The notes beneath the pieces were generated by a model. The model worked only from the letters and a program-made list of their open reading frames with translations. It had not been told where the DNA came from and did no database searches. This document shows, piece after piece, positions 1 through 64,000 of a stretch of 64,000 bases of DNA. The stretch is from NCBI RefSeq assembly GCF_018326285.1, contig NZ_AP023362.1:1178001-1242000 (forward strand), read 5' to 3'. Each line of letters opens with the position of its first letter. The stretch's first letter is position 1. The DNA is from Mycolicibacterium sp. TY81. Lineage in GTDB: Bacteria; Actinomycetota; Actinomycetes; Mycobacteriales; Mycobacteriaceae. A program made the translations under genes and the position numbers.

Positions 1-518
1 AGCATGCCGCCGGCCGGTGCCAGCACGAGGCCGGTGCGCGCGAGCACGACGCGGACGCCGGCGTCGGCGGCCGGCCGGGTGGCGGCCTCCCAGTCCAGAC
101 AGAGCCGGGCCAGGAAGCCGGTGCCGGCGGGGGATCGCTCATCGGCGATGCGGTCGCGCGTATCGCCATAGAAGCCAACGGCACTGGCGTTGATGAGCAC
201 GGGCACCCCGGCGTCGACGACGGCGTCGGTCAGCACCTCGGTCGGGACGATCCGGCTGTCACGCAGGCTCTGCTTGAACGCTCCCGACCAGCGGCGCGCC
301 CCGATGCTCACGCCGCACAGGTTGACCACGGCATCGACGTCACGCAGCGTGCGCCAGTCGAAGTCGCCGGCGTCGGGGTTCCAGTACACCTCGTCGGCGT
401 TGGCCGGCTGCCGGCGCACGATGCGCACCACCCGGTGGTCGGTCGCGCGCAGCGCCGACACCAGTGCGGAACCGATGAGTCCCGACGAGCCCGCGATGGC
501 AATGACCGCGTGCGCCAT
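1..518 (-). CDS. TIGR01777-type SDR-family epimerase (Rv2216 homologue), 3' end cut by window edge
   Basis: The visible N-terminal 172 residues begin with ATG and carry the Rossmann dinucleotide-binding motif GSSGLIG at about residues 10-16, followed by features of the atypical SDR family TIGR01777 (VVNLCG, then [12 protein letters not shown]). The substrate is unknown for the family. The gene follows dlaT on the same strand with 4 bp between the dlaT stop and this ATG, so the two are probably co-transcribed, as Rv2215-Rv2216 are in M. tuberculosis. The C-terminal part lies outside the window. Family call is firm, function is not. Confidence 0.85.
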
Positions 519-522
519 GGGA

Positions 523-2318
523 TTACAGCCCCAGGTCGGCCTCGAACGCACCCTCTTCGAGACGACGTTTGATGGTGGTCACGAACCGTCCGGCGTCGGC
601 GCCGTCGATCAGGCGGTGGTCGTAGGTCAGCGGCAGGTAGCAGACCGACCGGACACCGATCGACTCGTTGCCGCTCTCGTCCACGACGACGCGCGGCCGC
701 TTGACGATGGCGCCGGTGCCGAGCATGGCCGCCTGCGGCGGGACCAAGATCGGGGTGTCGAACAGGGCGCCCTGGCTGCCGATGTTGGTGATCGTGAAGG
801 TGCCACCGGCCAGCTCGTCGGGCCGCAGATTGCCCGAGCGGGCGCGGTCGGCGATGTCGACGATCGCCCGCGCGAGGCCACCGAGGGACAGGTCACCGGC
901 GTTGTGCACGACCGGCGACAGCAGGCCCTGCTCGGTGTCCACCGCGAAGCCGAGGTGCTCGGCGTCGTAGTAGGTGATCTCCTTGGTTTCCTCGTTGTAG
1001 CTGGCGTTGACGTTCGGGTGGATCTTCAACGCGTCGATCACCGCGCGGGCGATGAACGGCAGGTAGGTCAGGTTCACACCCTCGCGCTCGGCGAACGAGT
1101 TCTTGGCGCGCGCCCGCAGCGAGACGATGCGGGTCATGTCGACCTCGTGGGTCTGCGTCAGCTGCGCCGTGGTCTGCAGCGACTCGCGCGTCTTCTTGGC
1201 CGTGATCTGCCGGATCCGGGTGGCCTTCTGCGTGGTGCCACGCAGGTGCGCCAGGGCCGGAGCCGGTGCGGCGGCCGGGGCCTTCGCCGCCGGAGCTGCG
1301 GGGGCCGGGGCGGACGAAGCGGCGGCAGGTGCGGCCGGGGCCTTGGCGGCCTCCGCCGCGGCGAGCACGTCCTGCTTGCGGATGCGACCACCGACACCGG
1401 TGCCCTGCACCGATGCGAGGTCAACGTTGTTCTCGGCAGCCAACTTTCGCACCAGCGGGGTGACGTACGGGCTGGCGTCGTCCGACGACGACGCGGCCGG
1501 GGCCGCAGCAGCCGGAGCGGCGGGCGCCGGAGCGGCCGGGGCGGGAGCGGGCGCGGGGGGCCGGCGGCGGGGGTCGGTGCGGCCGGAGCCGGGGGAGCCG
1601 GCGGTGGCGTCGGCGCGGCGGCAGGCTCGGGGGCGGGTGCCGGTGCCGGGGCTTCGGGGGCCGGGGCGGCGGCCGGGGCCGAACCGGCGGCACCGATCTT
1701 GGCGAGCTCGCCACCGATGGACACGACGTCGTCCTCGTCGGCGGTGATGGACAGCAGCACGCCGGCGATCGGCGACGGGATTTCGGTGTCGACCTTGTCG
1801 GTGGACACCTCGACCAGGGGCTCGTCGACCTCCACGGAGTCGCCGACCTTCTTGAGCCAGCGGGTCACGGTGCCCTCGGTGACGGACTCGCCGAGCGTCG
1901 GCATCACGATCGAGGTGGCGTCGGTCGCGTCGGAGGCGGCCGGGGCGGGGGCCGATGCGGGTGCCGGCGCGGGAGTTTCGGCGGCCGGAGCCGGGGCTTC
2001 GGCGGCGGGCTCGGGAGCCGGGGTGGGCTCCGGCTCGGGTGCCGCTGCGGGCTCGGGGGCGGACGGAGCCGGGGACTCGCCGGCCTCACCGATGACGGCG
2101 AGCTCGCCGCCGATCTCGACCACGTCGTCTTCCTGCGCGACGATCTTGGTCAGGACACCGGCTGCCGGCGACGGGATTTCGGTGTCGACCTTGTCGGTGG
2201 ACACCTCGAGCAGGGGCTCGTCGACCGCGACGGTGTCGCCCTCCTGCTTGAGCCATCGAGTGACGGTCCCCTCGGTAACGCTCTCACCGAGTGCGGGCAT
2301 CTGGACGGAGATGGCCAT
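523..2318 (-). CDS. dlaT: Dihydrolipoamide acyltransferase (E2) DlaT, interrupted by a one-base deletion
   Basis: E2 component of the 2-oxoacid dehydrogenase system, which transfers acyl groups from a lipoyl arm to CoA. In M. tuberculosis DlaT also serves the peroxynitrite reductase complex. Two lipoyl domains are visible, each with the lipoylated lysine in STDKVDTE (K43 and about K175). They are followed by an Ala/Pro linker, a peripheral-subunit-binding domain ([18 protein letters not shown]) and a catalytic domain ending in [11 protein letters not shown], with the active-site His and Asp. The frame breaks in the linker at the six-G run 1555-1560 (six C on the coding strand). One more C would join both halves into about 598 residues. 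Upstream is a clear GAGGAG ribosome site (2327-2332). The gene is normally important, so a sequencing error is as likely as a true mutation; slippage on the C run is a third option. Confidence 0.88.
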
Positions 2319-2425
2319 TACGTTGACTCCTCGAAAAGTCGCTCGTCACTTCGAATGTCTACAGGGCCCATCCTGTCATGCTCGCGCAGTCGAGGAGGGG
2401 CGGGTCGGGACTTTGTCCCGCTGTG

Positions 2426-2453
2426 TTGACACCCTCGCTGAGCAGGCTACTGT
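2426..2453 (+). promoter_or_regulatory. Candidate SigA-type promoter of the alpha/beta hydrolase gene
   Basis: TTGACA (2426-2431), a 16-bp spacer, then TACTGT (2448-2453) fit a housekeeping mycobacterial promoter about 50 bp before the hydrolase start. Just upstream is a small inverted repeat, CGGGAC/GTCCCG (2406-2420). A second -10-like TACTTT lies at 2485-2490. Read by eye only. Confidence 0.5.
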
Positions 2454-2503
2454 CGCAATCGAACCAGTACCGGCGGTACGGGATACTTTGAGGTCAGGCG
2501 GGT

Positions 2504-3445
2504 GTGGCGATGCAGTTTGTGGACAGTGCCGACGGGACGCGGATCGCGACCTACGACGAGGGCAACCCCGACGGCCCGGTGATGGTGCTGGTGCACGGCT
2601 GGCCCGACTCGCACGACATGTGGGACGCCACGGTGCCGCACCTCGCCGACACCTACCGGGTGATCCGCTACGACAACCGTGGCTCGCGCAATTCCGGTGT
2701 GCCCAAGAAGGTTTCGTCGTACACCATGGCGCACTACGCCGACGACTTCGCGGCCGTCATCGCCGCGCTGGCGCCCGGTCAGAAGGTCCACGTGCTGGCC
2801 CATGACTGGGGCTCGGTCGGTATCTGGGAGTACCTGTCGCGACCGGAGTCGGTGGACCGCGTCGCGTCGTTCACCTCGACCTCGGGGCCGAGCGCCGACC
2901 ACACCCGGCGCTTCATCATGGAGGGTCTCAAGCGGCCGTATCAGCCGGCGCGGTTCCTGCAATCGGTGTCGCAGTTCCTGCGGCTGACATACCAGGGCTT
3001 CTTCTCGATCCCGCTCGTGGCGCGAGTGCTGGTGCGCGCCAGCGTGCCGACCATCATTCCGCTCCTGCTGAAGTGGCTGGATGGCATGTCCGACAACCAG
3101 ATTCGGCATTCGGACACCTTCGCGACCGACGCCGCGAACAGCCTCAAGGTGTACCCGGCCAACTACTGGCGCACCCTTTTCAAGGGCCGGCGCGACCACT
3201 ACGTCACGGTGCCTGTGCAGGTGATCGTCAACCGCGGCGACCAGTTCGTGCGCCCGTACCTGTACAACGAGACGCCCCAATGGGTCTCGCAGTTGTGGCG
3301 CCGGGACATCGAGTCGGGACACTGGTCGCCGATGTCACATCCGGAGCTGCTCGCCACCGCCGCCCGCGAACTCGCCGAGCATGTCGCCGGCGCCGCGCCC
3401 ACGCCAGAGCTGCAACTGGCTCAGGTCGGCAGCAAAGCCGGCTAG
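2504..3445 (+). CDS. Alpha/beta hydrolase, EphD-like epoxide-hydrolase domain without the SDR domain
   Basis: A 313-residue alpha/beta hydrolase. The oxyanion motif HGWPDS is near residue 31, and the nucleophile elbow AHDWGS has Asp101 as nucleophile, which fits epoxide hydrolase or haloalkane dehalogenase chemistry rather than a serine esterase. A later acid (GDQFVRP) and catalytic His (SGHWSP) are present. It sits where M. tuberculosis has ephD (Rv2214c), between dlaT and pepB, but EphD is about 590 residues with a C-terminal short-chain dehydrogenase. Here the protein ends after the hydrolase domain and no SDR remnant follows. GTG at 2504 is used; ATG at 2510 is an equal alternative. Confidence 0.85.
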   Translation: MAMQFVDSADGTRIATYDEGNPDGPVMVLVHGWPDSHDMWDATVPHLADTYRVIRYDNRGSRNSGVPKKVSSYTMAHYADDFAAVIAALAPGQKVHVLAHDWGSVGIWEYLSRPESVDRVASFTSTSGPSADHTRRFIMEGLKRPYQPARFLQSVSQFLRLTYQGFFSIPLVARVLVRASVPTIIPLLLKWLDGMSDNQIRHSDTFATDAANSLKVYPANYWRTLFKGRRDHYVTVPVQVIVNRGDQFVRPYLYNETPQWVSQLWRRDIESGHWSPMSHPELLATAARELAEHVAGAAPTPELQLAQVGSKAG

Positions 3446-3451
3446 GGCGGC

Positions 3452-3802
3452 CTATCGGGGCGGCTCGCCGTTGACGTTGACGTTGTGCGTGACTTCGCCC
3501 TCGTGGTTCACGTTCACGTTGACCGTGGGATTGCAGGCCGGGTTCTGGAACGCGACGCTGTCGCACGGCATGCCGTTGTTGTAGAACAGCCCGCCGCCGT
3601 TGTTGTCGCCGTTGTTGTATCCGGGGTCGCACTGATCGTCGCCGCCCAGCCGGTCGATCACATTCCGGAAGGGACACAACTGGTCGGCGATGATGTCCTC
3701 GTCTTCGGGATCGGCAAGCGCCTGTGCGGCACCGCTCATCCCGGCTAATTCCATGCCGATAACAGTGGCTGTGACGGCAGCCAGCTGAATGTACTTATTC
3801 AT
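3452..3802 (-). CDS. Small secreted cysteine-containing protein of unknown function
   Basis: A 116-residue protein with a cleavable signal peptide (hydrophobic stretch to about residue 30, ending AQALADPED). The mature part has four cysteines (DQLCPF, DDQCDP, GMPCDS, NPACNP), an Asn/Gly-rich middle and a C-terminal tract with repeated VNVN strands. I do not recognise the family. ATG at 3802 is chosen over a start 24 bases upstream because it puts a Lys directly before the hydrophobic core. It converges on the hydrolase gene, with 6 bp between the stops. Two disulfides are plausible. Confidence 0.65.
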   Translation of the reverse strand: MNKYIQLAAVTATVIGMELAGMSGAAQALADPEDEDIIADQLCPFRNVIDRLGGDDQCDPGYNNGDNNGGGLFYNNGMPCDSVAFQNPACNPTVNVNVNHEGEVTHNVNVNGEPPR

Positions 3803-3895
3803 GCAGGAACGGTACGCCTCGGACAAGCTCGGCGGTAGAAAAATTCGGTAACTGCCGTCGTCTCAGCTACCGCCGAGCTGTCGTTGTGTGCGTGG

Positions 3896-5422
3896 TCAGC
3901 CGTTGGCGGCGATGTCCTCCAGCACGGCGAACATCGTGCGGGTCGGGACGCCGGTGCCACCCTTGCCGGTGTAGCCCCACGGGCCGCCGGTGTTGTACGC
4001 CGGGCCGGCGACGTCGAGGTGTGCCCACTGCACACCGTCGGCGACGAACTCGCGCAGGTACACCCCGGCCACCAGCATGCCCGCGTTGCGCGCGCCGCTG
4101 ACATTCGCCAGGTCGGCGACCGTCGACTTCAGGTCGTCCTTCAACTCCTCGGGCAGTGGCATCGCCCACGCGTTCTCGCCGACCTGCTGCGACAGCTTCG
4201 CGACCCGGTCGCGGAACTCGTCGCTACCCATCACGCCGGGGGTGCGCGTGCCGAGCGCGACCAGTTGCGCGCCGGTCAGCGTCGACGTCTCGATGAGGTA
4301 GTCGGGGTTGTCCTCGCAGGCGCGGACGATGGCGTCGGCCAGGATGAGCCGGCCCTCGGCATCGGTGTTGAGCACCTCGATGGTGGTGCCGCCGTACTGC
4401 GTCAGGACATCGCCGGGCCGCTGCGCCGTCGACGACGGCATGTTCTCGGCCATGGGGACGGTCGCGGTGACGTCGACCGCCAGCTTCTGACGCGCCGCCA
4501 GCACGACGGTCGCGATGACGGCCGCGGCACCGCCCATGTCGGAGGTCATGTGGTGCATGTTGGCGGCCGGCTTGATCGAGATGCCGCCGGTGTCGAAGGT
4601 GATGCCCTTGCCCACCAGCGCCACCTTCTTGGCGTTCTTCTTGCCGGAACGGTAGGTCAGCCGCACCAGGCGCGGCCCGCGGGACGAGCCCTTGCCGACA
4701 CCCACGATGCCGCCGTATCCGGCGTCCTCCAGTTCCTTCTTGCCCAGCACCTCGACCTCGAGGCCCGCCGACTTACCCAAAGCCTTTGCGCGCTTGGCGA
4801 ATTCGCCCGGGTACAGGTGGCTCGGCGGGGTGTTGACGAAGTCGCGGGCCGTCGCCACGGCAGTCGCGACATCGACGCCGCGGGCCGCTGCGGTCTCGGC
4901 GTCGTCGGCGGTGGACAGCACCGTCAGCGCCGTGAGGCCCGCCTCCTTCGGGGCGGTCTTCGCGCTGCGGAATTCGGAGAAGCGGTAGGCGCCGAGGATC
5001 AGGCCTTCGACGGCAGCGGCCACGTCCACTTCGGACAGGGTGGTCACGACGGTCTCGGTGCCGTTGAGGGCGCGGGCCGCCACGCCGGCGGCGCGGCGGA
5101 TGACGTCGGCCGGCCACTCGTCGCGGTCCTTGCCGAGGCCGACGGCCAGCACGCTGGCCACCGGCAGCGACGGCACGAGCACGCGCGTCACCTGCTCGGT
5201 CGAACCCTTCGCGCCAAGGGTCTTCAATGCCACCTCGATCTCGCCGGTGGCTTCGGCGTCCAGGAACGGGTTGGCCAGAACCGTGGCCTCGTCGTTCTCG
5301 CCGGTGATGACCGGCACGATCAGCACCGCGGCGTCCAGATCGGACGGCAGGGCGGATGCGACGGTGACGGCGGGGGACTGGTAACCGGGTGCGCTGCTCA
5401 CCGGTCCCACCCTAGTCATCAC
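3896..5422 (-). CDS. pepB: Leucyl aminopeptidase (M17 family), PepB/PepA
   Basis: Cytosolic di-metal aminopeptidase of 508 residues, the usual M17 length. The M17 signature NTDAEGRL and the metal/catalytic segment [14 protein letters not shown] are both present. Homologue of Rv2213. GTG at 5422 is followed at once by ATG at 5419, and the stop of the upstream cyclase gene (5419-5421) overlaps this start, so translation is probably coupled. Confidence 0.95.
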
Positions 5423-6573
5423 GCCTGCCGGGCCGCCCGCTCAGCCTCCGGGCACAGCTCGAACGCGGTCACCGGGTCGTTGAAGCCCTTGAGTACCAAA
5501 GGCTCCCGCGGCGCCACCGGCCATTTGCCCGGCATGTCGTACCACGGTGCGGCCACCAGAATCTGCCCCGGCTCGGCTGCGGCCACCAGGCGGGCCGCCA
5601 GATTCACCGGATTGCCGAAGTAATCACCACCGGTGGCCACCACCGAGCCGAAACTCAGACCGGCCCGCACGCTGATGTGGGCCATCTTCGGCCGCGGATG
5701 GTGCACCAGGTCCATGGCGACCCGCGCCAGCGACTCGGGTGTGGCACTGACCCACATCACCGCATCGCCGATGAACTTGACCACCCGGCCGCCGTCGGCG
5801 TGCACCACGTCGTTCGTGATGGCGTTGAACTCGTTGAGCAGGCTGGTCAGGTCGGCCGGCGTGAGCCGTTGCGTGAGCTGCGTGAAATTGGACAGGTCGG
5901 CAAACCCGACACCGCAGTCCACCGTCAATGGCTCGCGGCGGGCGACGGCATCGAAATACGTTCGGGCAGCGAACAAGTGGTGGCGGTGAAAGGAGTCGAT
6001 CATGCCGCCGATGCGCGGAATGAAGGCGGCCGCCGATCGGTAGGCCTGCGCCGTCACGAGTTCGTCGTGGCTGTGGGCCAGGTCGAGTTCCGGCAGACCG
6101 GCGCGGCTCATCGACGCCAGCGCCTCGGCCACCCGCGCCACACTGGCGCCGATCACCCGGAGGAAGCCCGTCGCGGCGTCGTCGCCGATCGCCGTCCGCA
6201 GGTCGGCCCAGGTGCGCAGCGCCTCGATGTCGTTGTCGGTGAGCGTCGGTGTGTTCGGGTCGGCGACCGTCAGGCCCAGCACCGCCCAGGCCTGCTCGAC
6301 GTCGGCCAGCGGTAATCCGAGCGCCTCAGCGGCGGCGGTCAGGCTGTGGCTGGGCTGCCCCGACCACTGCACGACGTCGCCGGCCAAGCCGAACAACCGC
6401 CCCTGGCGCTCGGCCGTGACCATCTGCTCCGCGGTGAAGCCCAGGCCGTCCAGATACTCGATGAGCGGTGCGCGCCGGCGGGCATCGGCGATGCCCGCGG
6501 CTTCCAGGGCGTCGAAATCGACCACGAAACGAGTCTGCCAGCTACCGGGGGACCGGCGGGGCGATCTGACCAT
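5419..6573 (-). CDS. Class III adenylate cyclase with N-terminal regulatory domain (Rv2212 homologue)
   Basis: About 384 residues. The N-terminal half ([20 protein letters not shown]) resembles the autoinhibitory domain of the pH-responsive cyclase Rv1264. The C-terminal cyclase homology domain has both metal aspartates (FADLSNFT and KFIGDAVM), the adenine-selecting Lys and Asp ([16 protein letters not shown]) and the transition-state Asn/Arg (NLAARL), so it should be active and ATP-specific. It overlaps pepB by 4 bp. ATG at 6573 is used. GTG at 6525, just before [10 protein letters not shown], is a possible shorter start because the first 16 residues look non-domain-like. Confidence 0.9.
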
Positions 6574-6579
6574 CGATAA

Positions 6580-6620
6580 CGCCTCGGATCACAGCCACAT
6601 ACCGACTGCGATCCGAGGCG
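6580..6620. promoter_or_regulatory. 11-bp inverted repeat between the divergent cyclase and gcvT genes
   Basis: CGCCTCGGATC (6580-6590) and its exact reverse complement (6610-6620) are separated by 19 bp, in the only gap between two divergent genes. The spacing (one arm centre to the other about 30 bp, near three helical turns) suits a dimeric regulator site. A hairpin in the gcvT leader is also possible. A -10-like TAGGCT (6628-6633) lies 8 bp before the gcvT GTG. Confidence 0.45.
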
Positions 6621-6641
6621 CAAGCACTAGGCTGACTGGCC

Positions 6642-7766
6642 GTGAGCGAACTGTTGCAGGGCCCGCTGGAAGACCGTCACCGCGAACTCGGGGCGAGTTT
6701 CGCCGAATTCGGGGGCTGGTTGATGCCGGTGTCGTACGCCGGCACCGTGGCCGAGCACAACGCCACCCGCGAGACCGTCGGGCTCTTCGACGTCAGCCAC
6801 CTCGGCAAGGCGCTCGTGCGTGGCCCCGGCGCCGCCGAGTTCGTCAACTCCGCCTTCACCAACGACCTGCGCCGCATCGGTCCGGGCAAGGCGCAATACA
6901 CGTTGTGCTGCAACGAGTCCGGCGGCGTGATCGACGATCTGATCGCCTACTACGTCTCCGCCGACGAGATCTTCCTGGTGCCCAACGCGGCCAACACCGC
7001 CGCCGTCGTCGCCGAGCTGCAGCGCGTCGCCCCGCCCGAACTGACCATCACCGACGAGCACCGCTCCTACGCCGTGCTCGCGGTGCAGGGGCCGAAATCC
7101 ACCGACGTGCTCACCGCGCTCGGGCTGCCGACCGACATGGACTACATGGGCTACGCCGACGCCGAGTACAACGGCGTCCCGGTTCGGGTGTGCCGCACCG
7201 GCTACACCGGTGAGCACGGCTACGAACTGCTGCCCGAGTGGGACCGCGCGGGCGTGGTCTTCGACGCGCTCGTCGCCGCGGTCAAGGATGCCGGCGGTGA
7301 ACTCGCCGGGCTGGGCTCGCGCGACACCCTGCGCACCGAGATGGGCTACCCGCTGCACGGACATGAACTGTCGCTGGACATTTCGCCGCTGCAGGCCCGC
7401 TGCGGCTGGGCCATCGGCTGGAAGAAGGACGCCTTCTGGGGCCGCGACGCGCTGCTCGCGGAGAAGGAAGCCGGGCCGAAGCGGACGCTGCGCGGCCTGA
7501 AGGCTGTCGGACGTGGCGTGCTGCGGGCCGGTTTGACAGTGTTGGACGCCGGGGCGAGCGAAGCGACGGGGGAGGTACCTGCCAAGCCGGTGGGCATCAC
7601 CACGTCGGGCACCTTCTCGCCGAGCCTCAAGGTCGGCATCGCGCTGGCACTGCTCGACACCGCGGCCGACATCGCCGACGGCGCGCGGGTGACCGTCGAC
7701 GTCCGCGGCCGGGCGCTCGAATGCGAGGTCGTGGCGCCGCCGTTCGTGGCGGCCAAGACGCGTTAG
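6642..7766 (+). CDS. gcvT: Aminomethyltransferase, glycine-cleavage T protein
   Basis: The 374-residue T protein moves the aminomethyl carbon of glycine, carried on the H protein, to tetrahydrofolate. It has the N-terminal LFDVSHLGK, the folate-binding core with [10 protein letters not shown], and the C-terminal GCV_T barrel domain. Homologue of Rv2211c. Starts at GTG directly after a likely -10, so the message may be leaderless. ilvE follows 42 bp downstream but has its own -10. Confidence 0.95.
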
Positions 7767-7796
7767 CCGCGGCGAAAACGCGCTAGCCACGGGCGA

Positions 7797-7802
7797 TACA
7801 AT
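7797..7802 (+). promoter_or_regulatory. -10 hexamer TACAAT, leaderless ilvE promoter
   Basis: TACAAT ends 6 bp before the ilvE ATG (7809), the spacing expected when transcription begins at the start codon. No ribosome-binding site is visible. Confidence 0.5.
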
Positions 7803-7808
7803 CGGCAT

Positions 7809-8927
7809 ATGACCGATGGCCCCCTCGAATTCACCGTTTCGCGCGCGAGCAACCCGGCGAGCGATGAGGTAAGGGCTCAGGTTCTGGCCGACCCCGGATT
7901 CGGGCGGTTCCACACCGACCACATGGTGGCCATCGACTACACCGTCGACCGTGGCTGGCACGACGCACGGGTCACCGAATACGGGCCCATCGAGCTCGAT
8001 CCGTCGGCGATCGTCCTGCACTACGCGCAGGAGGTCTTCGAGGGTCTGAAGGCGTACCGCTGGAATGACGGCTCGATCGTGTCGTTCCGTCCGGAGGCCA
8101 ACGCCGCCCGGCTGCAGTCGTCGTGCCGGCGCCTGGCCATCCCGGAGCTGCCCGGCGACGTCTTCGTCGAGTCACTGCGCCAGCTGATCGCCGTCGACAA
8201 CGAATGGGTGCCGGCCGCCGGTGGTGAGGCGTCGCTGTACCTGCGCCCGTTCATCATCGCCACCGAGCCCGGCCTGGGTGTGCGCCCCGCCAACGAGTAC
8301 CGCTATCTGGTGATCGGTTCGCCCGCCGGCGCGTACTTCAAGGGCGGCATCAAGCCGGTGTCGGTCTACCTGTCCACCGAGTACGTGCGGGCCAGCCCGG
8401 GCGGCACCGGCGCGGCCAAGTTCGGCGGCAACTACGCCGCGTCGCTGCTGGCGCAGGCGCAGGCCGCCGAGATGGGCTGCGACCAGGTGGTCTGGCTGGA
8501 CGCCATCGAGCGCCGGTACGTCGAAGAAATGGGTGGCATGAACCTGTTCTTCGTGTTCGGCAGTGGTGGTTCGGCACGACTGGTCACCCCCGAGCTGTCC
8601 GGCTCGCTCCTGCCCGGCATCACGCGGGACTCGTTGCTGCAGTTGGCGGTTGACGCCGGCTTCGCCGTCGAGGAACGCAAGATCGACATCGACGAGTGGC
8701 AGAAGAAGGCCGCCGCGGGGGAGATCACCGAGGTGTTCGCCTGCGGTACCGCCGCCGTCATCACGCCCGTCGCGCATGTGAAGTACGGGCACGGCGAATC
8801 GGCCGGCGAGTTCACCATCGGCGACGGCCAGCCCGGTGAGGTCACCATGGCGCTGCGCGACACCCTGACCGGCATTCAGCGCGGCACCTTCGCCGACACC
8901 CACAACTGGATGACCCGCCTGGGCTGA
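7809..8927 (+). CDS. ilvE: Branched-chain amino acid aminotransferase
   Basis: PLP enzyme of fold type IV, 372 residues, for the last step of Leu/Ile/Val synthesis. The PLP-binding lysine is in [16 protein letters not shown]. The class-IV signature ([12 protein letters not shown], then [10 protein letters not shown]) and a C-terminal [10 protein letters not shown] loop are intact. Homologue of Rv2210c. M. tuberculosis has Rv2209 between ilvE and cobS; here only a terminator hairpin intervenes. Confidence 0.95.
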
Positions 8928-8938
8928 TCACGGCCAAC

Positions 8939-8976
8939 GTGAAGAAGATCGCGAGAAATCTCGCGATCTTCTTCAC
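8939..8976. terminator. Bidirectional terminator between ilvE and cobS
   Basis: Two perfectly complementary 18-nt arms (8939-8956 and 8959-8976) with a 2-nt centre form a hairpin midway between the convergent ilvE and cobS stops. There is no strong U tract on either side, as is common in mycobacteria. Confidence 0.75.
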
Positions 8977-8985
8977 ATTCGGCGG

Positions 8986-9708
8986 CTAGTGGACGGCCAG
9001 CCCGAGGGCAGTCAACGTGGTCGTGACTTCGACGGCCGCACCCAGTACGTCGCCGGTGATCCCACCGAACCGGCGGACGCAGTGCGCCACCAGTAGTGCG
9101 GTGATTCCCAGCGCGACCAGCACGGCCACCGGACCCTGCCACAGCCGCGGCGTCGCCCACGCGGACGCCGCGGCCACCGCCACCGTCCACGCCGCGACCA
9201 CCCCCACCGGCTGACTGCCGGCGACCATCGCGCCCAACGTGCTGCCCGGCGCGGCCGGTACCGACGTGCGGCAGGCCGCCAGCGCGGCGACACGGCCCGC
9301 GGTGACAGCGACGACGACCGCCACCGGGCTCAGCGCGGCGAACGTCATGCTCTGCGCGCCGATCGCCACCACGATCGCGGCCACCCCGAACGGGCCCGCG
9401 GTGCCACCGCGCATGACGGCCAGCGCCCGCTCGGGCGGTCCGTAACAGCCGAGGCCGTCGACGGTGTCGGACAGCCCGTCGATGTGCAGGCCCCGGGTCA
9501 GTAGAAGTAGTACCGCCACCGCGAGCAGCCCGGCCAGTGGGCCGGTCACGTACACCTGCCCGGCGCCCCAAACGACGGCCGCGGCGATACCACCGAGAAC
9601 GATGCCGACCGCTGGAAGCGCAGTCAGTGTGCCCCGCCCGAACGGCCGGTCACTGCGCACCGGCAGGACGGTGCTGAACGCGAAAGCCGAAGCGAGGGAA
9701 CCGATCAC
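8986..9708 (-). CDS. cobS: Adenosylcobinamide-GDP ribazoletransferase (cobalamin synthase)
   Basis: Integral membrane enzyme of 240 residues that joins adenosylcobinamide-GDP and alpha-ribazole in the last stage of B12 synthesis. The family motif [19 protein letters not shown] with its acidic residues and the motif [12 protein letters not shown] are present, with about six hydrophobic segments. Homologue of Rv2208. The GTG start at 9708 lies 2 bp after the cobT stop; the reading frame is open further upstream but that part is antisense-like to cobT. Last gene of the Rv2206-cobU-cobT-cobS operon. Confidence 0.9.
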
Positions 9709-9710
9709 AG

Positions 9711-10772
9711 TCAGTGTGCGGGCTTGTCGGTGACGTTCGCCTCGCCGAACGTGGCCATCGACGCCAGCGTCGCGACCGCGGCCCGCAGCACGGGCAGCGC
9801 CACCGCAGCGCCGCTGCCTTCGCCCAGGCGCATGCCGAGGTCCAGGATCGGCGTCAGTTGCAGGCGCTGCAATGCCACCGCATGCGCGGGTTCGGTCGAC
9901 AGGTGGCCGGCCTGCCACCACGCCTTCGCGCCGGGGGCCAGCCGGTCGGCGACGAGCGCCGCGGCGGTCACCACCATGCCGTCGAGCAGCACCGGGGTGC
10001 GCCGCAGGGCGGCCTGGGCCAGGAAGCCCGCCATGGCGCCCAGATCCGCACCGCCGCAAACGGCAAGCAGCGCAACGGGATCGGCCTTCACCTGACGCGC
10101 GCGGAACAGCGCGTCGCGGATGGCCGCCGTCTTGCGGGCCCAGCCCTCGTCGTCGACGCCGGTGCCGCGGCCCACCACGGCGACGGGTTCGGTCGCCGTC
10201 AAGGCGGCGACCAGAGTCGTTGCCGGAGTGGTGTTTCCGATGCCCATGTCGCCGGCGATGAGCAGGTCGGCGCCGGCGTCGACCTCCTGATCGGCAATGG
10301 TGCGGCCCGCCGCGATCGCCGCGATGGCCTCCTCGGTCGACAGCGCGTCCTCGACAGCGATGTTGCCGCTGCTGCGTCGCACCTTGTGGGCGCCGATCGC
10401 GGGGGAGTGGGCCTCGCCGTCGACGGCGATGTCGGCCACGCGCACGGTCGCGCCGGCCACCTCGGCCAGCACGTTGATGGCGGCGCCGCCGGTGTCGAAG
10501 TTCGCCACCATCTGCGCGGTGACCTCGGACGGGAATGCCGAAACGCCGGACGCCGTCACGCCGTGGTCGCCGGCGAACACCACGACCCGAGCACGCTCGA
10601 ATTGCTTTGGCGGACAGGCACCTTGGCACGCCGACACCCAGACCGACAGATCCTCGAGACGTCCCAGGGAGCCCGGCGGCTTGGTCAGGGTCAGCTGGCG
10701 CGCGAGGGCGGCCTCCCGCACATCGGCGTCCGGTTTGGTGAGGTCGGGGAACTGGGCGCGGGGATCGCTCAT
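9711..10772 (-). CDS. cobT: Nicotinate-nucleotide-dimethylbenzimidazole phosphoribosyltransferase
   Basis: 353 residues. Makes alpha-ribazole phosphate for the lower ligand of B12. The N-terminal [29 protein letters not shown] and [14 protein letters not shown] are diagnostic, and the C-terminal segment ending [14 protein letters not shown] contains the catalytic Glu. Homologue of Rv2207. The ATG at 10772 overlaps the cobU stop by 4 bp. Confidence 0.95.
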
Positions 10773-11308
10773 CGGGGCTCCTTGACGGTGAGAGGCTGGC
10801 CGGCCACCACCAGCACCACGCGGTCGCAGACGGCGGCCAGGCGCTGGTTGAGCGCGCCCAGCTCGTCGGCGAACCGGCGGCCCGACTCCGTGGCGGGGAC
10901 GACGGTCAGGCCGACCTCCGGGCTGACCAGGGCCAGTGGCGCGGTGAATTCGTGGACCGCAGAGGTCAATTCGTCGATATCGGTCCGAAGGGAGGCGCCG
11001 GACCGAGCCCCTTCCCATGCGCCGCGCCGGTCCATGGCGGCGACCAGCCAGCCGCCGATGTCGTCGACCATGGTGGCGGCAGCCGAGCCACGCAAAGTCG
11101 TTGCCACATCGGCGGATTCGACGGTCGACCAGTGTGCCGGCCGGCGGTTCCGGTGTGCCGAAACCCGGGCCGCGAAGTCGGCGTCACCGGCGACGGAACC
11201 GGTCGCGACGTAGCGCACCGATCCGCCCGGACCCGCCGCACCGGCGACCCAATCCTCGGCCCACTGCGACTTGCCCGACCGGATGCCGCCGAGCACCAGG
11301 GTGCGCAC
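10769..11308 (-). CDS. cobU: Adenosylcobinamide kinase / cobinamide-phosphate guanylyltransferase
   Basis: 179-residue bifunctional CobU/CobP. The P-loop LGGIRSGKS is directly after the start, and a Walker-B-like MVDDIGGWL follows. The family motif [21 protein letters not shown] is intact. The GTG at 11308 begins VRTLVLGG and is preferred to an upstream start that would prepend 34 unrelated residues. It follows the Rv2206 homologue by 5 bp and overlaps cobT by 4 bp. In M. tuberculosis cobU lies elsewhere (Rv0254c), so here the three nucleotide-loop genes are united. Confidence 0.9.
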
Positions 11309-11313
11309 CGGGC

Positions 11314-11994
11314 TCAGTCGACCTTGTCTCCGCGGTTGACCTGCGGCTTCGGCACGCGCATCCGGCGCAGCTGCGAAGCCCGGCTGGACGCGTAGAAGCC
11401 CAGCTTCCAACCGCTTTCGGTGTTGCCCGGGAACTTCGCGTCGACCCGCTTGTTGATGCGCCGGCTCAGCAGCACACCGTCGATGGCCATGATCACCATC
11501 AGACCCAGCATCGCGACCGACAGCAGGCCCTGGGTCTGCACGGGCGGCAGCGCCATCATGAAGAACACCAGCACCAGCGCCGACGGCATGAACAGCCCCA
11601 GCACGTTGCGCCGGGAATCGACGAGATCGCGGACGTAGCGCTTGACCGGACCCTTGTCGCGGGGCAGCAGGTAGGCCTCGTCGCCGGCCATCATCTTGGC
11701 GCGGCGCGCATCCATGTCGGCGCGGCGGGCCACTCGGTCGGCCTTGCGCTCTTCCTTGGTCTTCGAGTTGCGCAGTTCCTTGCGGCGCTTGCGCGCCTCG
11801 GCCGTCGTCATCGGCGCCGGTGCGACCGGGCCGCGCTTGCGGTTCGCGCTCTGCTTGGGGGTCGGGCGGCCCTTGGGCGCCGTGGTGCGGGCCCCGGCGT
11901 CGTCGCCCGAGTCGACGGTCACGTCGACGTCGTCAGCATTGCCGCTCTCGTCTCCGGAGTCGGCGTTGTCCTTCTTGCGGCCCAGCAGATTCAC
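11314..11994 (-). CDS. DUF3043-type membrane protein (Rv2206 homologue)
   Basis: 226 residues: an acidic disordered N-terminus, a strongly basic region (about residues 45-100), two transmembrane segments (LGLFMPSALVLVFFMMAL and LLSVAMLGLMVIMAIDGVLL) and a basic C-terminus. Function unknown. First gene of the cobalamin operon; a -10-like TAACCT sits 6 bp before the GTG start, suggesting a leaderless transcript. A role in cobalamin or envelope biology is only guilt by association. Confidence 0.8.
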   Translation of the reverse strand: MNLLGRKKDNADSGDESGNADDVDVTVDSGDDAGARTTAPKGRPTPKQSANRKRGPVAPAPMTTAEARKRRKELRNSKTKEERKADRVARRADMDARRAKMMAGDEAYLLPRDKGPVKRYVRDLVDSRRNVLGLFMPSALVLVFFMMALPPVQTQGLLSVAMLGLMVIMAIDGVLLSRRINKRVDAKFPGNTESGWKLGFYASSRASQLRRMRVPKPQVNRGDKVD

Positions 11995-12000
11995 GGTGTC

Positions 12001-12059
12001 AGGTTACTTCGGTGGCCGGGCTCGGCCGTCATGCACCCGAGCTGTGGGCGGCTTAACCT
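12001..12059. promoter_or_regulatory. Divergent leaderless promoters of the Rv2206 homologue/cob operon and glycerate kinase
   Basis: TAACCT on the minus strand (12006-12001) ends 6 nt before the GTG at 11994. TAACCT on the plus strand (12054-12059) ends 6 nt before the ATG at 12066. The identical hexamers and spacing support real start sites, with both upstream halves sharing the 47 bp between. Confidence 0.5.
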
Positions 12060-12065
12060 GCTCCG

Positions 12066-13130
12066 ATGAGAGTTCTGGTCGCCCCCGACTGTTACGGCGA
12101 CAGCCTCACCGCGGTCGAGGCCGCGGCGGCGATCGCCGCGGGCTGGGCCGCCGCGCGGCCGGCCGACACGCTGGTGCTCGCCCCGCAGTCCGATGGCGGC
12201 CCGGGCTTCGTCGACGTCCTGGCCGAGCGGCTGGGCGGGCTGCAGACCGCGACGGTGCGCGGCCCGCTGGATCGCGACGTCACCGCGCACTGGGTGCTGC
12301 ACCAGGACACCGCGTACATCGAGTGCGCGCAGGCCTGCGGATTGGCGCTGCTGGGCGGGCCGCCGACGGTGCGGACCGCGCTGGATGCCACCAGCTTCGG
12401 GGTGGGGCAACTGGTGGACGCGGCGCTGACGGCGGGCGCGCAGAAGGTGGTCGTGGGCCTCGGCGGCAGTTCGTGCACCGACGGCGGCCTGGGGCTTGTC
12501 GCGGCGCTGGGCGGGCTGACGCCAGCATCTCGGAGGCTCGCCGGCATCGAGGTCGTCGTCGCCTCCGACGTCGAACACCCACTTTTGGGGCCGATGGGTG
12601 CGGCCGCGGTGTTCGGTCCGCAGAAGGGCGCAGATCCGGCCACGGTGGTGCTGCTGGAGCAGCGGCTCATGGCGTGGGCCCGCGAACTCGAATCGGTGGC
12701 CGGCCGGGACGTCGCCGTCGAACCGGGAGCCGGCGCTGCCGGCGGGCTGGGAGCGGCGCTGCTGGCGCTGGGCGGCCGGCGCGAGTCGGGCGCGACGGTC
12801 ATCGCCACCCATACCGGGCTGGCCGCGGACCTGGCTGCCGCTGACCTGGTCATCACGGGTGAGGGCCGGTTCGACGACCAGTCGCTGCACGGCAAGGTGA
12901 TCAGCGCGCTGGTGGGCCAGGCGGGCGGCACGCCTGTGCTGGTGCTGGCCGGGCAGGTGACGCTGGACCCGTCCGCGCTGGCCGCCGCCGGGGTGACGGC
13001 CGCGTATTCGATCACCGACCACGCCGGGTCGGTGGAACTGGCCATGAGCGATGCGGCCAACCAGCTGACCGGATTAGCTGCAGGCGTAGCCGCTGAACTC
13101 GGGAATACCGGCCCGACAAGGTACCGTTGA
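12066..13130 (+). CDS. Glycerate kinase (GlxK/GckA family)
   Basis: 354-residue type-1 glycerate kinase that phosphorylates D-glycerate. It shows the N-terminal [15 protein letters not shown], the nucleotide-side [11 protein letters not shown] and the C-terminal [14 protein letters not shown] of the family. Homologue of Rv2205c. Likely leaderless from the -10 at 12054. Confidence 0.93.
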
Positions 13131-13175
13131 TGGTGCCTGGATAGTGCCAGGCAATCGATGCACCAGGGAGATGCA

Positions 13176-13544
13176 ATGACTGTTGAGGACGCGACCAGCA
13201 CCGGTACCTCGACCGAGACCCACGGCGTGATCTTGTCGGACGCGGCGGCCGCCAAGGCCAAGGCTCTGCTGGACCAGGAAGGCCGTGACGACCTCGCGCT
13301 GCGTATCGCCGTGCAACCGGGCGGCTGCGCCGGCCTGCGTTACAACCTCTTCTTCGATGACCGCACCCTCGATGGTGACCTCACCACCAACGTGGGCGGC
13401 GTCAACCTGACCGTCGACCGGATGAGTGCCCCGTACGTCCAGGGCGCGACCATCGACTTTGTCGACACCATCGAGAAGCAGGGCTTCACCATCGACAACC
13501 CGAACGCCACCGGCTCCTGCGCCTGCGGCGATTCGTTCAACTGA
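13176..13544 (+). CDS. erpA: A-type iron-sulfur carrier (ErpA/HesB family, Rv2204c homologue)
   Basis: 122-residue cluster-insertion protein. The three ligand cysteines are in PGGCAGLRY and GSCACGDSF. ATG at 13176 is used because a ribosome site (AGGGAG, 13165-13170) precedes it at normal distance; an earlier in-frame start at 13158 would lie before that site. It is next to the respiratory genes, whose Rieske protein and partners need Fe-S clusters, but a direct link is not shown. Confidence 0.92.
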   Translation: MTVEDATSTGTSTETHGVILSDAAAAKAKALLDQEGRDDLALRIAVQPGGCAGLRYNLFFDDRTLDGDLTTNVGGVNLTVDRMSAPYVQGATIDFVDTIEKQGFTIDNPNATGSCACGDSFN

Positions 13545-13561
13545 GATAGCCGACCGTGCTG

Positions 13562-13594
13562 GTCCGGCGGTCTCCTACAGGGAGTCCGCCGGAC
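13562..13594. terminator. Hairpin between the convergent erpA and Rv2203-like genes
   Basis: GTCCGGCGG (13562-13570) pairs with 13586-13594, extended inside by CTCC/GGAG after one mismatch, with a 5-nt loop. It covers the stop codon of the minus-strand gene and probably serves both. Confidence 0.6.
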
Positions 13595-14216
13595 GCGGCA
13601 GGTACGAGCAGACCAGGGTCTCGCGCGGCTGCACCAGCAGCTGTGCGACAGCCTGCAATTCGTTGTTCTTCGGTCCCGAACCGCGCGGCAGCCGGCCCGA
13701 CGGCGCCACCTTCATGGTGAACAGCACCTGCGCCTGATTCGGTGACAGCATCACGATCTTGTCGATCGACGTCACATCCGCCTGACCGAACTGCTTGCGG
13801 AACGCATCACTGGCCAGATTCGCCACCGTGAAATCCGTGGCGTGATCCTTGATGCCGTCATACAGGCCGCACAGGGCGTGGCGTGCCACCGTCTGCTTGT
13901 CCTGCTGCAACAGCGCGTTGAGATAGCCCTGGATGGCGGACTTGGCGGAGGCGTCGGTCAGGCCGCGATCGCTGGTGCTGCGCACCGCGAAGATGATGCC
14001 GCCGATGACGGCGACGACCGCAAGCACAGCGCCGACGACCAGCAGGATTCGCTTGGTGTTGTTACCGCCGCCCGACGGGTATTCCACGGCCGGTGGGAGA
14101 GTCGTCGGGTACGACGTCGGCGGGCCGCTGTAAGGGGCACCGTAGGTGGAGTTCCCCGGACCCGGCTGCGGGGGGATCGATTCCGGGTACGGATATGCGC
14201 CGTCCATGTTGTCCAC
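13575..14216 (-). CDS. Membrane-anchored DUF4878-like protein (Rv2203 homologue)
   Basis: 213 residues: a Pro/Tyr/Gly-rich cytoplasmic N-terminus (about 1-50), one transmembrane helix (RILLVVGAVLAVVAVIGGII) and an outside domain with the NTF2-like features of DUF4878-type Rv2203 proteins. Two cysteines (ALCGLYDG, TLVCSYLP) could form a disulfide. Function unknown. Confidence 0.75.
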   Translation of the reverse strand: MDNMDGAYPYPESIPPQPGPGNSTYGAPYSGPPTSYPTTLPPAVEYPSGGGNNTKRILLVVGAVLAVVAVIGGIIFAVRSTSDRGLTDASAKSAIQGYLNALLQQDKQTVARHALCGLYDGIKDHATDFTVANLASDAFRKQFGQADVTSIDKIVMLSPNQAQVLFTMKVAPSGRLPRGSGPKNNELQAVAQLLVQPRETLVCSYLPRPADSL

Positions 14217-14261
14217 AGGCTAGCGCACCCGCGCAGGCAGCCCGGACCTCAGCCTGGGTAA

Positions 14262-15245
<984 letters not shown>

Positions 15246-15247
15246 GC

Positions 15248-15320
15248 ACTACGCCGAAAGTGCGGGAAACGACCGAATTCAGTGCGAATTCGCGGTCGTT
15301 TCCCGCACTTTCGGCGTAGT
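15248..15320. terminator. Long perfect inverted repeat (28-bp arms) between adoK and asnB
   Basis: Arms 15248-15275 and 15293-15320 are exact reverse complements. Inside them AATTC/GAATT (15276-15280, 15286-15290) can extend the stem, leaving two bases unpaired. It starts just after the adoK stop and ends two bases before the asnB stop, so a bidirectional terminator is the simple reading. The length and perfection are unusual. Confidence 0.7.
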
Positions 15321-15322
15321 GG

Positions 15323-17278
15323 TCAGAGTTCGACGGGGTAGACGGGCTCGCTGATCTGCGGCGTGACGCTGCCCTCGATGAAGATGGCGTGCCACAGCAT
15401 GAAGATCAGCACCGTCCACAGCCGGCGGCTGTGATCGCTGACGCCGCCCCGGTGCTCCTCGAGCATCTGGCGGACGGCGTCGAGGTCGATGAGATGCCCG
15501 GCCTGCGACGCGTCGACCGTCGCGTAGGCCCACTCCAGCAGTTCGCCCGAGCGCAGCCAGTGCCGGATCGGCACCGGGAACCCCAGCTTCGCGCGGTGCA
15601 GCACATGCGCCGGGACGATGGGCTCGAGGGCCCGCCGCAGTGCGTACTTGGTCGTGGTGCGGGTGATCTTCTGGTCGTACGGCAGCTTGGACGCGACCGC
15701 GAACACCTCGGGATCCAGGAACGGCACCCGCAGTTCCAGGGAATTGGCCATGGTCATCTTGTCGGCCTTGACCAGGATGTCGCCGCGCAGCCAGGTGAAC
15801 AGGTCCAGATGCTGCATGCGCGCCACGGGGTCCCAGCCCGCGGACTCGGCGTAGATCGGCGCCGTCACGTCGGTGTGGGTCCACTCCGGGTTGAACTGCG
15901 CCAGGGTTGCCTGCAGTTGCTCGTCGGAGAAGCTGCGGGCGTTGCCGTAGTAGCGCTCCTCGAGCGTCAGCGACCCGCGGTGCAGCAGGCTCTTGCCGCG
16001 CATGCCGTCGGGCAGTGACTTCGAGGCCTTGCCGAGCCCGCGCCGCAGTCCCCGCGGGACACGGTCGAAGGCCTTGAGCGACAACGGTTCCCGGTAGATG
16101 GTGTAGCCGCCGAACAGCTCGTCGGCGCCCTCACCGGAGAGCACCACCTTGACGTGCTTGCGGGCCTCGCGGGCGATGAAGAACAAGGGCACCAGCGCCG
16201 GGTCGGCCACCGGCTCGTCCAGGTACCAGACGATCTCGGGCAGCGCCGCGACGAACTCGGCCTGGCTGACGACCTTGGTCACGTGCCGCGCCCCGATGGC
16301 CTCGGCGGAGGCGACGGCGACGTCGACCTCCGAAAAGCCTTCGCGCTCAAAGCCCGTCGTGAAGGTGATCAGCTTGGGGTTGTGCCGCATCGCCAGCGCG
16401 GCGATCGCGGTCGAGTCGATGCCGCCGGACAGGAACGCACCGACGGTGACGTCGGCCCGCATGTGCTTGGCGACGGAATCCTCCAGGACGGCGGTGATCT
16501 CGTCGTACCGGGCCTGCTCCTGCCCTGTGACAAATGGCACAGCGGCGAACTTCGGCTTGAAGTAGCGCGTCACCTCGGGCTGCTGGCCCGGGCGAATCCG
16601 GGCATAGCTGCCCGACTCCAGCCGCCGGATCCCGCGCTGCAGGGTCTCGGGTTCGGGCACGTACTGCAGCACCGTGTAGTGCTGGACGGCACGTTCGTCG
16701 ATGCTCAGGTCGACGCCGGCACGGGCCGCCAGGTCGAGAATGCACTTCTTCTCGCTGCCCACGATGGTGCCGCCCGGGCCCGTCGCCAGATACAGCGGTT
16801 TGATACCGAACGGGTCCCGCGCGCAGAACAACTCGCGGGTCTCGGTGTCCCACAGCGCGAAGGCGAACATCCCGCGCAAGCGGTTCAGCGCCGCGGTGCC
16901 CCAGTAGTGGTAGGCAGCGACGATCGCCTCGCTGTCGCCCTCGGTGGCGAACTCGGCACCGAACTCGGCGCGCAGTTCCTCGCGCAGCTCGAGGTAGTTG
17001 TAGATCTCGCCGTTGAACACCAGCGCGTAGCGATTCGGCGCCTCGGGCGGACCCCAGCGCAGCGGCTGGTGGCTGTGCGCGATGTCGATGATCGACAGTC
17101 GGTTGAAGCCGAACACGACGGTGTGATGACCGTCGCTCGGATCGCTGTCGTCGGCCCAGGCGCCCGACTCGTCCGGACCCCGGTGGCGCATCGGATGCGT
17201 GGCATCCGAGACCGCGTTCACCAGGTCAGTGGAATGGTCGGCAACAGGGTCGGCCAGGTAGGCCAGCAGTCCGCACAC
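15323..17278 (-). CDS. asnB: Glutamine-hydrolysing asparagine synthetase
   Basis: 651 residues. The initiator GTG is followed directly by the catalytic Cys of the class II amidotransferase domain (CGLLAYLAD), as required after Met removal. Further: GPDESGAW, NGEIYNY, then the synthetase P-loop FLSGGIDSTAIAA and SGEGADELFGGY. Homologue of Rv2201; in mycobacteria AsnB is also implicated in amidating peptidoglycan diaminopimelate. The open frame continues upstream over ctaC in antisense, which is not coding. Divergent from ctaC. Confidence 0.93.
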   Translation of the reverse strand: MCGLLAYLADPVADHSTDLVNAVSDATHPMRHRGPDESGAWADDSDPSDGHHTVVFGFNRLSIIDIAHSHQPLRWGPPEAPNRYALVFNGEIYNYLELREELRAEFGAEFATEGDSEAIVAAYHYWGTAALNRLRGMFAFALWDTETRELFCARDPFGIKPLYLATGPGGTIVGSEKKCILDLAARAGVDLSIDERAVQHYTVLQYVPEPETLQRGIRRLESGSYARIRPGQQPEVTRYFKPKFAAVPFVTGQEQARYDEITAVLEDSVAKHMRADVTVGAFLSGGIDSTAIAALAMRHNPKLITFTTGFEREGFSEVDVAVASAEAIGARHVTKVVSQAEFVAALPEIVWYLDEPVADPALVPLFFIAREARKHVKVVLSGEGADELFGGYTIYREPLSLKAFDRVPRGLRRGLGKASKSLPDGMRGKSLLHRGSLTLEERYYGNARSFSDEQLQATLAQFNPEWTHTDVTAPIYAESAGWDPVARMQHLDLFTWLRGDILVKADKMTMANSLELRVPFLDPEVFAVASKLPYDQKITRTTTKYALRRALEPIVPAHVLHRAKLGFPVPIRHWLRSGELLEWAYATVDASQAGHLIDLDAVRQMLEEHRGGVSDHSRRLWTVLIFMLWHAIFIEGSVTPQISEPVYPVEL

Positions 17279-17364
17279 GGCGCCAGTATGCCTGTTCAGG
17301 CAGGTGAACTCAGAACCGACGTTGCCGATTGGCCGGTCGCTTCGCTCGGCGCTGCGGGCGTGGT

Positions 17365-17408
17365 CTACGCTGCGTAGTATTCGACCGGCTTGACCGACTC
17401 CTAGGAGG
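17365..17408 (+). promoter_or_regulatory. ctaC promoter region: palindrome, -10 and ribosome-binding site
   Basis: CTACGC-T-GCGTAG (17365-17377) is a 13-bp palindrome that overlaps a -10-like TAGTAT (17375-17380). A strong AGGAGG (17403-17408) sits 8 bp before the ctaC GTG. The palindrome could be a repressor or activator site for oxidase subunit II. Its sequence is seen, its role inferred. Confidence 0.45.
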
Positions 17409-17416
17409 GCCTCAAC

Positions 17417-18457
17417 GTGACCGCTCGCGGGCTCCGTTTGGTGGCGTTGTCCGCCATTCTCGGCGCGTCGACGCTGCTGCTCAGCGGATGCAGCTGGCAA
17501 GAAGTCTTCGGCCTGGGTTGGCCGACCGGCATCACGCCAGAAGCGCACGCAAACCGTGACCTCTGGGTGTGGTCGGTTATCGCTTCGTTCGTCGTCGGCG
17601 CCATCGTGTGGGCGCTGATCTTCTGGGCGATGGCGTTCCACCGCAAGAAGAAGACGGACACCGAGCTGCCGCGCCAGTTCGGCTACAACATGCCGCTGGA
17701 ACTGGTGCTGACCGTCGTGCCGTTCCTCATCATCTCGGTGCTCTTCTACTTCACCGTCGTGGTGCAGGAGAAGATGATGGACCACAGCAAGCCCGCTGAG
17801 GTCACCATCGACGTCACCGCGTTCCAGTGGAACTGGAAGTTCGGCTACCAGAAGGTCGCCTTCAAGGACAACACCTTCTCTTACGACGGCGCCGACGCGG
17901 CCCGTAAGGAAGCCATGAAGTCCAAGCCCGAGGGCAAGGACGAGCACGGCGAGGAGAAGGTCGGCGCGATCCGCGGCGAGAACCCCGAGGACCGCAGCTA
18001 CCTGAACTTCGACAAGGTCGAGACCATCGGCACCAGCACCGAGATTCCGATCCTGGTCCTGCCGAAGGGCAAGCGCATCGAGTTCCAGATCGCCTCGGCT
18101 GACGTCATCCACGGCTTCTGGGTGCCGGAGTTCCTGTTCAAGCGGGACGTCATCCCGAACCCCGAGGCCAACCACTCGGACAACATCTTCCAGGTCAGCG
18201 AGATCGAGAAGACCGGTCCGTTCGTGGGCCGCTGCACCGAGATGTGCGGCACGTACCACTCGATGATGAACTTCGAGGTGCGCGTCGTGGAGCCGGAGCA
18301 GTTCAAGGCTTACCTGCAGTACCGCATCGACCACCCGAAGGCGACCAACGCCGACGCCCTGGTGTCGATCGGCCTGCCGCCGGTGGCCCAGACGACCCAT
18401 CCGTTCGACTCTCGCCGCGGCGAGCAGGTCGGTTCGCCGGCTCAGGCGAGCAAGTAG
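17417..18457 (+). CDS. ctaC: Cytochrome c oxidase subunit II (aa3 branch), lipoprotein
   Basis: 346 residues. A signal peptide with lipobox LLSGC suggests lipid attachment. Two transmembrane segments follow, with an insert typical of actinobacterial subunit II, then the cupredoxin domain carrying the CuA ligands ([20 protein letters not shown]). It takes electrons from the QcrC diheme cytochrome within the bcc-aa3 supercomplex. Homologue of Rv2200c, followed by ctaF after 10 bp. Confidence 0.96.
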
Positions 18458-18467
18458 GGGATACGCC

Positions 18468-18887
18468 ATGCATATCGAAGCCCGACTTTTCGAGATTCTG
18501 ACTGCCTTCTTCGCCTTGGCGACCGTCGGCTACGGCGCGCTGACCGCGCTGTACGCCAACGGTGGCATCGAGTGGGCCGGCACCACCGCGCTGGTGCTGA
18601 CCACCGGTCTGTCGCTGATCATCGGCACGTTCTTCCGGTTCGTGGCCCGTCGCCTCGACACCCGGCCCGAGGACTACGAAGACGCCGAGGTCTCCGACGG
18701 TGCCGGCGAGCTGGGCTTCTTCAGCCCGCACAGCTGGTGGCCGCTGCTGATCGCCCTGTCGGCCTCGACCACCGCGGTCGGTATCGGCCTGTGGCTGCCC
18801 TGGCTGATCGTCGCCGGCGTCTGCTTCGTGCTGGCCACCGTCGCCGGCCTGGTTTTCGAGTACTACACCGGTCCCGAGAAGCACTAG
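18468..18887 (+). CDS. ctaF: Cytochrome c oxidase subunit IV, CtaF
   Basis: 139 residues with four hydrophobic segments, the actinobacterial small subunit (Rv2199c homologue) found in the bcc-aa3 supercomplex. It begins [15 protein letters not shown]. Same operon as ctaC. A 10-bp hairpin follows the stop. Confidence 0.93.
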
Positions 18888-18901
18888 ACACCTACGGCCC
18901 C

Positions 18902-18932
18902 TGTGACCTGATCGCTCTGCGGTCAGGTCACA
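18902..18932 (+). terminator. Hairpin after ctaC-ctaF
   Basis: TGTGACCTGA (18902-18911) and its reverse complement (18923-18932) enclose an 11-nt loop, 14 bases after the ctaF stop. The following 140 bp to mmpS3 hold only a weak -10-like TAATGT (18993-18998). Confidence 0.5.
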
Positions 18933-19075
18933 ACCGTATGTCAGATGGTCCTCTGGCACCGTCCGGTACGGCCATGCCGGGCCCATGTTGGGTAATGTCT
19001 GCCAAAGGCTGGACTGTCGCCGCAAGCGGCGTTCACCAGCTACAGCGACACAGTGGTCGAGAGGGATAGGCGTAC

Positions 19076-19903
19076 GTGAGCGGGTCACATTCCCCGGGCT
19101 CGGATGATGCGGCCCGGGAGTCATCGGGAGTCGGTGAAGGCACCGGCGAAACCGAGATCTATTCGCAGGCCTACTCTGCGCCCGAGTCCGAGCACTTCAC
19201 CATCGCGCCGTACGTGCCGCCGGAGCCCGCGCTGTACGACTACGACAGCTACGAGGCCAAGTCCGAAGCCGACGACACCCCGCCGCCGCGGTGGCCGTGG
19301 GTTGTCGGCGTCGTGGCGATCATCGCGGCCATCTCGCTGGTGGCGTCCGTCGCCATCCTGGTGACCCGCAACACCGATTCCGAGAATGTGGCGACGCCGT
19401 CGACCAGCACCACCTCGGCGCCGCCGTTCCAGGACGAGTTCACCACCACGACCACGCCGCCGCCTCCGCCCACGACAACCGAGGCGCCCCCGCCGCCACC
19501 ACCTCCGCCGCCCCCGTCGACGGTGACCGTGACGCAGCCGCCGCCACCTCCGCCGTCGGAAGAGCCGCCGCCTCCGCCGCCCAGCTCCGCCGCGGCCGCG
19601 CCGCCGGCGACGACGTCCGCGCCGCCGACCGGGCCGCGCTATGTCACGTACCGGATTTGGGGCACGAAAGCGCCGCTGGACCGCATTTCGGTGACGTACA
19701 CCGACGCCGCGGGACGCCAGCGCACCCAGCAGAACGTCTACATCCCGTGGATGATCACTCTGACACCGATCTCGATGTCCGACGTGGGCTCGGTGCAGGC
19801 CTCCAGCCTGCTGCGGTTGAGCCACCTGAACTGTTCGATTGTGACGAGCGACGGCCAGACACTGGCCTCGCAGACCAACGATGATTGGCAGACGAGCTGT
19901 TAA
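19076..19903 (+). CDS. mmpS3: MmpS3-like membrane protein
   Basis: 275 residues: an acidic N-terminus, one transmembrane helix ([20 protein letters not shown]), a long Pro/Thr/Ser linker with runs of up to seven prolines, and a C-terminal MmpS-type domain ([22 protein letters not shown]). Homologue of Rv2198c; MmpS3 has been tied to cell elongation and envelope work. No mmpL partner is nearby. The next gene starts on the base after this stop. Confidence 0.88.
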
Positions 19904-20575
19904 ATGCCGTACAACGCTGAGACTTCAACCCGGTCGCGAGTGACCGGCGGTAGCCCCGACCAGTTGGACCGTCTTCTGCTCGGCGGCTCGGTGGCCGTGT
20001 GGCTCGCGGCCCTGGGCGCCGGCGTGGCCGCCGTCGTCGCGATGGTCGACCTCGGCACCCGGCACCCGTCGGGTGCCGGGTCGTCGCACACGCCGTGGCT
20101 GCTGTACTCGGTCATCGCGGTATCCGCGGCGGTGATCGTGGGCGCCATTCCGCTGTTGTTGCGCGCCCGTCGCGGTGGGGCAGCGCCGCTGCCGCTGCTC
20201 GGCGGCGGGCCGTCCGAGGCCGACGACCGTCGTCCCGCCGGTGAGCTCCCGCAGAGTGCCCTGCGCTCCTTCGACGATCCGGTCGTGCGCCGCTACTCGG
20301 CGTCGCCGGCGACGAGCATGCTGGGCTTTCCGGTGGCGGCGGTGGATCAGCTGTGGCTGCGCTGCACGCTCGGGATCGCCGCGGCCATGGGTGGCGCGAC
20401 ACTGTTCGTCTTCCTGGGCGCGTACATGCTGGCCGACCGCCACGACGAGTTGGCCTGGATCCTGTACGGCCTGGCCCTGATCATCACGGCTGCCATGGTG
20501 GCCATTCCGTGGTACTGCCTGCGCAGCCTGCACGCCGTGTTGGAGGCGTCGGCCGAGGACGCCCGCGCGGCTTAG
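19904..20575 (+). CDS. DUF2561-like integral membrane protein (Rv2197c homologue)
   Basis: 223 residues with four predicted membrane segments (about 25-45, 60-85, 150-172, 182-203) and a hydrophilic central loop. Function unknown. The ATG is adjacent to the mmpS3 stop, so the two are co-translated. Its stop overlaps that of the convergent tetR gene by 4 bp. Confidence 0.82.
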   Translation: MPYNAETSTRSRVTGGSPDQLDRLLLGGSVAVWLAALGAGVAAVVAMVDLGTRHPSGAGSSHTPWLLYSVIAVSAAVIVGAIPLLLRARRGGAAPLPLLGGGPSEADDRRPAGELPQSALRSFDDPVVRRYSASPATSMLGFPVAAVDQLWLRCTLGIAAAMGGATLFVFLGAYMLADRHDELAWILYGLALIITAAMVAIPWYCLRSLHAVLEASAEDARAA

Positions 20576-21171
20576 CGTTCCGCGAACGCACGGATGGTGC
20601 GCCGCGCGGTCTCACTCAGGTGGTCGGGCGTGATCGCGTCCGCGGTGAAGAGTGCGCGGAAATAGACCGGACCCGCAGCCATCTCCAGCACCGCGCGCGG
20701 GTCGGTGCCCGGCGGGATTTCGCCGCGGGTGATCGCGCGGTCGACGACAGCGCCGCTGCGCCGGAAGCGTTCCTCCCAGAACCTGGTCTGCGTGGTTCGC
20801 ACGTCGTCGCTGTCGTCGGCGCCCGTCAGCGCGGCGTAGAGGACGGCGCGGATGGCCCGGTCGGACAGTGCGGTGACGATGTCCGAGAGCAGCTGCTCGA
20901 GGTCTGCCTGCAGTGACCCGGTGTCCGGCGTCGCGACATTGCTCTCCGTGAAGCGCGCCAGCAGGTCGGCGACCAGGGCGGCCTTCGTCGGCCACCGGCG
21001 GTAGACGGTCGTCTTGTTCACCTGCGCCCGCTTGGCCACATCGGACAGTTGCAGGTTGTCGTACCCGATCTCGGTCAGGAGTTCGAGGGTCGCCGCGTGG
21101 ACGGCGGCAACAACACGCGCGGACCGGCCACCTGGTCGCGGCCGGGGGACTGCGGAGTCTTGACTGGGCAT
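20572..21171 (-). CDS. TetR-family transcriptional regulator
   Basis: 199 residues. The N-terminal helix-turn-helix is clear (LSDVAKRAQVNKTTVYRRWPTK), followed by an all-helical ligand domain of the TetR_C type. Divergent from the unknown 245-residue gene, with a candidate operator between, so local auto-regulation is likely. This pair is not present at this site in M. tuberculosis. Confidence 0.92.
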   Translation of the reverse strand: MPSQDSAVPRPRPGGRSARVVAAVHAATLELLTEIGYDNLQLSDVAKRAQVNKTTVYRRWPTKAALVADLLARFTESNVATPDTGSLQADLEQLLSDIVTALSDRAIRAVLYAALTGADDSDDVRTTQTRFWEERFRRSGAVVDRAITRGEIPPGTDPRAVLEMAAGPVYFRALFTADAITPDHLSETARRTIRAFAER

Positions 21172-21185
21172 CGCACTCCATCATA

Positions 21186-21219
21186 TAAAAGCAACTACAG
21201 ATGCTTTTAGTGTAGGAGG
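21186..21219. promoter_or_regulatory. Candidate TetR operator and ribosome site
   Basis: TAAAAGCA (21186-21193) and TGCTTTTA (21202-21209) form an exact inverted repeat with an 8-bp spacer in an A/T-rich stretch, mid-way between the divergent genes. AGGAGG (21214-21219) follows, 7 bp before the ATG at 21227. Confidence 0.6.
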
Positions 21220-21226
21220 TGTTCGC

Positions 21227-21964
21227 ATGCCGGACCAGACGCTCACCATCGACGCCGTGATCGGGGGGCGTGCGGTAGCTCGCGACGAGGTGCTCGCCTG
21301 GGAGGCCAGGCGCCTGCCGAAGGCCGCCGGCAAGATCGGTCTGCCGGTGCCCGCCGGGGATATCGCCCGGCAGCGAACAGCTTTCGCCGACGCCAAACTG
21401 GCTCTGGGCGCCGACGACATCCGTTGTCGCTTGGCGCGTGACATCCGGGCGGCCGGCGTGGTGGCCCGTGGTACGACGCGGTTGTCGTTCGGACGTCGTG
21501 CGACGAGTGTGTGCGACCTGTACGTGACCGGCGGCAGCGCCCGCGCGTTCGTGGACTGGTTCACCGACGACGGCCGAGCCGACTACGCGCGCAGCATGAT
21601 CGCCGCCAACCCCGACCACTTCCTCATCGACACCGCCCCGGACGGCCGGCAGGAGGTCATCGAGACGACCGGCGGAAGTCCATTGGCGACGCGGTTCTTC
21701 GTCGACTACGACGACACGTCACCGCTCGTGACGCCCCGTGACCCCGCGTTCCCCGTCGAGGCGGCGGGGGTCGCGCGTACCGAGGGCGGCTTGGCGATCG
21801 GCGGCGTCCGGCATGAATTCCGCGACGAAGCGGGCGGCTTCCATGCCCGGCTGTGCGTCGAATTCCCTTGGCTCACCGCGCCGTACCTGATCGCACAGCA
21901 TCGCTGGCACCTGGCGTGCGAGTTCAGCAACTGGATCGAGGCGGCGTTCGCGGCAACCGGATAG
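21227..21964 (+). CDS. Protein of unknown function, divergent partner of the TetR regulator
   Basis: 245 residues, no signal peptide or membrane segment and no family I recognise. The first 70 residues are basic and helical; the rest looks like a mixed alpha/beta domain (DLYVTGGSARAFVDWFTDDG; TRFFVDYDD) with a Trp-rich end (RWHLACEFSNWIEAAF). The strong ribosome site and paired regulator argue that it is a real, regulated gene, perhaps the TetR target. Confidence 0.75.
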   Translation: MPDQTLTIDAVIGGRAVARDEVLAWEARRLPKAAGKIGLPVPAGDIARQRTAFADAKLALGADDIRCRLARDIRAAGVVARGTTRLSFGRRATSVCDLYVTGGSARAFVDWFTDDGRADYARSMIAANPDHFLIDTAPDGRQEVIETTGGSPLATRFFVDYDDTSPLVTPRDPAFPVEAAGVARTEGGLAIGGVRHEFRDEAGGFHARLCVEFPWLTAPYLIAQHRWHLACEFSNWIEAAFAATG

Positions 21965-22005
21965 GCGTGGGTCACCGGGGTAGGGGAGTGGACCCGAAAA
22001 CGACT

Positions 22006-22040
22006 TCGGCCCGGTCTGGTGAAAAACCAGACCGGGCCGA
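22006..22040. terminator. Terminator between the unknown gene and qcrB
   Basis: A perfect 15-bp stem (22006-22020 with 22026-22040) and a GAAAA loop lie between the convergent stops at 21964 and 22055. On the qcrB strand a T-rich stretch follows. Confidence 0.8.
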
Positions 22041-22054
22041 AACCGTAGATCGAA

Positions 22055-23692
22055 CTAGTGATGCCCGTTGGAACCGTTGGGCGAAATCTCGTCCTGGTAT
22101 TCCTTGAGGGCGGTGAGTGCCTTGTGCTCGGCGGCGTGTTCGGCGTCGGCCAGGGCAGCCTGCTCGACGGCGGAGTCGGCGAACAGGAAGCTGCCGGTAC
22201 CGGGCGAGCCGGCAGAGCCGAGCTTGTTCATGCGCTTGGGCAGTGCGGCACCCTGGTACTCCAGCGGGATCGGGTGGCCGTGGTCGTCGACCGGTCCCAG
22301 GGGCTGGTGCAGTTCGACGTAGGCGCCGTGCGGCAGTCGCTTGATGATGCCGGTCTCGATACCGTGCTCGAGGACGGCGCGGTCGCTGCGCTGCAGGCCG
22401 ACACACCAGCGGTAGGTCAGGTAGTAGACCACTGCGGGCAGGACGACCATGCCGATGCGGCCGATCCAGGTGGTGGCGTTCAGGGAGATGTCGAACTTGA
22501 GCGCGATGATGTCGTTCATCGCGGCCAGGGTCAGCACCATGTAGAACGCGATGGCCATGGCACCGATGGCGGTGCGGACCGGCACGTCACGCGGACGCTG
22601 CAGCAGGTTGTGGTGCGCATCGTCGCCGGTGAACTTCTTCTCCAGGAACGGCCAGGCGATCAGCAGACCGAACACCAGACCCATGATCACGGCGACACCC
22701 ATGACGGCCGGGATGGTGTGGCCGAACGGGTAGAACTCCCAGGCCGGCCAGATACGCGCCAGGCCTTCGGTCCACATCATGTAGAAGTCGGGCTGGCTAC
22801 CGGCGGACACCTGCGAGGGCTTGTAGGGGCCCAGCTCCCAGATCGGGTTGATCTGCAGCAGACCACCCATGATGCCCAGGATGCCGGTGACCATGGCGAA
22901 GAACGCGCCACCCTTGATCGCGAACACCGGCATGACGCGCACGCCGACGACGTTCTTCTCGGTGCGGCCGGGGCCGGGGAACTGGGTGTGCTTCTGGAAC
23001 CACACCAGCGCCACGTGAGCGCCGATGAGGGCCAGGATGATGCCCGGGATCAGCAGGATGTGCAGGGCGTACATCCGCGGGATGATGATGTTGCCCGGGA
23101 AGTCGCCACCGAACAGGGCCCAGTGCATCCAGGTGCCGATGACCGGGATGCCCAGGGTGATCGACGACAGCGCGGCGCGCAGACCGATACCCGAGAGCAG
23201 GTCGTCGGGCAGCGAGTAGCCGAAGTAGCCCTCGAACATCGCGAGGATCAGCAGCACCGAGCCGATCATCCAGTTGGCCTCACGCGGGCGGCGGAACGCA
23301 CCGGTGAAGAAGATGCGGGCCAGGTGGACCATGATCGACGCGGCGAACATCAGCGCGGCCCAGTGGTGAATCTGGCGGACGAACAGGCCACCGCGGACCT
23401 CGAAGGAGATTTCGAGGGCCGATTCGTAGGCGCGCGACATCTGGACGCCACGCAGCGGCTGGTAGACGCCGTTGTAGATGACCTCGGTCATCGACGGGTC
23501 GAAGAACAGCGTCAGGTACACGCCGGTGAGCAGCAGCACGAGGAAGCTGTACAGCGCGATCTCACCGAGCATGAAGGACCAGTGCGTCGGGAAGACCTTG
23601 TTCAGCTGCCGGCGTACGGCGGCCGACGGGTGGTACCGCGAGTCGATCGCATCGCCTTGTGCGGCAGCGATGTCAGCGAGCTTGGGACTCAT
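22055..23692 (-). CDS. qcrB: Cytochrome bc1 complex cytochrome b subunit
   Basis: 545 residues with eight or more membrane helices. The heme b ligands are two His pairs 13-14 apart ([16 protein letters not shown] and the pair around [10 protein letters not shown] to YALHILL). A PDFY motif stands where PEWY forms the quinol-oxidation site. The long C-terminal extension is typical of actinobacteria. Homologue of Rv2196, target of telacebec (Q203). Overlaps qcrA by 4 bp. Confidence 0.96.
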
Positions 23693-24852
23693 GATTTGCG
23701 CTCCCAGAATGCCGGTCCGACGGGTTCGATGAAGTCGCCGTTGGCGACCAGGTAGCCCTCTTTGTCAATCGTGATCGGCAGCTGCGCCAGGGCGCGGGCC
23801 GCCGGACCGAAGATCGGCCGCGCGAAGTGCAGCGCGTCGAACTGCGACTGATGGCAGGGGCACAGGATGCGGTAGGTCTGCTGCTCGTACAGCGACGAGG
23901 GGCAGCCCAGGTGCGAGCACACCTTGGTGTACGCGAAGAAGTCACCGAAGTTGAAGCTCTCCTGGCCCTTGCGCTTGACCACGCGGGACAGGTCCTCGGG
24001 CTTGATGCGGATGAGCATCACCGGGTTGCGCACACCGAGTGCGATCTCCGACAGCTTCTCGTGCGACTCGAGGGTGGTGCCGTCGCCGTCGGACTCACGC
24101 CACGGGAACACCGTCTCCATGCCGCCCGCGTCGATGTCCTCGGGGCGCATCTTCACGAAGGGGGACTCGCCCGGCAGGCCGGTGGCCCGAGCCAGGTAGA
24201 TGGTCTCGCCGTGGAAACGCGGGGTCCAGCCGGACGTCCACAGGACGGCCTTCTTGCCCTCGGCGGTCGGGACGACCGGCTTCCACGGGTTCTTGATCAG
24301 ACCGCCGATGAAGGCGACCGCGGTGCCCAGGCCGAACGCGCCCAGGCCGACGCCGAGCGACAGGCCGATCAGCTTGCGGCGCTTGAGGGTCGAGCCCTCG
24401 AGCGCGTCGGTCAGGTTGGCCGCGACGGTGGCGCGGTGGACCTCGGGGGAGGCGCCGTCGTGGCGGTCCTGGATCGAGATTTCCTCGGGGATGAACTTCT
24501 TCTGGAAGAGCACCGCACCGATGCCGATCGCCAGGATCGACAGGCCGAAGGTCAGGCCGTACAGCGGGGTCGCCAGCGAGTAGATGAACTCGCCCTCGGA
24601 CTCGAACGGCTTGTACTCCCACGGCCAGAACAGGAACACCAGCAGCAGGGCCAGGCCGGACAGGCCGCCGAGCAGCAGCCAGGCCGCGACCTGACGCTCG
24701 GCGCGCTTCTCCGCCTTGGTGCCCTCGACGGGCCAGCGCGGCTCCTTGAAGACGGTCGTGACGCCGTCGATCTTCCCGCCCAGTTCGACGAGCTCCTCGC
24801 GCGACATCTCGCGCAGTTCGTCGTCACTGGGAATGTTCACGTTCTCGCTCAT
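23689..24852 (-). CDS. qcrA: Cytochrome bc1 complex Rieske iron-sulfur subunit
   Basis: 387 residues with three N-terminal transmembrane helices (the actinobacterial form) and a C-terminal Rieske domain. The 2Fe-2S ligands are CSHLGC and [12 protein letters not shown] at 24852 is chosen since it overlaps the qcrC stop by 4 bp; an in-frame start 57 bases earlier lies inside qcrC. Confidence 0.95.
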
Positions 24853-25661
24853 GCGCGAGCTCCGATCCACATAGCCGCGCCGATCACGGCGACCATCCCG
24901 ATAATCCACATCGCCATGCCCTCGGGCGCGGGGCCGAAGCCACCGAGGCCGTAGCCGCCCTGGCTGCGGGCGTTCGCCGACTCGTGGACGTAGGCGACGA
25001 TGTCGCGCTTCTCCTCCGGGGTCAGCTGACGATCCGAGAACTTGGGCATGTTCTGCGGGCCGGTGAGCATGGCGGTGTACACCTGCGCCGGCACTTCGGC
25101 GGCCTTGCCGAGGTCAGGCGCGTACTTGCCCGACGACAGCGCGCCGCCCTTGCCGGTGAAGTTGTGGCACGACGCGCAGTTCAGACGGAACAGGTCGCCA
25201 CCACGGGCGACGTTCTCACCGATGAACGAGTGCTGGTTGATCTGACCGTTGGCGTCACGCGGGACCTGAGGTCCGCCGCCGTTGGCCTGGATGTAGGCAC
25301 CGAGGGCGTCGATCTGGTGCTCGTCGAACGCCGCGTCCTTACGGGGCGCCTGCGCCTCACCGCGCATGGCGGGCATGCGGCCGGTGGACACCTGGAAGTA
25401 GACGGCCGCGTCGCCGACACCGATGAGGCTCGGGCCGCGGTCGGTCACACCCTGCAGGTTGGCGCCGTGGCAGGAGACGCACGACGTTTCGAACAACTGC
25501 TTGCCGGTGCGCAGCAGAGCCAGCTGCGACTCGTCTGCCTTCGCGACCTGAGGCCGCGGAGTCAGGGTGGCCGCCAGGCCACCAGCGACTAGAAGTCCGA
25601 GCAGCAGCAGCATCGCTGCCGAGAGGCGCCGGTGTAGCCGGCGACGGGACTTGCTGGTCAT
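24849..25661 (-). CDS. qcrC: Cytochrome bc1 complex diheme cytochrome c subunit
   Basis: 270 residues: an N-terminal signal-anchor ([19 protein letters not shown]), two c-type heme motifs CVSCH and CASCH with downstream Met ligands (RMPAMRG; NMPKFSD), and a C-terminal transmembrane anchor. It shuttles electrons directly to CuA of CtaC. The start follows an AGAAGGGG ribosome site. Homologue of Rv2194. Confidence 0.95.
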
Positions 25662-25696
25662 CGAACCCCTTCTCATAGGAAGCATCGGCGAGCCGA

Positions 25697-27469
<1,773 letters not shown>

Positions 27470-29352
27470 CCGCTCTGCCTGCTGCGCTGCCGCCCGGGCC
27501 GACCGGGCGGTGGCGGCCCACTCGGCCCACCGGCCCGCGGCGGTGATCGGCGAGCAGTAGCCGACCTCCGGCCCGGCGCCGGAATCGGTGCGCACGATGC
27601 GCACACCGGGCGCGGCGAGCCAGCGCACGATCAGTGCGACCTCCTCGACGGGCGCGCCGCCCAGTGGCCGCTCCGATGTCAGGATCACCTGTGCCGCAGC
27701 GGATATCGCGTCGACGACGGGCATCGGGGGGACTCGCCGCGGCGCATTGCCTGCGGCTGCCAACTGGCCGTACCGGACCACGACGAGATGCCAGCCGCCG
27801 GCGCCGTCGGGCCGGGCGGCCACGAGTTCGGGGAGCGCCGTCAGGGCGCGCAGGCGCTGGCCGCGCCACAGTCCGTCGATGACGGTTGCGGCGTGGTCCC
27901 GGAGCCGCGCCGCGCTCTCGAAACGGCCCTCGGCCGCCAGCTCGTCGATGTGTTTCACTGCCGCGCAGAGCGCGGAATCGTCAACGCCGGCAATGTTTTC
28001 CGCGGCCCGGTCGGCGAATTCGGCGTAGGCGCCGGCGGTGATGCCGCGGGGCGCCGGACATGGCGACAGTTCCCGCTCCGGACACTGCGGGCCGTGTTGG
28101 GCGGCGCGCGCCAGCCGCGTCGTACAGGTCCGCACGCCCGTGAAGCGCGCCAGCAGCAGCGCGGCGTCGACGGCGTCGGCATGGGCCCGGAACGGGCCGA
28201 CCGCCCGGTCGTGTCGCGGTGCGCGCACCACGCTGAACCGGGGGAAGGCCTCGTCGGTGAGCACCGCCCACCACCACTTGTGCGGTGCCTTCGAACGCCG
28301 GTTGTAGGGCGGCGCGTGCGCGGCGAGCAGCCGCAGTTCGCGCACCCCGGCCTCCAGCTCGTGCGCGCACTCGACGTGGTCGACGCGAATGGCAAGGGAC
28401 GCCATCTCTTTCATACGGGCGCGGGGGTCGGCGCCGGTGAAGTACTGCCGCACCCGGCGGCGCAGATCGACCGCGGTGCCCACGTACAGCACCTCCTCGG
28501 ACGGTCCGCGGAACAGATAGACGCCGGGGGAGTTGGGCAGTGCGTCGGCGAGCTTGCGGTTGCGGCGCTGTGCCCTGGTGACGTCCGGGAGATAGCCGCG
28601 CAGCTCGGCCACGGTGTGCACGCCCTGATTGCCGATGCGCTCGAGCAGTCCGTGCAGGACGTCGACGGTGGCGCGGGCGTCGTCGAGGGCGCGGTGTGTG
28701 GGTGTGGTGGTGGCGCGGAACAACCGGGCCAGCTCCGAGAGCCGAACACTCGGCGCCTCGTCGCGCGTGAGGACCCGGCGGGCCAGCTTGACGGTGCACA
28801 ACACCGGCGGGTTGGGCCAGGGCAGCTGCGCCCGCTCGGCCGCGGCCCGCAGGAATCCGATGTCGAAGCCCGCGTTGTGGGCGACCAGGACCGCGCCGCG
28901 GCAGAACTCCAGGAATGTGGGCAGCACCGATTCGATGCGCGGGGCGTCGCAGACCATGGCCGTGGTGATGCCGGTCAGCTGCACGATCTGCGGCGGGATG
29001 GCGCGACCCGGGTCGATCAGGGTGGCCAGTTCGCCGATGATCTCGCCGCCGCGCACCTTGACCGCGCCGATCTCGGTGATGGCGTCCCAGCCGCCTCCGG
29101 TGTCGTCCGCCCGGGCGCGGCCACCGGTGGTCTCCAGGTCGACCACCACGAATGTGGTGTCGCGCAGCAACGCCTCGTCGAGGTCGAAAGCCAACTGGTC
29201 GGTGGCGCTGCCGGAGCCCATGACGTGACAGTAGGGGCCGGCACCGACAAGAAATCCCATCGATGTCATTCCGTTATCCGGTTGCTGATCACCCGCACTT
29301 TTTTGTCGGTGGACGTCGCTAGCGTGCGCCTCAACCGATGAAGGAGTCAGAG

Positions 29353-29604
29353 ATGAAGTTCGACAACGGGCCGGTCAAGATCGACTGCGACGACTGCGCG
29401 GTGCGCGGTCCCGGCTGCGGTGACTGCGTGGTCAGTGTTTTGCTGGGCGTGCCCGAGACACTGCTGGACGACGAGCGCCGCGCGCTCGAGGTGCTCGCCG
29501 ATGCCGGCATGGCGCCGCGGCTGCGGTTGGTTCCGATCGGCCGACCCAAGGGAGGGGTGGGTACTCAAAACGAGACAAAGTCAAGCACTACGGGCGTAGC
29601 GTGA
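29353..29604 (+). CDS. Small four-cysteine protein of unknown function
   Basis: 83 residues. The N-terminus carries CDDC-(6 residues)-CGDC, a compact CX2CX6CX2C cluster, then a short helical region and a hydrophilic tail. ATG at 29353 is preferred because AAGGAG (29341-29346) sits 6 bp before it; the earlier ATG at 29338 lies upstream of that site. It could bind zinc or an Fe-S cluster, or act as a redox protein. Its location before the RipC-like hydrolase gene is the only context. Confidence 0.75.
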
Positions 29605-29757
29605 CGACCCTCACATTGTGATGCTGGTTAACGGGATCGGGGGACGGGCTGATAGATTGGCCATTCCCGTTGGACAACGCCGATGCCGTTTCGTAACCTA
29701 TTCGAGACCTCACTGAGTTCGAAGCGGCTCGAACCCGCAGTTGAAGGACGCGAAATC

Positions 29758-30921
29758 TTGAGTCTCCACCGCACGCACCGCACCATTTGCGGTCTTAAAC
29801 GACCAGTAGCCGGTGCGATCGCGGGGCTCACCATACTTGGTAGTGCCTTTGCGGGCAACGTCCAGGCCGATCCGGCGGACGACGCCGTAGCAAAGCTCAA
29901 CGAGCTCTCGCGCCAGGCTGAGCAGACCACTGAGGCCATGCACGCCGCGCAGCTCGATCTGGACAAGAAGCTGGCTGCTGCCAAGGCCGCCGACAGCAAG
30001 CACGAGGCTGCGGCCGCCGCCGCGGAGGTCGCCAAGAACGACCTGGCTACCTACCAGGACTCGGTCGACAAGATTGCTGCAGCGCAGTACATGGGTGGCC
30101 GCACCGACGGCATCGACGCCATCCTCACCGCCGATTCCCCGCAGGGGCTGATCGACCAGCTCTCGGTCCAGCGCGTGATGGCCGGCGAGATGGCCGTGCA
30201 GATGGCCAACTTCCACAGCGCCTCCGACTCCGCCACCAAGGCCGAGGCCGACTCGGCCAAGCTGGCGTCCGAAGCCAAGACCGCGGCCGAGCAGGCTGCC
30301 GCCGTGCGTGCGGATCTGCAGTCGAAGCAAAGCAAGCTGCAGGTGCAGATCGCCATCGTCAAGTCCCGCTACACCGCGCTGACGCCGAGCCAGCGGCAGG
30401 CGCTGGCCGCCCTTCCGCCGGCTCCGGCCGCTGCGCCGCCCGCCCCGGCCCCGGACGGCCTCCCGCCGAACCCGGACGCGGTGCCGCCGGCCCCGGGCCA
30501 GGATCCGTCCATCAACGCCGCCGGCCCCAACCCGCCCGTCGAGGGTCTGCCCGCCCCGTCGGATGGCAGCGGCACTGCTGCCGGCGCCATCGCGGTGCAG
30601 GCCGCGCTGACCCGCATCGGCGACCCCTATGTCTGGGGTGCCGCGGGTCCCGGCCAGTTCGACTGCTCAGGTCTCGTGATGTGGGCGTTCCAGCAGGCCG
30701 GCATCTCGCTGCCGCACTCGAGCTACGCGCAGGCCGCCGGCGGACAGCCGGTGTCGCGCGACCAGATGCAGCCCGGTGACGTCGTGAGCTACTACTCCGA
30801 CGCCTCGCACGTGGGCATCTACATCGGCGACGGCATGATGGTCCACGCCTCGACGTTCGGTGTGCCCGTGCGGGTGGCGCCGGTCGACAACGCGCCGATC
30901 TACAACGTGCGTCGCTACTGA
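29758..30921 (+). CDS. ripC: NlpC/P60 peptidoglycan endopeptidase, RipC-like (Rv2190c homologue)
   Basis: A secreted hydrolase of about 387 residues: signal peptide (ending NVQADPADD), a long coiled-coil (about residues 40-200, DKKLAAAKAADSKHEAAAA and similar), a Pro/Ala linker, and an NlpC/P60 domain with catalytic Cys (FDCSGLVMWAF) and His (ASHVGIYIGDG). The coiled-coil is the region by which RipC-type enzymes are held and activated by FtsEX. The start is unsure: TTG at 29758 gives a clean signal peptide after a GAAGGA site; ATG at 29683 would prepend 25 residues. Confidence 0.85.
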   Translation: MSLHRTHRTICGLKRPVAGAIAGLTILGSAFAGNVQADPADDAVAKLNELSRQAEQTTEAMHAAQLDLDKKLAAAKAADSKHEAAAAAAEVAKNDLATYQDSVDKIAAAQYMGGRTDGIDAILTADSPQGLIDQLSVQRVMAGEMAVQMANFHSASDSATKAEADSAKLASEAKTAAEQAAAVRADLQSKQSKLQVQIAIVKSRYTALTPSQRQALAALPPAPAAAPPAPAPDGLPPNPDAVPPAPGQDPSINAAGPNPPVEGLPAPSDGSGTAAGAIAVQAALTRIGDPYVWGAAGPGQFDCSGLVMWAFQQAGISLPHSSYAQAAGGQPVSRDQMQPGDVVSYYSDASHVGIYIGDGMMVHASTFGVPVRVAPVDNAPIYNVRRY

Positions 30922-31730
30922 GCGTCTCCCGTCGCGTAGTTCTCGGCCTTCTCGCCGCAGAGTCGGCTGCGGCCGCATTCGTGCTGAGCCGCGGCCATGC
31001 GGCTGACGTGCCGGCCGCCGCACCACCGTCCGTGCCACCGACGGCGCCACCGATGCCGACGGCGCCGACCACCATCCGGCTGGCCGATGGCCGGACCGCT
31101 GAACTGCTGGTCCTCGATCCCGGGTCGACGCTGCCGGGGCGCATCACCGCCGAACTCGACGGCGCGGCCGCCGCGGTCACCGCATTCTGGGGTGCCGACT
31201 GGCGCCGTCAGATCACCATCGTGACCACCGGCACCGACGAGGAGTTCCGGGCACTGGCCGGCGGGAAGGAAGAATTCGCCGCGGCCACCACCGTCGACCG
31301 CATCGTGTTCGCGCCCGGCGCCGCCGCGATGGGGCCCGGCGCGCTGCGAATCGTGTTGCGCCACGAGCTTTTTCACTACGCCTCCCGGCCCGTCACGGCA
31401 GCCGACGCGCCCTGGTGCCTGACCGAGGGCGTCGCCGACTACGTCAGCCGCCCGCGCACCCCGCGACCGGCGCCGGCCGGCATGGCGGTGCTGCCCACCA
31501 ACGCCGACTTCCAGGTGGCCGGACCGGCGCTGTCGCTGGCCTACGACCGCGCCTGGTGGTTCGCCCGGTTCGTCGGCGCGCAGTTCGGCGATCCGGTCCT
31601 GCGCCGGCTGTATCTGGCGGCGTGCGGCGCCGGGCATCCCGACCTCGACACCGCGCTGACCGCCACCCTCGGCACGGATCGCGACGCGTTGACCGCTGCG
31701 TGGCAGCGGTGGCTCGCGGCCCGGGGCTGA
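30918..31730 (+). CDS. Secreted HExxH-containing protein (Rv2189c-like), apparent CTG start
   Basis: A protein of about 270 residues with a putative zinc-metallopeptidase site: HELFH (HExxH) followed by TEGVADYVS, a spacing like the third ligand Glu of gluzincins. The first canonical start in frame is GTG 30981, but the reading frame before it encodes a signal-like N-terminus with two arginines (SVSRRVVLGLLAAESAAA) that GTG 30981 would remove. CTG at 30918, overlapping the ripC stop, is the only sensible start. Substrate unknown; a neighbour of a cell-wall hydrolase and PimB', so an envelope role is plausible. Confidence 0.7.
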   Translation: MSVSRRVVLGLLAAESAAAAFVLSRGHAADVPAAAPPSVPPTAPPMPTAPTTIRLADGRTAELLVLDPGSTLPGRITAELDGAAAAVTAFWGADWRRQITIVTTGTDEEFRALAGGKEEFAAATTVDRIVFAPGAAAMGPGALRIVLRHELFHYASRPVTAADAPWCLTEGVADYVSRPRTPRPAPAGMAVLPTNADFQVAGPALSLAYDRAWWFARFVGAQFGDPVLRRLYLAACGAGHPDLDTALTATLGTDRDALTAAWQRWLAARG

Positions 31731-31748
31731 CGCGATAGCCTGACCGCG

Positions 31749-32885
31749 ATGTCTCGGGTGCTGCTGTTGACCAACGATTTTCCGCCCCGCCGCGGTGGCA
31801 TCCAGTCGTATCTGGAGAGTCTGGTCGGCGAGCTGCTCGTCCGCGGGTCGCACGAGCTGACGGTGTACGCCCCGAAATGGAAGGGCGCGCCGGAATACGA
31901 CAAGGCCGCCGCGGCCGCCGGGTACGAGGTGGTCCGCCACCCGACGACGTTGATGGTGCCCGAGCCGACCGTCGCGCTGCGGATGCGCCGCCTCATCGCC
32001 GAGCACGACATCGACACCGTGTGGTTCGGTGCGGCCGCGCCGCTGGCGCTGCTGGCGCCGCTGGCCCGCGATGCCGGGGCGACCCGGGTGGTGGCCAGCA
32101 CGCACGGGCACGAGGTGGGGTGGTCGATGCTGCCCGTCGCGCGAAACGCGTTGCGGCACATCGGAAACAACACCGACGTGGTGACCTTCGTCAGCCACTA
32201 CACGCGGAACCGGTTCGCCGCGGCGTTCGGGCCGGACGCGGCGCTGGAATACCTGTCACCCGGCGTCGACGTCGACCGCTTCGTCCCCGATGAGGTGGCC
32301 CGCGCCGAGCTGCGGGCCCGGTACGGGCTGGGGCAGCGGCCGGTGATCGTCTGCCTGTCCCGTCTGGTGCCGCGCAAGGGACAGGACATGCTGATCCGGG
32401 CGCTGCCCGTCATCCGGCAACGGATCGACGGTGCCGCGCTGGTCATCGTCGGCAACGGGCCGTACCGCGACGATCTGCAGAAGCTCGCGCGCCGCTACGA
32501 CGTCACCGACCACGTGGTGTTCACCGGCGGCGTGCCCGGCGACGAGTTGCCGGCCCACCACGCGATGGCCGACGTCTTCGCCATGCCGTGCCGGACCCGG
32601 GGCAACGGGCTCGATGTCGAAGGCCTGGGCATCGTCTTCCTCGAGGCCTCGGCGTGCGGCGTGCCGGTGGTCGCCGGTGACTCCGGCGGCGCACCGGAAA
32701 CCGTCGTGGAAGGCAAGACCGGCCATGTGGTCGACGGCCGCGACGTCGAAGACATCGCCGCGGCCATCACCGACGTCCTGGCCAACCCCGACCTGGCCGC
32801 CGCGATGGGCGCCGCCGGCCGTCAGTTCGTCGTCGACAACTGGCAGTGGAAGCTCAAGGGCGAGCGGCTATCCGAGCTGTTGTAG
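31749..32885 (+). CDS. pimB: GDP-mannose-dependent alpha-(1-6)-phosphatidylinositol monomannoside mannosyltransferase
   Basis: 378-residue GT4 glycosyltransferase with the N-terminal GGIQSYLESL acceptor-side loop and the C-terminal EX7E motif (GIVFLEASACGVPVVAGDSGG). Homologue of Rv2188c (PimB'), adding the second mannose in PIM synthesis at the cytoplasmic face. A -10-like TAGCCT (31736-31741) ends 7 nt before the ATG, suggesting a leaderless message. Confidence 0.92.
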   Translation: MSRVLLLTNDFPPRRGGIQSYLESLVGELLVRGSHELTVYAPKWKGAPEYDKAAAAAGYEVVRHPTTLMVPEPTVALRMRRLIAEHDIDTVWFGAAAPLALLAPLARDAGATRVVASTHGHEVGWSMLPVARNALRHIGNNTDVVTFVSHYTRNRFAAAFGPDAALEYLSPGVDVDRFVPDEVARAELRARYGLGQRPVIVCLSRLVPRKGQDMLIRALPVIRQRIDGAALVIVGNGPYRDDLQKLARRYDVTDHVVFTGGVPGDELPAHHAMADVFAMPCRTRGNGLDVEGLGIVFLEASACGVPVVAGDSGGAPETVVEGKTGHVVDGRDVEDIAAAITDVLANPDLAAAMGAAGRQFVVDNWQWKLKGERLSELL

Positions 32886-32902
32886 CGCTCTTGTAGCGCT
32901 GC

Positions 32903-34693
32903 TCAGCTGTAGAGCGCCGCGATCTCGGCCGCGAACTTCTCGGCGACGACCTTGCGTTTGACCTTCAGCGTCGGCGTCAGCTCGCCGGTGTCCTCGGTGA
33001 AGTCGACCGGCAGAATCCGGAACTTCCGGATGGCCTCGGCCTTCGACACCGTCTGGTTGGCGTCGTCGACGGCCTTCTGGATCTCGGCGACCAGCGCCGC
33101 GTCCTCGGCCAGATCGCCCACCGATGCGCCGGCGTCCTTGTTGTTGCGCTGCTTCCAGCCCTCGAACGCCTCGGGATCGATGGTGATGAGGGCGGCGATG
33201 AACGGCTCCTGGTCACCCACGCACATGGCCTGGCTGATCAGCGGGTGCGCCCGCATGACGTCTTCCAGCGGGGCCGGGGCGACGTTCTTGCCGCCCGCGG
33301 TCACGATGATCTCCTTCTTGCGCCCGACGATCGACAGGTAGCCGTCGTCGTCGATGGCGCCGAGGTCACCGGTGTGGAACCACTCGTCAGTGAACGCCTC
33401 GTCGGTGGCGGTCGGGTTGTTCCAGTAGCCGCTGAACACCACGCCGCCGGACAGCAACAGCTCGCCGTCCTCGGCGATCCGCATGCTGTTGCCGGGCACC
33501 AGCTTGCCGACCGTGCCGACCTTCAACTCGCCGACCCGGTTGACGGTGATGGCGGCGCTGGACTCGGTCAGGCCGTAGCCCTCGTAGATGGTGACGCCGA
33601 CGCCGCGGTAGAAGTGGCCCAGCCGGGCGCCGAGCGGGGCGCCGCCGGAGATGGCGCCGACGCAGTTGCCGCCGAGCGCGGCCTTGAGCTTGCCGTAGAC
33701 CAGCTTGTCGAACACCGTGTGCTTCAGGTTGAGCAGCAGGCCCGGGCCGCCGGGGGTGTCCTGCGCCTTGCTCCATTCGATGGCCGTGTCCGCGGCGATC
33801 TGGAAGATCTTGCCCTTGCCGTCGTTGCGGGCGTTCTGCTCGGCGGTGTTGTAGACCTTCTCGAACACGCGCGGCACCGACACCACGAGCGTCGGCTTGA
33901 ACACCCCGAGGATCGGCACCAGGTTCTTGATGTCGCTGGTGAAGCCGAGGGTCACCTGGTTGCTGAAGCCGGCCACCGCGACGGCGCGGGCCAGCACGTG
34001 CGCCAGCGGCAGGAACACCAGCAGCTTCTGACCCTTGGCGAGCAGGTCGGGGAAGCAGGCCTTGACGCCGCGCAGCTCCGACAGGAGGTTGGCGTGGGTC
34101 AGCTGGCAGCCCTTGGGGCGGCCCGTGGTGCCGGAGGTGTAGATCAGGGTGGCCGGATCGCTCGACTTGATGCCGGCCAGGCGGGCGTCCAGCTCGGCGC
34201 GGTCGACGCCGGCGCCGGCGGTGGCCAGCTGGTCGAGGGCGCCGCCGTCGATGACCAGCACCTCACCGAGCGCGGGCACCTCCGACCGGATGGACTCGAT
34301 CTTGGCGGCGTGGGCGTCGGCCTCGGCGAACGCCAGCACGGCGCCGGAGTCGGCCAGCACGTGCCGGATCTGATCGGCGGCGGAGGTCTCGTAGATGGGC
34401 ACCGTCACCGCGCCGATCGACAGGATCGCGAAGTCGATGATCGGCCACTCGTAGCGGGTCGCCGACAGCAGCACCACGCGGTCGCCGGGCTTGACGCCCT
34501 TGGCGATCAGGCCGAGGGCGGTGGCCCGGACCTGGGCGGCGACGTCGGCACTGGTGACGTCGGTCCAGGTGTCTCCGACCAGGCGCTGGATGGCTACGTG
34601 TTTGGGGTCATCGCGCTCGAGGGAGTACACCGGGGCGACGACGTTGTCGTATTCGCCGATGGTGAACGATGCGGGAACGCTGAACTCACGCAC
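32903..34693 (-). CDS. fadD15: Long-chain fatty-acid-CoA ligase FadD15
   Basis: 596-residue adenylate-forming enzyme. The AMP-binding P-loop is [13 protein letters not shown]; further motifs are [25 protein letters not shown] and the C-terminal lysine region. GTG at 34693 gives [13 protein letters not shown]; the frame is open upstream but non-coding. Homologue of Rv2187. Convergent with pimB'. Confidence 0.93.
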
Positions 34694-34813
34694 GGATGTG
34701 GCCTTTCGGGTCAGAGCAAAGCAGTACTGGCAGCAGTGCCGTGACAGCAATGCCGTGCTCAGCGTAGTCGGGTGCTTCATCACACTGTGGAGGCGTATGT
34801 GAAGCTGGTCGGG

Positions 34814-35203
34814 ATGAACAGCATCCAGATCGCCGACGAGACCTTCGTGTGCGCCGACCCAGCCGCTGTCGGTGCCGCCGTGGCGAACCAGAGCAGCTGG
34901 CGGCGCTGGTGGCCGGACCTCAAGCTGACGGTCGTCGAAGACCGCGGTCCGGCGGGGCAGCGGTGGACCGTCACCGGTGCACTGACCGGGACCATGGAGG
35001 TGTGGCTGGAGACCGTCATGGACGGCGTCGTGCTGCACTACTTCCTGCACGCCGAGCCGACGGGCGTGTCCGGTGCCGCGCTGGCCGAGCTGAACCTGGC
35101 GGACCTCAACCATCGTCGCCGGGTGGCCGGCAAGAACATGGCTTTCGAGATCAAGACCGATCTCGAGCGGTCGCGCCCGGTGGGCGTATCCCGGTTGGCC
35201 TGA
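34814..35203 (+). CDS. SRPBCC-like small protein (Rv2186c homologue)
   Basis: 129 residues, the length recalled for Rv2186c. The pattern ([18 protein letters not shown], ending [10 protein letters not shown]) suggests a START/polyketide-cyclase helix-grip fold. The ATG at 34814 (MNSIQIADE) is chosen over a GTG 42 bases earlier. Ligand unknown. Confidence 0.78.
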
Positions 35204-35308
35204 GCCCCGGCATCGCCCGGCCAGGGCCGGGCGCTGGCGGTACATTGAGAACTCGGCAGACGGGCGCACGACGCCCGCGCCGGCATCGTCAACTCGGGAA
35301 GTGGACAC

Positions 35309-35746
35309 GTGGCTGACAAGACTGCGCAGACCATCTACATCGACGCCGACCCGGCGACCGTGATGGACGTCATCGCCGACATCGGCTCATATCCCGACTG
35401 GGTCGCCGAGTACCCGGAGACCGAGGTCCTGGACGTCTACGCCGACGGCTACCCGAAGACCGCCCGGATGGTCCTCGACGCCACGGTCCTCAAGGACACC
35501 ATGGTGTTCACGTACCAGTGGCCCGCCGACCGCAAGTCGGTGAGCTGGTCCCTGGTGTCCAGCACCCTGCTCAAGGCGCTCGAAGGCACATACCGGTTGT
35601 CGCCCAAGGGTTCTGGCACCGAGGTGACCTACGAACTGTCGGTCGATCTGATGATTCCGATGATCGGATTGCTCAAACGCAAGGCAGAGCGCCGCCTGAC
35701 CGACACGGCGCTCAAGGACCTCAAGAAGCGAGTCGAGTCTGAGTGA
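35309..35746 (+). CDS. SRPBCC-family protein (Rv2185c homologue)
   Basis: 145 residues with a START/Bet v1-like fold signature: [23 protein letters not shown] at the N-terminus and a long C-terminal helix ([20 protein letters not shown]). Probably binds a lipid or other hydrophobic ligand. A -10-like TACATT lies at about 35242. The next gene appears to overlap its last 8 bp. Confidence 0.85.
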
Positions 35747-36992
35747 CGCGGACCCTGCTGGGCGTGCCAGGATCAGTCTGTTCGTCGGTAAGGGTGGAGT
35801 AGGCAAGTCGACGGTGGCCACGGCCACCGCGGTGCGTGATGCCCGCGCCGGGCAGCGGGTCCTCATCGTGTCGACGGACCAGGCCCACTCCACGGGTGAC
35901 GTGCTCGGCGCGGACGTCCCGCCGACCGGACTCCGGACGCCCACGCAGGTGCCCGTCGACGACGGCGCCGGCGTCGTGCTCGATGCCCTGGCGCTCGACA
36001 CCCTGGCGCTGCTCGAGGCCAGGTGGCGTGAGGTGGCCGCGGTGCTGGTCGCCCGGTTCCCGGACTCCGATGTGGGAGACGTTGCACCGGAGGAACTTTC
36101 GGCGCTACCCGGGATTCAGGAGGTGCTGGGTCTGCACGAGGTCGCCGAGCTGGCGGCGTCGGGCAACTGGGACCACGTGATCGTCGACTGCGCCTCGACG
36201 GCCGACGCGATGCGGATGCTGACGCTGCCCGCCGCGTTCGCCCTGTACCTGGAGAAGGCCTGGCCGCGGCACCGGCGCCTGTCGGTCGGTCTGGCCGACG
36301 CCAAGACCGTCGCCATGGTCACGCTCGTCGAGCGACTCGCCGCCGCCACCGAGGCGCTGGGGGAGTTGCTCGACCAGCCGGACGTCACCGCGCACCTGGT
36401 GCTCACCCCGGAACGGGTGGTGGTGGCCGAAGCGGTGCGGACGCTGGCGTCGCTCACCCTGATGGGCGTGCACGTCTCGGAGCTGATCGTGAATCAGGTT
36501 CTGATCCAAGACGATTCGTACGAGTACGTGAACCTGCCCGCGCACCCCGCCTTCGACTGGTACGCCGAGCGCATCGCCGAGCAGCGCAGCATGCTCAGCG
36601 ACCTGGATGCCGCCGTCGGTGATGTGCGCCTGGTGCTGGTGCCGCACCTGGCCGGCGAACCCATCGGGCCGAAGGCGCTGGGGGAACTGCTCGAGGCGTC
36701 ACGGCTGCGGCACGGCGCCGCGCCGCCCGCGCCGCCGCGCCCCATCGTCGACCGCGAATCGGGCTCAGGATTGGATGCCGTCTACCGGCTGCGGATAGAA
36801 TTGCCGCAAATCGACCCGGGGTCTCTGACGCTGGGCCGCGTCGACGACGACCTGATCATCGGCTCGGGTGGCACACGGCGCCGGGTCCCGTTGGCATCAG
36901 TCCTGCGCCGCTGCATCGTCATCGGCGCGTCGTTGCGCGGCTGTGAACTGACCGTCCGTTTTCGCCCTGACCCGGAGGTGTGGCCCAAGTGA
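35739..36992 (+). CDS. ArsA/Get3-like P-loop ATPase (Rv2184c-like), apparent CTG start
   Basis: About 417 residues. The deviant Walker A GKGGVGKST is encoded at 35787-35813, directly before the first ATG/GTG/TTG in this frame (GTG 35814). That start cannot be right, as it would delete the P-loop. CTG at 35739, overlapping the end of the previous gene, gives an N-terminus ending ARISLFVGKGGVGKST. Further ArsA-type features: DQAHSTGDVLG and VDCASTADAMRML. Probably a cytosolic ATPase for protein or anion targeting; client unknown. Overlaps the next gene by 4 bp. Confidence 0.8.
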   Translation: MSDADPAGRARISLFVGKGGVGKSTVATATAVRDARAGQRVLIVSTDQAHSTGDVLGADVPPTGLRTPTQVPVDDGAGVVLDALALDTLALLEARWREVAAVLVARFPDSDVGDVAPEELSALPGIQEVLGLHEVAELAASGNWDHVIVDCASTADAMRMLTLPAAFALYLEKAWPRHRRLSVGLADAKTVAMVTLVERLAAATEALGELLDQPDVTAHLVLTPERVVVAEAVRTLASLTLMGVHVSELIVNQVLIQDDSYEYVNLPAHPAFDWYAERIAEQRSMLSDLDAAVGDVRLVLVPHLAGEPIGPKALGELLEASRLRHGAAPPAPPRPIVDRESGSGLDAVYRLRIELPQIDPGSLTLGRVDDDLIIGSGGTRRRVPLASVLRRCIVIGASLRGCELTVRFRPDPEVWPK

Positions 36993-37399
36993 CGCACACC
37001 GATTTCGGGGCAGACGCTCTGGGCGACCTACCGGTGGACCTGCGGCTGCTGGCCCAGGCGCTTCTCGACAAGATCGACCCCGTCGTCCGCCTGTCCGTGG
37101 CCATGCTCGCCGACGGCGAGAACCCGAGCGACTGCAACCAGGTGTGGTGCCCGGTGTGCGCACTGGTCGCCCTGGCCAACGACGAACAGCACCCGATGCT
37201 GACGGCCATTGCCGAACACAGCACGACTTTTCTCGACGCGGTGCGCGCCGCGCTCGCCGACAAGGGGCCCGTCGGCCCGCACCCCGAGCCGCCGACGGAC
37301 CCGTCCGGTCCGGGCGGCAGGCACCGCCAGGCCGACGATCCGGACGGCCCACCAGGGCCGGGTCGATACCAGTCCATTCCGGTATCTGTGGAGGAATGA
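36989..37399 (+). CDS. Rv2183c-like protein of unknown function
   Basis: 136 residues with a helical N-terminal half containing CNQVWCPVC (CX4CX2C) and a Pro/Gly-rich, probably disordered C-terminus. GTG at 36989 overlaps the ATPase stop by 4 bp and has CGGAGG 10 bp before it. Translational coupling suggests work with the ATPase. Confidence 0.8.
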   Translation: MTHTDFGADALGDLPVDLRLLAQALLDKIDPVVRLSVAMLADGENPSDCNQVWCPVCALVALANDEQHPMLTAIAEHSTTFLDAVRAALADKGPVGPHPEPPTDPSGPGGRHRQADDPDGPPGPGRYQSIPVSVEE

Positions 37400-37486
37400 C
37401 CAGTCCGCTGCGGGCTGTGGTCGGGCCGACAGTCGGTGGGTAAAGTTGTCGGGGGCACCGTCCGGGGGCCCTCAGCGGGAGGTTCG

Positions 37487-38188
37487 ATGTTCTTCTGGTT
37501 CTACAAGTACATCTTGATGGGCCCGTTGCTGCGCCTGCTGGGCCGTCCGAAAGTGACGGGGCTGGAATACGTTCCCGACGAGGGGCCCGTTCTGCTGGCC
37601 AGTAACCACCTGGCCGTCGTCGACAGCTTCTATCTGCCGCTGGTCCTGCGCCGCCGGATCTTCTTCCTGGCCAAGGCCGAGTACTTCACCGGTACCGGCA
37701 TCAAGGGCAAGCTGATCAAGTTCTTCTACTCGTCGACCGGCCAGGTGCCGATCGACCGCACCAACGCCGATTCCGCGGCCGACGCACTGGCCGCCGCCGC
37801 CAAGATCCTCGACCAGGGCAAGCTGCTCGGCATGTACCCCGAGGGCACGCGCTCGCCCGACGGCAAGCTCTACAAGGGCAAGACCGGCCTGGCCCGCATC
37901 GCACTCGAGACCGGCATCCCCGTCATTCCCGTCGCCATGATCAATACCGACGTCGTGAACCCGCCGGGAAGCAAGATGTGGCACTTCGCGCGCGTCGAGG
38001 TGAAGTTCGGCAAGCCGATGGACTTCCGCCGCTTCGAGGGCCTGGCCGGTAACCGCTTCATCGAGCGCGCCGTCATCGACGAGGTCATGTACGAGCTGAT
38101 GCGGCTGTCCGGCCAGGAGTACGTCGACCTCTACGCGGCCGACGTCAAAGAGGGCAAGACACCGCCGCCCGCGATCAAAGCCGGCTGA
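37487..38188 (+). CDS. 1-acyl-sn-glycerol-3-phosphate acyltransferase-like enzyme (Rv2182c homologue)
   Basis: 233 residues, PlsC/LPLAT family. Catalytic motif NHLAVVD (HX4D), substrate motif PEGTRSPDG and the later VIPVAMINT block are present. ATG at 37487 follows GGGAGG (37477-37482). In mycobacteria this family works in phospholipid or PIM acylation; the exact acceptor is not readable here. Confidence 0.88.
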   Translation: MFFWFYKYILMGPLLRLLGRPKVTGLEYVPDEGPVLLASNHLAVVDSFYLPLVLRRRIFFLAKAEYFTGTGIKGKLIKFFYSSTGQVPIDRTNADSAADALAAAAKILDQGKLLGMYPEGTRSPDGKLYKGKTGLARIALETGIPVIPVAMINTDVVNPPGSKMWHFARVEVKFGKPMDFRRFEGLAGNRFIERAVIDEVMYELMRLSGQEYVDLYAADVKEGKTPPPAIKAG

Positions 38189-38204
38189 ACACGCCACAAC
38201 GCTG

Positions 38205-38242
38205 AGCCGAGGATTGCCGTCACCAAACGGCAGTCCTCGGCT
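38205..38242 (+). terminator. Hairpin after the acyltransferase gene
   Basis: A 16-bp stem (38205-38220 with 38227-38242) with one G-U pair and a 6-nt loop lies 17 bases after the stop. Confidence 0.7.
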
Positions 38243-38353
38243 TACGTGATTTCGTGGGCCGGCACGCCGCGTCGCCAACGTGACGCGGTGGCGGAAAATC
38301 GGCTCTCGGACCGCCGTGTCGTCACCGTCGCGCCGGCCGGGCCCCCGGCGCGG

Positions 38354-39625
38354 TCAGTTCGTCGCCGAGACCGGTGCGACGTGCTCGGCCGCGTCGGCTG
38401 ACGGCGTGCCGCGGCCGGTGATGGTGCCCGCCGCGGCGATGACGGCCAGCGCCCACCACACGTACGAGCTGCCGATCACCTGACGCCACACCGTCGCGTC
38501 GACCTCGTGGTGCTCGGGCAGCAGCCGGATCGGCGTGAAGATCAGCAGGAACGCGCCGAGCGCGCTCACCGCGGCGAGCGTGGCACTGCGTTCGCGGTAG
38601 GCGATCACGGTGATGGTCACCATGGTCGGCAGGGCCCACACCCAGTGATGCGACCACGACACCGGCGACACCACCAGGCCGAACATCGCCACGCACATGA
38701 GAGCCAGCACCGGCTGTCCCGCGCGGAGCACCCGATGGGCCGCCCACACCGTCAGCGCCAGCACCGCGAAGCACAGCAGCACCCAGAGCACGAATCGCGG
38801 CGTCGCCGACATCCCGAACCGCGCCAGCGTGCCGGAGATGTTCTGGTTGGTGTTCAGCGTCGCGGTGCCGATGCGGTCGGTGTTGCGGACCGTCTTGGTC
38901 CAGTACTCCCACGAGTCGCCCCAGGCCAGCGCGAACGCGACAAGCGTGACCACGACCGACGACGCCACCGTGGTGAGCAGCGCGCGGAAATCGCGGCGCA
39001 GCAGGAAGTACAGCAGGAAGACGGCCGGGGTCAGCTTGAGGGCGATCGCCACGCCGAGCAGGACGCCGCGCGGCCACGGCGTACGGCGGGGGACGCAGTC
39101 GGCGATCACCAGCGTCATGAGGACGACGTTGATCTGACCGAAGTTGAAGTTGGACCGCACCGGTTCGAGGAACAGCACGGCCGGCCCGACGATGGCGACG
39201 GCAAGCCAGCAGCGGCGGGCCAGGGCCGATCCGCCGAGCCGCGACTGCGGCCAGACATCCAGCCGGGTCAGCACGATCACGATGGACACCAGCAACAACA
39301 CGAACGTCGTCACCGTGATGGCCACGCTTGCCGCGGGCAGGGGGAGCCAGGCGAACGGCGCGAACATGATCGCGGCCAGCGGCGGGTAGGTGAACGGCAG
39401 GTCGATGCCGGCCTCGGTGCGGAAGATGGTGCTCTCGCTGTACAGCGGCGTGTTGTTCAGCCAGGCGCGGCCGCCCATGCGGTACACGTCGATGTCGATC
39501 CGGTACGGCGTATGACCCAGCAGCCGCCAGGCGCCCCATACCAACGTCAACATGGCCAGCAACTGCAACAGCAGCCAGGCCAGCCGTTGACCGGAGGAGG
39601 GCCACGACCAAGTTCCCATACGCAT
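38354..39625 (-). CDS. GT87-type alpha-(1-2)-mannosyltransferase, MptC-like (Rv2181 homologue)
   Basis: 423-residue polyprenyl-phosphomannose-dependent (GT-C) transferase with about ten membrane segments. The first external loop carries the acidic motif ([14 protein letters not shown]), as required in GT-C enzymes. Rv2181 adds alpha-1,2 mannose branches to lipomannan/LAM. ATG at 39625 is used (39619 also possible); 60 bp separate it from the divergent next gene. Confidence 0.85.
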
Positions 39626-39685
39626 CTCGCCGGACAGCCTATCGGGGGGACCGGCGCGTCGACGCCCTGCGGGGCAGTGACACGC

Positions 39686-40576
39686 ATGCACGGGCGTAAG
39701 TTTCTGCCCGTGCGGTCGCCCTTACCTACGGAGTTCGTATCGAGTGGGCGGCTGCCACTGTTGTGGTGCCTGATTGCGTTCATCCTGACGTTTTTCGTCA
39801 CCCGCACCGTGGTCCGGTATATCCGGGCCCACGCCGACAACCCGGCGCCGCGCAAGTGGTGGCAGCCGCGCAACATCGGGCACGGCGGCCTGCACATCCA
39901 TCACGCGGTGATCGGCGTGGTGCTGGTGATGGTGTCGGGCGTGACGATGGTGACGCTGGCGGTCGACGGCGGCGTCCCCGAATTCACCGTGGCGGCAATC
40001 TTTTTCGGTATCGGTGCGGCCCTGGTCCTGGACGAGTTCGCGCTGATCCTGCACCTGTCCGACGTGTATTGGGCCGAGGACGGCCGCACCTCGGTCGACG
40101 CGGTCTTCGTCGCGATCGCGGTGGCCGGCCTGCTGATCCTGGGGTTCAACCCGCTGTCGTTCTTCGACATCACCGTCTGGCGTGACGATCAGGACGTGGC
40201 GGCCCGCGTCATGGTCGTCGCGCTGGCCCTCATCACGCTCGCCATGGCCGTCATCGTGCTGCTCAAGGGCAAGGTGTGGACCGGTCTGATTGGGATGTTC
40301 ATCACACCGCTGCTGGTCATCGGCGCAATCCGGCTGTCGCGACCGCACGCGCCGTGGGCCCGCTGGCGGTACACGAGCCGGCCGCGCAAGATGCACAAAG
40401 CGCTGGAACGCGAGCGGTGGCTGCGCCGGCCGGTGGTGCGGGCGAAGCTGTGGTTACAGGATGCGATCGCCGGTATGCCAAAGTTTCCCGACGACGCGGA
40501 CGTGGACCAACAGCTCGACCGCGAGATCCACGCGGCACCCGCGCCGCTGGACCGAACGCCGACCGAGGTTGCCTGA
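39686..40576 (+). CDS. Integral membrane protein (Rv2180c homologue)
   Basis: 296 residues with about seven membrane segments. A conserved-looking loop has clustered histidines ([13 protein letters not shown]) near the second helix and a basic C-terminal tail. Function unknown. The RNase AS ATG begins on the base after this stop. Confidence 0.82.
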
Positions 40577-41071
40577 ATGAAGTTTTTTTACGACACCGAG
40601 TTCATCGACGACGGTCGCACCATCGACCTGATCTCGATCGGTGTGGCCGCCGAGGACGGGCGCGAGTACTACGCCGTCTCCTCGGAGTTCGACCCCGACC
40701 GGGCCGGCTCCTGGGTGCGCAAGAACGTGCTGCCGAAGCTGCCGTCACCGTCGTCGCAGGTGTGGCGGTCGCGGCGGCAGATTCGGTCCGAGCTCGAGGA
40801 CTTCTTCAACATCGACGGTGACGAGCCGATCGAACTGTGGGCCTGGGTCGGCGCGTACGACCACGTCGTGCTGTGCCAGCTGTGGGGCCCGATGGCCGAC
40901 CTGCCGCCGGCGATGCCGCGCTTCACCCGCGAACTGCGGCAGTTCTGGGAGGACTGCGGCAGCCCGCGGATGCCACCGCGGCCGCGCGATTCCCACGACG
41001 CGCTGGTCGACGCCCGACACAACCTGCACCGCTACCGGCTGATCGCCGAGATGATGACGGCGCCCCGGTAG
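40577..41071 (+). CDS. 3'-5' exoribonuclease RNase AS (Rv2179c homologue)
   Basis: 164 residues, RNase T-like DEDDh fold: FFYDTEFIDDG gives the first Asp-x-Glu, WAWVGAYDHVVL the second Asp, and SHDALVDARHN the final His and Asp. Rv2179c was shown to remove 3' AMP-rich ends of RNA. It is the left border of the copper-related block: in M. tuberculosis the next gene is aroG. Confidence 0.92.
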   Translation: MKFFYDTEFIDDGRTIDLISIGVAAEDGREYYAVSSEFDPDRAGSWVRKNVLPKLPSPSSQVWRSRRQIRSELEDFFNIDGDEPIELWAWVGAYDHVVLCQLWGPMADLPPAMPRFTRELRQFWEDCGSPRMPPRPRDSHDALVDARHNLHRYRLIAEMMTAPR

Positions 41072-41077
41072 CTCAGG

Positions 41078-42517
41078 TCACCAGGCCCGGAACGGCACGC
41101 TGGTGACGGTGGCGTCGTTCGGGCCGAACTGGACCGTCAGCTGCAGCGTCCACAGTCCCGGCCGCGGCGCGGTGGCATACGTGCTGTGCCAGTGACCGTC
41201 GGGACCCGCCGTGAAACGCACCGGCAGAGAGGCGATCTCGGCGCTCGACAGAGTGCCCCGCAGCCCGGTGGCACCGGGCACCGCGACGTCGATCGGGATG
41301 GCGCCGTGCCGCGTGGTGTCCAGATGCACCTGTGCCTGCCGACCCTCATCGAGTGCGGCGGTGGCGGTGAACGCGGGGCCGTACGTGGTGCGGGCGGGCG
41401 GCTCGCCGGTGAGCACCGTGGTCATGATCAAGACCAGCACCGCGAGCGCGGTCTCCCACGGTACGGTCCGGCGCAGCCGCTCCGGGGTGAGCCGGCGCCG
41501 GCCGAGGTAGGCCAGGGCGGCCATGAGCGTCACCAGGAAAACCTTGGCGCACAAGGCCATTCCGTAGCCGGTCGACCAGAGTGACTCGATCGGCGACACC
41601 TGCCGCCAGGCCTGATACTCGCCGGTGAGCAGGACCGCCGCGACGCAGCCGAACGCCACCCGGGACCACCGCTGCAGCTCGTCGCTGCGCCGGGCGGGCA
41701 GGACCACCAGCATCAGCACGGCCAGCCCGCCCAGCCACAGCGCCATGGCCAGCAGGTGGACGGTGGTGACGGTGGTGGCGAGCCACGGGTCCGGGCCTGC
41801 CGAGGCGTGCCCGGACGCGGCGACACCGGCCGCGAGTGCCGTAGCGATCACGACGAACAGCGCGGTCCCGGCGCGGGTGGTCGCCGCGAGCAGCACGAGC
41901 AGGGCGGCCTGCACGTAGAGCTGGATGTCGGGGCCGGTGGTGACGGCGTTGATGACGGTCGCGGCGGCCAGCAGCAGCCAGCCGATGCCGGCCAGGATGC
42001 GGGTGCGACGCAGGGCGAGCGCCCACGTCCACACCAGCCGGGCCGCCGCGAGCACACCGACACACAGCACCAGGCCGGCATACGTCAGACCGCGAGCGAC
42101 ATCCGACGCTACCGACGACGACGCGACCGGACGAACCTCCGGCGGCGCGTCCGGCGCCTGCTGCACACCGAAACTCACCGAGCCGGACACCTCGTGCCCG
42201 TCTGCCGACATCAGCCGCCACGTCGCGGTGTAGCTGCCGCGCGGCAGGTCCGGCGGCAGGTCCAGTTCCACGGTGGTGTTGCCCGACCGCTGCCGCACCT
42301 CCCGGTCGACCCGCGCGCCGGAGTTCGAAATCACCTGAACCGCACCGGGAATCAGGCGAACCGGCTCATCGAAGCTCAAGGTGACCCGGCTCGGCGCGGC
42401 CGGCAGGGTGGCGCCGTCCACCGGATCGCTGGAGACCAGGACGGCGTGCGCGTGTGCGAGGGGAGCCGGCAGCAGGAGCGCGAGCAGAGCCGCGAGCAGC
42501 GCTGCGACCGGTCTCAG
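41078..42517 (-). CDS. CopC-CopD fusion copper-resistance/uptake protein, apparent CTG start
   Basis: About 479 residues. N-terminal signal peptide, then a mature end AHAHAVLVSSDPVDGA: a CopC domain whose N-terminal His residues are typical copper ligands, with SADGHEVSG later. A CopD-type multi-helix membrane domain follows (about residues 155-390), then a C-terminal YtkA-like soluble domain. The first canonical start in frame (GTG 42421) would remove the signal and the His. CTG at 42517, 4 nt after the ycnI stop, is the only fitting start. It probably moves copper across the membrane. Confidence 0.85.
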   Translation of the reverse strand: MRPVAALLAALLALLLPAPLAHAHAVLVSSDPVDGATLPAAPSRVTLSFDEPVRLIPGAVQVISNSGARVDREVRQRSGNTTVELDLPPDLPRGSYTATWRLMSADGHEVSGSVSFGVQQAPDAPPEVRPVASSSVASDVARGLTYAGLVLCVGVLAAARLVWTWALALRRTRILAGIGWLLLAAATVINAVTTGPDIQLYVQAALLVLLAATTRAGTALFVVIATALAAGVAASGHASAGPDPWLATTVTTVHLLAMALWLGGLAVLMLVVLPARRSDELQRWSRVAFGCVAAVLLTGEYQAWRQVSPIESLWSTGYGMALCAKVFLVTLMAALAYLGRRRLTPERLRRTVPWETALAVLVLIMTTVLTGEPPARTTYGPAFTATAALDEGRQAQVHLDTTRHGAIPIDVAVPGATGLRGTLSSAEIASLPVRFTAGPDGHWHSTYATAPRPGLWTLQLTVQFGPNDATVTSVPFRAW

Positions 42518-42521
42518 TTTT

Positions 42522-43211
42522 CTAGTCGTGACTCGTCTTTCGTCGGGAGGCTGCCAGGCTAGCGATCGCCACCAGCAACGCGACCACCGACACGGCCAGC
42601 GCCGTCAGGCCCGGCCACGTCGGCGCCGCAGCCGCCGGAGCCGCGGCCGCGGGCCGGTCGTGGTCCCCGCCGCCGGCGGGCTTGAGGTGCAGGGCCGGCG
42701 CCGGGTGCTCGGGCTCGGGCTGGCCCGGGTTGGCCTTCTCGTTCCAGTTGACGGTCTTGCCGTCGCTGTAGGTCTGGACCGCGGGCAGCGTCAGCGTGTT
42801 GACCTTGGGCAGCGGGCCGGCCGAGATGGCGAAGACGTTGAACTGATGCGGCGGAATGGGCGCGTCCGGCGCGGTGGCCTTCCACTCGACCGACGAGACG
42901 TACTCGGTGACCTCGGCGCCGTCGTCGTCCTTCTGCGGAGCGGGAAGCTTCTTCTTGGTGATGGTCGCCGTCCAGCCGGCCTTCTGCTGCGTGCTGACCG
43001 AGATGATCGGCTGGTCGTCGGGCAGCACGACGAGCAGGCCGGTGGTGGACGCGGTGTCCGACTCGGTCGGCACGCGGAAGTTCAGCACGCCCCAGCCACC
43101 CTGGGTGGCGTCGCCGGTGACCTTGACGTGGGCGGCGGCCGGTGCGGCCAGCGCGACGGCGCAGGCCATCGTCGCGGTGACGGCGGCGAGGGTCTGGATC
43201 AGCTTGGGCAT
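42522..43211 (-). CDS. YcnI-type DUF1775 copper-binding protein
   Basis: 229 residues: signal peptide ending AAPAAAHVKV, so the mature chain starts with or near His. Bacillus YcnI binds Cu(II) through that N-terminal His and a nearby Trp (here in GGWGVLNFRVPTESD). A C-terminal transmembrane anchor follows (LTALAVSVVALLVAIASL). Same operon as the CopC-CopD gene, the pairing known from other bacteria. An IS110-type element lies just upstream and splits it from the DUF5134 gene. Confidence 0.88.
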   Translation of the reverse strand: MPKLIQTLAAVTATMACAVALAAPAAAHVKVTGDATQGGWGVLNFRVPTESDTASTTGLLVVLPDDQPIISVSTQQKAGWTATITKKKLPAPQKDDDGAEVTEYVSSVEWKATAPDAPIPPHQFNVFAISAGPLPKVNTLTLPAVQTYSDGKTVNWNEKANPGQPEPEHPAPALHLKPAGGGDHDRPAAAAPAAAAPTWPGLTALAVSVVALLVAIASLAASRRKTSHD

Positions 43212-43327
43212 GTTGTCCTTAAGTTTGTAGTTGCAGTTACTTCGTATTGCTGAGCGTTACGTTTGGCTGTGACCCGGGTGGGTCGGGTATGGCTGCCATG
43301 TTGGTGCCGGCCCTGGTGGTGCGGCTT

Positions 43328-44696
43328 GAAAGGACTGGCCGCCCGGCCTGCCTGGACTTCCTCGGGCCGCTGATTGAGATCTGCGATGCGATCGCTTGTT
43401 TAAGGAAATGCCGGCGAGGTCGTCCTTGGGGATTCTGTTGGCAGACAAGCGAAAAGAGGTCCGGTGACCGAAGACCAGGTATGGGCTGGCGTCGACGTCG
43501 GCAAAGAACATCACTGGGTGTGCGTCGTGGACGGCAACGGCAACATGGTGTTCTCGCGCAAGGTGGTCAACGACGAGCGCACGATCCGCGACCTGGTCGC
43601 CGAGGTCGAAAAGCTTGCCGGTGAGGTGTCCTGGGCGGTGGACTTGAGCAACGCGTACGCCGCACTGGTCCTCACGGTGCTGGCCGATGAAGGCAAGACG
43701 GTGCGTTACCTTGCGGGCCGGCAGGTGTGGCAAGCATCGGCCACCTACCGGGGTGGTGAATCCAAGACCGACGCCAAAGACGCCCGGGTGATTGCCGATC
43801 AATCCCGGATGCGCGGTGCGGACCTGCCGGTCCTGCGTCCCGGCGATGACCTGATCACCGAGCTGCGCATGCTCACCGCCCACCGCGCCGATCTGGTGGC
43901 CGATCGCACCCGCACCATCAACCGTCTGCGCCAACAACTGCTGGCCGTATGCCCGGCCCTCGAACGCGTCGCCGAGCTCAGCCAAGACCGGGGTTGGGCG
44001 GTGCTGCTGGCGCACTATCAACGGCCGAAAGCGATTCGCCGAACGGGTGTTTCGCGGCTGACCAAAGTTCTGGCAGCGGCCGGGGTGCGCAACGCCGCCA
44101 CGATCGCGGCTGCCGCGGTGACAGCGGCCAAAGCTCAGACCGTCCGCCTCGCGGGTGAAGATGTTGGCGCCGGATTGGTCGCCGAGCTGGCCCAAGGGGG
44201 TGATCAACCTCGATGAGCGCATCAAACACACCGACGCGGACATCGAGGAACGATTTCGCCGCCATCCGCTCGCCGAGGTGATCACCAGCCTGCCCGGCAT
44301 CGGCTTCCGACTCGGCGCCGAATTCCCTTGCCGTGGTCGGCGATCCCGCACTGCTCCAATCGCCTGACCAGCTCGCCGCCTGGGCCGGCCTGGCGCCGGT
44401 ATCCAAAGACTCCGGCAAACGCACCGGCCGGCTGCACACGCCCAAGCGCTACAGCCGCCGCCTGCGCCGGGTGATGTACATGTCCGCGCTGACCGCGATC
44501 CGCTGCGATCCCACGTCGAAGGCGTACTACCAGCGCAAACGAGACCAAGGCAAACGCGCTATCCCGGCCACCATCTGCCTGGCCCGCCGACGCGTCAACG
44601 TCCTTTACGCCCTCATCCGTGACAACCGGACCTGGCACCCCGACACGCCCCAAATCGCCACTGCGGCGGCTTGACACGGTCATTGAGAGTCCTTTC
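43328..44696 (+). mobile_element. IS110-family insertion sequence, degenerate
   Basis: GAAAGGACT (43328-43336) and its exact reverse complement (44688-44696) flank a broken IS110-type transposase gene; outward, 11 of 12 bases match. About 127 bp of non-coding sequence precede the transposase and only about 13 bp follow, the layout of the IS110 subgroup, in which the long 5' end encodes the bridge RNA. True ends may be a few bases further out. It is inserted between two minus-strand copper genes in the opposite orientation. Confidence 0.7.
43464..44674 (+). pseudogene. IS110-family transposase, two frameshifts
   Basis: The N-terminal DEDD RuvC-like domain is intact (GVDVGKEHHWVCVVD; WAVDLSNAY; KTDAKDARVIAD). 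The C-terminal Transposase_20 domain (SLPGIG; AGLAPVSKDSGKRTG) is in two other frames. Dropping one C from the CCC at 44191-44193 and one from the CCC at 44325-44327 restores a single product of about 402 residues. Either the copy is dead or the assembly has two C-run errors. Confidence 0.88.
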
Positions 44697-44703
44697 GAGA
44701 GGG

Positions 44704-45273
44704 TCAGACGGCCATGACGGCGAAGGCGGCGCTCATGCCGAGCGCCATGAGCAGGTCGGCGTACGGGCGCTTCGGCCCGCGCACCAGCAGGTAGAACCAC
44801 CACAGCGCGGCGGCGCAGAATCCGATCGCGAGCACGATGCACACCACGGTGAACCAGCCGGGGGGAGTCACGGCGACGGCGCCGTGACCCAGGTGGGCGC
44901 TGTGGTGACCGGAGGCTTGAGCTGTCGAACCGGCCGCAGCCACCGGAACGCCCGCATTGGGCGCCATCAGCAGGCCCATCAGTGCCATCGCGGCCATCAT
45001 CGTGCAGTGGTAGACGGGGTGCGGTAGCTCGAAGCCGAACAGGGCCAGGTAGGCGAAGTACAGCGCCCCGGCGGTGAACACCAGCACGTACAGCAGCGGC
45101 GACACCTGCATGCCCGCCGGCCAGAGCATCGCGATCATGCCCACCGAGGCCAGCGCATGCAGCACCCCGACGCCACGCTGTCCGGGCACCCGCCGTCCGG
45201 CACCCACGAACAGCAGCGCGGCCACCGCGAACACGGCAGTCAGCGCCCAGCGCAGGGCAGAGTCGGCGATCAC
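44704..45273 (-). CDS. DUF5134 integral membrane protein (first copy)
   Basis: 189 residues, about five to six membrane helices, with the motif MLWPAGM, a YHCTMMAAMALMG helix and a His-rich outer loop (SGHHSAHLGHG). It shares layout and motifs with the protein at 55550-56206. Copper or another soft metal is a likely ligand given His/Met spacing and neighbours. Its stop is 8 bp from the IS repeat; ycnI would have been the next gene before insertion. Confidence 0.8.
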   Translation of the reverse strand: MIADSALRWALTAVFAVAALLFVGAGRRVPGQRGVGVLHALASVGMIAMLWPAGMQVSPLLYVLVFTAGALYFAYLALFGFELPHPVYHCTMMAAMALMGLLMAPNAGVPVAAAGSTAQASGHHSAHLGHGAVAVTPPGWFTVVCIVLAIGFCAAALWWFYLLVRGPKRPYADLLMALGMSAAFAVMAV

Positions 45274-45301
45274 GCTGTCATTGGTCGTACGAAAGGGGGC
45301 T

Positions 45302-45760
45302 TCAGTTCCCGGCGGGCTTGAACCGCATGTCGGGCTGGGACCGTTCCAGCGGCGTCAGCACCACACCCAGCCAGCAGACGGCCAGCACCGCGGCAGCGAC
45401 GAAACCGGCCAGCGGCCACCACACCGAGACTCGCGCCGGTGACGTCTGGCACCACCAGACCGCGCCGAACCCGGCGGCCGTGGCCACGCCCGACAGGTAC
45501 AGCGCCGCGCAACAAACGCGAAACCGCTTGCGCCACAGCGCCGTTGCCGATGCAATCGCGGCCAGCGTGAACAGGATGGCGACGACCTTCAGTACCCACC
45601 GATGTGATTCCGACCAGCTGACCCCGGCAGACAGCACCAGCACGACGATCGCGACGGCGGTGGGGTAGCGGCGGGCGGGACCGATCCAGACCTCGTCGAA
45701 CACCCGGCGCCCGATGGCGCTCAGGGTGTGCTCGAGATCGATCGCGTGGCGGGTGGACAA
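45302..45760 (-). CDS. Small membrane protein of unknown function
   Basis: 152 residues with four hydrophobic segments (around 35-50, 58-75, 83-100, 115-135) and four cysteines (FRVCCAAL, WWCQTS, VCWLG). Start is TTG by reading frame and uncertain. It precedes the DUF5134 gene by 28 bp on the same strand, so one operon is likely. Confidence 0.65.
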   Translation of the reverse strand: MSTRHAIDLEHTLSAIGRRVFDEVWIGPARRYPTAVAIVVLVLSAGVSWSESHRWVLKVVAILFTLAAIASATALWRKRFRVCCAALYLSGVATAAGFGAVWWCQTSPARVSVWWPLAGFVAAAVLAVCWLGVVLTPLERSQPDMRFKPAGN

Positions 45761-45859
45761 GCCGAACTCCGTTCAGTCTGTAGACCAGTTTCGCAGAGTT
45801 GGTCGGACGCGCGGCAGTGTGGGTTCCGCGGTGGGTCGGCCGACGCTCTCGCCCGGGGC

Positions 45860-46825
45860 CTACCGCGGAGGAGCTCCTGCTCGGATCGTGCGGCTCACGC
45901 GGCCGAAATCATCGATCGCTGCGCGCTGATCCGGAATACGACTGGTGAATGCGGAGATCATGGCGGAGTACTCCGCCCAAGCCGCTTCACCGAACTGCAG
46001 CCGGACCTGTGATGGTGACATCAATTCGCTGTTGTTCGTGAAGTACTTGGGCGAGATGTCGGCATTCGGTCCGGTCGCCGTCGCGCGGGCGAAGAGGTAG
46101 TTCAGTTCGGTTTCTTCGATTCCCTGGGACCAGCCGGAGTTCGGGTCAACGGAGCGCACACCGGCTGTCGCGGCAAGTGCGGTCAGGCGCGCGACGGCCG
46201 CCACAGGCTCGCTCAGCGCTTTCGATGCGCCCGGCTGACGCCGGATGACTTCAGACAAGCTGTCCTGATACCTGGCTACCTGCCGGTCGATCGCCTGCCC
46301 GAGTATCAATGAGCTTGTCGGGTCGCTGGCGAGGACCGCAAGCAAACTGCGAGTTTTGGGCATTGCGCTGTCGAGTGCATCCAGCGGTGGAAACTGGGGT
46401 GTCAGTTGATCCTCGGTGACCAGGCTTCCGAGGTACGGGACGATAGCCAGCGTGTAGCTCTGAGTGAGGCCTGGGTTTTCGTTGCCCAGCTGCTCGAGAG
46501 AATCCGAATTGGCGGCGAGGTAGGTCGCAATGGTGTGAGCCGTCTCGGCCGCGAGTGCCCGGTCATCAGGGTTGGGTCCGGTTGCGGCCGCGGGTATCCA
46601 TTGGAACCAAGCGGTGACGCGATTGGATTGATCGCCCCATTTGTATGTGGAGACTGATTTCAGGAACTTTTGCCCGGCCGGGCCGGGGGCGATCTGGTGT
46701 ATGGATTTCGGGTCGGAATCCCCGGGCAGGTCCGGTGCGGACGGCGGATGAGAACACCCAGGCACGAATACGAGGGTTGCGAATACTGCCGCAAACCACC
46801 GATGACCGTAGCGAACATTTAGCAA
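45860..46825 (-). CDS. LppJ-like lipoprotein sharing a domain with the large protein upstream
   Basis: 321 residues. Signal peptide with lipobox FVPGC, so the protein should be lipid-anchored. The body aligns by eye with the C-terminal half of the 742-residue protein encoded just upstream: TGPNPDD, KTRSLLAVLASDP and GPNADISPKYFTNN here match NGPNSDI, NTRSLFAVMDSNP and TPNADIGPEYFTNN there. It resembles the M. tuberculosis LppJ/Rv2082 pair (recalled). Function unknown. Codons are more A/T-rich than in neighbours. Confidence 0.75.
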   Translation of the reverse strand: MLNVRYGHRWFAAVFATLVFVPGCSHPPSAPDLPGDSDPKSIHQIAPGPAGQKFLKSVSTYKWGDQSNRVTAWFQWIPAAATGPNPDDRALAAETAHTIATYLAANSDSLEQLGNENPGLTQSYTLAIVPYLGSLVTEDQLTPQFPPLDALDSAMPKTRSLLAVLASDPTSSLILGQAIDRQVARYQDSLSEVIRRQPGASKALSEPVAAVARLTALAATAGVRSVDPNSGWSQGIEETELNYLFARATATGPNADISPKYFTNNSELMSPSQVRLQFGEAAWAEYSAMISAFTSRIPDQRAAIDDFGRVSRTIRAGAPPR

Positions 46826-46832
46826 GTGATTG

Positions 46833-49061
46833 CTACTTCCTGGCGGGAGGGATTTGATCCAACGGTGCGTGGTAATTCTTGCCGAAATTTATAATCGACG
46901 AATCGAGAGAACGTTGTTGATTCGCGAAGTAGCGTTCTAGCGCGGCAGAATAATCGGACCATCCGGCTTCTCCGTATTTCACTCGAACTTCGGCAGGCGT
47001 CATCAACACTCCGGAACCGTTGTTGGTGAAGTACTCGGGCCCGATGTCAGCATTCGGTGTGTGTACCAGCTGAGCTGCGACTGTGTATGCGACTTGGGTG
47101 GACGCGTTCCCCAATCCCTGGCTGCCGCTTGGGGTGTCAATGTCAGGGGTGGAGTAGTCCCCGGGGAAACTGTCGATTTTCGGCTCTTTACCGATCATCG
47201 CGTCTTGGAAAGCCGAATGCGCGCGGTCGAACCCCGGAAGGTTCTCGCCAACCACGTCCCAAGCCAACTTCTTCATCTCCCACGCGTCATGTGCGCGGTC
47301 AAATGCACTTGCCTGGGTATTGTTGCCGTGCTGCTGTACTTCCATGAAAACTCCGGCATCAACGAGGCCGATTAGTCGACCCGCTCTGTCGAGGTCGGCT
47401 CGATGGGGGCTTGTACCGGTAATATTCGGATCCGTTTTTGCGGCTTCGGCGAATGATTTTTCGTAGTCCATGGCAGTTTTGTACGCATGGGCATTGAATT
47501 CTTTGGCTGCGTCGGGATTCGAGTCCATTACCGCGAACAGTGATCGGGTGTTATGTAGATTGCTGCCGAGTTGGTCCAGTGGTTCGAAGCCATGCTTATT
47601 CTCGCCTACCATGTCGGACTGGTAGGGCAGGAGTCCATGAGCCATGCTCTGTACCAACTTTGGATCCATCTCGCCGAGGCTGTGGTGACCGGGAAGATTG
47701 AGTAACTCTCCACCATGCACGCCGACGTAGTTGGCGTAGGCGTGGGCAGTTTTGGCGGCAATATCGGAATTCGGACCATTCGCCTCCTCGTTTGTCCAAC
47801 TGAACAACGATCCCGCCGCAGCACCGTTGTCCTTCCAGGCATGAGTGGTGATGTCGTGGATGAAATCGTTGCCTTTGTTGCTGGTGACGAGGTCGGATAC
47901 CGCAGTATGGTCGCGGCCCGCCGACTCGAAAATGCTGGAAACCGCGGGATCGATCCATGGGTCACGTTCACCCTCGCCCTTGACGCTCGCCGGGTCGTGC
48001 TCCCAAATGGGGGTATCCATTATTCGATCGGCTTTGTTGAGCATTTCCCGATCCAAACTGGTTCCCGCTTGTAGCGAGGAATTGCCATCCTTGACAATTC
48101 CCGAAATATCGTGCATTTGGTCTATATATTCTGCGCCAGGCGATTTTATCGCTGTCTGTACGCTTTGTGGAAGATTGTTAAATCCACCCTTCGTCATATC
48201 GTTCGGGTTGTCGAGGTCGCCCGGGTGTAGTGGAGTCTTCGGGAACTGCACCTTGTCGTTGCTCATCAATTGCCAGGAATTGGCGATGATGCCCTTTTGG
48301 TCGCCGAGGCGTTGTTCTGCGGCCTTGAGATCTTTGATGCTCATGCCGTTCTGCTGAGCCTGCATCTGACTGAGATACGAGCCTTGTTCGGGACTCAGCG
48401 GCTGTCCTGGCTTGATCGTGTCGAGTACATCACCGACCCGCTTCGCAGCTTTCTGGTCGCCGGCCAGCGCGTCATGCACATCTTTTTCCGCTCTCCGGCG
48501 AGCGTCGTCATCCTTCTCGCCCGTGAGTTTGTCGACGCCATCTTTGTCGCCGGGGCCTTTATCCTTCGGATCGCCGCCTAGCTCGTCCCAACCGGCTTTG
48601 AGGATATCTACTCGCCCCGCGATAGACGCCATTTCATTGTGCGTGCGTCGAATAATCTCGGAGATCTCGCTGCTGCCTTTAGAAACCACCGAGAACAGCT
48701 GTGCGTCTCCAGCGGCGGTTTTTGGCAAACCGGCGGCCGCATCGTTCACCCATTGGCGTACTGCGTCTAATTGTCGCCGACCTGCTAACACGGCATCGGC
48801 CGAGCGGGTGATCTCCACACCCATTTTCTGATCGAGTTCGGCCATGCGGCCGAACTTACGGGCGCGGGCGTCGTTGGCGTCGGCGTACGCATCGGACGCT
48901 GAGCCGGTCCAGTGAGAACCCGGCGCAGCCGACTGAGTTTGAGATTGGAGGTCGCGGAATTGGGAGCTCTTGTCGTATCCGCTGCCGTCCACCGGGACGC
49001 CCTCACCGAACGTAGCCCGCGTTTGGCCCCAAATCGCATTGAAGGCATCCAATGCACCCAC
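46833..49061 (-). CDS. Large WXG100-like (EspA/EspE- or Rv2082-type) protein
   Basis: 742 residues, no signal peptide. The N-terminal 110 residues look like a WXG100/EspA helical hairpin, with the W-T-G turn at residues 51-53 (GSHWTGSASDAYADAND). A charged hinge follows (about 165-215), then a long helical region and the domain shared with the downstream lipoprotein. This suggests type VII secretion, but no ESX machinery is in the window. GTG start at 49061; the lipoprotein gene starts 7 bp after the stop. A/T-richer composition suggests transfer. Confidence 0.75.
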   Translation of the reverse strand: MGALDAFNAIWGQTRATFGEGVPVDGSGYDKSSQFRDLQSQTQSAAPGSHWTGSASDAYADANDARARKFGRMAELDQKMGVEITRSADAVLAGRRQLDAVRQWVNDAAAGLPKTAAGDAQLFSVVSKGSSEISEIIRRTHNEMASIAGRVDILKAGWDELGGDPKDKGPGDKDGVDKLTGEKDDDARRRAEKDVHDALAGDQKAAKRVGDVLDTIKPGQPLSPEQGSYLSQMQAQQNGMSIKDLKAAEQRLGDQKGIIANSWQLMSNDKVQFPKTPLHPGDLDNPNDMTKGGFNNLPQSVQTAIKSPGAEYIDQMHDISGIVKDGNSSLQAGTSLDREMLNKADRIMDTPIWEHDPASVKGEGERDPWIDPAVSSIFESAGRDHTAVSDLVTSNKGNDFIHDITTHAWKDNGAAAGSLFSWTNEEANGPNSDIAAKTAHAYANYVGVHGGELLNLPGHHSLGEMDPKLVQSMAHGLLPYQSDMVGENKHGFEPLDQLGSNLHNTRSLFAVMDSNPDAAKEFNAHAYKTAMDYEKSFAEAAKTDPNITGTSPHRADLDRAGRLIGLVDAGVFMEVQQHGNNTQASAFDRAHDAWEMKKLAWDVVGENLPGFDRAHSAFQDAMIGKEPKIDSFPGDYSTPDIDTPSGSQGLGNASTQVAYTVAAQLVHTPNADIGPEYFTNNGSGVLMTPAEVRVKYGEAGWSDYSAALERYFANQQRSLDSSIINFGKNYHAPLDQIPPARK

Positions 49062-49142
49062 AGCAGTTGACCTCCCCGCACTGTTGTGGGGTTCAGTCTA
49101 TGGCGCCCTACGTCAGGTCAGGCCCGCCAATTTCGCAGCGAC

Positions 49143-49697
49143 TCAGCCCGCGCTCTGGTCCTGATTCCCCGCCCGCAGCAGATCGTCGCGGGCCCGGGCG
49201 ACCCGGGAGCGGATGGTGCCGACGGGGCAGCCACAGATTTCGGCGGCCTCGGCGTAGGACAGGCCCAGCACCTGGGTCAGCAGCAGCGCTTCCCGGCGGT
49301 CGGCGTCGACGCCGTCGAGCAGCATGCGGATTTCGACGATGTCCTCGAACCGGGCGGTCGGCTGGTGCATGTCGATGACGGTCTCGGGCTCGATGGCGGC
49401 GCTGCTGCGCGGCCGGCACTGCTTGCGCCGGATGTGGTCGACGACGACGCGGCGCGCGATCGACAACAGCCAGGTGCGGGCCGTCGACCGGCCGCGGAAC
49501 CGGGGCAGCGAGCCGAGGGCGCGCAGGTAGGTCTCCTGCGTCAGATCGTCGGCGCTGCCGGGCTCGTCGAGGTAGGCGACAGTGCGCCAGACATCGCGCT
49601 GGGTAGCCTTGATGAACTGCTCCAATGCGGCGCGATCGCCCCGGCCGGCCGCCAATGCGAGGCGGGTCACCTCGTCGTCGTCGCCGCGGCTGTTCAC
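49143..49697 (-). CDS. sigC: ECF RNA polymerase sigma factor SigC
   Basis: 184 residues, matching SigC of M. tuberculosis (about 185). Region 2 ([20 protein letters not shown], then [19 protein letters not shown]) and region 4 ([20 protein letters not shown]) are intact. GTG at 49697 begins [13 protein letters not shown]; the longer open frame upstream runs antisense to the ATPase. Divergent from the copper ATPase with 105 bp between. In M. tuberculosis SigC controls copper acquisition genes including ctpB (recalled); here they are neighbours. Confidence 0.88.
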
Positions 49698-49802
49698 AGG
49701 CCGACCATATGCGACGGTTGCCGGGAACTCACAGCCGGGCACGTCCGACCATTGATTTGGTAGCCCGCACAGCGCAGGACACGACCGGGGGACAATAGGA
49801 GG

Positions 49803-52067
49803 ATGATGACGGCCAGCACAGCGGTCGGCAGCGCGGTCGACGCTGCCGCAGCTGCCGACGACAGTGCGGCCGCGCGCCGGGTGCAGCTCGACGTGACCGG
49901 CATGACGTGCGGCGCCTGCTCCGCGCGAGTCGAGCGGACGCTCAACAAGATGCCGGGTGTCCGCGCCTCGGTGAACTTCGGCACCCGCGTGGCCACGGTC
50001 GACGCCCTTCCCGAGATCGCCGATTCCGAGCTGTGCGACGCGATCCGCAAGGCCGGTTACGACGCCGAGCCCCGCTCCGGCGTGATCGCCGGCGACCGCG
50101 ACGACGAGGATCTGTCGCACGCCCACTACCTGCTGCGCCGCCTGCTGGTGGCCGCGGTGCTGTTCGTTCCGCTCGCCGATCTGTCGGTGATGTTCGCCGT
50201 CGTCCCCAGCACCCGTTTCACCGGTTGGCAGTGGGTGCTCACGGCGCTGGCGCTGCCGGTCGTGACGTGGGCCGCCTGGCCGTTCCACCGCGTCGCGTTG
50301 CGCAATGCCCGCAATCGTGCGGTCTCCATGGAGACCCTGATCTCGGTCGGCGTGTCCGCGGCCACGGTCTGGTCGCTCTACACGGTCTTCTTCGGACACC
50401 ACGCCACCGAGGCCACCGGCATCTGGCAGGCCCTCGTCGGCAGCGACGCGATCTACTTCGAGGTCGCCGCCGGCGTCACGGTGTTCGTGCTGGCGGGCCG
50501 TTACTTCGAGGCCCGCGCCAAGTCCAAGGCAGGCAGTGCGTTGCGCGCGCTCGCGGCCCTCAGCGCGAAGAACGTCACGGTCCTGCTCGCCGACGGCACC
50601 GAAATGGTGATCCCGGCCGAGGAGCTCGCCGAGCAACAGAAGTTCGTGGTGCGCCCCGGTCAGACCATCGCGGCCGACGGACTCGTGGTCGAGGGCTCGG
50701 CCGCCGTCGACACCAGCGTGATGACGGGCGAGGCCAAGCCGGTGCGCGCGACGCCCGGCAGCAGCGTCATCGGCGGCACGATCGTGCTCGACGGACGCCT
50801 GATCGTCGAGGCCGCCGCGGTCGGCGCCGACACCCAGTTCGCCGGCATGGTGCGACTGGTCGAGGAAGCGCAGGCGCAGAAGGCCGAGTCGCAGCGCCTC
50901 GCCGACCGCATCGCCTCGGTGTTCGTGCCGTGCGTCTTCGCCATCGCCGCGCTGACCGCGCTGGGCTGGGCGCTGGCCGGGGCCGGCCCCGACAAGGTTT
51001 ACGCGTCCGCGCTGGCGGTTCTGGTCATCGCGTGCCCGTGCGCGCTGGGCCTGGCCACGCCGACGGCGATGATGGTGGCGTCCGGACGCGGCGCCCAGCT
51101 CGGCATCTTTCTCAAAGGGCACCGCTCGCTCGAGGCGATCCGGGCCGTCGACACCGTCGTCTTCGACAAGACGGGCACCCTGACCACCGGGCACCTGGCC
51201 GTCACCGCGGTCACGGCTGCCGACGGCTGGGAGTCCGACGACGTGCTGGCCCTCGCCGCGGCGGTGGAGTCGGCGTCCGAACACGCGGTCGCGGTGGCCA
51301 TCACCACGTCGGCGCCCGAGCATGCGGAAGTCGTTGATTTCCAGGCTGTTCCCGGTCGCGGCGTCGTCGGCACCGTGGGGGAGCGCGAGGTGCGCATCGG
51401 CAAGCCGGCCTGGGCGGCCGGCCGGGCCGCGGTGCCCGCGGCCCTCGCGGAAGCCCGGCGCGGCGCGGAATCCCGCGGCGAGACAGTGGTTTTCGTGGCC
51501 GTCGACGACGAGCTGTGCGGTGCCATCGCGGTCGCTGACGCGGTGCGCGAATCGGCGGCGGGTGCCATCGCGGCACTGCACGAACGTGGGCTGAAGACCA
51601 TCCTGCTGACCGGCGACAACCCGGCGGCCGCCGCCGCGGTGGGTGCCGCGGTGGGGATCGACGACGTCATCGCCGATGTGCTGCCGGACGGCAAGGTCGA
51701 CGTCATCCAGCAGCTGCGCGACCGCGGCCGCATGGTCGCGATGGTCGGTGACGGTATCAACGACGGCCCGGCGCTGGCCTGCTCGGATCTGGGCCTGGCC
51801 ATCGGCCGCGGCACGGACGTCGCGATCGGCGCCGCCGACATCATCCTCGTCCGCGACAGCCTGGATTCGGTGCCGCAGGCCCTGGACCTGGCCAAGGCGA
51901 CCATGCGCACCATCCAGTTGAACCTGGTGTGGGCCTTCGGCTACAACATCGCCGCCATCCCGGTGGCCGCCGCCGGGCTGCTGAACCCGCTGATCGCCGG
52001 CGCGGCGATGGCCTTCTCGTCGTTCTTCGTGGTGTCGAACAGCCTGCGCCTGCGCAACTTCAAGTGA
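49803..52067 (+). CDS. ctpB: Heavy-metal P1B-type ATPase, CtpB/CtpA-like (copper)
   Basis: 754 residues. N-terminal heavy-metal domain with [10 protein letters not shown] (CxxC), eight membrane helices, the Cu(I)-type CPC motif ([10 protein letters not shown]), phosphorylation site [15 protein letters not shown] and [10 protein letters not shown]. The nucleotide-domain HP motif reads SEHAVAV, with Ala for Pro. CPC and the Cys pair support Cu(I). The CtpB rather than CtpA label rests on its position by sigC and the Rv0102-like gene. The stop lies within a 25-bp inverted repeat. Confidence 0.88.
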
Positions 52068-52117
52068 TTTGTGCACGATTTTCCGCGCGTGACGCGGAAA
52101 ATCGTGCACAAATCACT
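52063..52117. terminator. Perfect 25-bp inverted repeat between ctpB and the CtaG gene
   Basis: Arms 52063-52087 and 52093-52117 are exact reverse complements around a 5-nt loop. It contains the ctpB stop codon and ends 14 bp before the stop of the convergent gene. Likely a bidirectional terminator, unusually long. Confidence 0.7.
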
Positions 52118-52131
52118 GGTTGACGTCGGGA

Positions 52132-54066
52132 CTACTGCTGGCCGCGCTGGCGGGCCAGCTCGCGCAGCATCGCGTTGTAGGCATCCAGGTCGTCGTCGGC
52201 ATAGTCCGCGTCGGCGTGCCGGTCGGCGCGGGAGGCGGCGCGGCGATCCTGCCGCGCCCACTGTGCCACCAGGGCGATGACCACCAGGATCACCGGCAGT
52301 TCGCTCGAACCCCACGCGATGGCGCCGCCGAGGTGCTGGTCGGCGCCGATGCTCGACAGCCACGGCAGGCCGACGAACTTGTAGAACGGTCCGCCGATGG
52401 TGTCGGTCATGGTCATGGTCGCGATGCCGAAGAACGCGTGAAAAGGCATGACCGCGAACAACAATCCGAGCCGGCCGAGGAACGGCAGGCGCTTGGGGCC
52501 CGGGTCGATGCCGATGATGCCCCAGTAGAAGAGGTAGCCGACCAGCAGGAAGTGCACGCTCATCAACTCGTGGCCCCAGTGGTAGCGGACGAGCGTGTTG
52601 AAGATCGGGGTGAAGTACACCGCGTACAGCGACGCGACGAACAGCACGAACGCCACGATCGGATTCGACAGGGCGGCGGTGACTTTCGAGTGCACGAGCC
52701 ACAGGATCCATTCGCGGGGTCCGGGCGGGGCGCCCTCGCCGGCCGGGGGCAGGGCGCGCAGCGCCAGGGTCACCGGGCCGCCCAGCACCAGGAGCACCGG
52801 CACGAACATGTTGAGCGTCATGTGCTCGCCCATGTGGACGCTGAACATCGCCGAGCCGTAGGCCCGCACACCCGAGCTACTGGTGAAAAGCAGTGCCGCG
52901 CAGCCGATCAGCCACGCGAGCAACCGGCCCACCGGCCACTCGTCGCCCCGGCGCCGCAGCTTCAGGTAGGCGTAGAGATAGGCGCCGGCAAGCACCAGCG
53001 CACCGATGCCGATGAAGGTGTCGAACCGCCAGACCGTCAGCAGCCGAACCACATTCGGCGGGTCGGGCAGCTCGTAGCCGAGGAAGACGTCCCAGGTCGT
53101 GTACTTGTGGTGCAGCAGGCGCGGCGCGGTTTGCACCGCCATCGCGGACACCGCGGCGAGCGCGGTGAGCGCGGGCAGGCAGGTGGCCAGTCGGGACGGC
53201 TTGGCGCGGCGCAGCGCCGCGGCATCGGTGATCCACGACGCCGCCAGCGCGATCGCCGCGACGATGGCCCACCGTCCGTAATCGCTGCCCGTCAGTCCGG
53301 GCGGGCCGAGTTGTTCGGCCAGCAGCAGCACGCCGTAGATCAGGGCCGCGGTGCCGCAGGCCACCTGGATGATGAGCACCCGCCGGTAGAGGTCGGCGGC
53401 CGGCGGGCTGATGACGGCCGCGATCTTGGTGCCGGCCAGCACCGCCAGTGCCACCGCGAACACGATGACCGCGCTGGTCGTGTAGTCGTGGTCGGGCCCT
53501 TCGCTGGCGTTGCCGGTCACCGGCAGCGCCAGGACGCCGATCACGCTCGGGAGCAACAGCACGACCATGGCGATCCACCGCACGCTGAACCGCAGCGTCA
53601 GCGCCACGACCGCGGCGCACAGGGTGGCGACGATCCAGCCGCGGGCCATCTCGGACGCACCGATGGCCTCACCCAGTCGGCCGCTCTCGACCAGCCGCAG
53701 GGCCGGCGCGCCGGCGTCGGTCGCTGCCTGCACCACCACCATGAACGCTGCGGCGACCAGCCAGACCAGCGAAACCCGTTCCAGCACAAGGTGGATGCGG
53801 TAAGTGGGTGGGTCGATGACGCCCTTGGAGTCGGGCCGGGCGGTGGTCACGATGTACAGCAGGCCGCCGAGGCAGATCGCGGCGGCGAGGACGGCCGTGA
53901 AGTAGCCGACCGGTTCGGCCACAGCGGTGAACGTGCCGGGGTAGCTGTCGCCGGTGGCGACGAAGCGCTGGTCGCCCGAGATGAGTGCGTAGGTGACCAA
54001 GGCGGCGACCGCGGCCAGATAACCCAACAGCGGCAGCGTGATCCTGCCCGCCCGGTCCGAGCCCAT
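52132..54066 (-). CDS. CopD-CtaG fusion, cytochrome oxidase assembly / copper transport protein (Rv0102-like)
   Basis: 644 residues and about fourteen membrane helices: an N-terminal CopD-type copper-transport domain (to about residue 340) and a C-terminal Caa3_CtaG domain with histidines in [28 protein letters not shown] and [10 protein letters not shown]. tuberculosis Rv0102 has this build and lies beside ctpB (Rv0103c), the same pairing as here. It may pass copper to the CuA/CuB sites of the aa3 oxidase. Confidence 0.85.
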
Positions 54067-54107
54067 CGAAATACCGGCCTTCCACCTGAAGAACTGATCA
54101 GGCCCAG

Positions 54108-54128
54108 TCTACGACCAGGTGTCGTAGA
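54108..54128. promoter_or_regulatory. Candidate operator between the CtaG and PepSY genes
   Basis: TCTACGAC (54108-54115) and its reverse complement GTCGTAGA (54121-54128) have a 5-bp spacer in the 113-bp gap between divergent genes. The shape recalls BlaI/CopY-family operators, an inference. No known regulator gene is adjacent. Confidence 0.5.
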
Positions 54129-54179
54129 AATTTTCCGGGCGCAGGAACTCCTGGCGCCGCGGGCCGACCAATACAAGTT

Positions 54180-55553
54180 GTGAGTCACACCCAACTGCCC
54201 GAATCGGACGTTGCCGTCGCGTCCGATCCGTCGGCGTGGAAGCGCTTCCGCCCGGCATTGCTGCGGCTGCACTTCTACGCCGGCCTGTTCGTCGCGCCGT
54301 TCATCCTGATCGCAGCCGTCACCGGGCTGCTGTACGCGGTGATCCCGCAGATCGACAGCGCGGTGTACCGGCACGAACTCACCGTCGACCACGTCGGCGA
54401 CCGCCAGCTGCCGCTGGCAGCCCAGCTGGCAGCCGTCCGGGCCGCGCATCCGGAGGGCACCGTCACCAGCATCCGGCCGCCCGCCGCGGCCGACGAGACG
54501 ACGCAGGTGACGCTCGCGGTCGACGACGTCCCCGCCGACTACGCGCGCACGGTGTTCGTCGACCCGTACACCGGCGCGATCCGCGGCGCCCTGACCACCT
54601 ACGGCCAGTGGCTGCCGGTGCGGGCCTGGTTCGACGAACTGCACCGCAACCTGCACCTCGGCGCCTTCGGCCGCAACTACAGCGAACTGGCCGCGAGCTG
54701 GTCGTGGGTGATCGCCGGCGTCGGCCTGATGCTGTGGATCGGGCACAACCGGGGACAGCCGCGGCGGCTCGTCGTTCCGGATGTGCGGGCGACCGGGCGG
54801 CGCCGGCTGCTGTCGTGGCACGGCACCCTCGGGGTCTGGATCCTCGCGGCGGTGGCGCTGCTGGCGGTGTCGGGCATGACGTGGTCGCGGTTCGCGGGGG
54901 AGAACGTCGCACAATTGCGGACGCAGCTGAGCTGGACCAGCCCGTCCGTCGACACCGCGCTGCCGGGGCAGACCGCCGGGGCGGCGTTGGATGAGGCCAC
55001 CGCGCTGCGCGGGGCCGACGCGGCGCTGCGGGTCGCCCATGACGCGCACCTGCGGACCCCGATGTGGATGTATCCGCCGGCGACGGCGGGCCAGGGCTGG
55101 CAGGTCGCCGAGCGCAAGCGTGATTGGCCGACGCAGTACGACGCGATCGTCGTCGACCCCGCCACGGGCACGGTGACGGCGCGGCTTGACTTCGCCGAGT
55201 GGCCGCTCATGGCCAAGATGACCGACTGGGTCATCGACCTGCACATGGGCATTCTGTTCGGCCTGGTCAACCAGCTCGCGCTGATCGCGGTCGCCCTCGC
55301 GATGATCGTCGGGATCCTGCTGGGTTACCGCATGTGGTGGCGTCGCCGCCCGACCCGCGGGAACGGGTTCGCCCTCCCGACCGGGCAACGGCGCGGCGCG
55401 CTGTCGGCGCTGCGGCCCCATGAGGCGGCGCTGCTGGTGCTCGTTCTCGGTGGCGTCGGGTGGTTCGCCCCGTTGTTCGGCCTCACGCTGGCCCTGTTCG
55501 TCGCGGTCGACGTGGCACTGGGCTGGCGGCAGCGGCGGCGGGCGGCCAAGTGA
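54180..55553 (+). CDS. PepSY-associated TM-helix membrane protein
   Basis: 457 residues with the layout of the PepSY_TM family: a first helix with LHFYAGLFVAPF, PepSY-type outer domains, and further helices with histidines (HRNLHLGAFG, SWHGTLGVWIL, DLHMGILFG) that could bind heme b as in bacterial ferric reductases. A reductase for copper or iron before uptake would fit the locus. GTG start. The next gene overlaps its stop by 4 bp. Confidence 0.85.
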   Translation: MSHTQLPESDVAVASDPSAWKRFRPALLRLHFYAGLFVAPFILIAAVTGLLYAVIPQIDSAVYRHELTVDHVGDRQLPLAAQLAAVRAAHPEGTVTSIRPPAAADETTQVTLAVDDVPADYARTVFVDPYTGAIRGALTTYGQWLPVRAWFDELHRNLHLGAFGRNYSELAASWSWVIAGVGLMLWIGHNRGQPRRLVVPDVRATGRRRLLSWHGTLGVWILAAVALLAVSGMTWSRFAGENVAQLRTQLSWTSPSVDTALPGQTAGAALDEATALRGADAALRVAHDAHLRTPMWMYPPATAGQGWQVAERKRDWPTQYDAIVVDPATGTVTARLDFAEWPLMAKMTDWVIDLHMGILFGLVNQLALIAVALAMIVGILLGYRMWWRRRPTRGNGFALPTGQRRGALSALRPHEAALLVLVLGGVGWFAPLFGLTLALFVAVDVALGWRQRRRAAK

Positions 55554-56206
55554 TCGCCGACATCTGGCTCCGGTTGTTCGTGACCGGGATATTCGTGCTG
55601 AGCGCGGCGCAGTGCGTCTATGCCCTGGTCACGGCCCGTGCGGACCGGGCCTGGATCGACCAGACGAGCCGCGCGCTGCACCTGTTGATGGCGGTGGCGA
55701 TGCTCGTCATGGCGTGGCCGGCGGGGATGGGTGTGCCGAACCGGCCGCCGATGGTGTTCTTCCTGCTGGCGGCCGGCTGGTTCGTCGTGGTCCTGGCGGT
55801 GCGCGCCGGCCACCGGGTCGCCGACGGCTATCACGCGGTGATGATGCTGGCGATGGCGTGGATGTACGCCGTGATGGACGGGCGGGTGCTGCCCGGGCAG
55901 TGCGCCGGGACCGCCGCCGACGCGCCGCAGTCGGCGTCGTCGATGCCGTCCATGCCGGGCATGGACATGTCCGGGACGACGGCGCATTCGGGGCCGATGG
56001 GCGGCTGCGGGCACCCGGCGGCGTGGGTGGACGCCGTGAACTGGGCGCTCACCGCGATGTTCGGGGCCGCCGCATTGTGGTGGGCCATCCGCTACTTCGC
56101 GGTGCGGCAGGAGCGGCCCGACGTCCCGGCCCGGCTGTGGTTCGCCGTGGCCTGTCAGGCCATGGCGGCGGCCGGGATGGCGATCATGTTCGCCGTGATG
56201 ATCTAG
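55550..56206 (+). CDS. DUF5134 integral membrane protein (second copy), Met/His-rich loop
   Basis: 218 residues, about six helices. Shares LHLLMAVAMLVMAWPAGM and YHAVMMLAMAWM with the protein at 44704-45273. The loop has MPSMPGMDMSG, HSGPMGGCGHP: a metal-binding look with alternating Met typical of Cu(I) sites. GTG at 55550 overlaps the PepSY stop. Stops of this gene and the convergent anti-sigma-like gene overlap at CTAG. Confidence 0.82.
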   Translation: MIADIWLRLFVTGIFVLSAAQCVYALVTARADRAWIDQTSRALHLLMAVAMLVMAWPAGMGVPNRPPMVFFLLAAGWFVVVLAVRAGHRVADGYHAVMMLAMAWMYAVMDGRVLPGQCAGTAADAPQSASSMPSMPGMDMSGTTAHSGPMGGCGHPAAWVDAVNWALTAMFGAAALWWAIRYFAVRQERPDVPARLWFAVACQAMAAAGMAIMFAVMI

Positions 56207-56916
56207 GCCGCATTGCCGTCGGTGGGCCACAGGTGGCCCCGGCGGCGGCCGCGGGAGGCGTTGTCCGGCAGCGTGATGTCGTCGAGCGTGGGTGCCGCGT
56301 CGCGGTCCGGCCGCGGCGGCTCGCCGGCATGGCGGCGCCACACCAGCACCGTCAGCACCACCCCGGCCAGCGCCGGCAGATGGCTCAGCATGCGGACCGC
56401 ACCGACTGCTCCGGTCAGTCCGTCGACGACGACGTAGCCGGTGAGCACGAGGGTGAACACGCCGCCGACGATCGCCAGGCCCATCGCCGCGGTCGGGCGG
56501 GCGGCGGCGACCAACATGCCGACGCCGAGTGCGACGGACCACGCCGTCGACTCGTTGACCACATGTCCGCCCGCGGCATGCCCGACGTGCACGCCGATGC
56601 TGACGCCCGCCGCCTGCAGCACGGCCAGGACGATCTGGATGGCGCCCACCACCGCGAGGCCGATGCGCAGCCAGTCGAGGCCGGGGCGGGTTTCGGGGAG
56701 CGCGGTCTGCGAGACCGTGTCGGCCACGGCGGTGATCCGGGTGCGGTCGGCGGCGATCAGCCCGCGCAGCAGCTGCATCTGGCTGTCCAGCTCGTCCTGC
56801 CACTGCCGGCACTCGGGGCAGGACGCCAGGTGCTCGTCGACGCGGCGCGCGGGGACGGGTTCGTGCTCGCCGTCCATCCGCGCGGACAGCGCCTCCCGGG
56901 CAATCTCGCACTCCAC
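56203..56916 (-). CDS. Zinc-finger (zf-HC2) anti-sigma-factor-like membrane protein
   Basis: 237 residues. The N-terminus CEIAREALSARMDGE and the ZAS-type motif HLASCPECR (HX3CX2C) match zinc-binding anti-sigma factors. Four to five transmembrane helices and a cytoplasmic tail follow. GTG at 56916. No sigma factor is adjacent; the only one in the window is sigC, 6.5 kb away in the same copper block. The loop HVGHAAGGH has three His. It is the right border of the block. Confidence 0.82.
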   Translation of the reverse strand: MECEIAREALSARMDGEHEPVPARRVDEHLASCPECRQWQDELDSQMQLLRGLIAADRTRITAVADTVSQTALPETRPGLDWLRIGLAVVGAIQIVLAVLQAAGVSIGVHVGHAAGGHVVNESTAWSVALGVGMLVAAARPTAAMGLAIVGGVFTLVLTGYVVVDGLTGAVGAVRMLSHLPALAGVVLTVLVWRRHAGEPPRPDRDAAPTLDDITLPDNASRGRRRGHLWPTDGNAA

Positions 56917-56995
56917 ATCGTCAATAGTCGCGCACCGGGCCCGGTTTTCTCCCGGCAGTCCCGAATCCGTAGATCGGTGCCGTTTTGGTGGGTAA

Positions 56996-58414
<1,419 letters not shown>

Positions 58415-58422
58415 CTTCACCC

Positions 58423-58487
58423 CGCCGAATGGCCACCCGGCGCATTGGTTTTCACGCGAAACCCGTGCGGCAGGTGGCTATTCGGCG
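58423..58487. terminator. Inverted repeat between aroG and pknL
   Basis: CGCCGAATGGCCACC (58423-58437) pairs with 58473-58487, 14 Watson-Crick pairs and one G-U, around a 35-nt loop, between the convergent stops. M. tuberculosis has an IS1558 copy (Rv2177c) here; no transposase remains visible. Confidence 0.55.
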
Positions 58488-58490
58488 TTT

Positions 58491-59690
58491 CTAGAACAGC
58501 CCGTCGATGTTGGTGCCGAGGGTCCAGGCGCCGGCGGCGACCAACGCGGTCAGCGTCAGCACCGCGATGAGCCAGAACAGCACGGCGCGCCGCGACCGCT
58601 GCCGCGCCCAGGCGAAGTCGTCGAGGTCGATCCCCGCGAATTGTTTTGTCACCACCGGTGATTCGAGCAGTGCGGGGTCCATCGCAGGGTCCATGGTGAA
58701 CTGCAGGGTGTGCTGCGGCGCCGGCTTCGGGGCTGCTGCCCGGCCCGTCGCGACCGTGGTGTGCTCGGCGCGGCCGCGCTGTGCGGCCGCCGCGGTGTGT
58801 TGCGCCGAGTTCGTGGGTGCCGGCACCCGGAATTCGGGCAGACCGAGGTCGGTGACGATCGCGGCGAGTTCGGCCGCCATGTCGCCGGCATCCAGGTAGC
58901 GGTCGTCGGCCAGGCGGGCCGTCGCGCAGGCCACCAGGTCGTCGAATTGCTTTGGCACACCGGCGATTGCCGAACTCGGCGGCGGCACGTCCTGGTCCAG
59001 CCGCTGATAGGCGACGCTGAGCGGATTGTCGCCGGTGAACGGCGTGGTGCCGGTCAGCAGCTCGTAGGCCAGGATGCCGACGGAGTAGACGTCGCTGCGC
59101 GGGTCGGCGTCACCGGTGCTGACCTGTTCGGGGGAGAGGTACGCCGCGGTGCCGAGGATGACGCTCGTCGACGTGATCTTGGCCTCAGCGACAGCGCGCA
59201 CCAGCCCGAAGTCGGCGATCTTGACCTCGCCACTGTCGGAGATCAGCACGTTCTCGGGCTTGATGTCGCGGTGCACCAGGCCCGCCTGGTGGGCCACCGC
59301 CAGGCCGTCGAGCATCGGGGCCAGCACGGCCGCCACGGCGTGCGGGGGCATCGGGCCACGTTCGCGCAGCAACTCGCGCAGCGTCCCGCCCTCGACGAGT
59401 TCCATCACCAGGAACGGGTGCCGACCGTCGAATCCCTGGTCGTAAACCGCAACCAGCCCAGGGCTTTTCAGTCCGGCGGCGGCGCGGGCCTCGCGCTGGA
59501 AGCGGGTCAGGAACTGCTGATCGCCGGAGTACCGCGAATCCATGACCTTGAGTGCCACCAGGCGGTCGAGCCGGGTGTCCAGCCCGCGGTACACCGTGGA
59601 CATGCCGCCACTGGCGATGGGTGCGTCCACGCGGTAGCGCCCGTCCAGCACCGCACCGATCAGTGGGTCCGGTTGTCGGGATGGCTGCAC
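58491..59690 (-). CDS. pknL: Serine/threonine protein kinase PknL
   Basis: 399 residues, the length of M. tuberculosis PknL (Rv2176). Kinase motifs: GGMSTVYRG, VALKVMD (Lys), HRDIKPENVL, DFGLVRA, and an activation loop with several Thr/Ser (KITSTSVILGTAAYLSPE). A basic/proline-rich linker and one C-terminal helix (FWLIAVLTLTALVAAGAW) anchor it. GTG at 59690 starts 6 nt after a -10-like TACGAT, so translation is likely leaderless. Divergent from its partner gene. Confidence 0.95.
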   Translation of the reverse strand: MQPSRQPDPLIGAVLDGRYRVDAPIASGGMSTVYRGLDTRLDRLVALKVMDSRYSGDQQFLTRFQREARAAAGLKSPGLVAVYDQGFDGRHPFLVMELVEGGTLRELLRERGPMPPHAVAAVLAPMLDGLAVAHQAGLVHRDIKPENVLISDSGEVKIADFGLVRAVAEAKITSTSVILGTAAYLSPEQVSTGDADPRSDVYSVGILAYELLTGTTPFTGDNPLSVAYQRLDQDVPPPSSAIAGVPKQFDDLVACATARLADDRYLDAGDMAAELAAIVTDLGLPEFRVPAPTNSAQHTAAAAQRGRAEHTTVATGRAAAPKPAPQHTLQFTMDPAMDPALLESPVVTKQFAGIDLDDFAWARQRSRRAVLFWLIAVLTLTALVAAGAWTLGTNIDGLF

Positions 59691-59696
59691 CTGGCA

Positions 59697-59714
59697 ATCG
59701 TACGGCTCTAGAAT
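59697..59714. promoter_or_regulatory. Back-to-back leaderless -10 elements of pknL and the Rv2175c gene
   Basis: TACGAT on the minus strand (59702-59697) serves pknL, 6 nt before its GTG. TAGAAT on the plus strand (59709-59714) serves the Rv2175c gene, 7 nt before its GTG. Only 6 bp separate the hexamers, so polymerase could occupy one promoter at a time. Confidence 0.5.
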
Positions 59715-59721
59715 CTCCTGG

Positions 59722-60126
59722 GTGAGCAGCATTCCGGCCGCCGAGGACGTTATCGATCCCGATGAAGCGGTCTACGACCTTCCCGCAGTGGCATCGATGC
59801 TGGGTATTCCGGTGACGAAGGTGCACCAGCAGTTGCGGGACGGACACCTCCTCGGAGTGCGCCGGAACGGTGCCATCGTGGTGCCCAAGATCTTCTTCGA
59901 CGACAAGGGGCATGTGGTCAAGCAGCTGCCGGGCCTGCTCGTCGTGCTGCGCGACGGTGGCTACCACGAAACCGACATCGTGCGGTGGCTGTTCACCGCC
60001 GACGAGTCGCTGACGCTGACGCGCGACGGCACCACCGAGCGCGTCGTCAACGCGCGTCCGGTCGACGCGCTGCATTCGCACCAGGCCAGGGAAGTGCTGC
60101 GGCGCGCCCAGGCTATGGCGTACTAG
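59722..60126 (+). CDS. Winged-helix DNA-binding protein, Rv2175c homologue (PknL substrate)
   Basis: 134 residues with the wHTH core (YDLPAVASMLGIPVTKVHQQL) and the conserved ending ARPVDALHSHQAREVLRRAQAMAY. In M. tuberculosis PknL phosphorylates Rv2175c at Thr9 in a flexible N-terminus, abolishing DNA binding (recalled). Here the protein begins at SSIPAAEDV, which aligns after that Thr, and no in-frame start lies upstream. The last 14 bp overlap mptA. Confidence 0.9.
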   Translation: MSSIPAAEDVIDPDEAVYDLPAVASMLGIPVTKVHQQLRDGHLLGVRRNGAIVVPKIFFDDKGHVVKQLPGLLVVLRDGGYHETDIVRWLFTADESLTLTRDGTTERVVNARPVDALHSHQAREVLRRAQAMAY

Positions 60127-61621
60127 CCGGCTCGGCCGCCGTCGTCTTCGGCTCCGGCGCGTGGGCCAGCGAATACCACGCGGCCACCGCGCATCCCGTC
60201 GCCAGGATGACGTGCAGCCACGAGTACATGCCGTGCGATCCGTCGGGTTTGAAGATCACCATGATCCAGGTGGAGAACCCGGCGATCGCGGCGACGGCCG
60301 AGCGGCTCTGCGCCAGCGCCGAGACGATCGCCAGCGGCCAGGTGTAGTACCAGGGCAGCGCGGCGGGCACGAACAGCACCACGACGGCCATCACCAGCGC
60401 GATGCCGATCAGCGCTTCCCGGTCGGTGTGCCGGAATCGCCACCACAGCAAGGGCAGTGAGATCGCGATGATCGCGATACCGATGATGCGGGTGACGTCG
60501 AGCACCGCGTAGAAGCTGACGGTGGTGAACAGTCCGCCGATGGCATGGATCAGGTTGGCCACCGCCGTCGGGATGGTCAGCCAGTTGACGATCTTCACCG
60601 AACCGGCCAGTGCCGTCAGCCAGCCGAGCCCGACCCCGGCCGCCACCGTCACCACGGCGAACACCACGGTGAAGATCACCCCTGACGCCGCGGTGGCCAC
60701 CAGCCACGCGCGGACCTGACCCCACGGGTGGCGTTCGCGCAACTGGCGCATCCAGACCCACACCATGAACGGAAGTGCCAGTCCCGCGGTGGCTTTCACC
60801 GCCACCGCGAGCGCGATCAGGCTGACGCCGGCGATGGGATGCCGTTCGAACGTCAGCGCGATGGCGGCCATCATCAGGCCGACCATCAGCATCTCGTTGT
60901 GGACGCCGCCCATCAGATGGATGATCACCAGCGGGTTGAGGACGCAAATCCACAGGGCGGCAGCGCTGTTGGCGCCGACGTGGCGGGCGACGCGGGGCGC
61001 TGCCCAGATCAGCATGACCAGGCCGGGCAGCATGCACAGCCGCAGCAGCATGGTGCCCTCGACCACGTGGTCGCCGACGATCATGGTGACGAACTTGGCC
61101 ACCAGGATGAATGCCGGCCCGTAGGGCGCGGTGGTGGTGGTCCAGATCGGACTCACGTTGTCCAGCAACGAGTTCGGGTTGTCGACCGGCCCGACGAGGT
61201 AGGGGTCCAGCCCGTCGCGCAGCAGGGCGCCCTGCGCCAGGTAGGAGTAGGTGTCGCGGCTGAACACCGGCACGCTCAGCAGCAGCGGCGCGAGCCAGAA
61301 GCCGGTCGTCGCGATCATCGTGTAATCGGTCGCGGTGCGGTCCACGACGCGCCGGCCCAGCGCGAGCCAGGCGATCAGCATCAGGGCGACGCCGGTCCAC
61401 AGCAGGATCGACGACAGCACCAGCCCGTGGCCGAACCGGAACCACGACAGGTGCATCGACTCGAGCAGGGGATCGTGCTGCCGGGTGCTGCCGGCGCCGA
61501 GGCCGCCGAGGGCGATCAGGATGGCGCCGGCGAAGCCGAGCAGCGCGGGGCGGCCCTCGTCGGACCGTCCGAAGGCGGTGAGCCGGGCCAGCGCCCCGGG
61601 AGCCGTGGTCGAAGTCGACAT
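60113..61621 (-). CDS. mptA: Alpha-(1-6)-mannopyranosyltransferase MptA
   Basis: 502-residue GT-C membrane transferase with about twelve helices. The first outer loop holds the acidic motif after FSRDTYSYLAQGALL, and the longer loop LVGPVDNPNSLLDNVSPIW is typical. Homologue of Rv2174, which extends the mannan core of lipomannan. Starts 6 bp after idsA2. Confidence 0.92.
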   Translation of the reverse strand: MSTSTTAPGALARLTAFGRSDEGRPALLGFAGAILIALGGLGAGSTRQHDPLLESMHLSWFRFGHGLVLSSILLWTGVALMLIAWLALGRRVVDRTATDYTMIATTGFWLAPLLLSVPVFSRDTYSYLAQGALLRDGLDPYLVGPVDNPNSLLDNVSPIWTTTTAPYGPAFILVAKFVTMIVGDHVVEGTMLLRLCMLPGLVMLIWAAPRVARHVGANSAAALWICVLNPLVIIHLMGGVHNEMLMVGLMMAAIALTFERHPIAGVSLIALAVAVKATAGLALPFMVWVWMRQLRERHPWGQVRAWLVATAASGVIFTVVFAVVTVAAGVGLGWLTALAGSVKIVNWLTIPTAVANLIHAIGGLFTTVSFYAVLDVTRIIGIAIIAISLPLLWWRFRHTDREALIGIALVMAVVVLFVPAALPWYYTWPLAIVSALAQSRSAVAAIAGFSTWIMVIFKPDGSHGMYSWLHVILATGCAVAAWYSLAHAPEPKTTAAEPASTP

Positions 61622-61627
61622 CGTGGC

Positions 61628-63471
<1,844 letters not shown>

Positions 63472-63519
63472 GCCGTTATCGTGCCAGATCGCGTCAGGGA
63501 CAGCGGCACACCGGATGGA

Positions 63520-64000
63520 TCACAGTGGCAGGGCGCGGCCGAGAATGGCGAACGGCCGGGGATCGCCCGGGAAGAAGTAGCTGCGCATGACGTCGTGGAA
63601 ATCGAGCCGGCGGTACAGCTTCCAGGCCCGGTTGTCCTCGCCGTGGATCTCCGGGGTGGACAGCAGGACGTGGGATTCCGTGGCGCCGGCGAGCAGCCGG
63701 CGGGTGAGCGCCTCGCCGAGTCCCTGCCCCTGGGCCCGCGGGTGGATGTGCAGTTCGGTGAGCTCGAAATACCCGTTCATCAATTGGTCGATGCGTTCGC
63801 TGGGGGTGCCGACGTGGCGCAGGCCTGTCGCGACCTGTTGGTACCACCACTGATCGGGCGCGCCGCGGTACCCGTAGGCGACCCCGAGCATGGGGGCGGA
63901 TCGCAGTGCCGCCTCCGGCGCCTCGTCGGCTGTGGGGACGTCGAACGCCGCGACGCCCGTCCAGCCTTCGCGGCGGGTGTGCTCCAGCCACATGGCGGCC
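63520..64000 (-). CDS. GNAT-family N-acetyltransferase (Rv2170 homologue), 5' end cut by window edge
   Basis: The visible C-terminal 159 residues hold the acetyl-CoA motif RAQGQGLGEAL and a preceding ELTELHIHP strand, with the final LYRRLDFHDV typical of GNAT enzymes. The frame is open to the window end; Rv2170 has about 206 residues, so roughly 45 are missing. An ATG at 63993 is probably internal. Confidence 0.85.
   Translation of the reverse strand, partial: AAMWLEHTRREGWTGVAAFDVPTADEAPEAALRSAPMLGVAYGYRGAPDQWWYQQVATGLRHVGTPSERIDQLMNGYFELTELHIHPRAQGQGLGEALTRRLLAGATESHVLLSTPEIHGEDNRAWKLYRRLDFHDVMRSYFFPGDPRPFAILGRALPL

What the first reader, a model, noticed from the sequence alone, without database searches (positions are those of the whole stretch)
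41078..56916. A 16-kb copper block with SigC, inserted into an otherwise conserved segment
Everything left and right follows the M. tuberculosis order, and there RNase AS (Rv2179c) and aroG (Rv2178c) are neighbours. Here they are split by a CopC-CopD fusion, YcnI, two DUF5134 proteins, SigC, a CPC-type copper ATPase, a CopD-CtaG fusion, a PepSY heme-type protein and a zf-HC2 protein. In M. tuberculosis SigC activates copper acquisition genes scattered elsewhere (ctpB, Rv0102 region). Here regulator, pump, possible reductase, periplasmic carriers and oxidase-assembly factor are together. I propose a self-contained system that captures copper, perhaps reduces it, and delivers it to the aa3 oxidase encoded 15-25 kb away.
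Basis: partly seen in the sequence, partly recalled or inferred. Interest (0 to 1): 0.78.

Follow-up and report, generated by a model that had tools for sequence, protein, structure and literature searches.

The report
SigC-controlled copper-scavenging gene block
A fast-growing mycobacterium carries, side by side, a copper-shortage regulator, its probable membrane-bound inhibitor and a set of copper-handling genes, several of them behind the same type of genetic switch; the layout suggests how pieces scattered in other mycobacteria belong together and points to an inhibitor that may itself feel copper.

Summary
The block is real: RNase AS and aroG are neighbours in 29 of 29 other genomes read, not here. 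Corrections: it also holds an IS110-type copy (43.2-44.7 kb) and two EspA/EspE-type genes (45.9-49.1 kb), absent from three near relatives compared. Its core order, sigC-pump-ctaG-DUF5134-rscA, recurs in many mycobacteria.

It looks like the core of the SigC copper-starvation regulon. A promoter GGGAAC-N17-CGAC precedes the pump, DUF5134, rscA and other genes in many loci. The strict form averages 1.95 per genome in 61 SigC-bearing genomes and 0.19 in 37 without. In this genome it also precedes a ppe1-like gene of a chalkophore-type locus 2.75 Mb away, so the block is not self-contained.

The zf-HC2 protein is RscA, the putative anti-SigC: matched in all 61 SigC genomes (one only partly) and in one frame with SigC in 26. 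Invariant His and Asp residues, predicted at its outer face, make it a candidate copper sensor (inferred). The SigC-copper link, RscA's name and the fusion were in print; my ten paper searches showed no report of the rest. Delivery to aa3 oxidase is untested.

The parts
41078..42529 (-). CopC-CopD fusion (periplasmic copper binding + membrane part)
   Evidence: Pfam PF04234 E 3.9e-25, PF05425 E 1.1e-17; only CopC match in this genome
42522..43211 (-). YcnI-like DUF1775 protein
   Evidence: Pfam PF07987 E 5.1e-43
43220..44689 (+). Insertion with an IS110-type transposase (assignment recalled from its sequence, no family search), frame broken
   Evidence: ORF 43464-44216 and further pieces in other frames; gap against L102, L104, L105
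44704..45273 (-). DUF5134 membrane protein a
   Evidence: Pfam PF17197 E 8.2e-23
45282..45310 (-). SigC-type promoter before DUF5134a, exact match to GGGAACT-N16-CGACYA
45302..45760 (-). 152-aa membrane protein of unknown family that recurs in the cassette
   Evidence: no Pfam match over a cut-off; recurs in related loci
45802..45827 (-). SigC-type promoter GGAAC-N17-CGAC before the 152-aa protein
   Evidence: found before this gene in 20 of 27 non-redundant loci
45860..46825 (-). Lipoprotein-like ORF sharing a segment with the EspE-like gene; part of the 3.3-kb insertion, no sign of a copper gene
   Evidence: no Pfam match; repeat D8; gap against L102, L104, L105
46833..49061 (-). EspA/EspE-family protein with TPR_23, part of the same insertion
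   Evidence: PF23275 E 7.5e-56, PF18879 E 6e-22
49143..49697 (-). ECF sigma factor SigC
   Evidence: NCBIfam NF007231 over cut-off; M. tuberculosis SigC chains 2o7g and 2o8x are the best PDB hits
49723..49751 (+). SigC-type promoter of the ATPase gene, exact match to the strict pattern
   Evidence: GGAAC-N17-CGAC before this gene in 55 of 61 non-redundant loci
49803..52067 (+). P1B copper ATPase of the CtpA/CtpB group
   Evidence: TIGR01511 503.8 bits, cut-off 397; tree
52063..52117 (.). 25-nt perfect inverted repeat between the convergent ATPase and ctaG genes, possible two-way terminator
   Evidence: I6
52132..54066 (-). CtaG-type cytochrome oxidase assembly protein with a long N-terminal membrane part (Rv0102-like, name recalled)
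   Evidence: PF09678 E 1.5e-85
54144..54168 (+). SigC-type promoter before PepSY-DUF5134b, spacer 16; a degenerate second candidate at 54089-54117
54180..55553 (+). PepSY_TM membrane protein
   Evidence: PF03929 E 1.3e-69
55550..56206 (+). DUF5134 membrane protein b with a Met/His-rich stretch (MPSMPGMDMSG)
   Evidence: PF17197 E 1.6e-32; sequence
56203..56916 (-). RscA: zf-HC2 domain + 4 predicted long helices after it, putative anti-SigC
   Evidence: PF13490 E 5.8e-9; co-occurs with SigC; helices in model

Best explanation
The block is the chromosomal core of a SigC-RscA copper-starvation regulon. RscA, a membrane protein with four predicted membrane helices and an HxxxCxxC zinc-finger domain, holds SigC inactive while copper is sufficient. 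When copper falls, SigC is released and transcribes, from GGGAAC-N17-CGAC-type promoters, the P1B ATPase, PepSY-DUF5134b, the 152-aa protein and DUF5134a (in four relatives followed closely by ycnI-copCD), the distant ppe1/chalkophore-type locus and, in many relatives, rscA itself, which closes a negative loop. The products capture copper outside (CopC, YcnI, chalkophore), move it through the membrane (CopD, ATPase) and hand it to cytochrome aa3 assembly (CtaG). Shown here: gene content, recurring order, shared promoter sequence, SigC-RscA co-occurrence and fusion. Inferred: binding of SigC by RscA, use of the promoter by SigC, copper as the signal, direction of transport, delivery to aa3.
For: SigC identity. 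RscA matched in 61 of 61 SigC genomes out of 98, against 3 of 37 without SigC (137, 46 and 20 bits). RscA and SigC in one open frame in 26 of 61 genomes by equal frame lengths; 6 of 6 that I fetched read through. De novo dyad GGAAC-N17-CGAC upstream of the ATPase in 55 of 61, DUF5134b 42 of 60, rscA 48 of 84, the 152-aa gene 20 of 27, DUF5134a 4 of 4 and PepSY 12 of 26 non-redundant loci; letter shuffles give 0.12 loci or fewer per set. Strict pattern 1.95 per genome in 61 SigC+ and 0.19 in 37 SigC-; reversed control 1.26 and 1.24. The same promoter lies before a PPE gene and an Rv0097-like gene of this genome; ppe1-nrp is a SigC/copper-starvation target in M. tuberculosis (PMC7924339, PMC9600254; passages read). 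The Rv0097-like gene is in 23 of 98 genomes, all of them SigC+. In other genera 12 of 13 fetched RscA loci (five weak ones of genus g3 apart) hold SigC, and 8 of these 13 have the promoter 35-44 bases before rscA.
Against: No expression or binding data for this organism. The motif was derived from these same promoters and the genus-wide count includes in-block sites, so the ppe1-type sites and the other genera are the more independent tests. ctaG (0 of 64), sigC (0 of 70), copCD (0 of 6) and ycnI (1 of 8) lack the promoter in their own direction. The loose pattern is no more frequent in this genome than its reversed control (33 against 33). With two mismatches the window has 6 hits against 2.4 expected. 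rscA's own -35 box is degenerate in this window's clade. 5 of 5 fetched RscA-like loci of genus g3 lack SigC and the promoter. One of the 61 SigC genomes (G083) has only partial RscA matches (49 bits). G074 lacks SigC but keeps RscA and a motif-like site before its pump. Co-occurrence was not corrected for phylogeny. The fusion model has pTM 0.37 and was not used.
Confidence: 0.76

Rival explanations
1. The block is a copper-resistance (efflux) island: CopCD and a CopA-type ATPase detoxify copper, and SigC is a bystander.
For: CopC/CopD and P1B-1 ATPases are often annotated as copper resistance (recalled); the ATPase groups with the RscA-adjacent, CtpA-type pumps, and PMC9147137 (passages read) calls CtpA a probable exporter for delivery to cuproenzymes.
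Against: SigC-type promoters precede several genes; no TACCC-N5-GGGTA site (RicR/CsoR-type pattern, recalled) within one mismatch in 64 kb; in M. tuberculosis SigC acts against copper starvation (PMC7924339, passages read).
Confidence: 0.1
2. SigC-RscA senses the state of the respiratory chain or redox, not copper as such; copper genes are one output that restores the oxidase.
For: CtaG in the block and oxidase genes nearby. C. glutamicum SigC is recalled to answer aa3 defects; one paper with these terms was seen only in a listing.
Against: RscA's invariant His/Asp residues, predicted at the outer face, look like a metal site; the promoter-bearing genes are copper genes and a chalkophore-type locus.
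Confidence: 0.25
3. The genes merely accumulated at one spot; the position beside aroG is a rearrangement without functional meaning.
For: The position beside aroG was seen in 7 of 80 named loci, all near relatives (L102-L108), and the block is broken here by two insertions.
Against: The core order recurs in other mycobacteria without aroG or RNase AS in the fetched stretches, and in other genera, with a common promoter.
Confidence: 0.05

Closest known systems
M. tuberculosis SigC copper-starvation regulon (ctpB, ppe1-nrp)
   Same: Orthologous sigma factor; a pump of the CtpA/B group, an Rv0102-like CtaG protein and a chalkophore-type locus as neighbours or promoter-bearing genes.
   Different: There sigC is monocistronic (PMC7924339) and the pieces are scattered (recalled); here sigC, rscA, pump, CtaG, DUF5134, PepSY, YcnI and CopCD lie together, and the promoter also precedes DUF5134, PepSY and the 152-aa protein.
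sigC-rscA of the M. mucogenicum clade and the sigC-Rv0093c fusion of the M. avium complex (PMC6917791, PMC7563442; passages read)
   Same: Same pair; PMC6917791 already reports rscA four or five genes from sigC in this clade, PMC7563442 the fusion.
   Different: The passages I read name neither the copper genes between them nor a promoter or a sensor site; supplements were not readable.
ECF36 group with DUF2275 anti-sigma fusions (PMC8999054; passages read)
   Same: SigC is placed in ECF36; some members carry N-terminal fused parts with 3-4 membrane helices and DUF2275.
   Different: Here the two are separate genes with other genes between them; the fusion occurs elsewhere in the genus.
B. subtilis YcnI-YcnJ copper uptake (recalled, not read)
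   Same: DUF1775 next to a CopC-CopD fusion.
   Different: Neighbour of an ECF sigma factor here, not of the Bacillus regulator.

Membership tests
SigC orthologue | Passes a curated SigC model and is closest to M. tuberculosis SigC among solved structures | tested here: met
   NF007231 254.9 bits, cut-off 219; best PDB hits 2o7g, 2o8x
SigC orthologue | Drives the pump and ppe1-nrp genes | tested here: inconclusive
   Shared promoter sequence before both in this genome; no expression data
Zinc-binding (ZAS) anti-sigma factor | zf-HC2 domain with HxxxCxxC | tested here: met
   PF13490; H29, C33, C36 invariant in 29 rows, C3 in the 26 rows that reach it
Zinc-binding (ZAS) anti-sigma factor | Genetic pairing with its sigma factor | tested here: met
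   61 of 61 SigC genomes, one by a partial match; 26 in one frame
Zinc-binding (ZAS) anti-sigma factor | Binds and inhibits the sigma factor | not testable with these tools
   Fusion model pTM 0.37, not usable
Zinc-binding (ZAS) anti-sigma factor | Fold like solved anti-sigma factors | tested here: inconclusive
   Best Foldseek match E 0.36, none is an anti-sigma factor in the 50 rows shown
DUF2275 family | PF10039 match | tested here: not met
   Window RscA shows only zf-HC2 at E up to 1; both fused relatives scanned match PF10039, as do several close homologues
Copper-transporting P1B ATPase | Curated copper ATPase model and CPC motif | tested here: met
   TIGR01511 503.8 bits, cut-off 397; ACPCALG in the sequence
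CtpB orthologue | Groups with the CtaG-adjacent pumps of slow growers | tested here: not met
   Tree of 38 rows puts it with RscA-adjacent pumps, support 95/96; no M. tuberculosis sequence was in the tree, the CtpA/CtpB labels go by neighbourhood and recall
CopD-CtaG fusion | CopD domain in the N-terminal half | tested here: not met
   Only Caa3_CtaG found at E 1e-3

The most novel reading that the evidence does not exclude
RscA is a direct outer-face copper sensor: His118, Glu122, Asp165 and His179, invariant in 29 aligned RscA rows and predicted to sit near the extracytoplasmic ends of its helices, hold copper; loss of copper frees SigC, which also refills RscA. In slow growers with the fusion, sensor, inhibitor and sigma factor are one polypeptide, so copper starvation would be read and executed by a single protein.
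Probability: 0.33. Interest if true: 0.78.

Novelty: new variant of a known kind. Interest (0 to 1): 0.56.

Why it matters
A 2021 paper states that no anti-SigC factor had been identified (PMC7924339), while another names a putative rscA without a tested function (PMC6917791; passages read of both). The pairing in 61 of 61 genomes, the fusion, the shared promoter and the copper neighbourhood turn this into a defined circuit that can be tested in fast-growing relatives. It also adds two DUF5134 proteins, a PepSY protein and a 152-aa membrane protein to the list of probable copper-starvation genes. Pumps 68-78% identical to the window's in many environmental mycobacteria seem at odds with the statement that CtpB is conserved only in the tuberculosis, marinum/ulcerans and leprae groups (PMC9147137), though I compared no M. 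tuberculosis pump.

Tried and rejected
SigC-type and other ECF patterns recalled from memory (such as SSSAAT-N16-20-CGTSS, GGAAC-N-CGTC, GGAAC-N-GTT) gave few hits before the block genes: at most 9 of 70 (sigC, GAAC-N-CGTC, 1.6 expected) and 3 of 8 (ycnI, GGAAT-N-CGTC, 0.0 expected; not followed up); the de novo dyad replaced them. RNA families: none over the gathering score in the window. RicR/CsoR-type palindrome (recalled): none. Foldseek with the RscA model: nothing significant. The AlphaFold model of the fused protein was too weak to show how the zinc domain meets SigC. DUF5134 is in no paper of the library. The ten paper searches were made; of papers I read passages only, no whole text. 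The BCG binding-site paper cited in PMC7924339 as ref. 11 was not read, so I cannot say whether its promoter elements equal mine. Recalled, from no call: Rv0093c beside ctpA, the name Rv0102, the IS110 assignment, YcnJ, the M. tuberculosis gene order, the RicR/CsoR pattern.
Full report
WHAT IS THERE. The interval lies in a 6.47-Mb genome; the closest named RscA relatives (92-96% identity) are from Mycolicibacterium mucogenicum and M. phocaicum. Pfam and NCBIfam confirm CopC-CopD, YcnI/DUF1775, two DUF5134 proteins, SigC, a copper ATPase, a CtaG protein, PepSY_TM and zf-HC2. Alignment with three relatives shows both as gaps (window 43220-44689 and 45857-49143 have no counterpart in L102, L104 and L105). 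The Esp pair has G+C 0.58, the neighbouring cassette parts 0.70-0.72. Without them the relatives L102, L104, L105 and L107 show one run: rscA, DUF5134b, PepSY, ctaG, ATPase, sigC, 152-aa protein, DUF5134a, ycnI, copCD. L103 has the run only as far as sigC within its 20.7 kb.

POSITION. RNase AS and aroG are adjacent in 29 of 29 other genomes for which a locus was given (the 30 best of 95 matches, one being the window). aroG lies next to rscA in 7 of the 80 named loci, L102-L108, all near relatives. So the cassette probably moved to this site in an ancestor of this clade. Its G+C (0.71 for sigC to rscA) is like that of its flanks (0.69), which gives no sign of a recent foreign origin.

CONSERVED CORE. 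In 40 stretches fetched from 35 genomes of the genus, sigC and the pump are divergent neighbours among the mapped genes in 23 genomes, and the order sigC(-) pump(+) ... ctaG(-) [PepSY(+)] DUF5134b(+) rscA(-) recurs with changes; the fused genomes keep only rscA-sigC. Named loci show the same. CopCD and/or YcnI travel with it in few: L062, L081, L102, L104, L105, L107, L108, L131 and, in other genera, L303, L313, L314. Some slow growers hold two pumps; the RscA/SigC-adjacent and the CtaG-adjacent ones form separate clades, and the window's pump sits with the former (38 rows; rows with stops, under 55% identity or short were left out).

RSCA AND SIGC. In 98 genomes, SigC (E up to 1e-22) is in 61 and RscA (E up to 1e-3) in 64; all 61 SigC genomes have an RscA match (G083 only partial ones, 49 bits), and 34 have neither. 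RscA without SigC: G074 (137 bits), G091 (partial, 46 bits), G070 (20 bits, probably chance). The thresholds differ and phylogeny was not corrected for. In 26 genomes both matches report the same open-frame length and lie side by side in one direction, RscA first; the six that I fetched read through from RscA into SigC. 452 proteins match such a fusion, and the 120 listed carry zf-HC2, DUF2275 and sigma domains. Where the genes are separate they mostly also point the same way with rscA upstream, so loss of the genes between them would give the fusion; in other genera they are often divergent. M. lepromatosis (G075, L163) keeps RscA beside the pump while its best SigC match lies about 1 Mb away; a 37% match lies nearer. 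The fusion in the M. avium complex, with Rv0093c, and the name rscA are already published (PMC7563442, PMC6917791; passages read); PMC6917791 states four or five genes between them in this clade.

PROMOTER. A de novo dyad search over upstream regions returned GGAAC-N17-CGAC as the top hit for the pump. It is present in 55 of 61 (pump), 42 of 60 (DUF5134b), 48 of 84 (rscA), 20 of 27 (152-aa), 4 of 4 (DUF5134a), 12 of 26 (PepSY), 0 of 64 (ctaG, sense), 0 of 70 (sigC, sense), 1 of 8 (ycnI) and 0 of 6 (copCD) non-redundant loci, the window included; letter shuffles give 0.12 or fewer per set. In the window it precedes the pump (49724), PepSY (54144, spacer 16), the 152-aa gene (45827) and DUF5134a (45309); two more matches of the relaxed form lie elsewhere in the window (25187, 382). 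The window's rscA has the -10 box but a degenerate -35, as have six relatives. With up to two mismatches the strict pattern has 6 window hits against 2.4 expected, so only the exact ones carry weight.

TEST ACROSS GENOMES. The strict pattern GGGAACT-N16-CGACYA occurs 1.95 times per genome in 61 SigC+ and 0.19 times in 37 SigC- genomes (51 of 61 against 6 of 37 with at least one); the reversed control does not differ (1.26, 1.24); Mann-Whitney p 5e-11, not corrected for phylogeny. The count includes sites inside the cassette from which the pattern came. More independent: in this genome two further sites lie 1.5 kb apart at 3.98 Mb, before a PPE protein (strict match) and before a TauD-type Rv0097-like enzyme (loose match), with an AMP-binding enzyme further on: the layout of ppe1-nrp, the chalkophore locus that SigC controls in M. 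tuberculosis. The loose pattern as a whole is not enriched in this genome (33 against 33 for the reversed control). Sites before ORFs that resemble this PPE protein also appear in L275, L276, L277, L283 and L096, there beside the fused rscA-sigC (by eye, no family search of these). The Rv0097-like gene is in 23 of 98 genomes, all of them SigC+.

BEYOND THE GENUS. RscA-type matches were found in 56 of 201 genomes of the family and 17 of 31 genera, weak and partial ones included. I fetched loci from 18 of the 45 genomes outside the genus that matched. Of the 13 outside genus g3, 12 contain SigC (L303 ends at a contig end), and 8 have the promoter 35-44 bases before rscA. The five g3 loci (genomes of 2-3 Mb) have weak RscA matches and neither SigC nor promoter. 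The short distance suggests a leaderless or nearly leaderless rscA mRNA.

HOW IT MAY WORK. RscA's zinc motif is invariant: H29, C33, C36 (29 rows). The model gives a helical N-terminal domain and four long helices (78-102, 114-139, 143-168, 180-197; mean pLDDT 76, about 64 at 111-120). If the zinc domain is inside, H118, E122, D165, R175 and H179, all invariant and kept in at least 90% of the 43 wider rows, lie at or near the outer face. Several relatives carry HGHGH or HH in the first loop. A copper site there would make RscA the sensor: an inference from conservation, assumed topology and neighbourhood. SigC-driven rscA would be a negative loop. CopC, YcnI and CopD as capture and import, pump and CtaG as delivery to aa3, rest on family knowledge; PMC9147137 itself leaves open whether CtpB imports copper or directs it to aa3 (passages read).

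WHAT IS NEW. Known: SigC and copper starvation, ctpB and nrp as targets, rscA by name, the fusion, ECF36/DUF2275. In my ten paper searches (listed in Tried and rejected) I saw no report of the cassette as a copper unit, of one promoter shared across its genes and genera, of rscA behind that promoter, of DUF5134, PepSY and 152-aa members, or of the outer-face residues. That library lacks most subscription papers, and I read passages only.

VERDICT. A real, recurring copper-starvation cassette, not self-contained, in a strain where two insertions have probably weakened its linkage. New variant of a known kind.

Noticed in passing
window 45857-49143: Insertion of two EspA/EspE-type genes, low G+C, between sigC and its neighbours in three relatives compared; the two ORFs share a repeated segment.
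   Followed up: partly
window 43220-44689: IS110-type element between DUF5134a and ycnI, transposase frame broken.
   Followed up: partly
L273 about 4702, strand -: Another exact SigC-type promoter match in this genome, followed by an ORF for an apparently exported His-rich protein (AHPGHDHGG); possible further copper-binding member.
   Followed up: no
L174 (M. ostraviense), L280 (G074): RscA without a SigC match, while the pump keeps a motif-like site; possible natural loss of the sigma factor.
   Followed up: partly
G083 (L101 and contig C2): Three SigC-like copies with partial RscA matches and four strict promoter sites: an apparent amplification of the pair.
   Followed up: no
window 52063-52117: 25-nt perfect inverted repeat between convergent ATPase and ctaG genes.
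   Followed up: no
upstream of ycnI in 3 of 8 loci: A GGAAT-N15-20-CGTC match in 3 of 8 loci where shuffles give 0.0; a possible second type of promoter.
   Followed up: no
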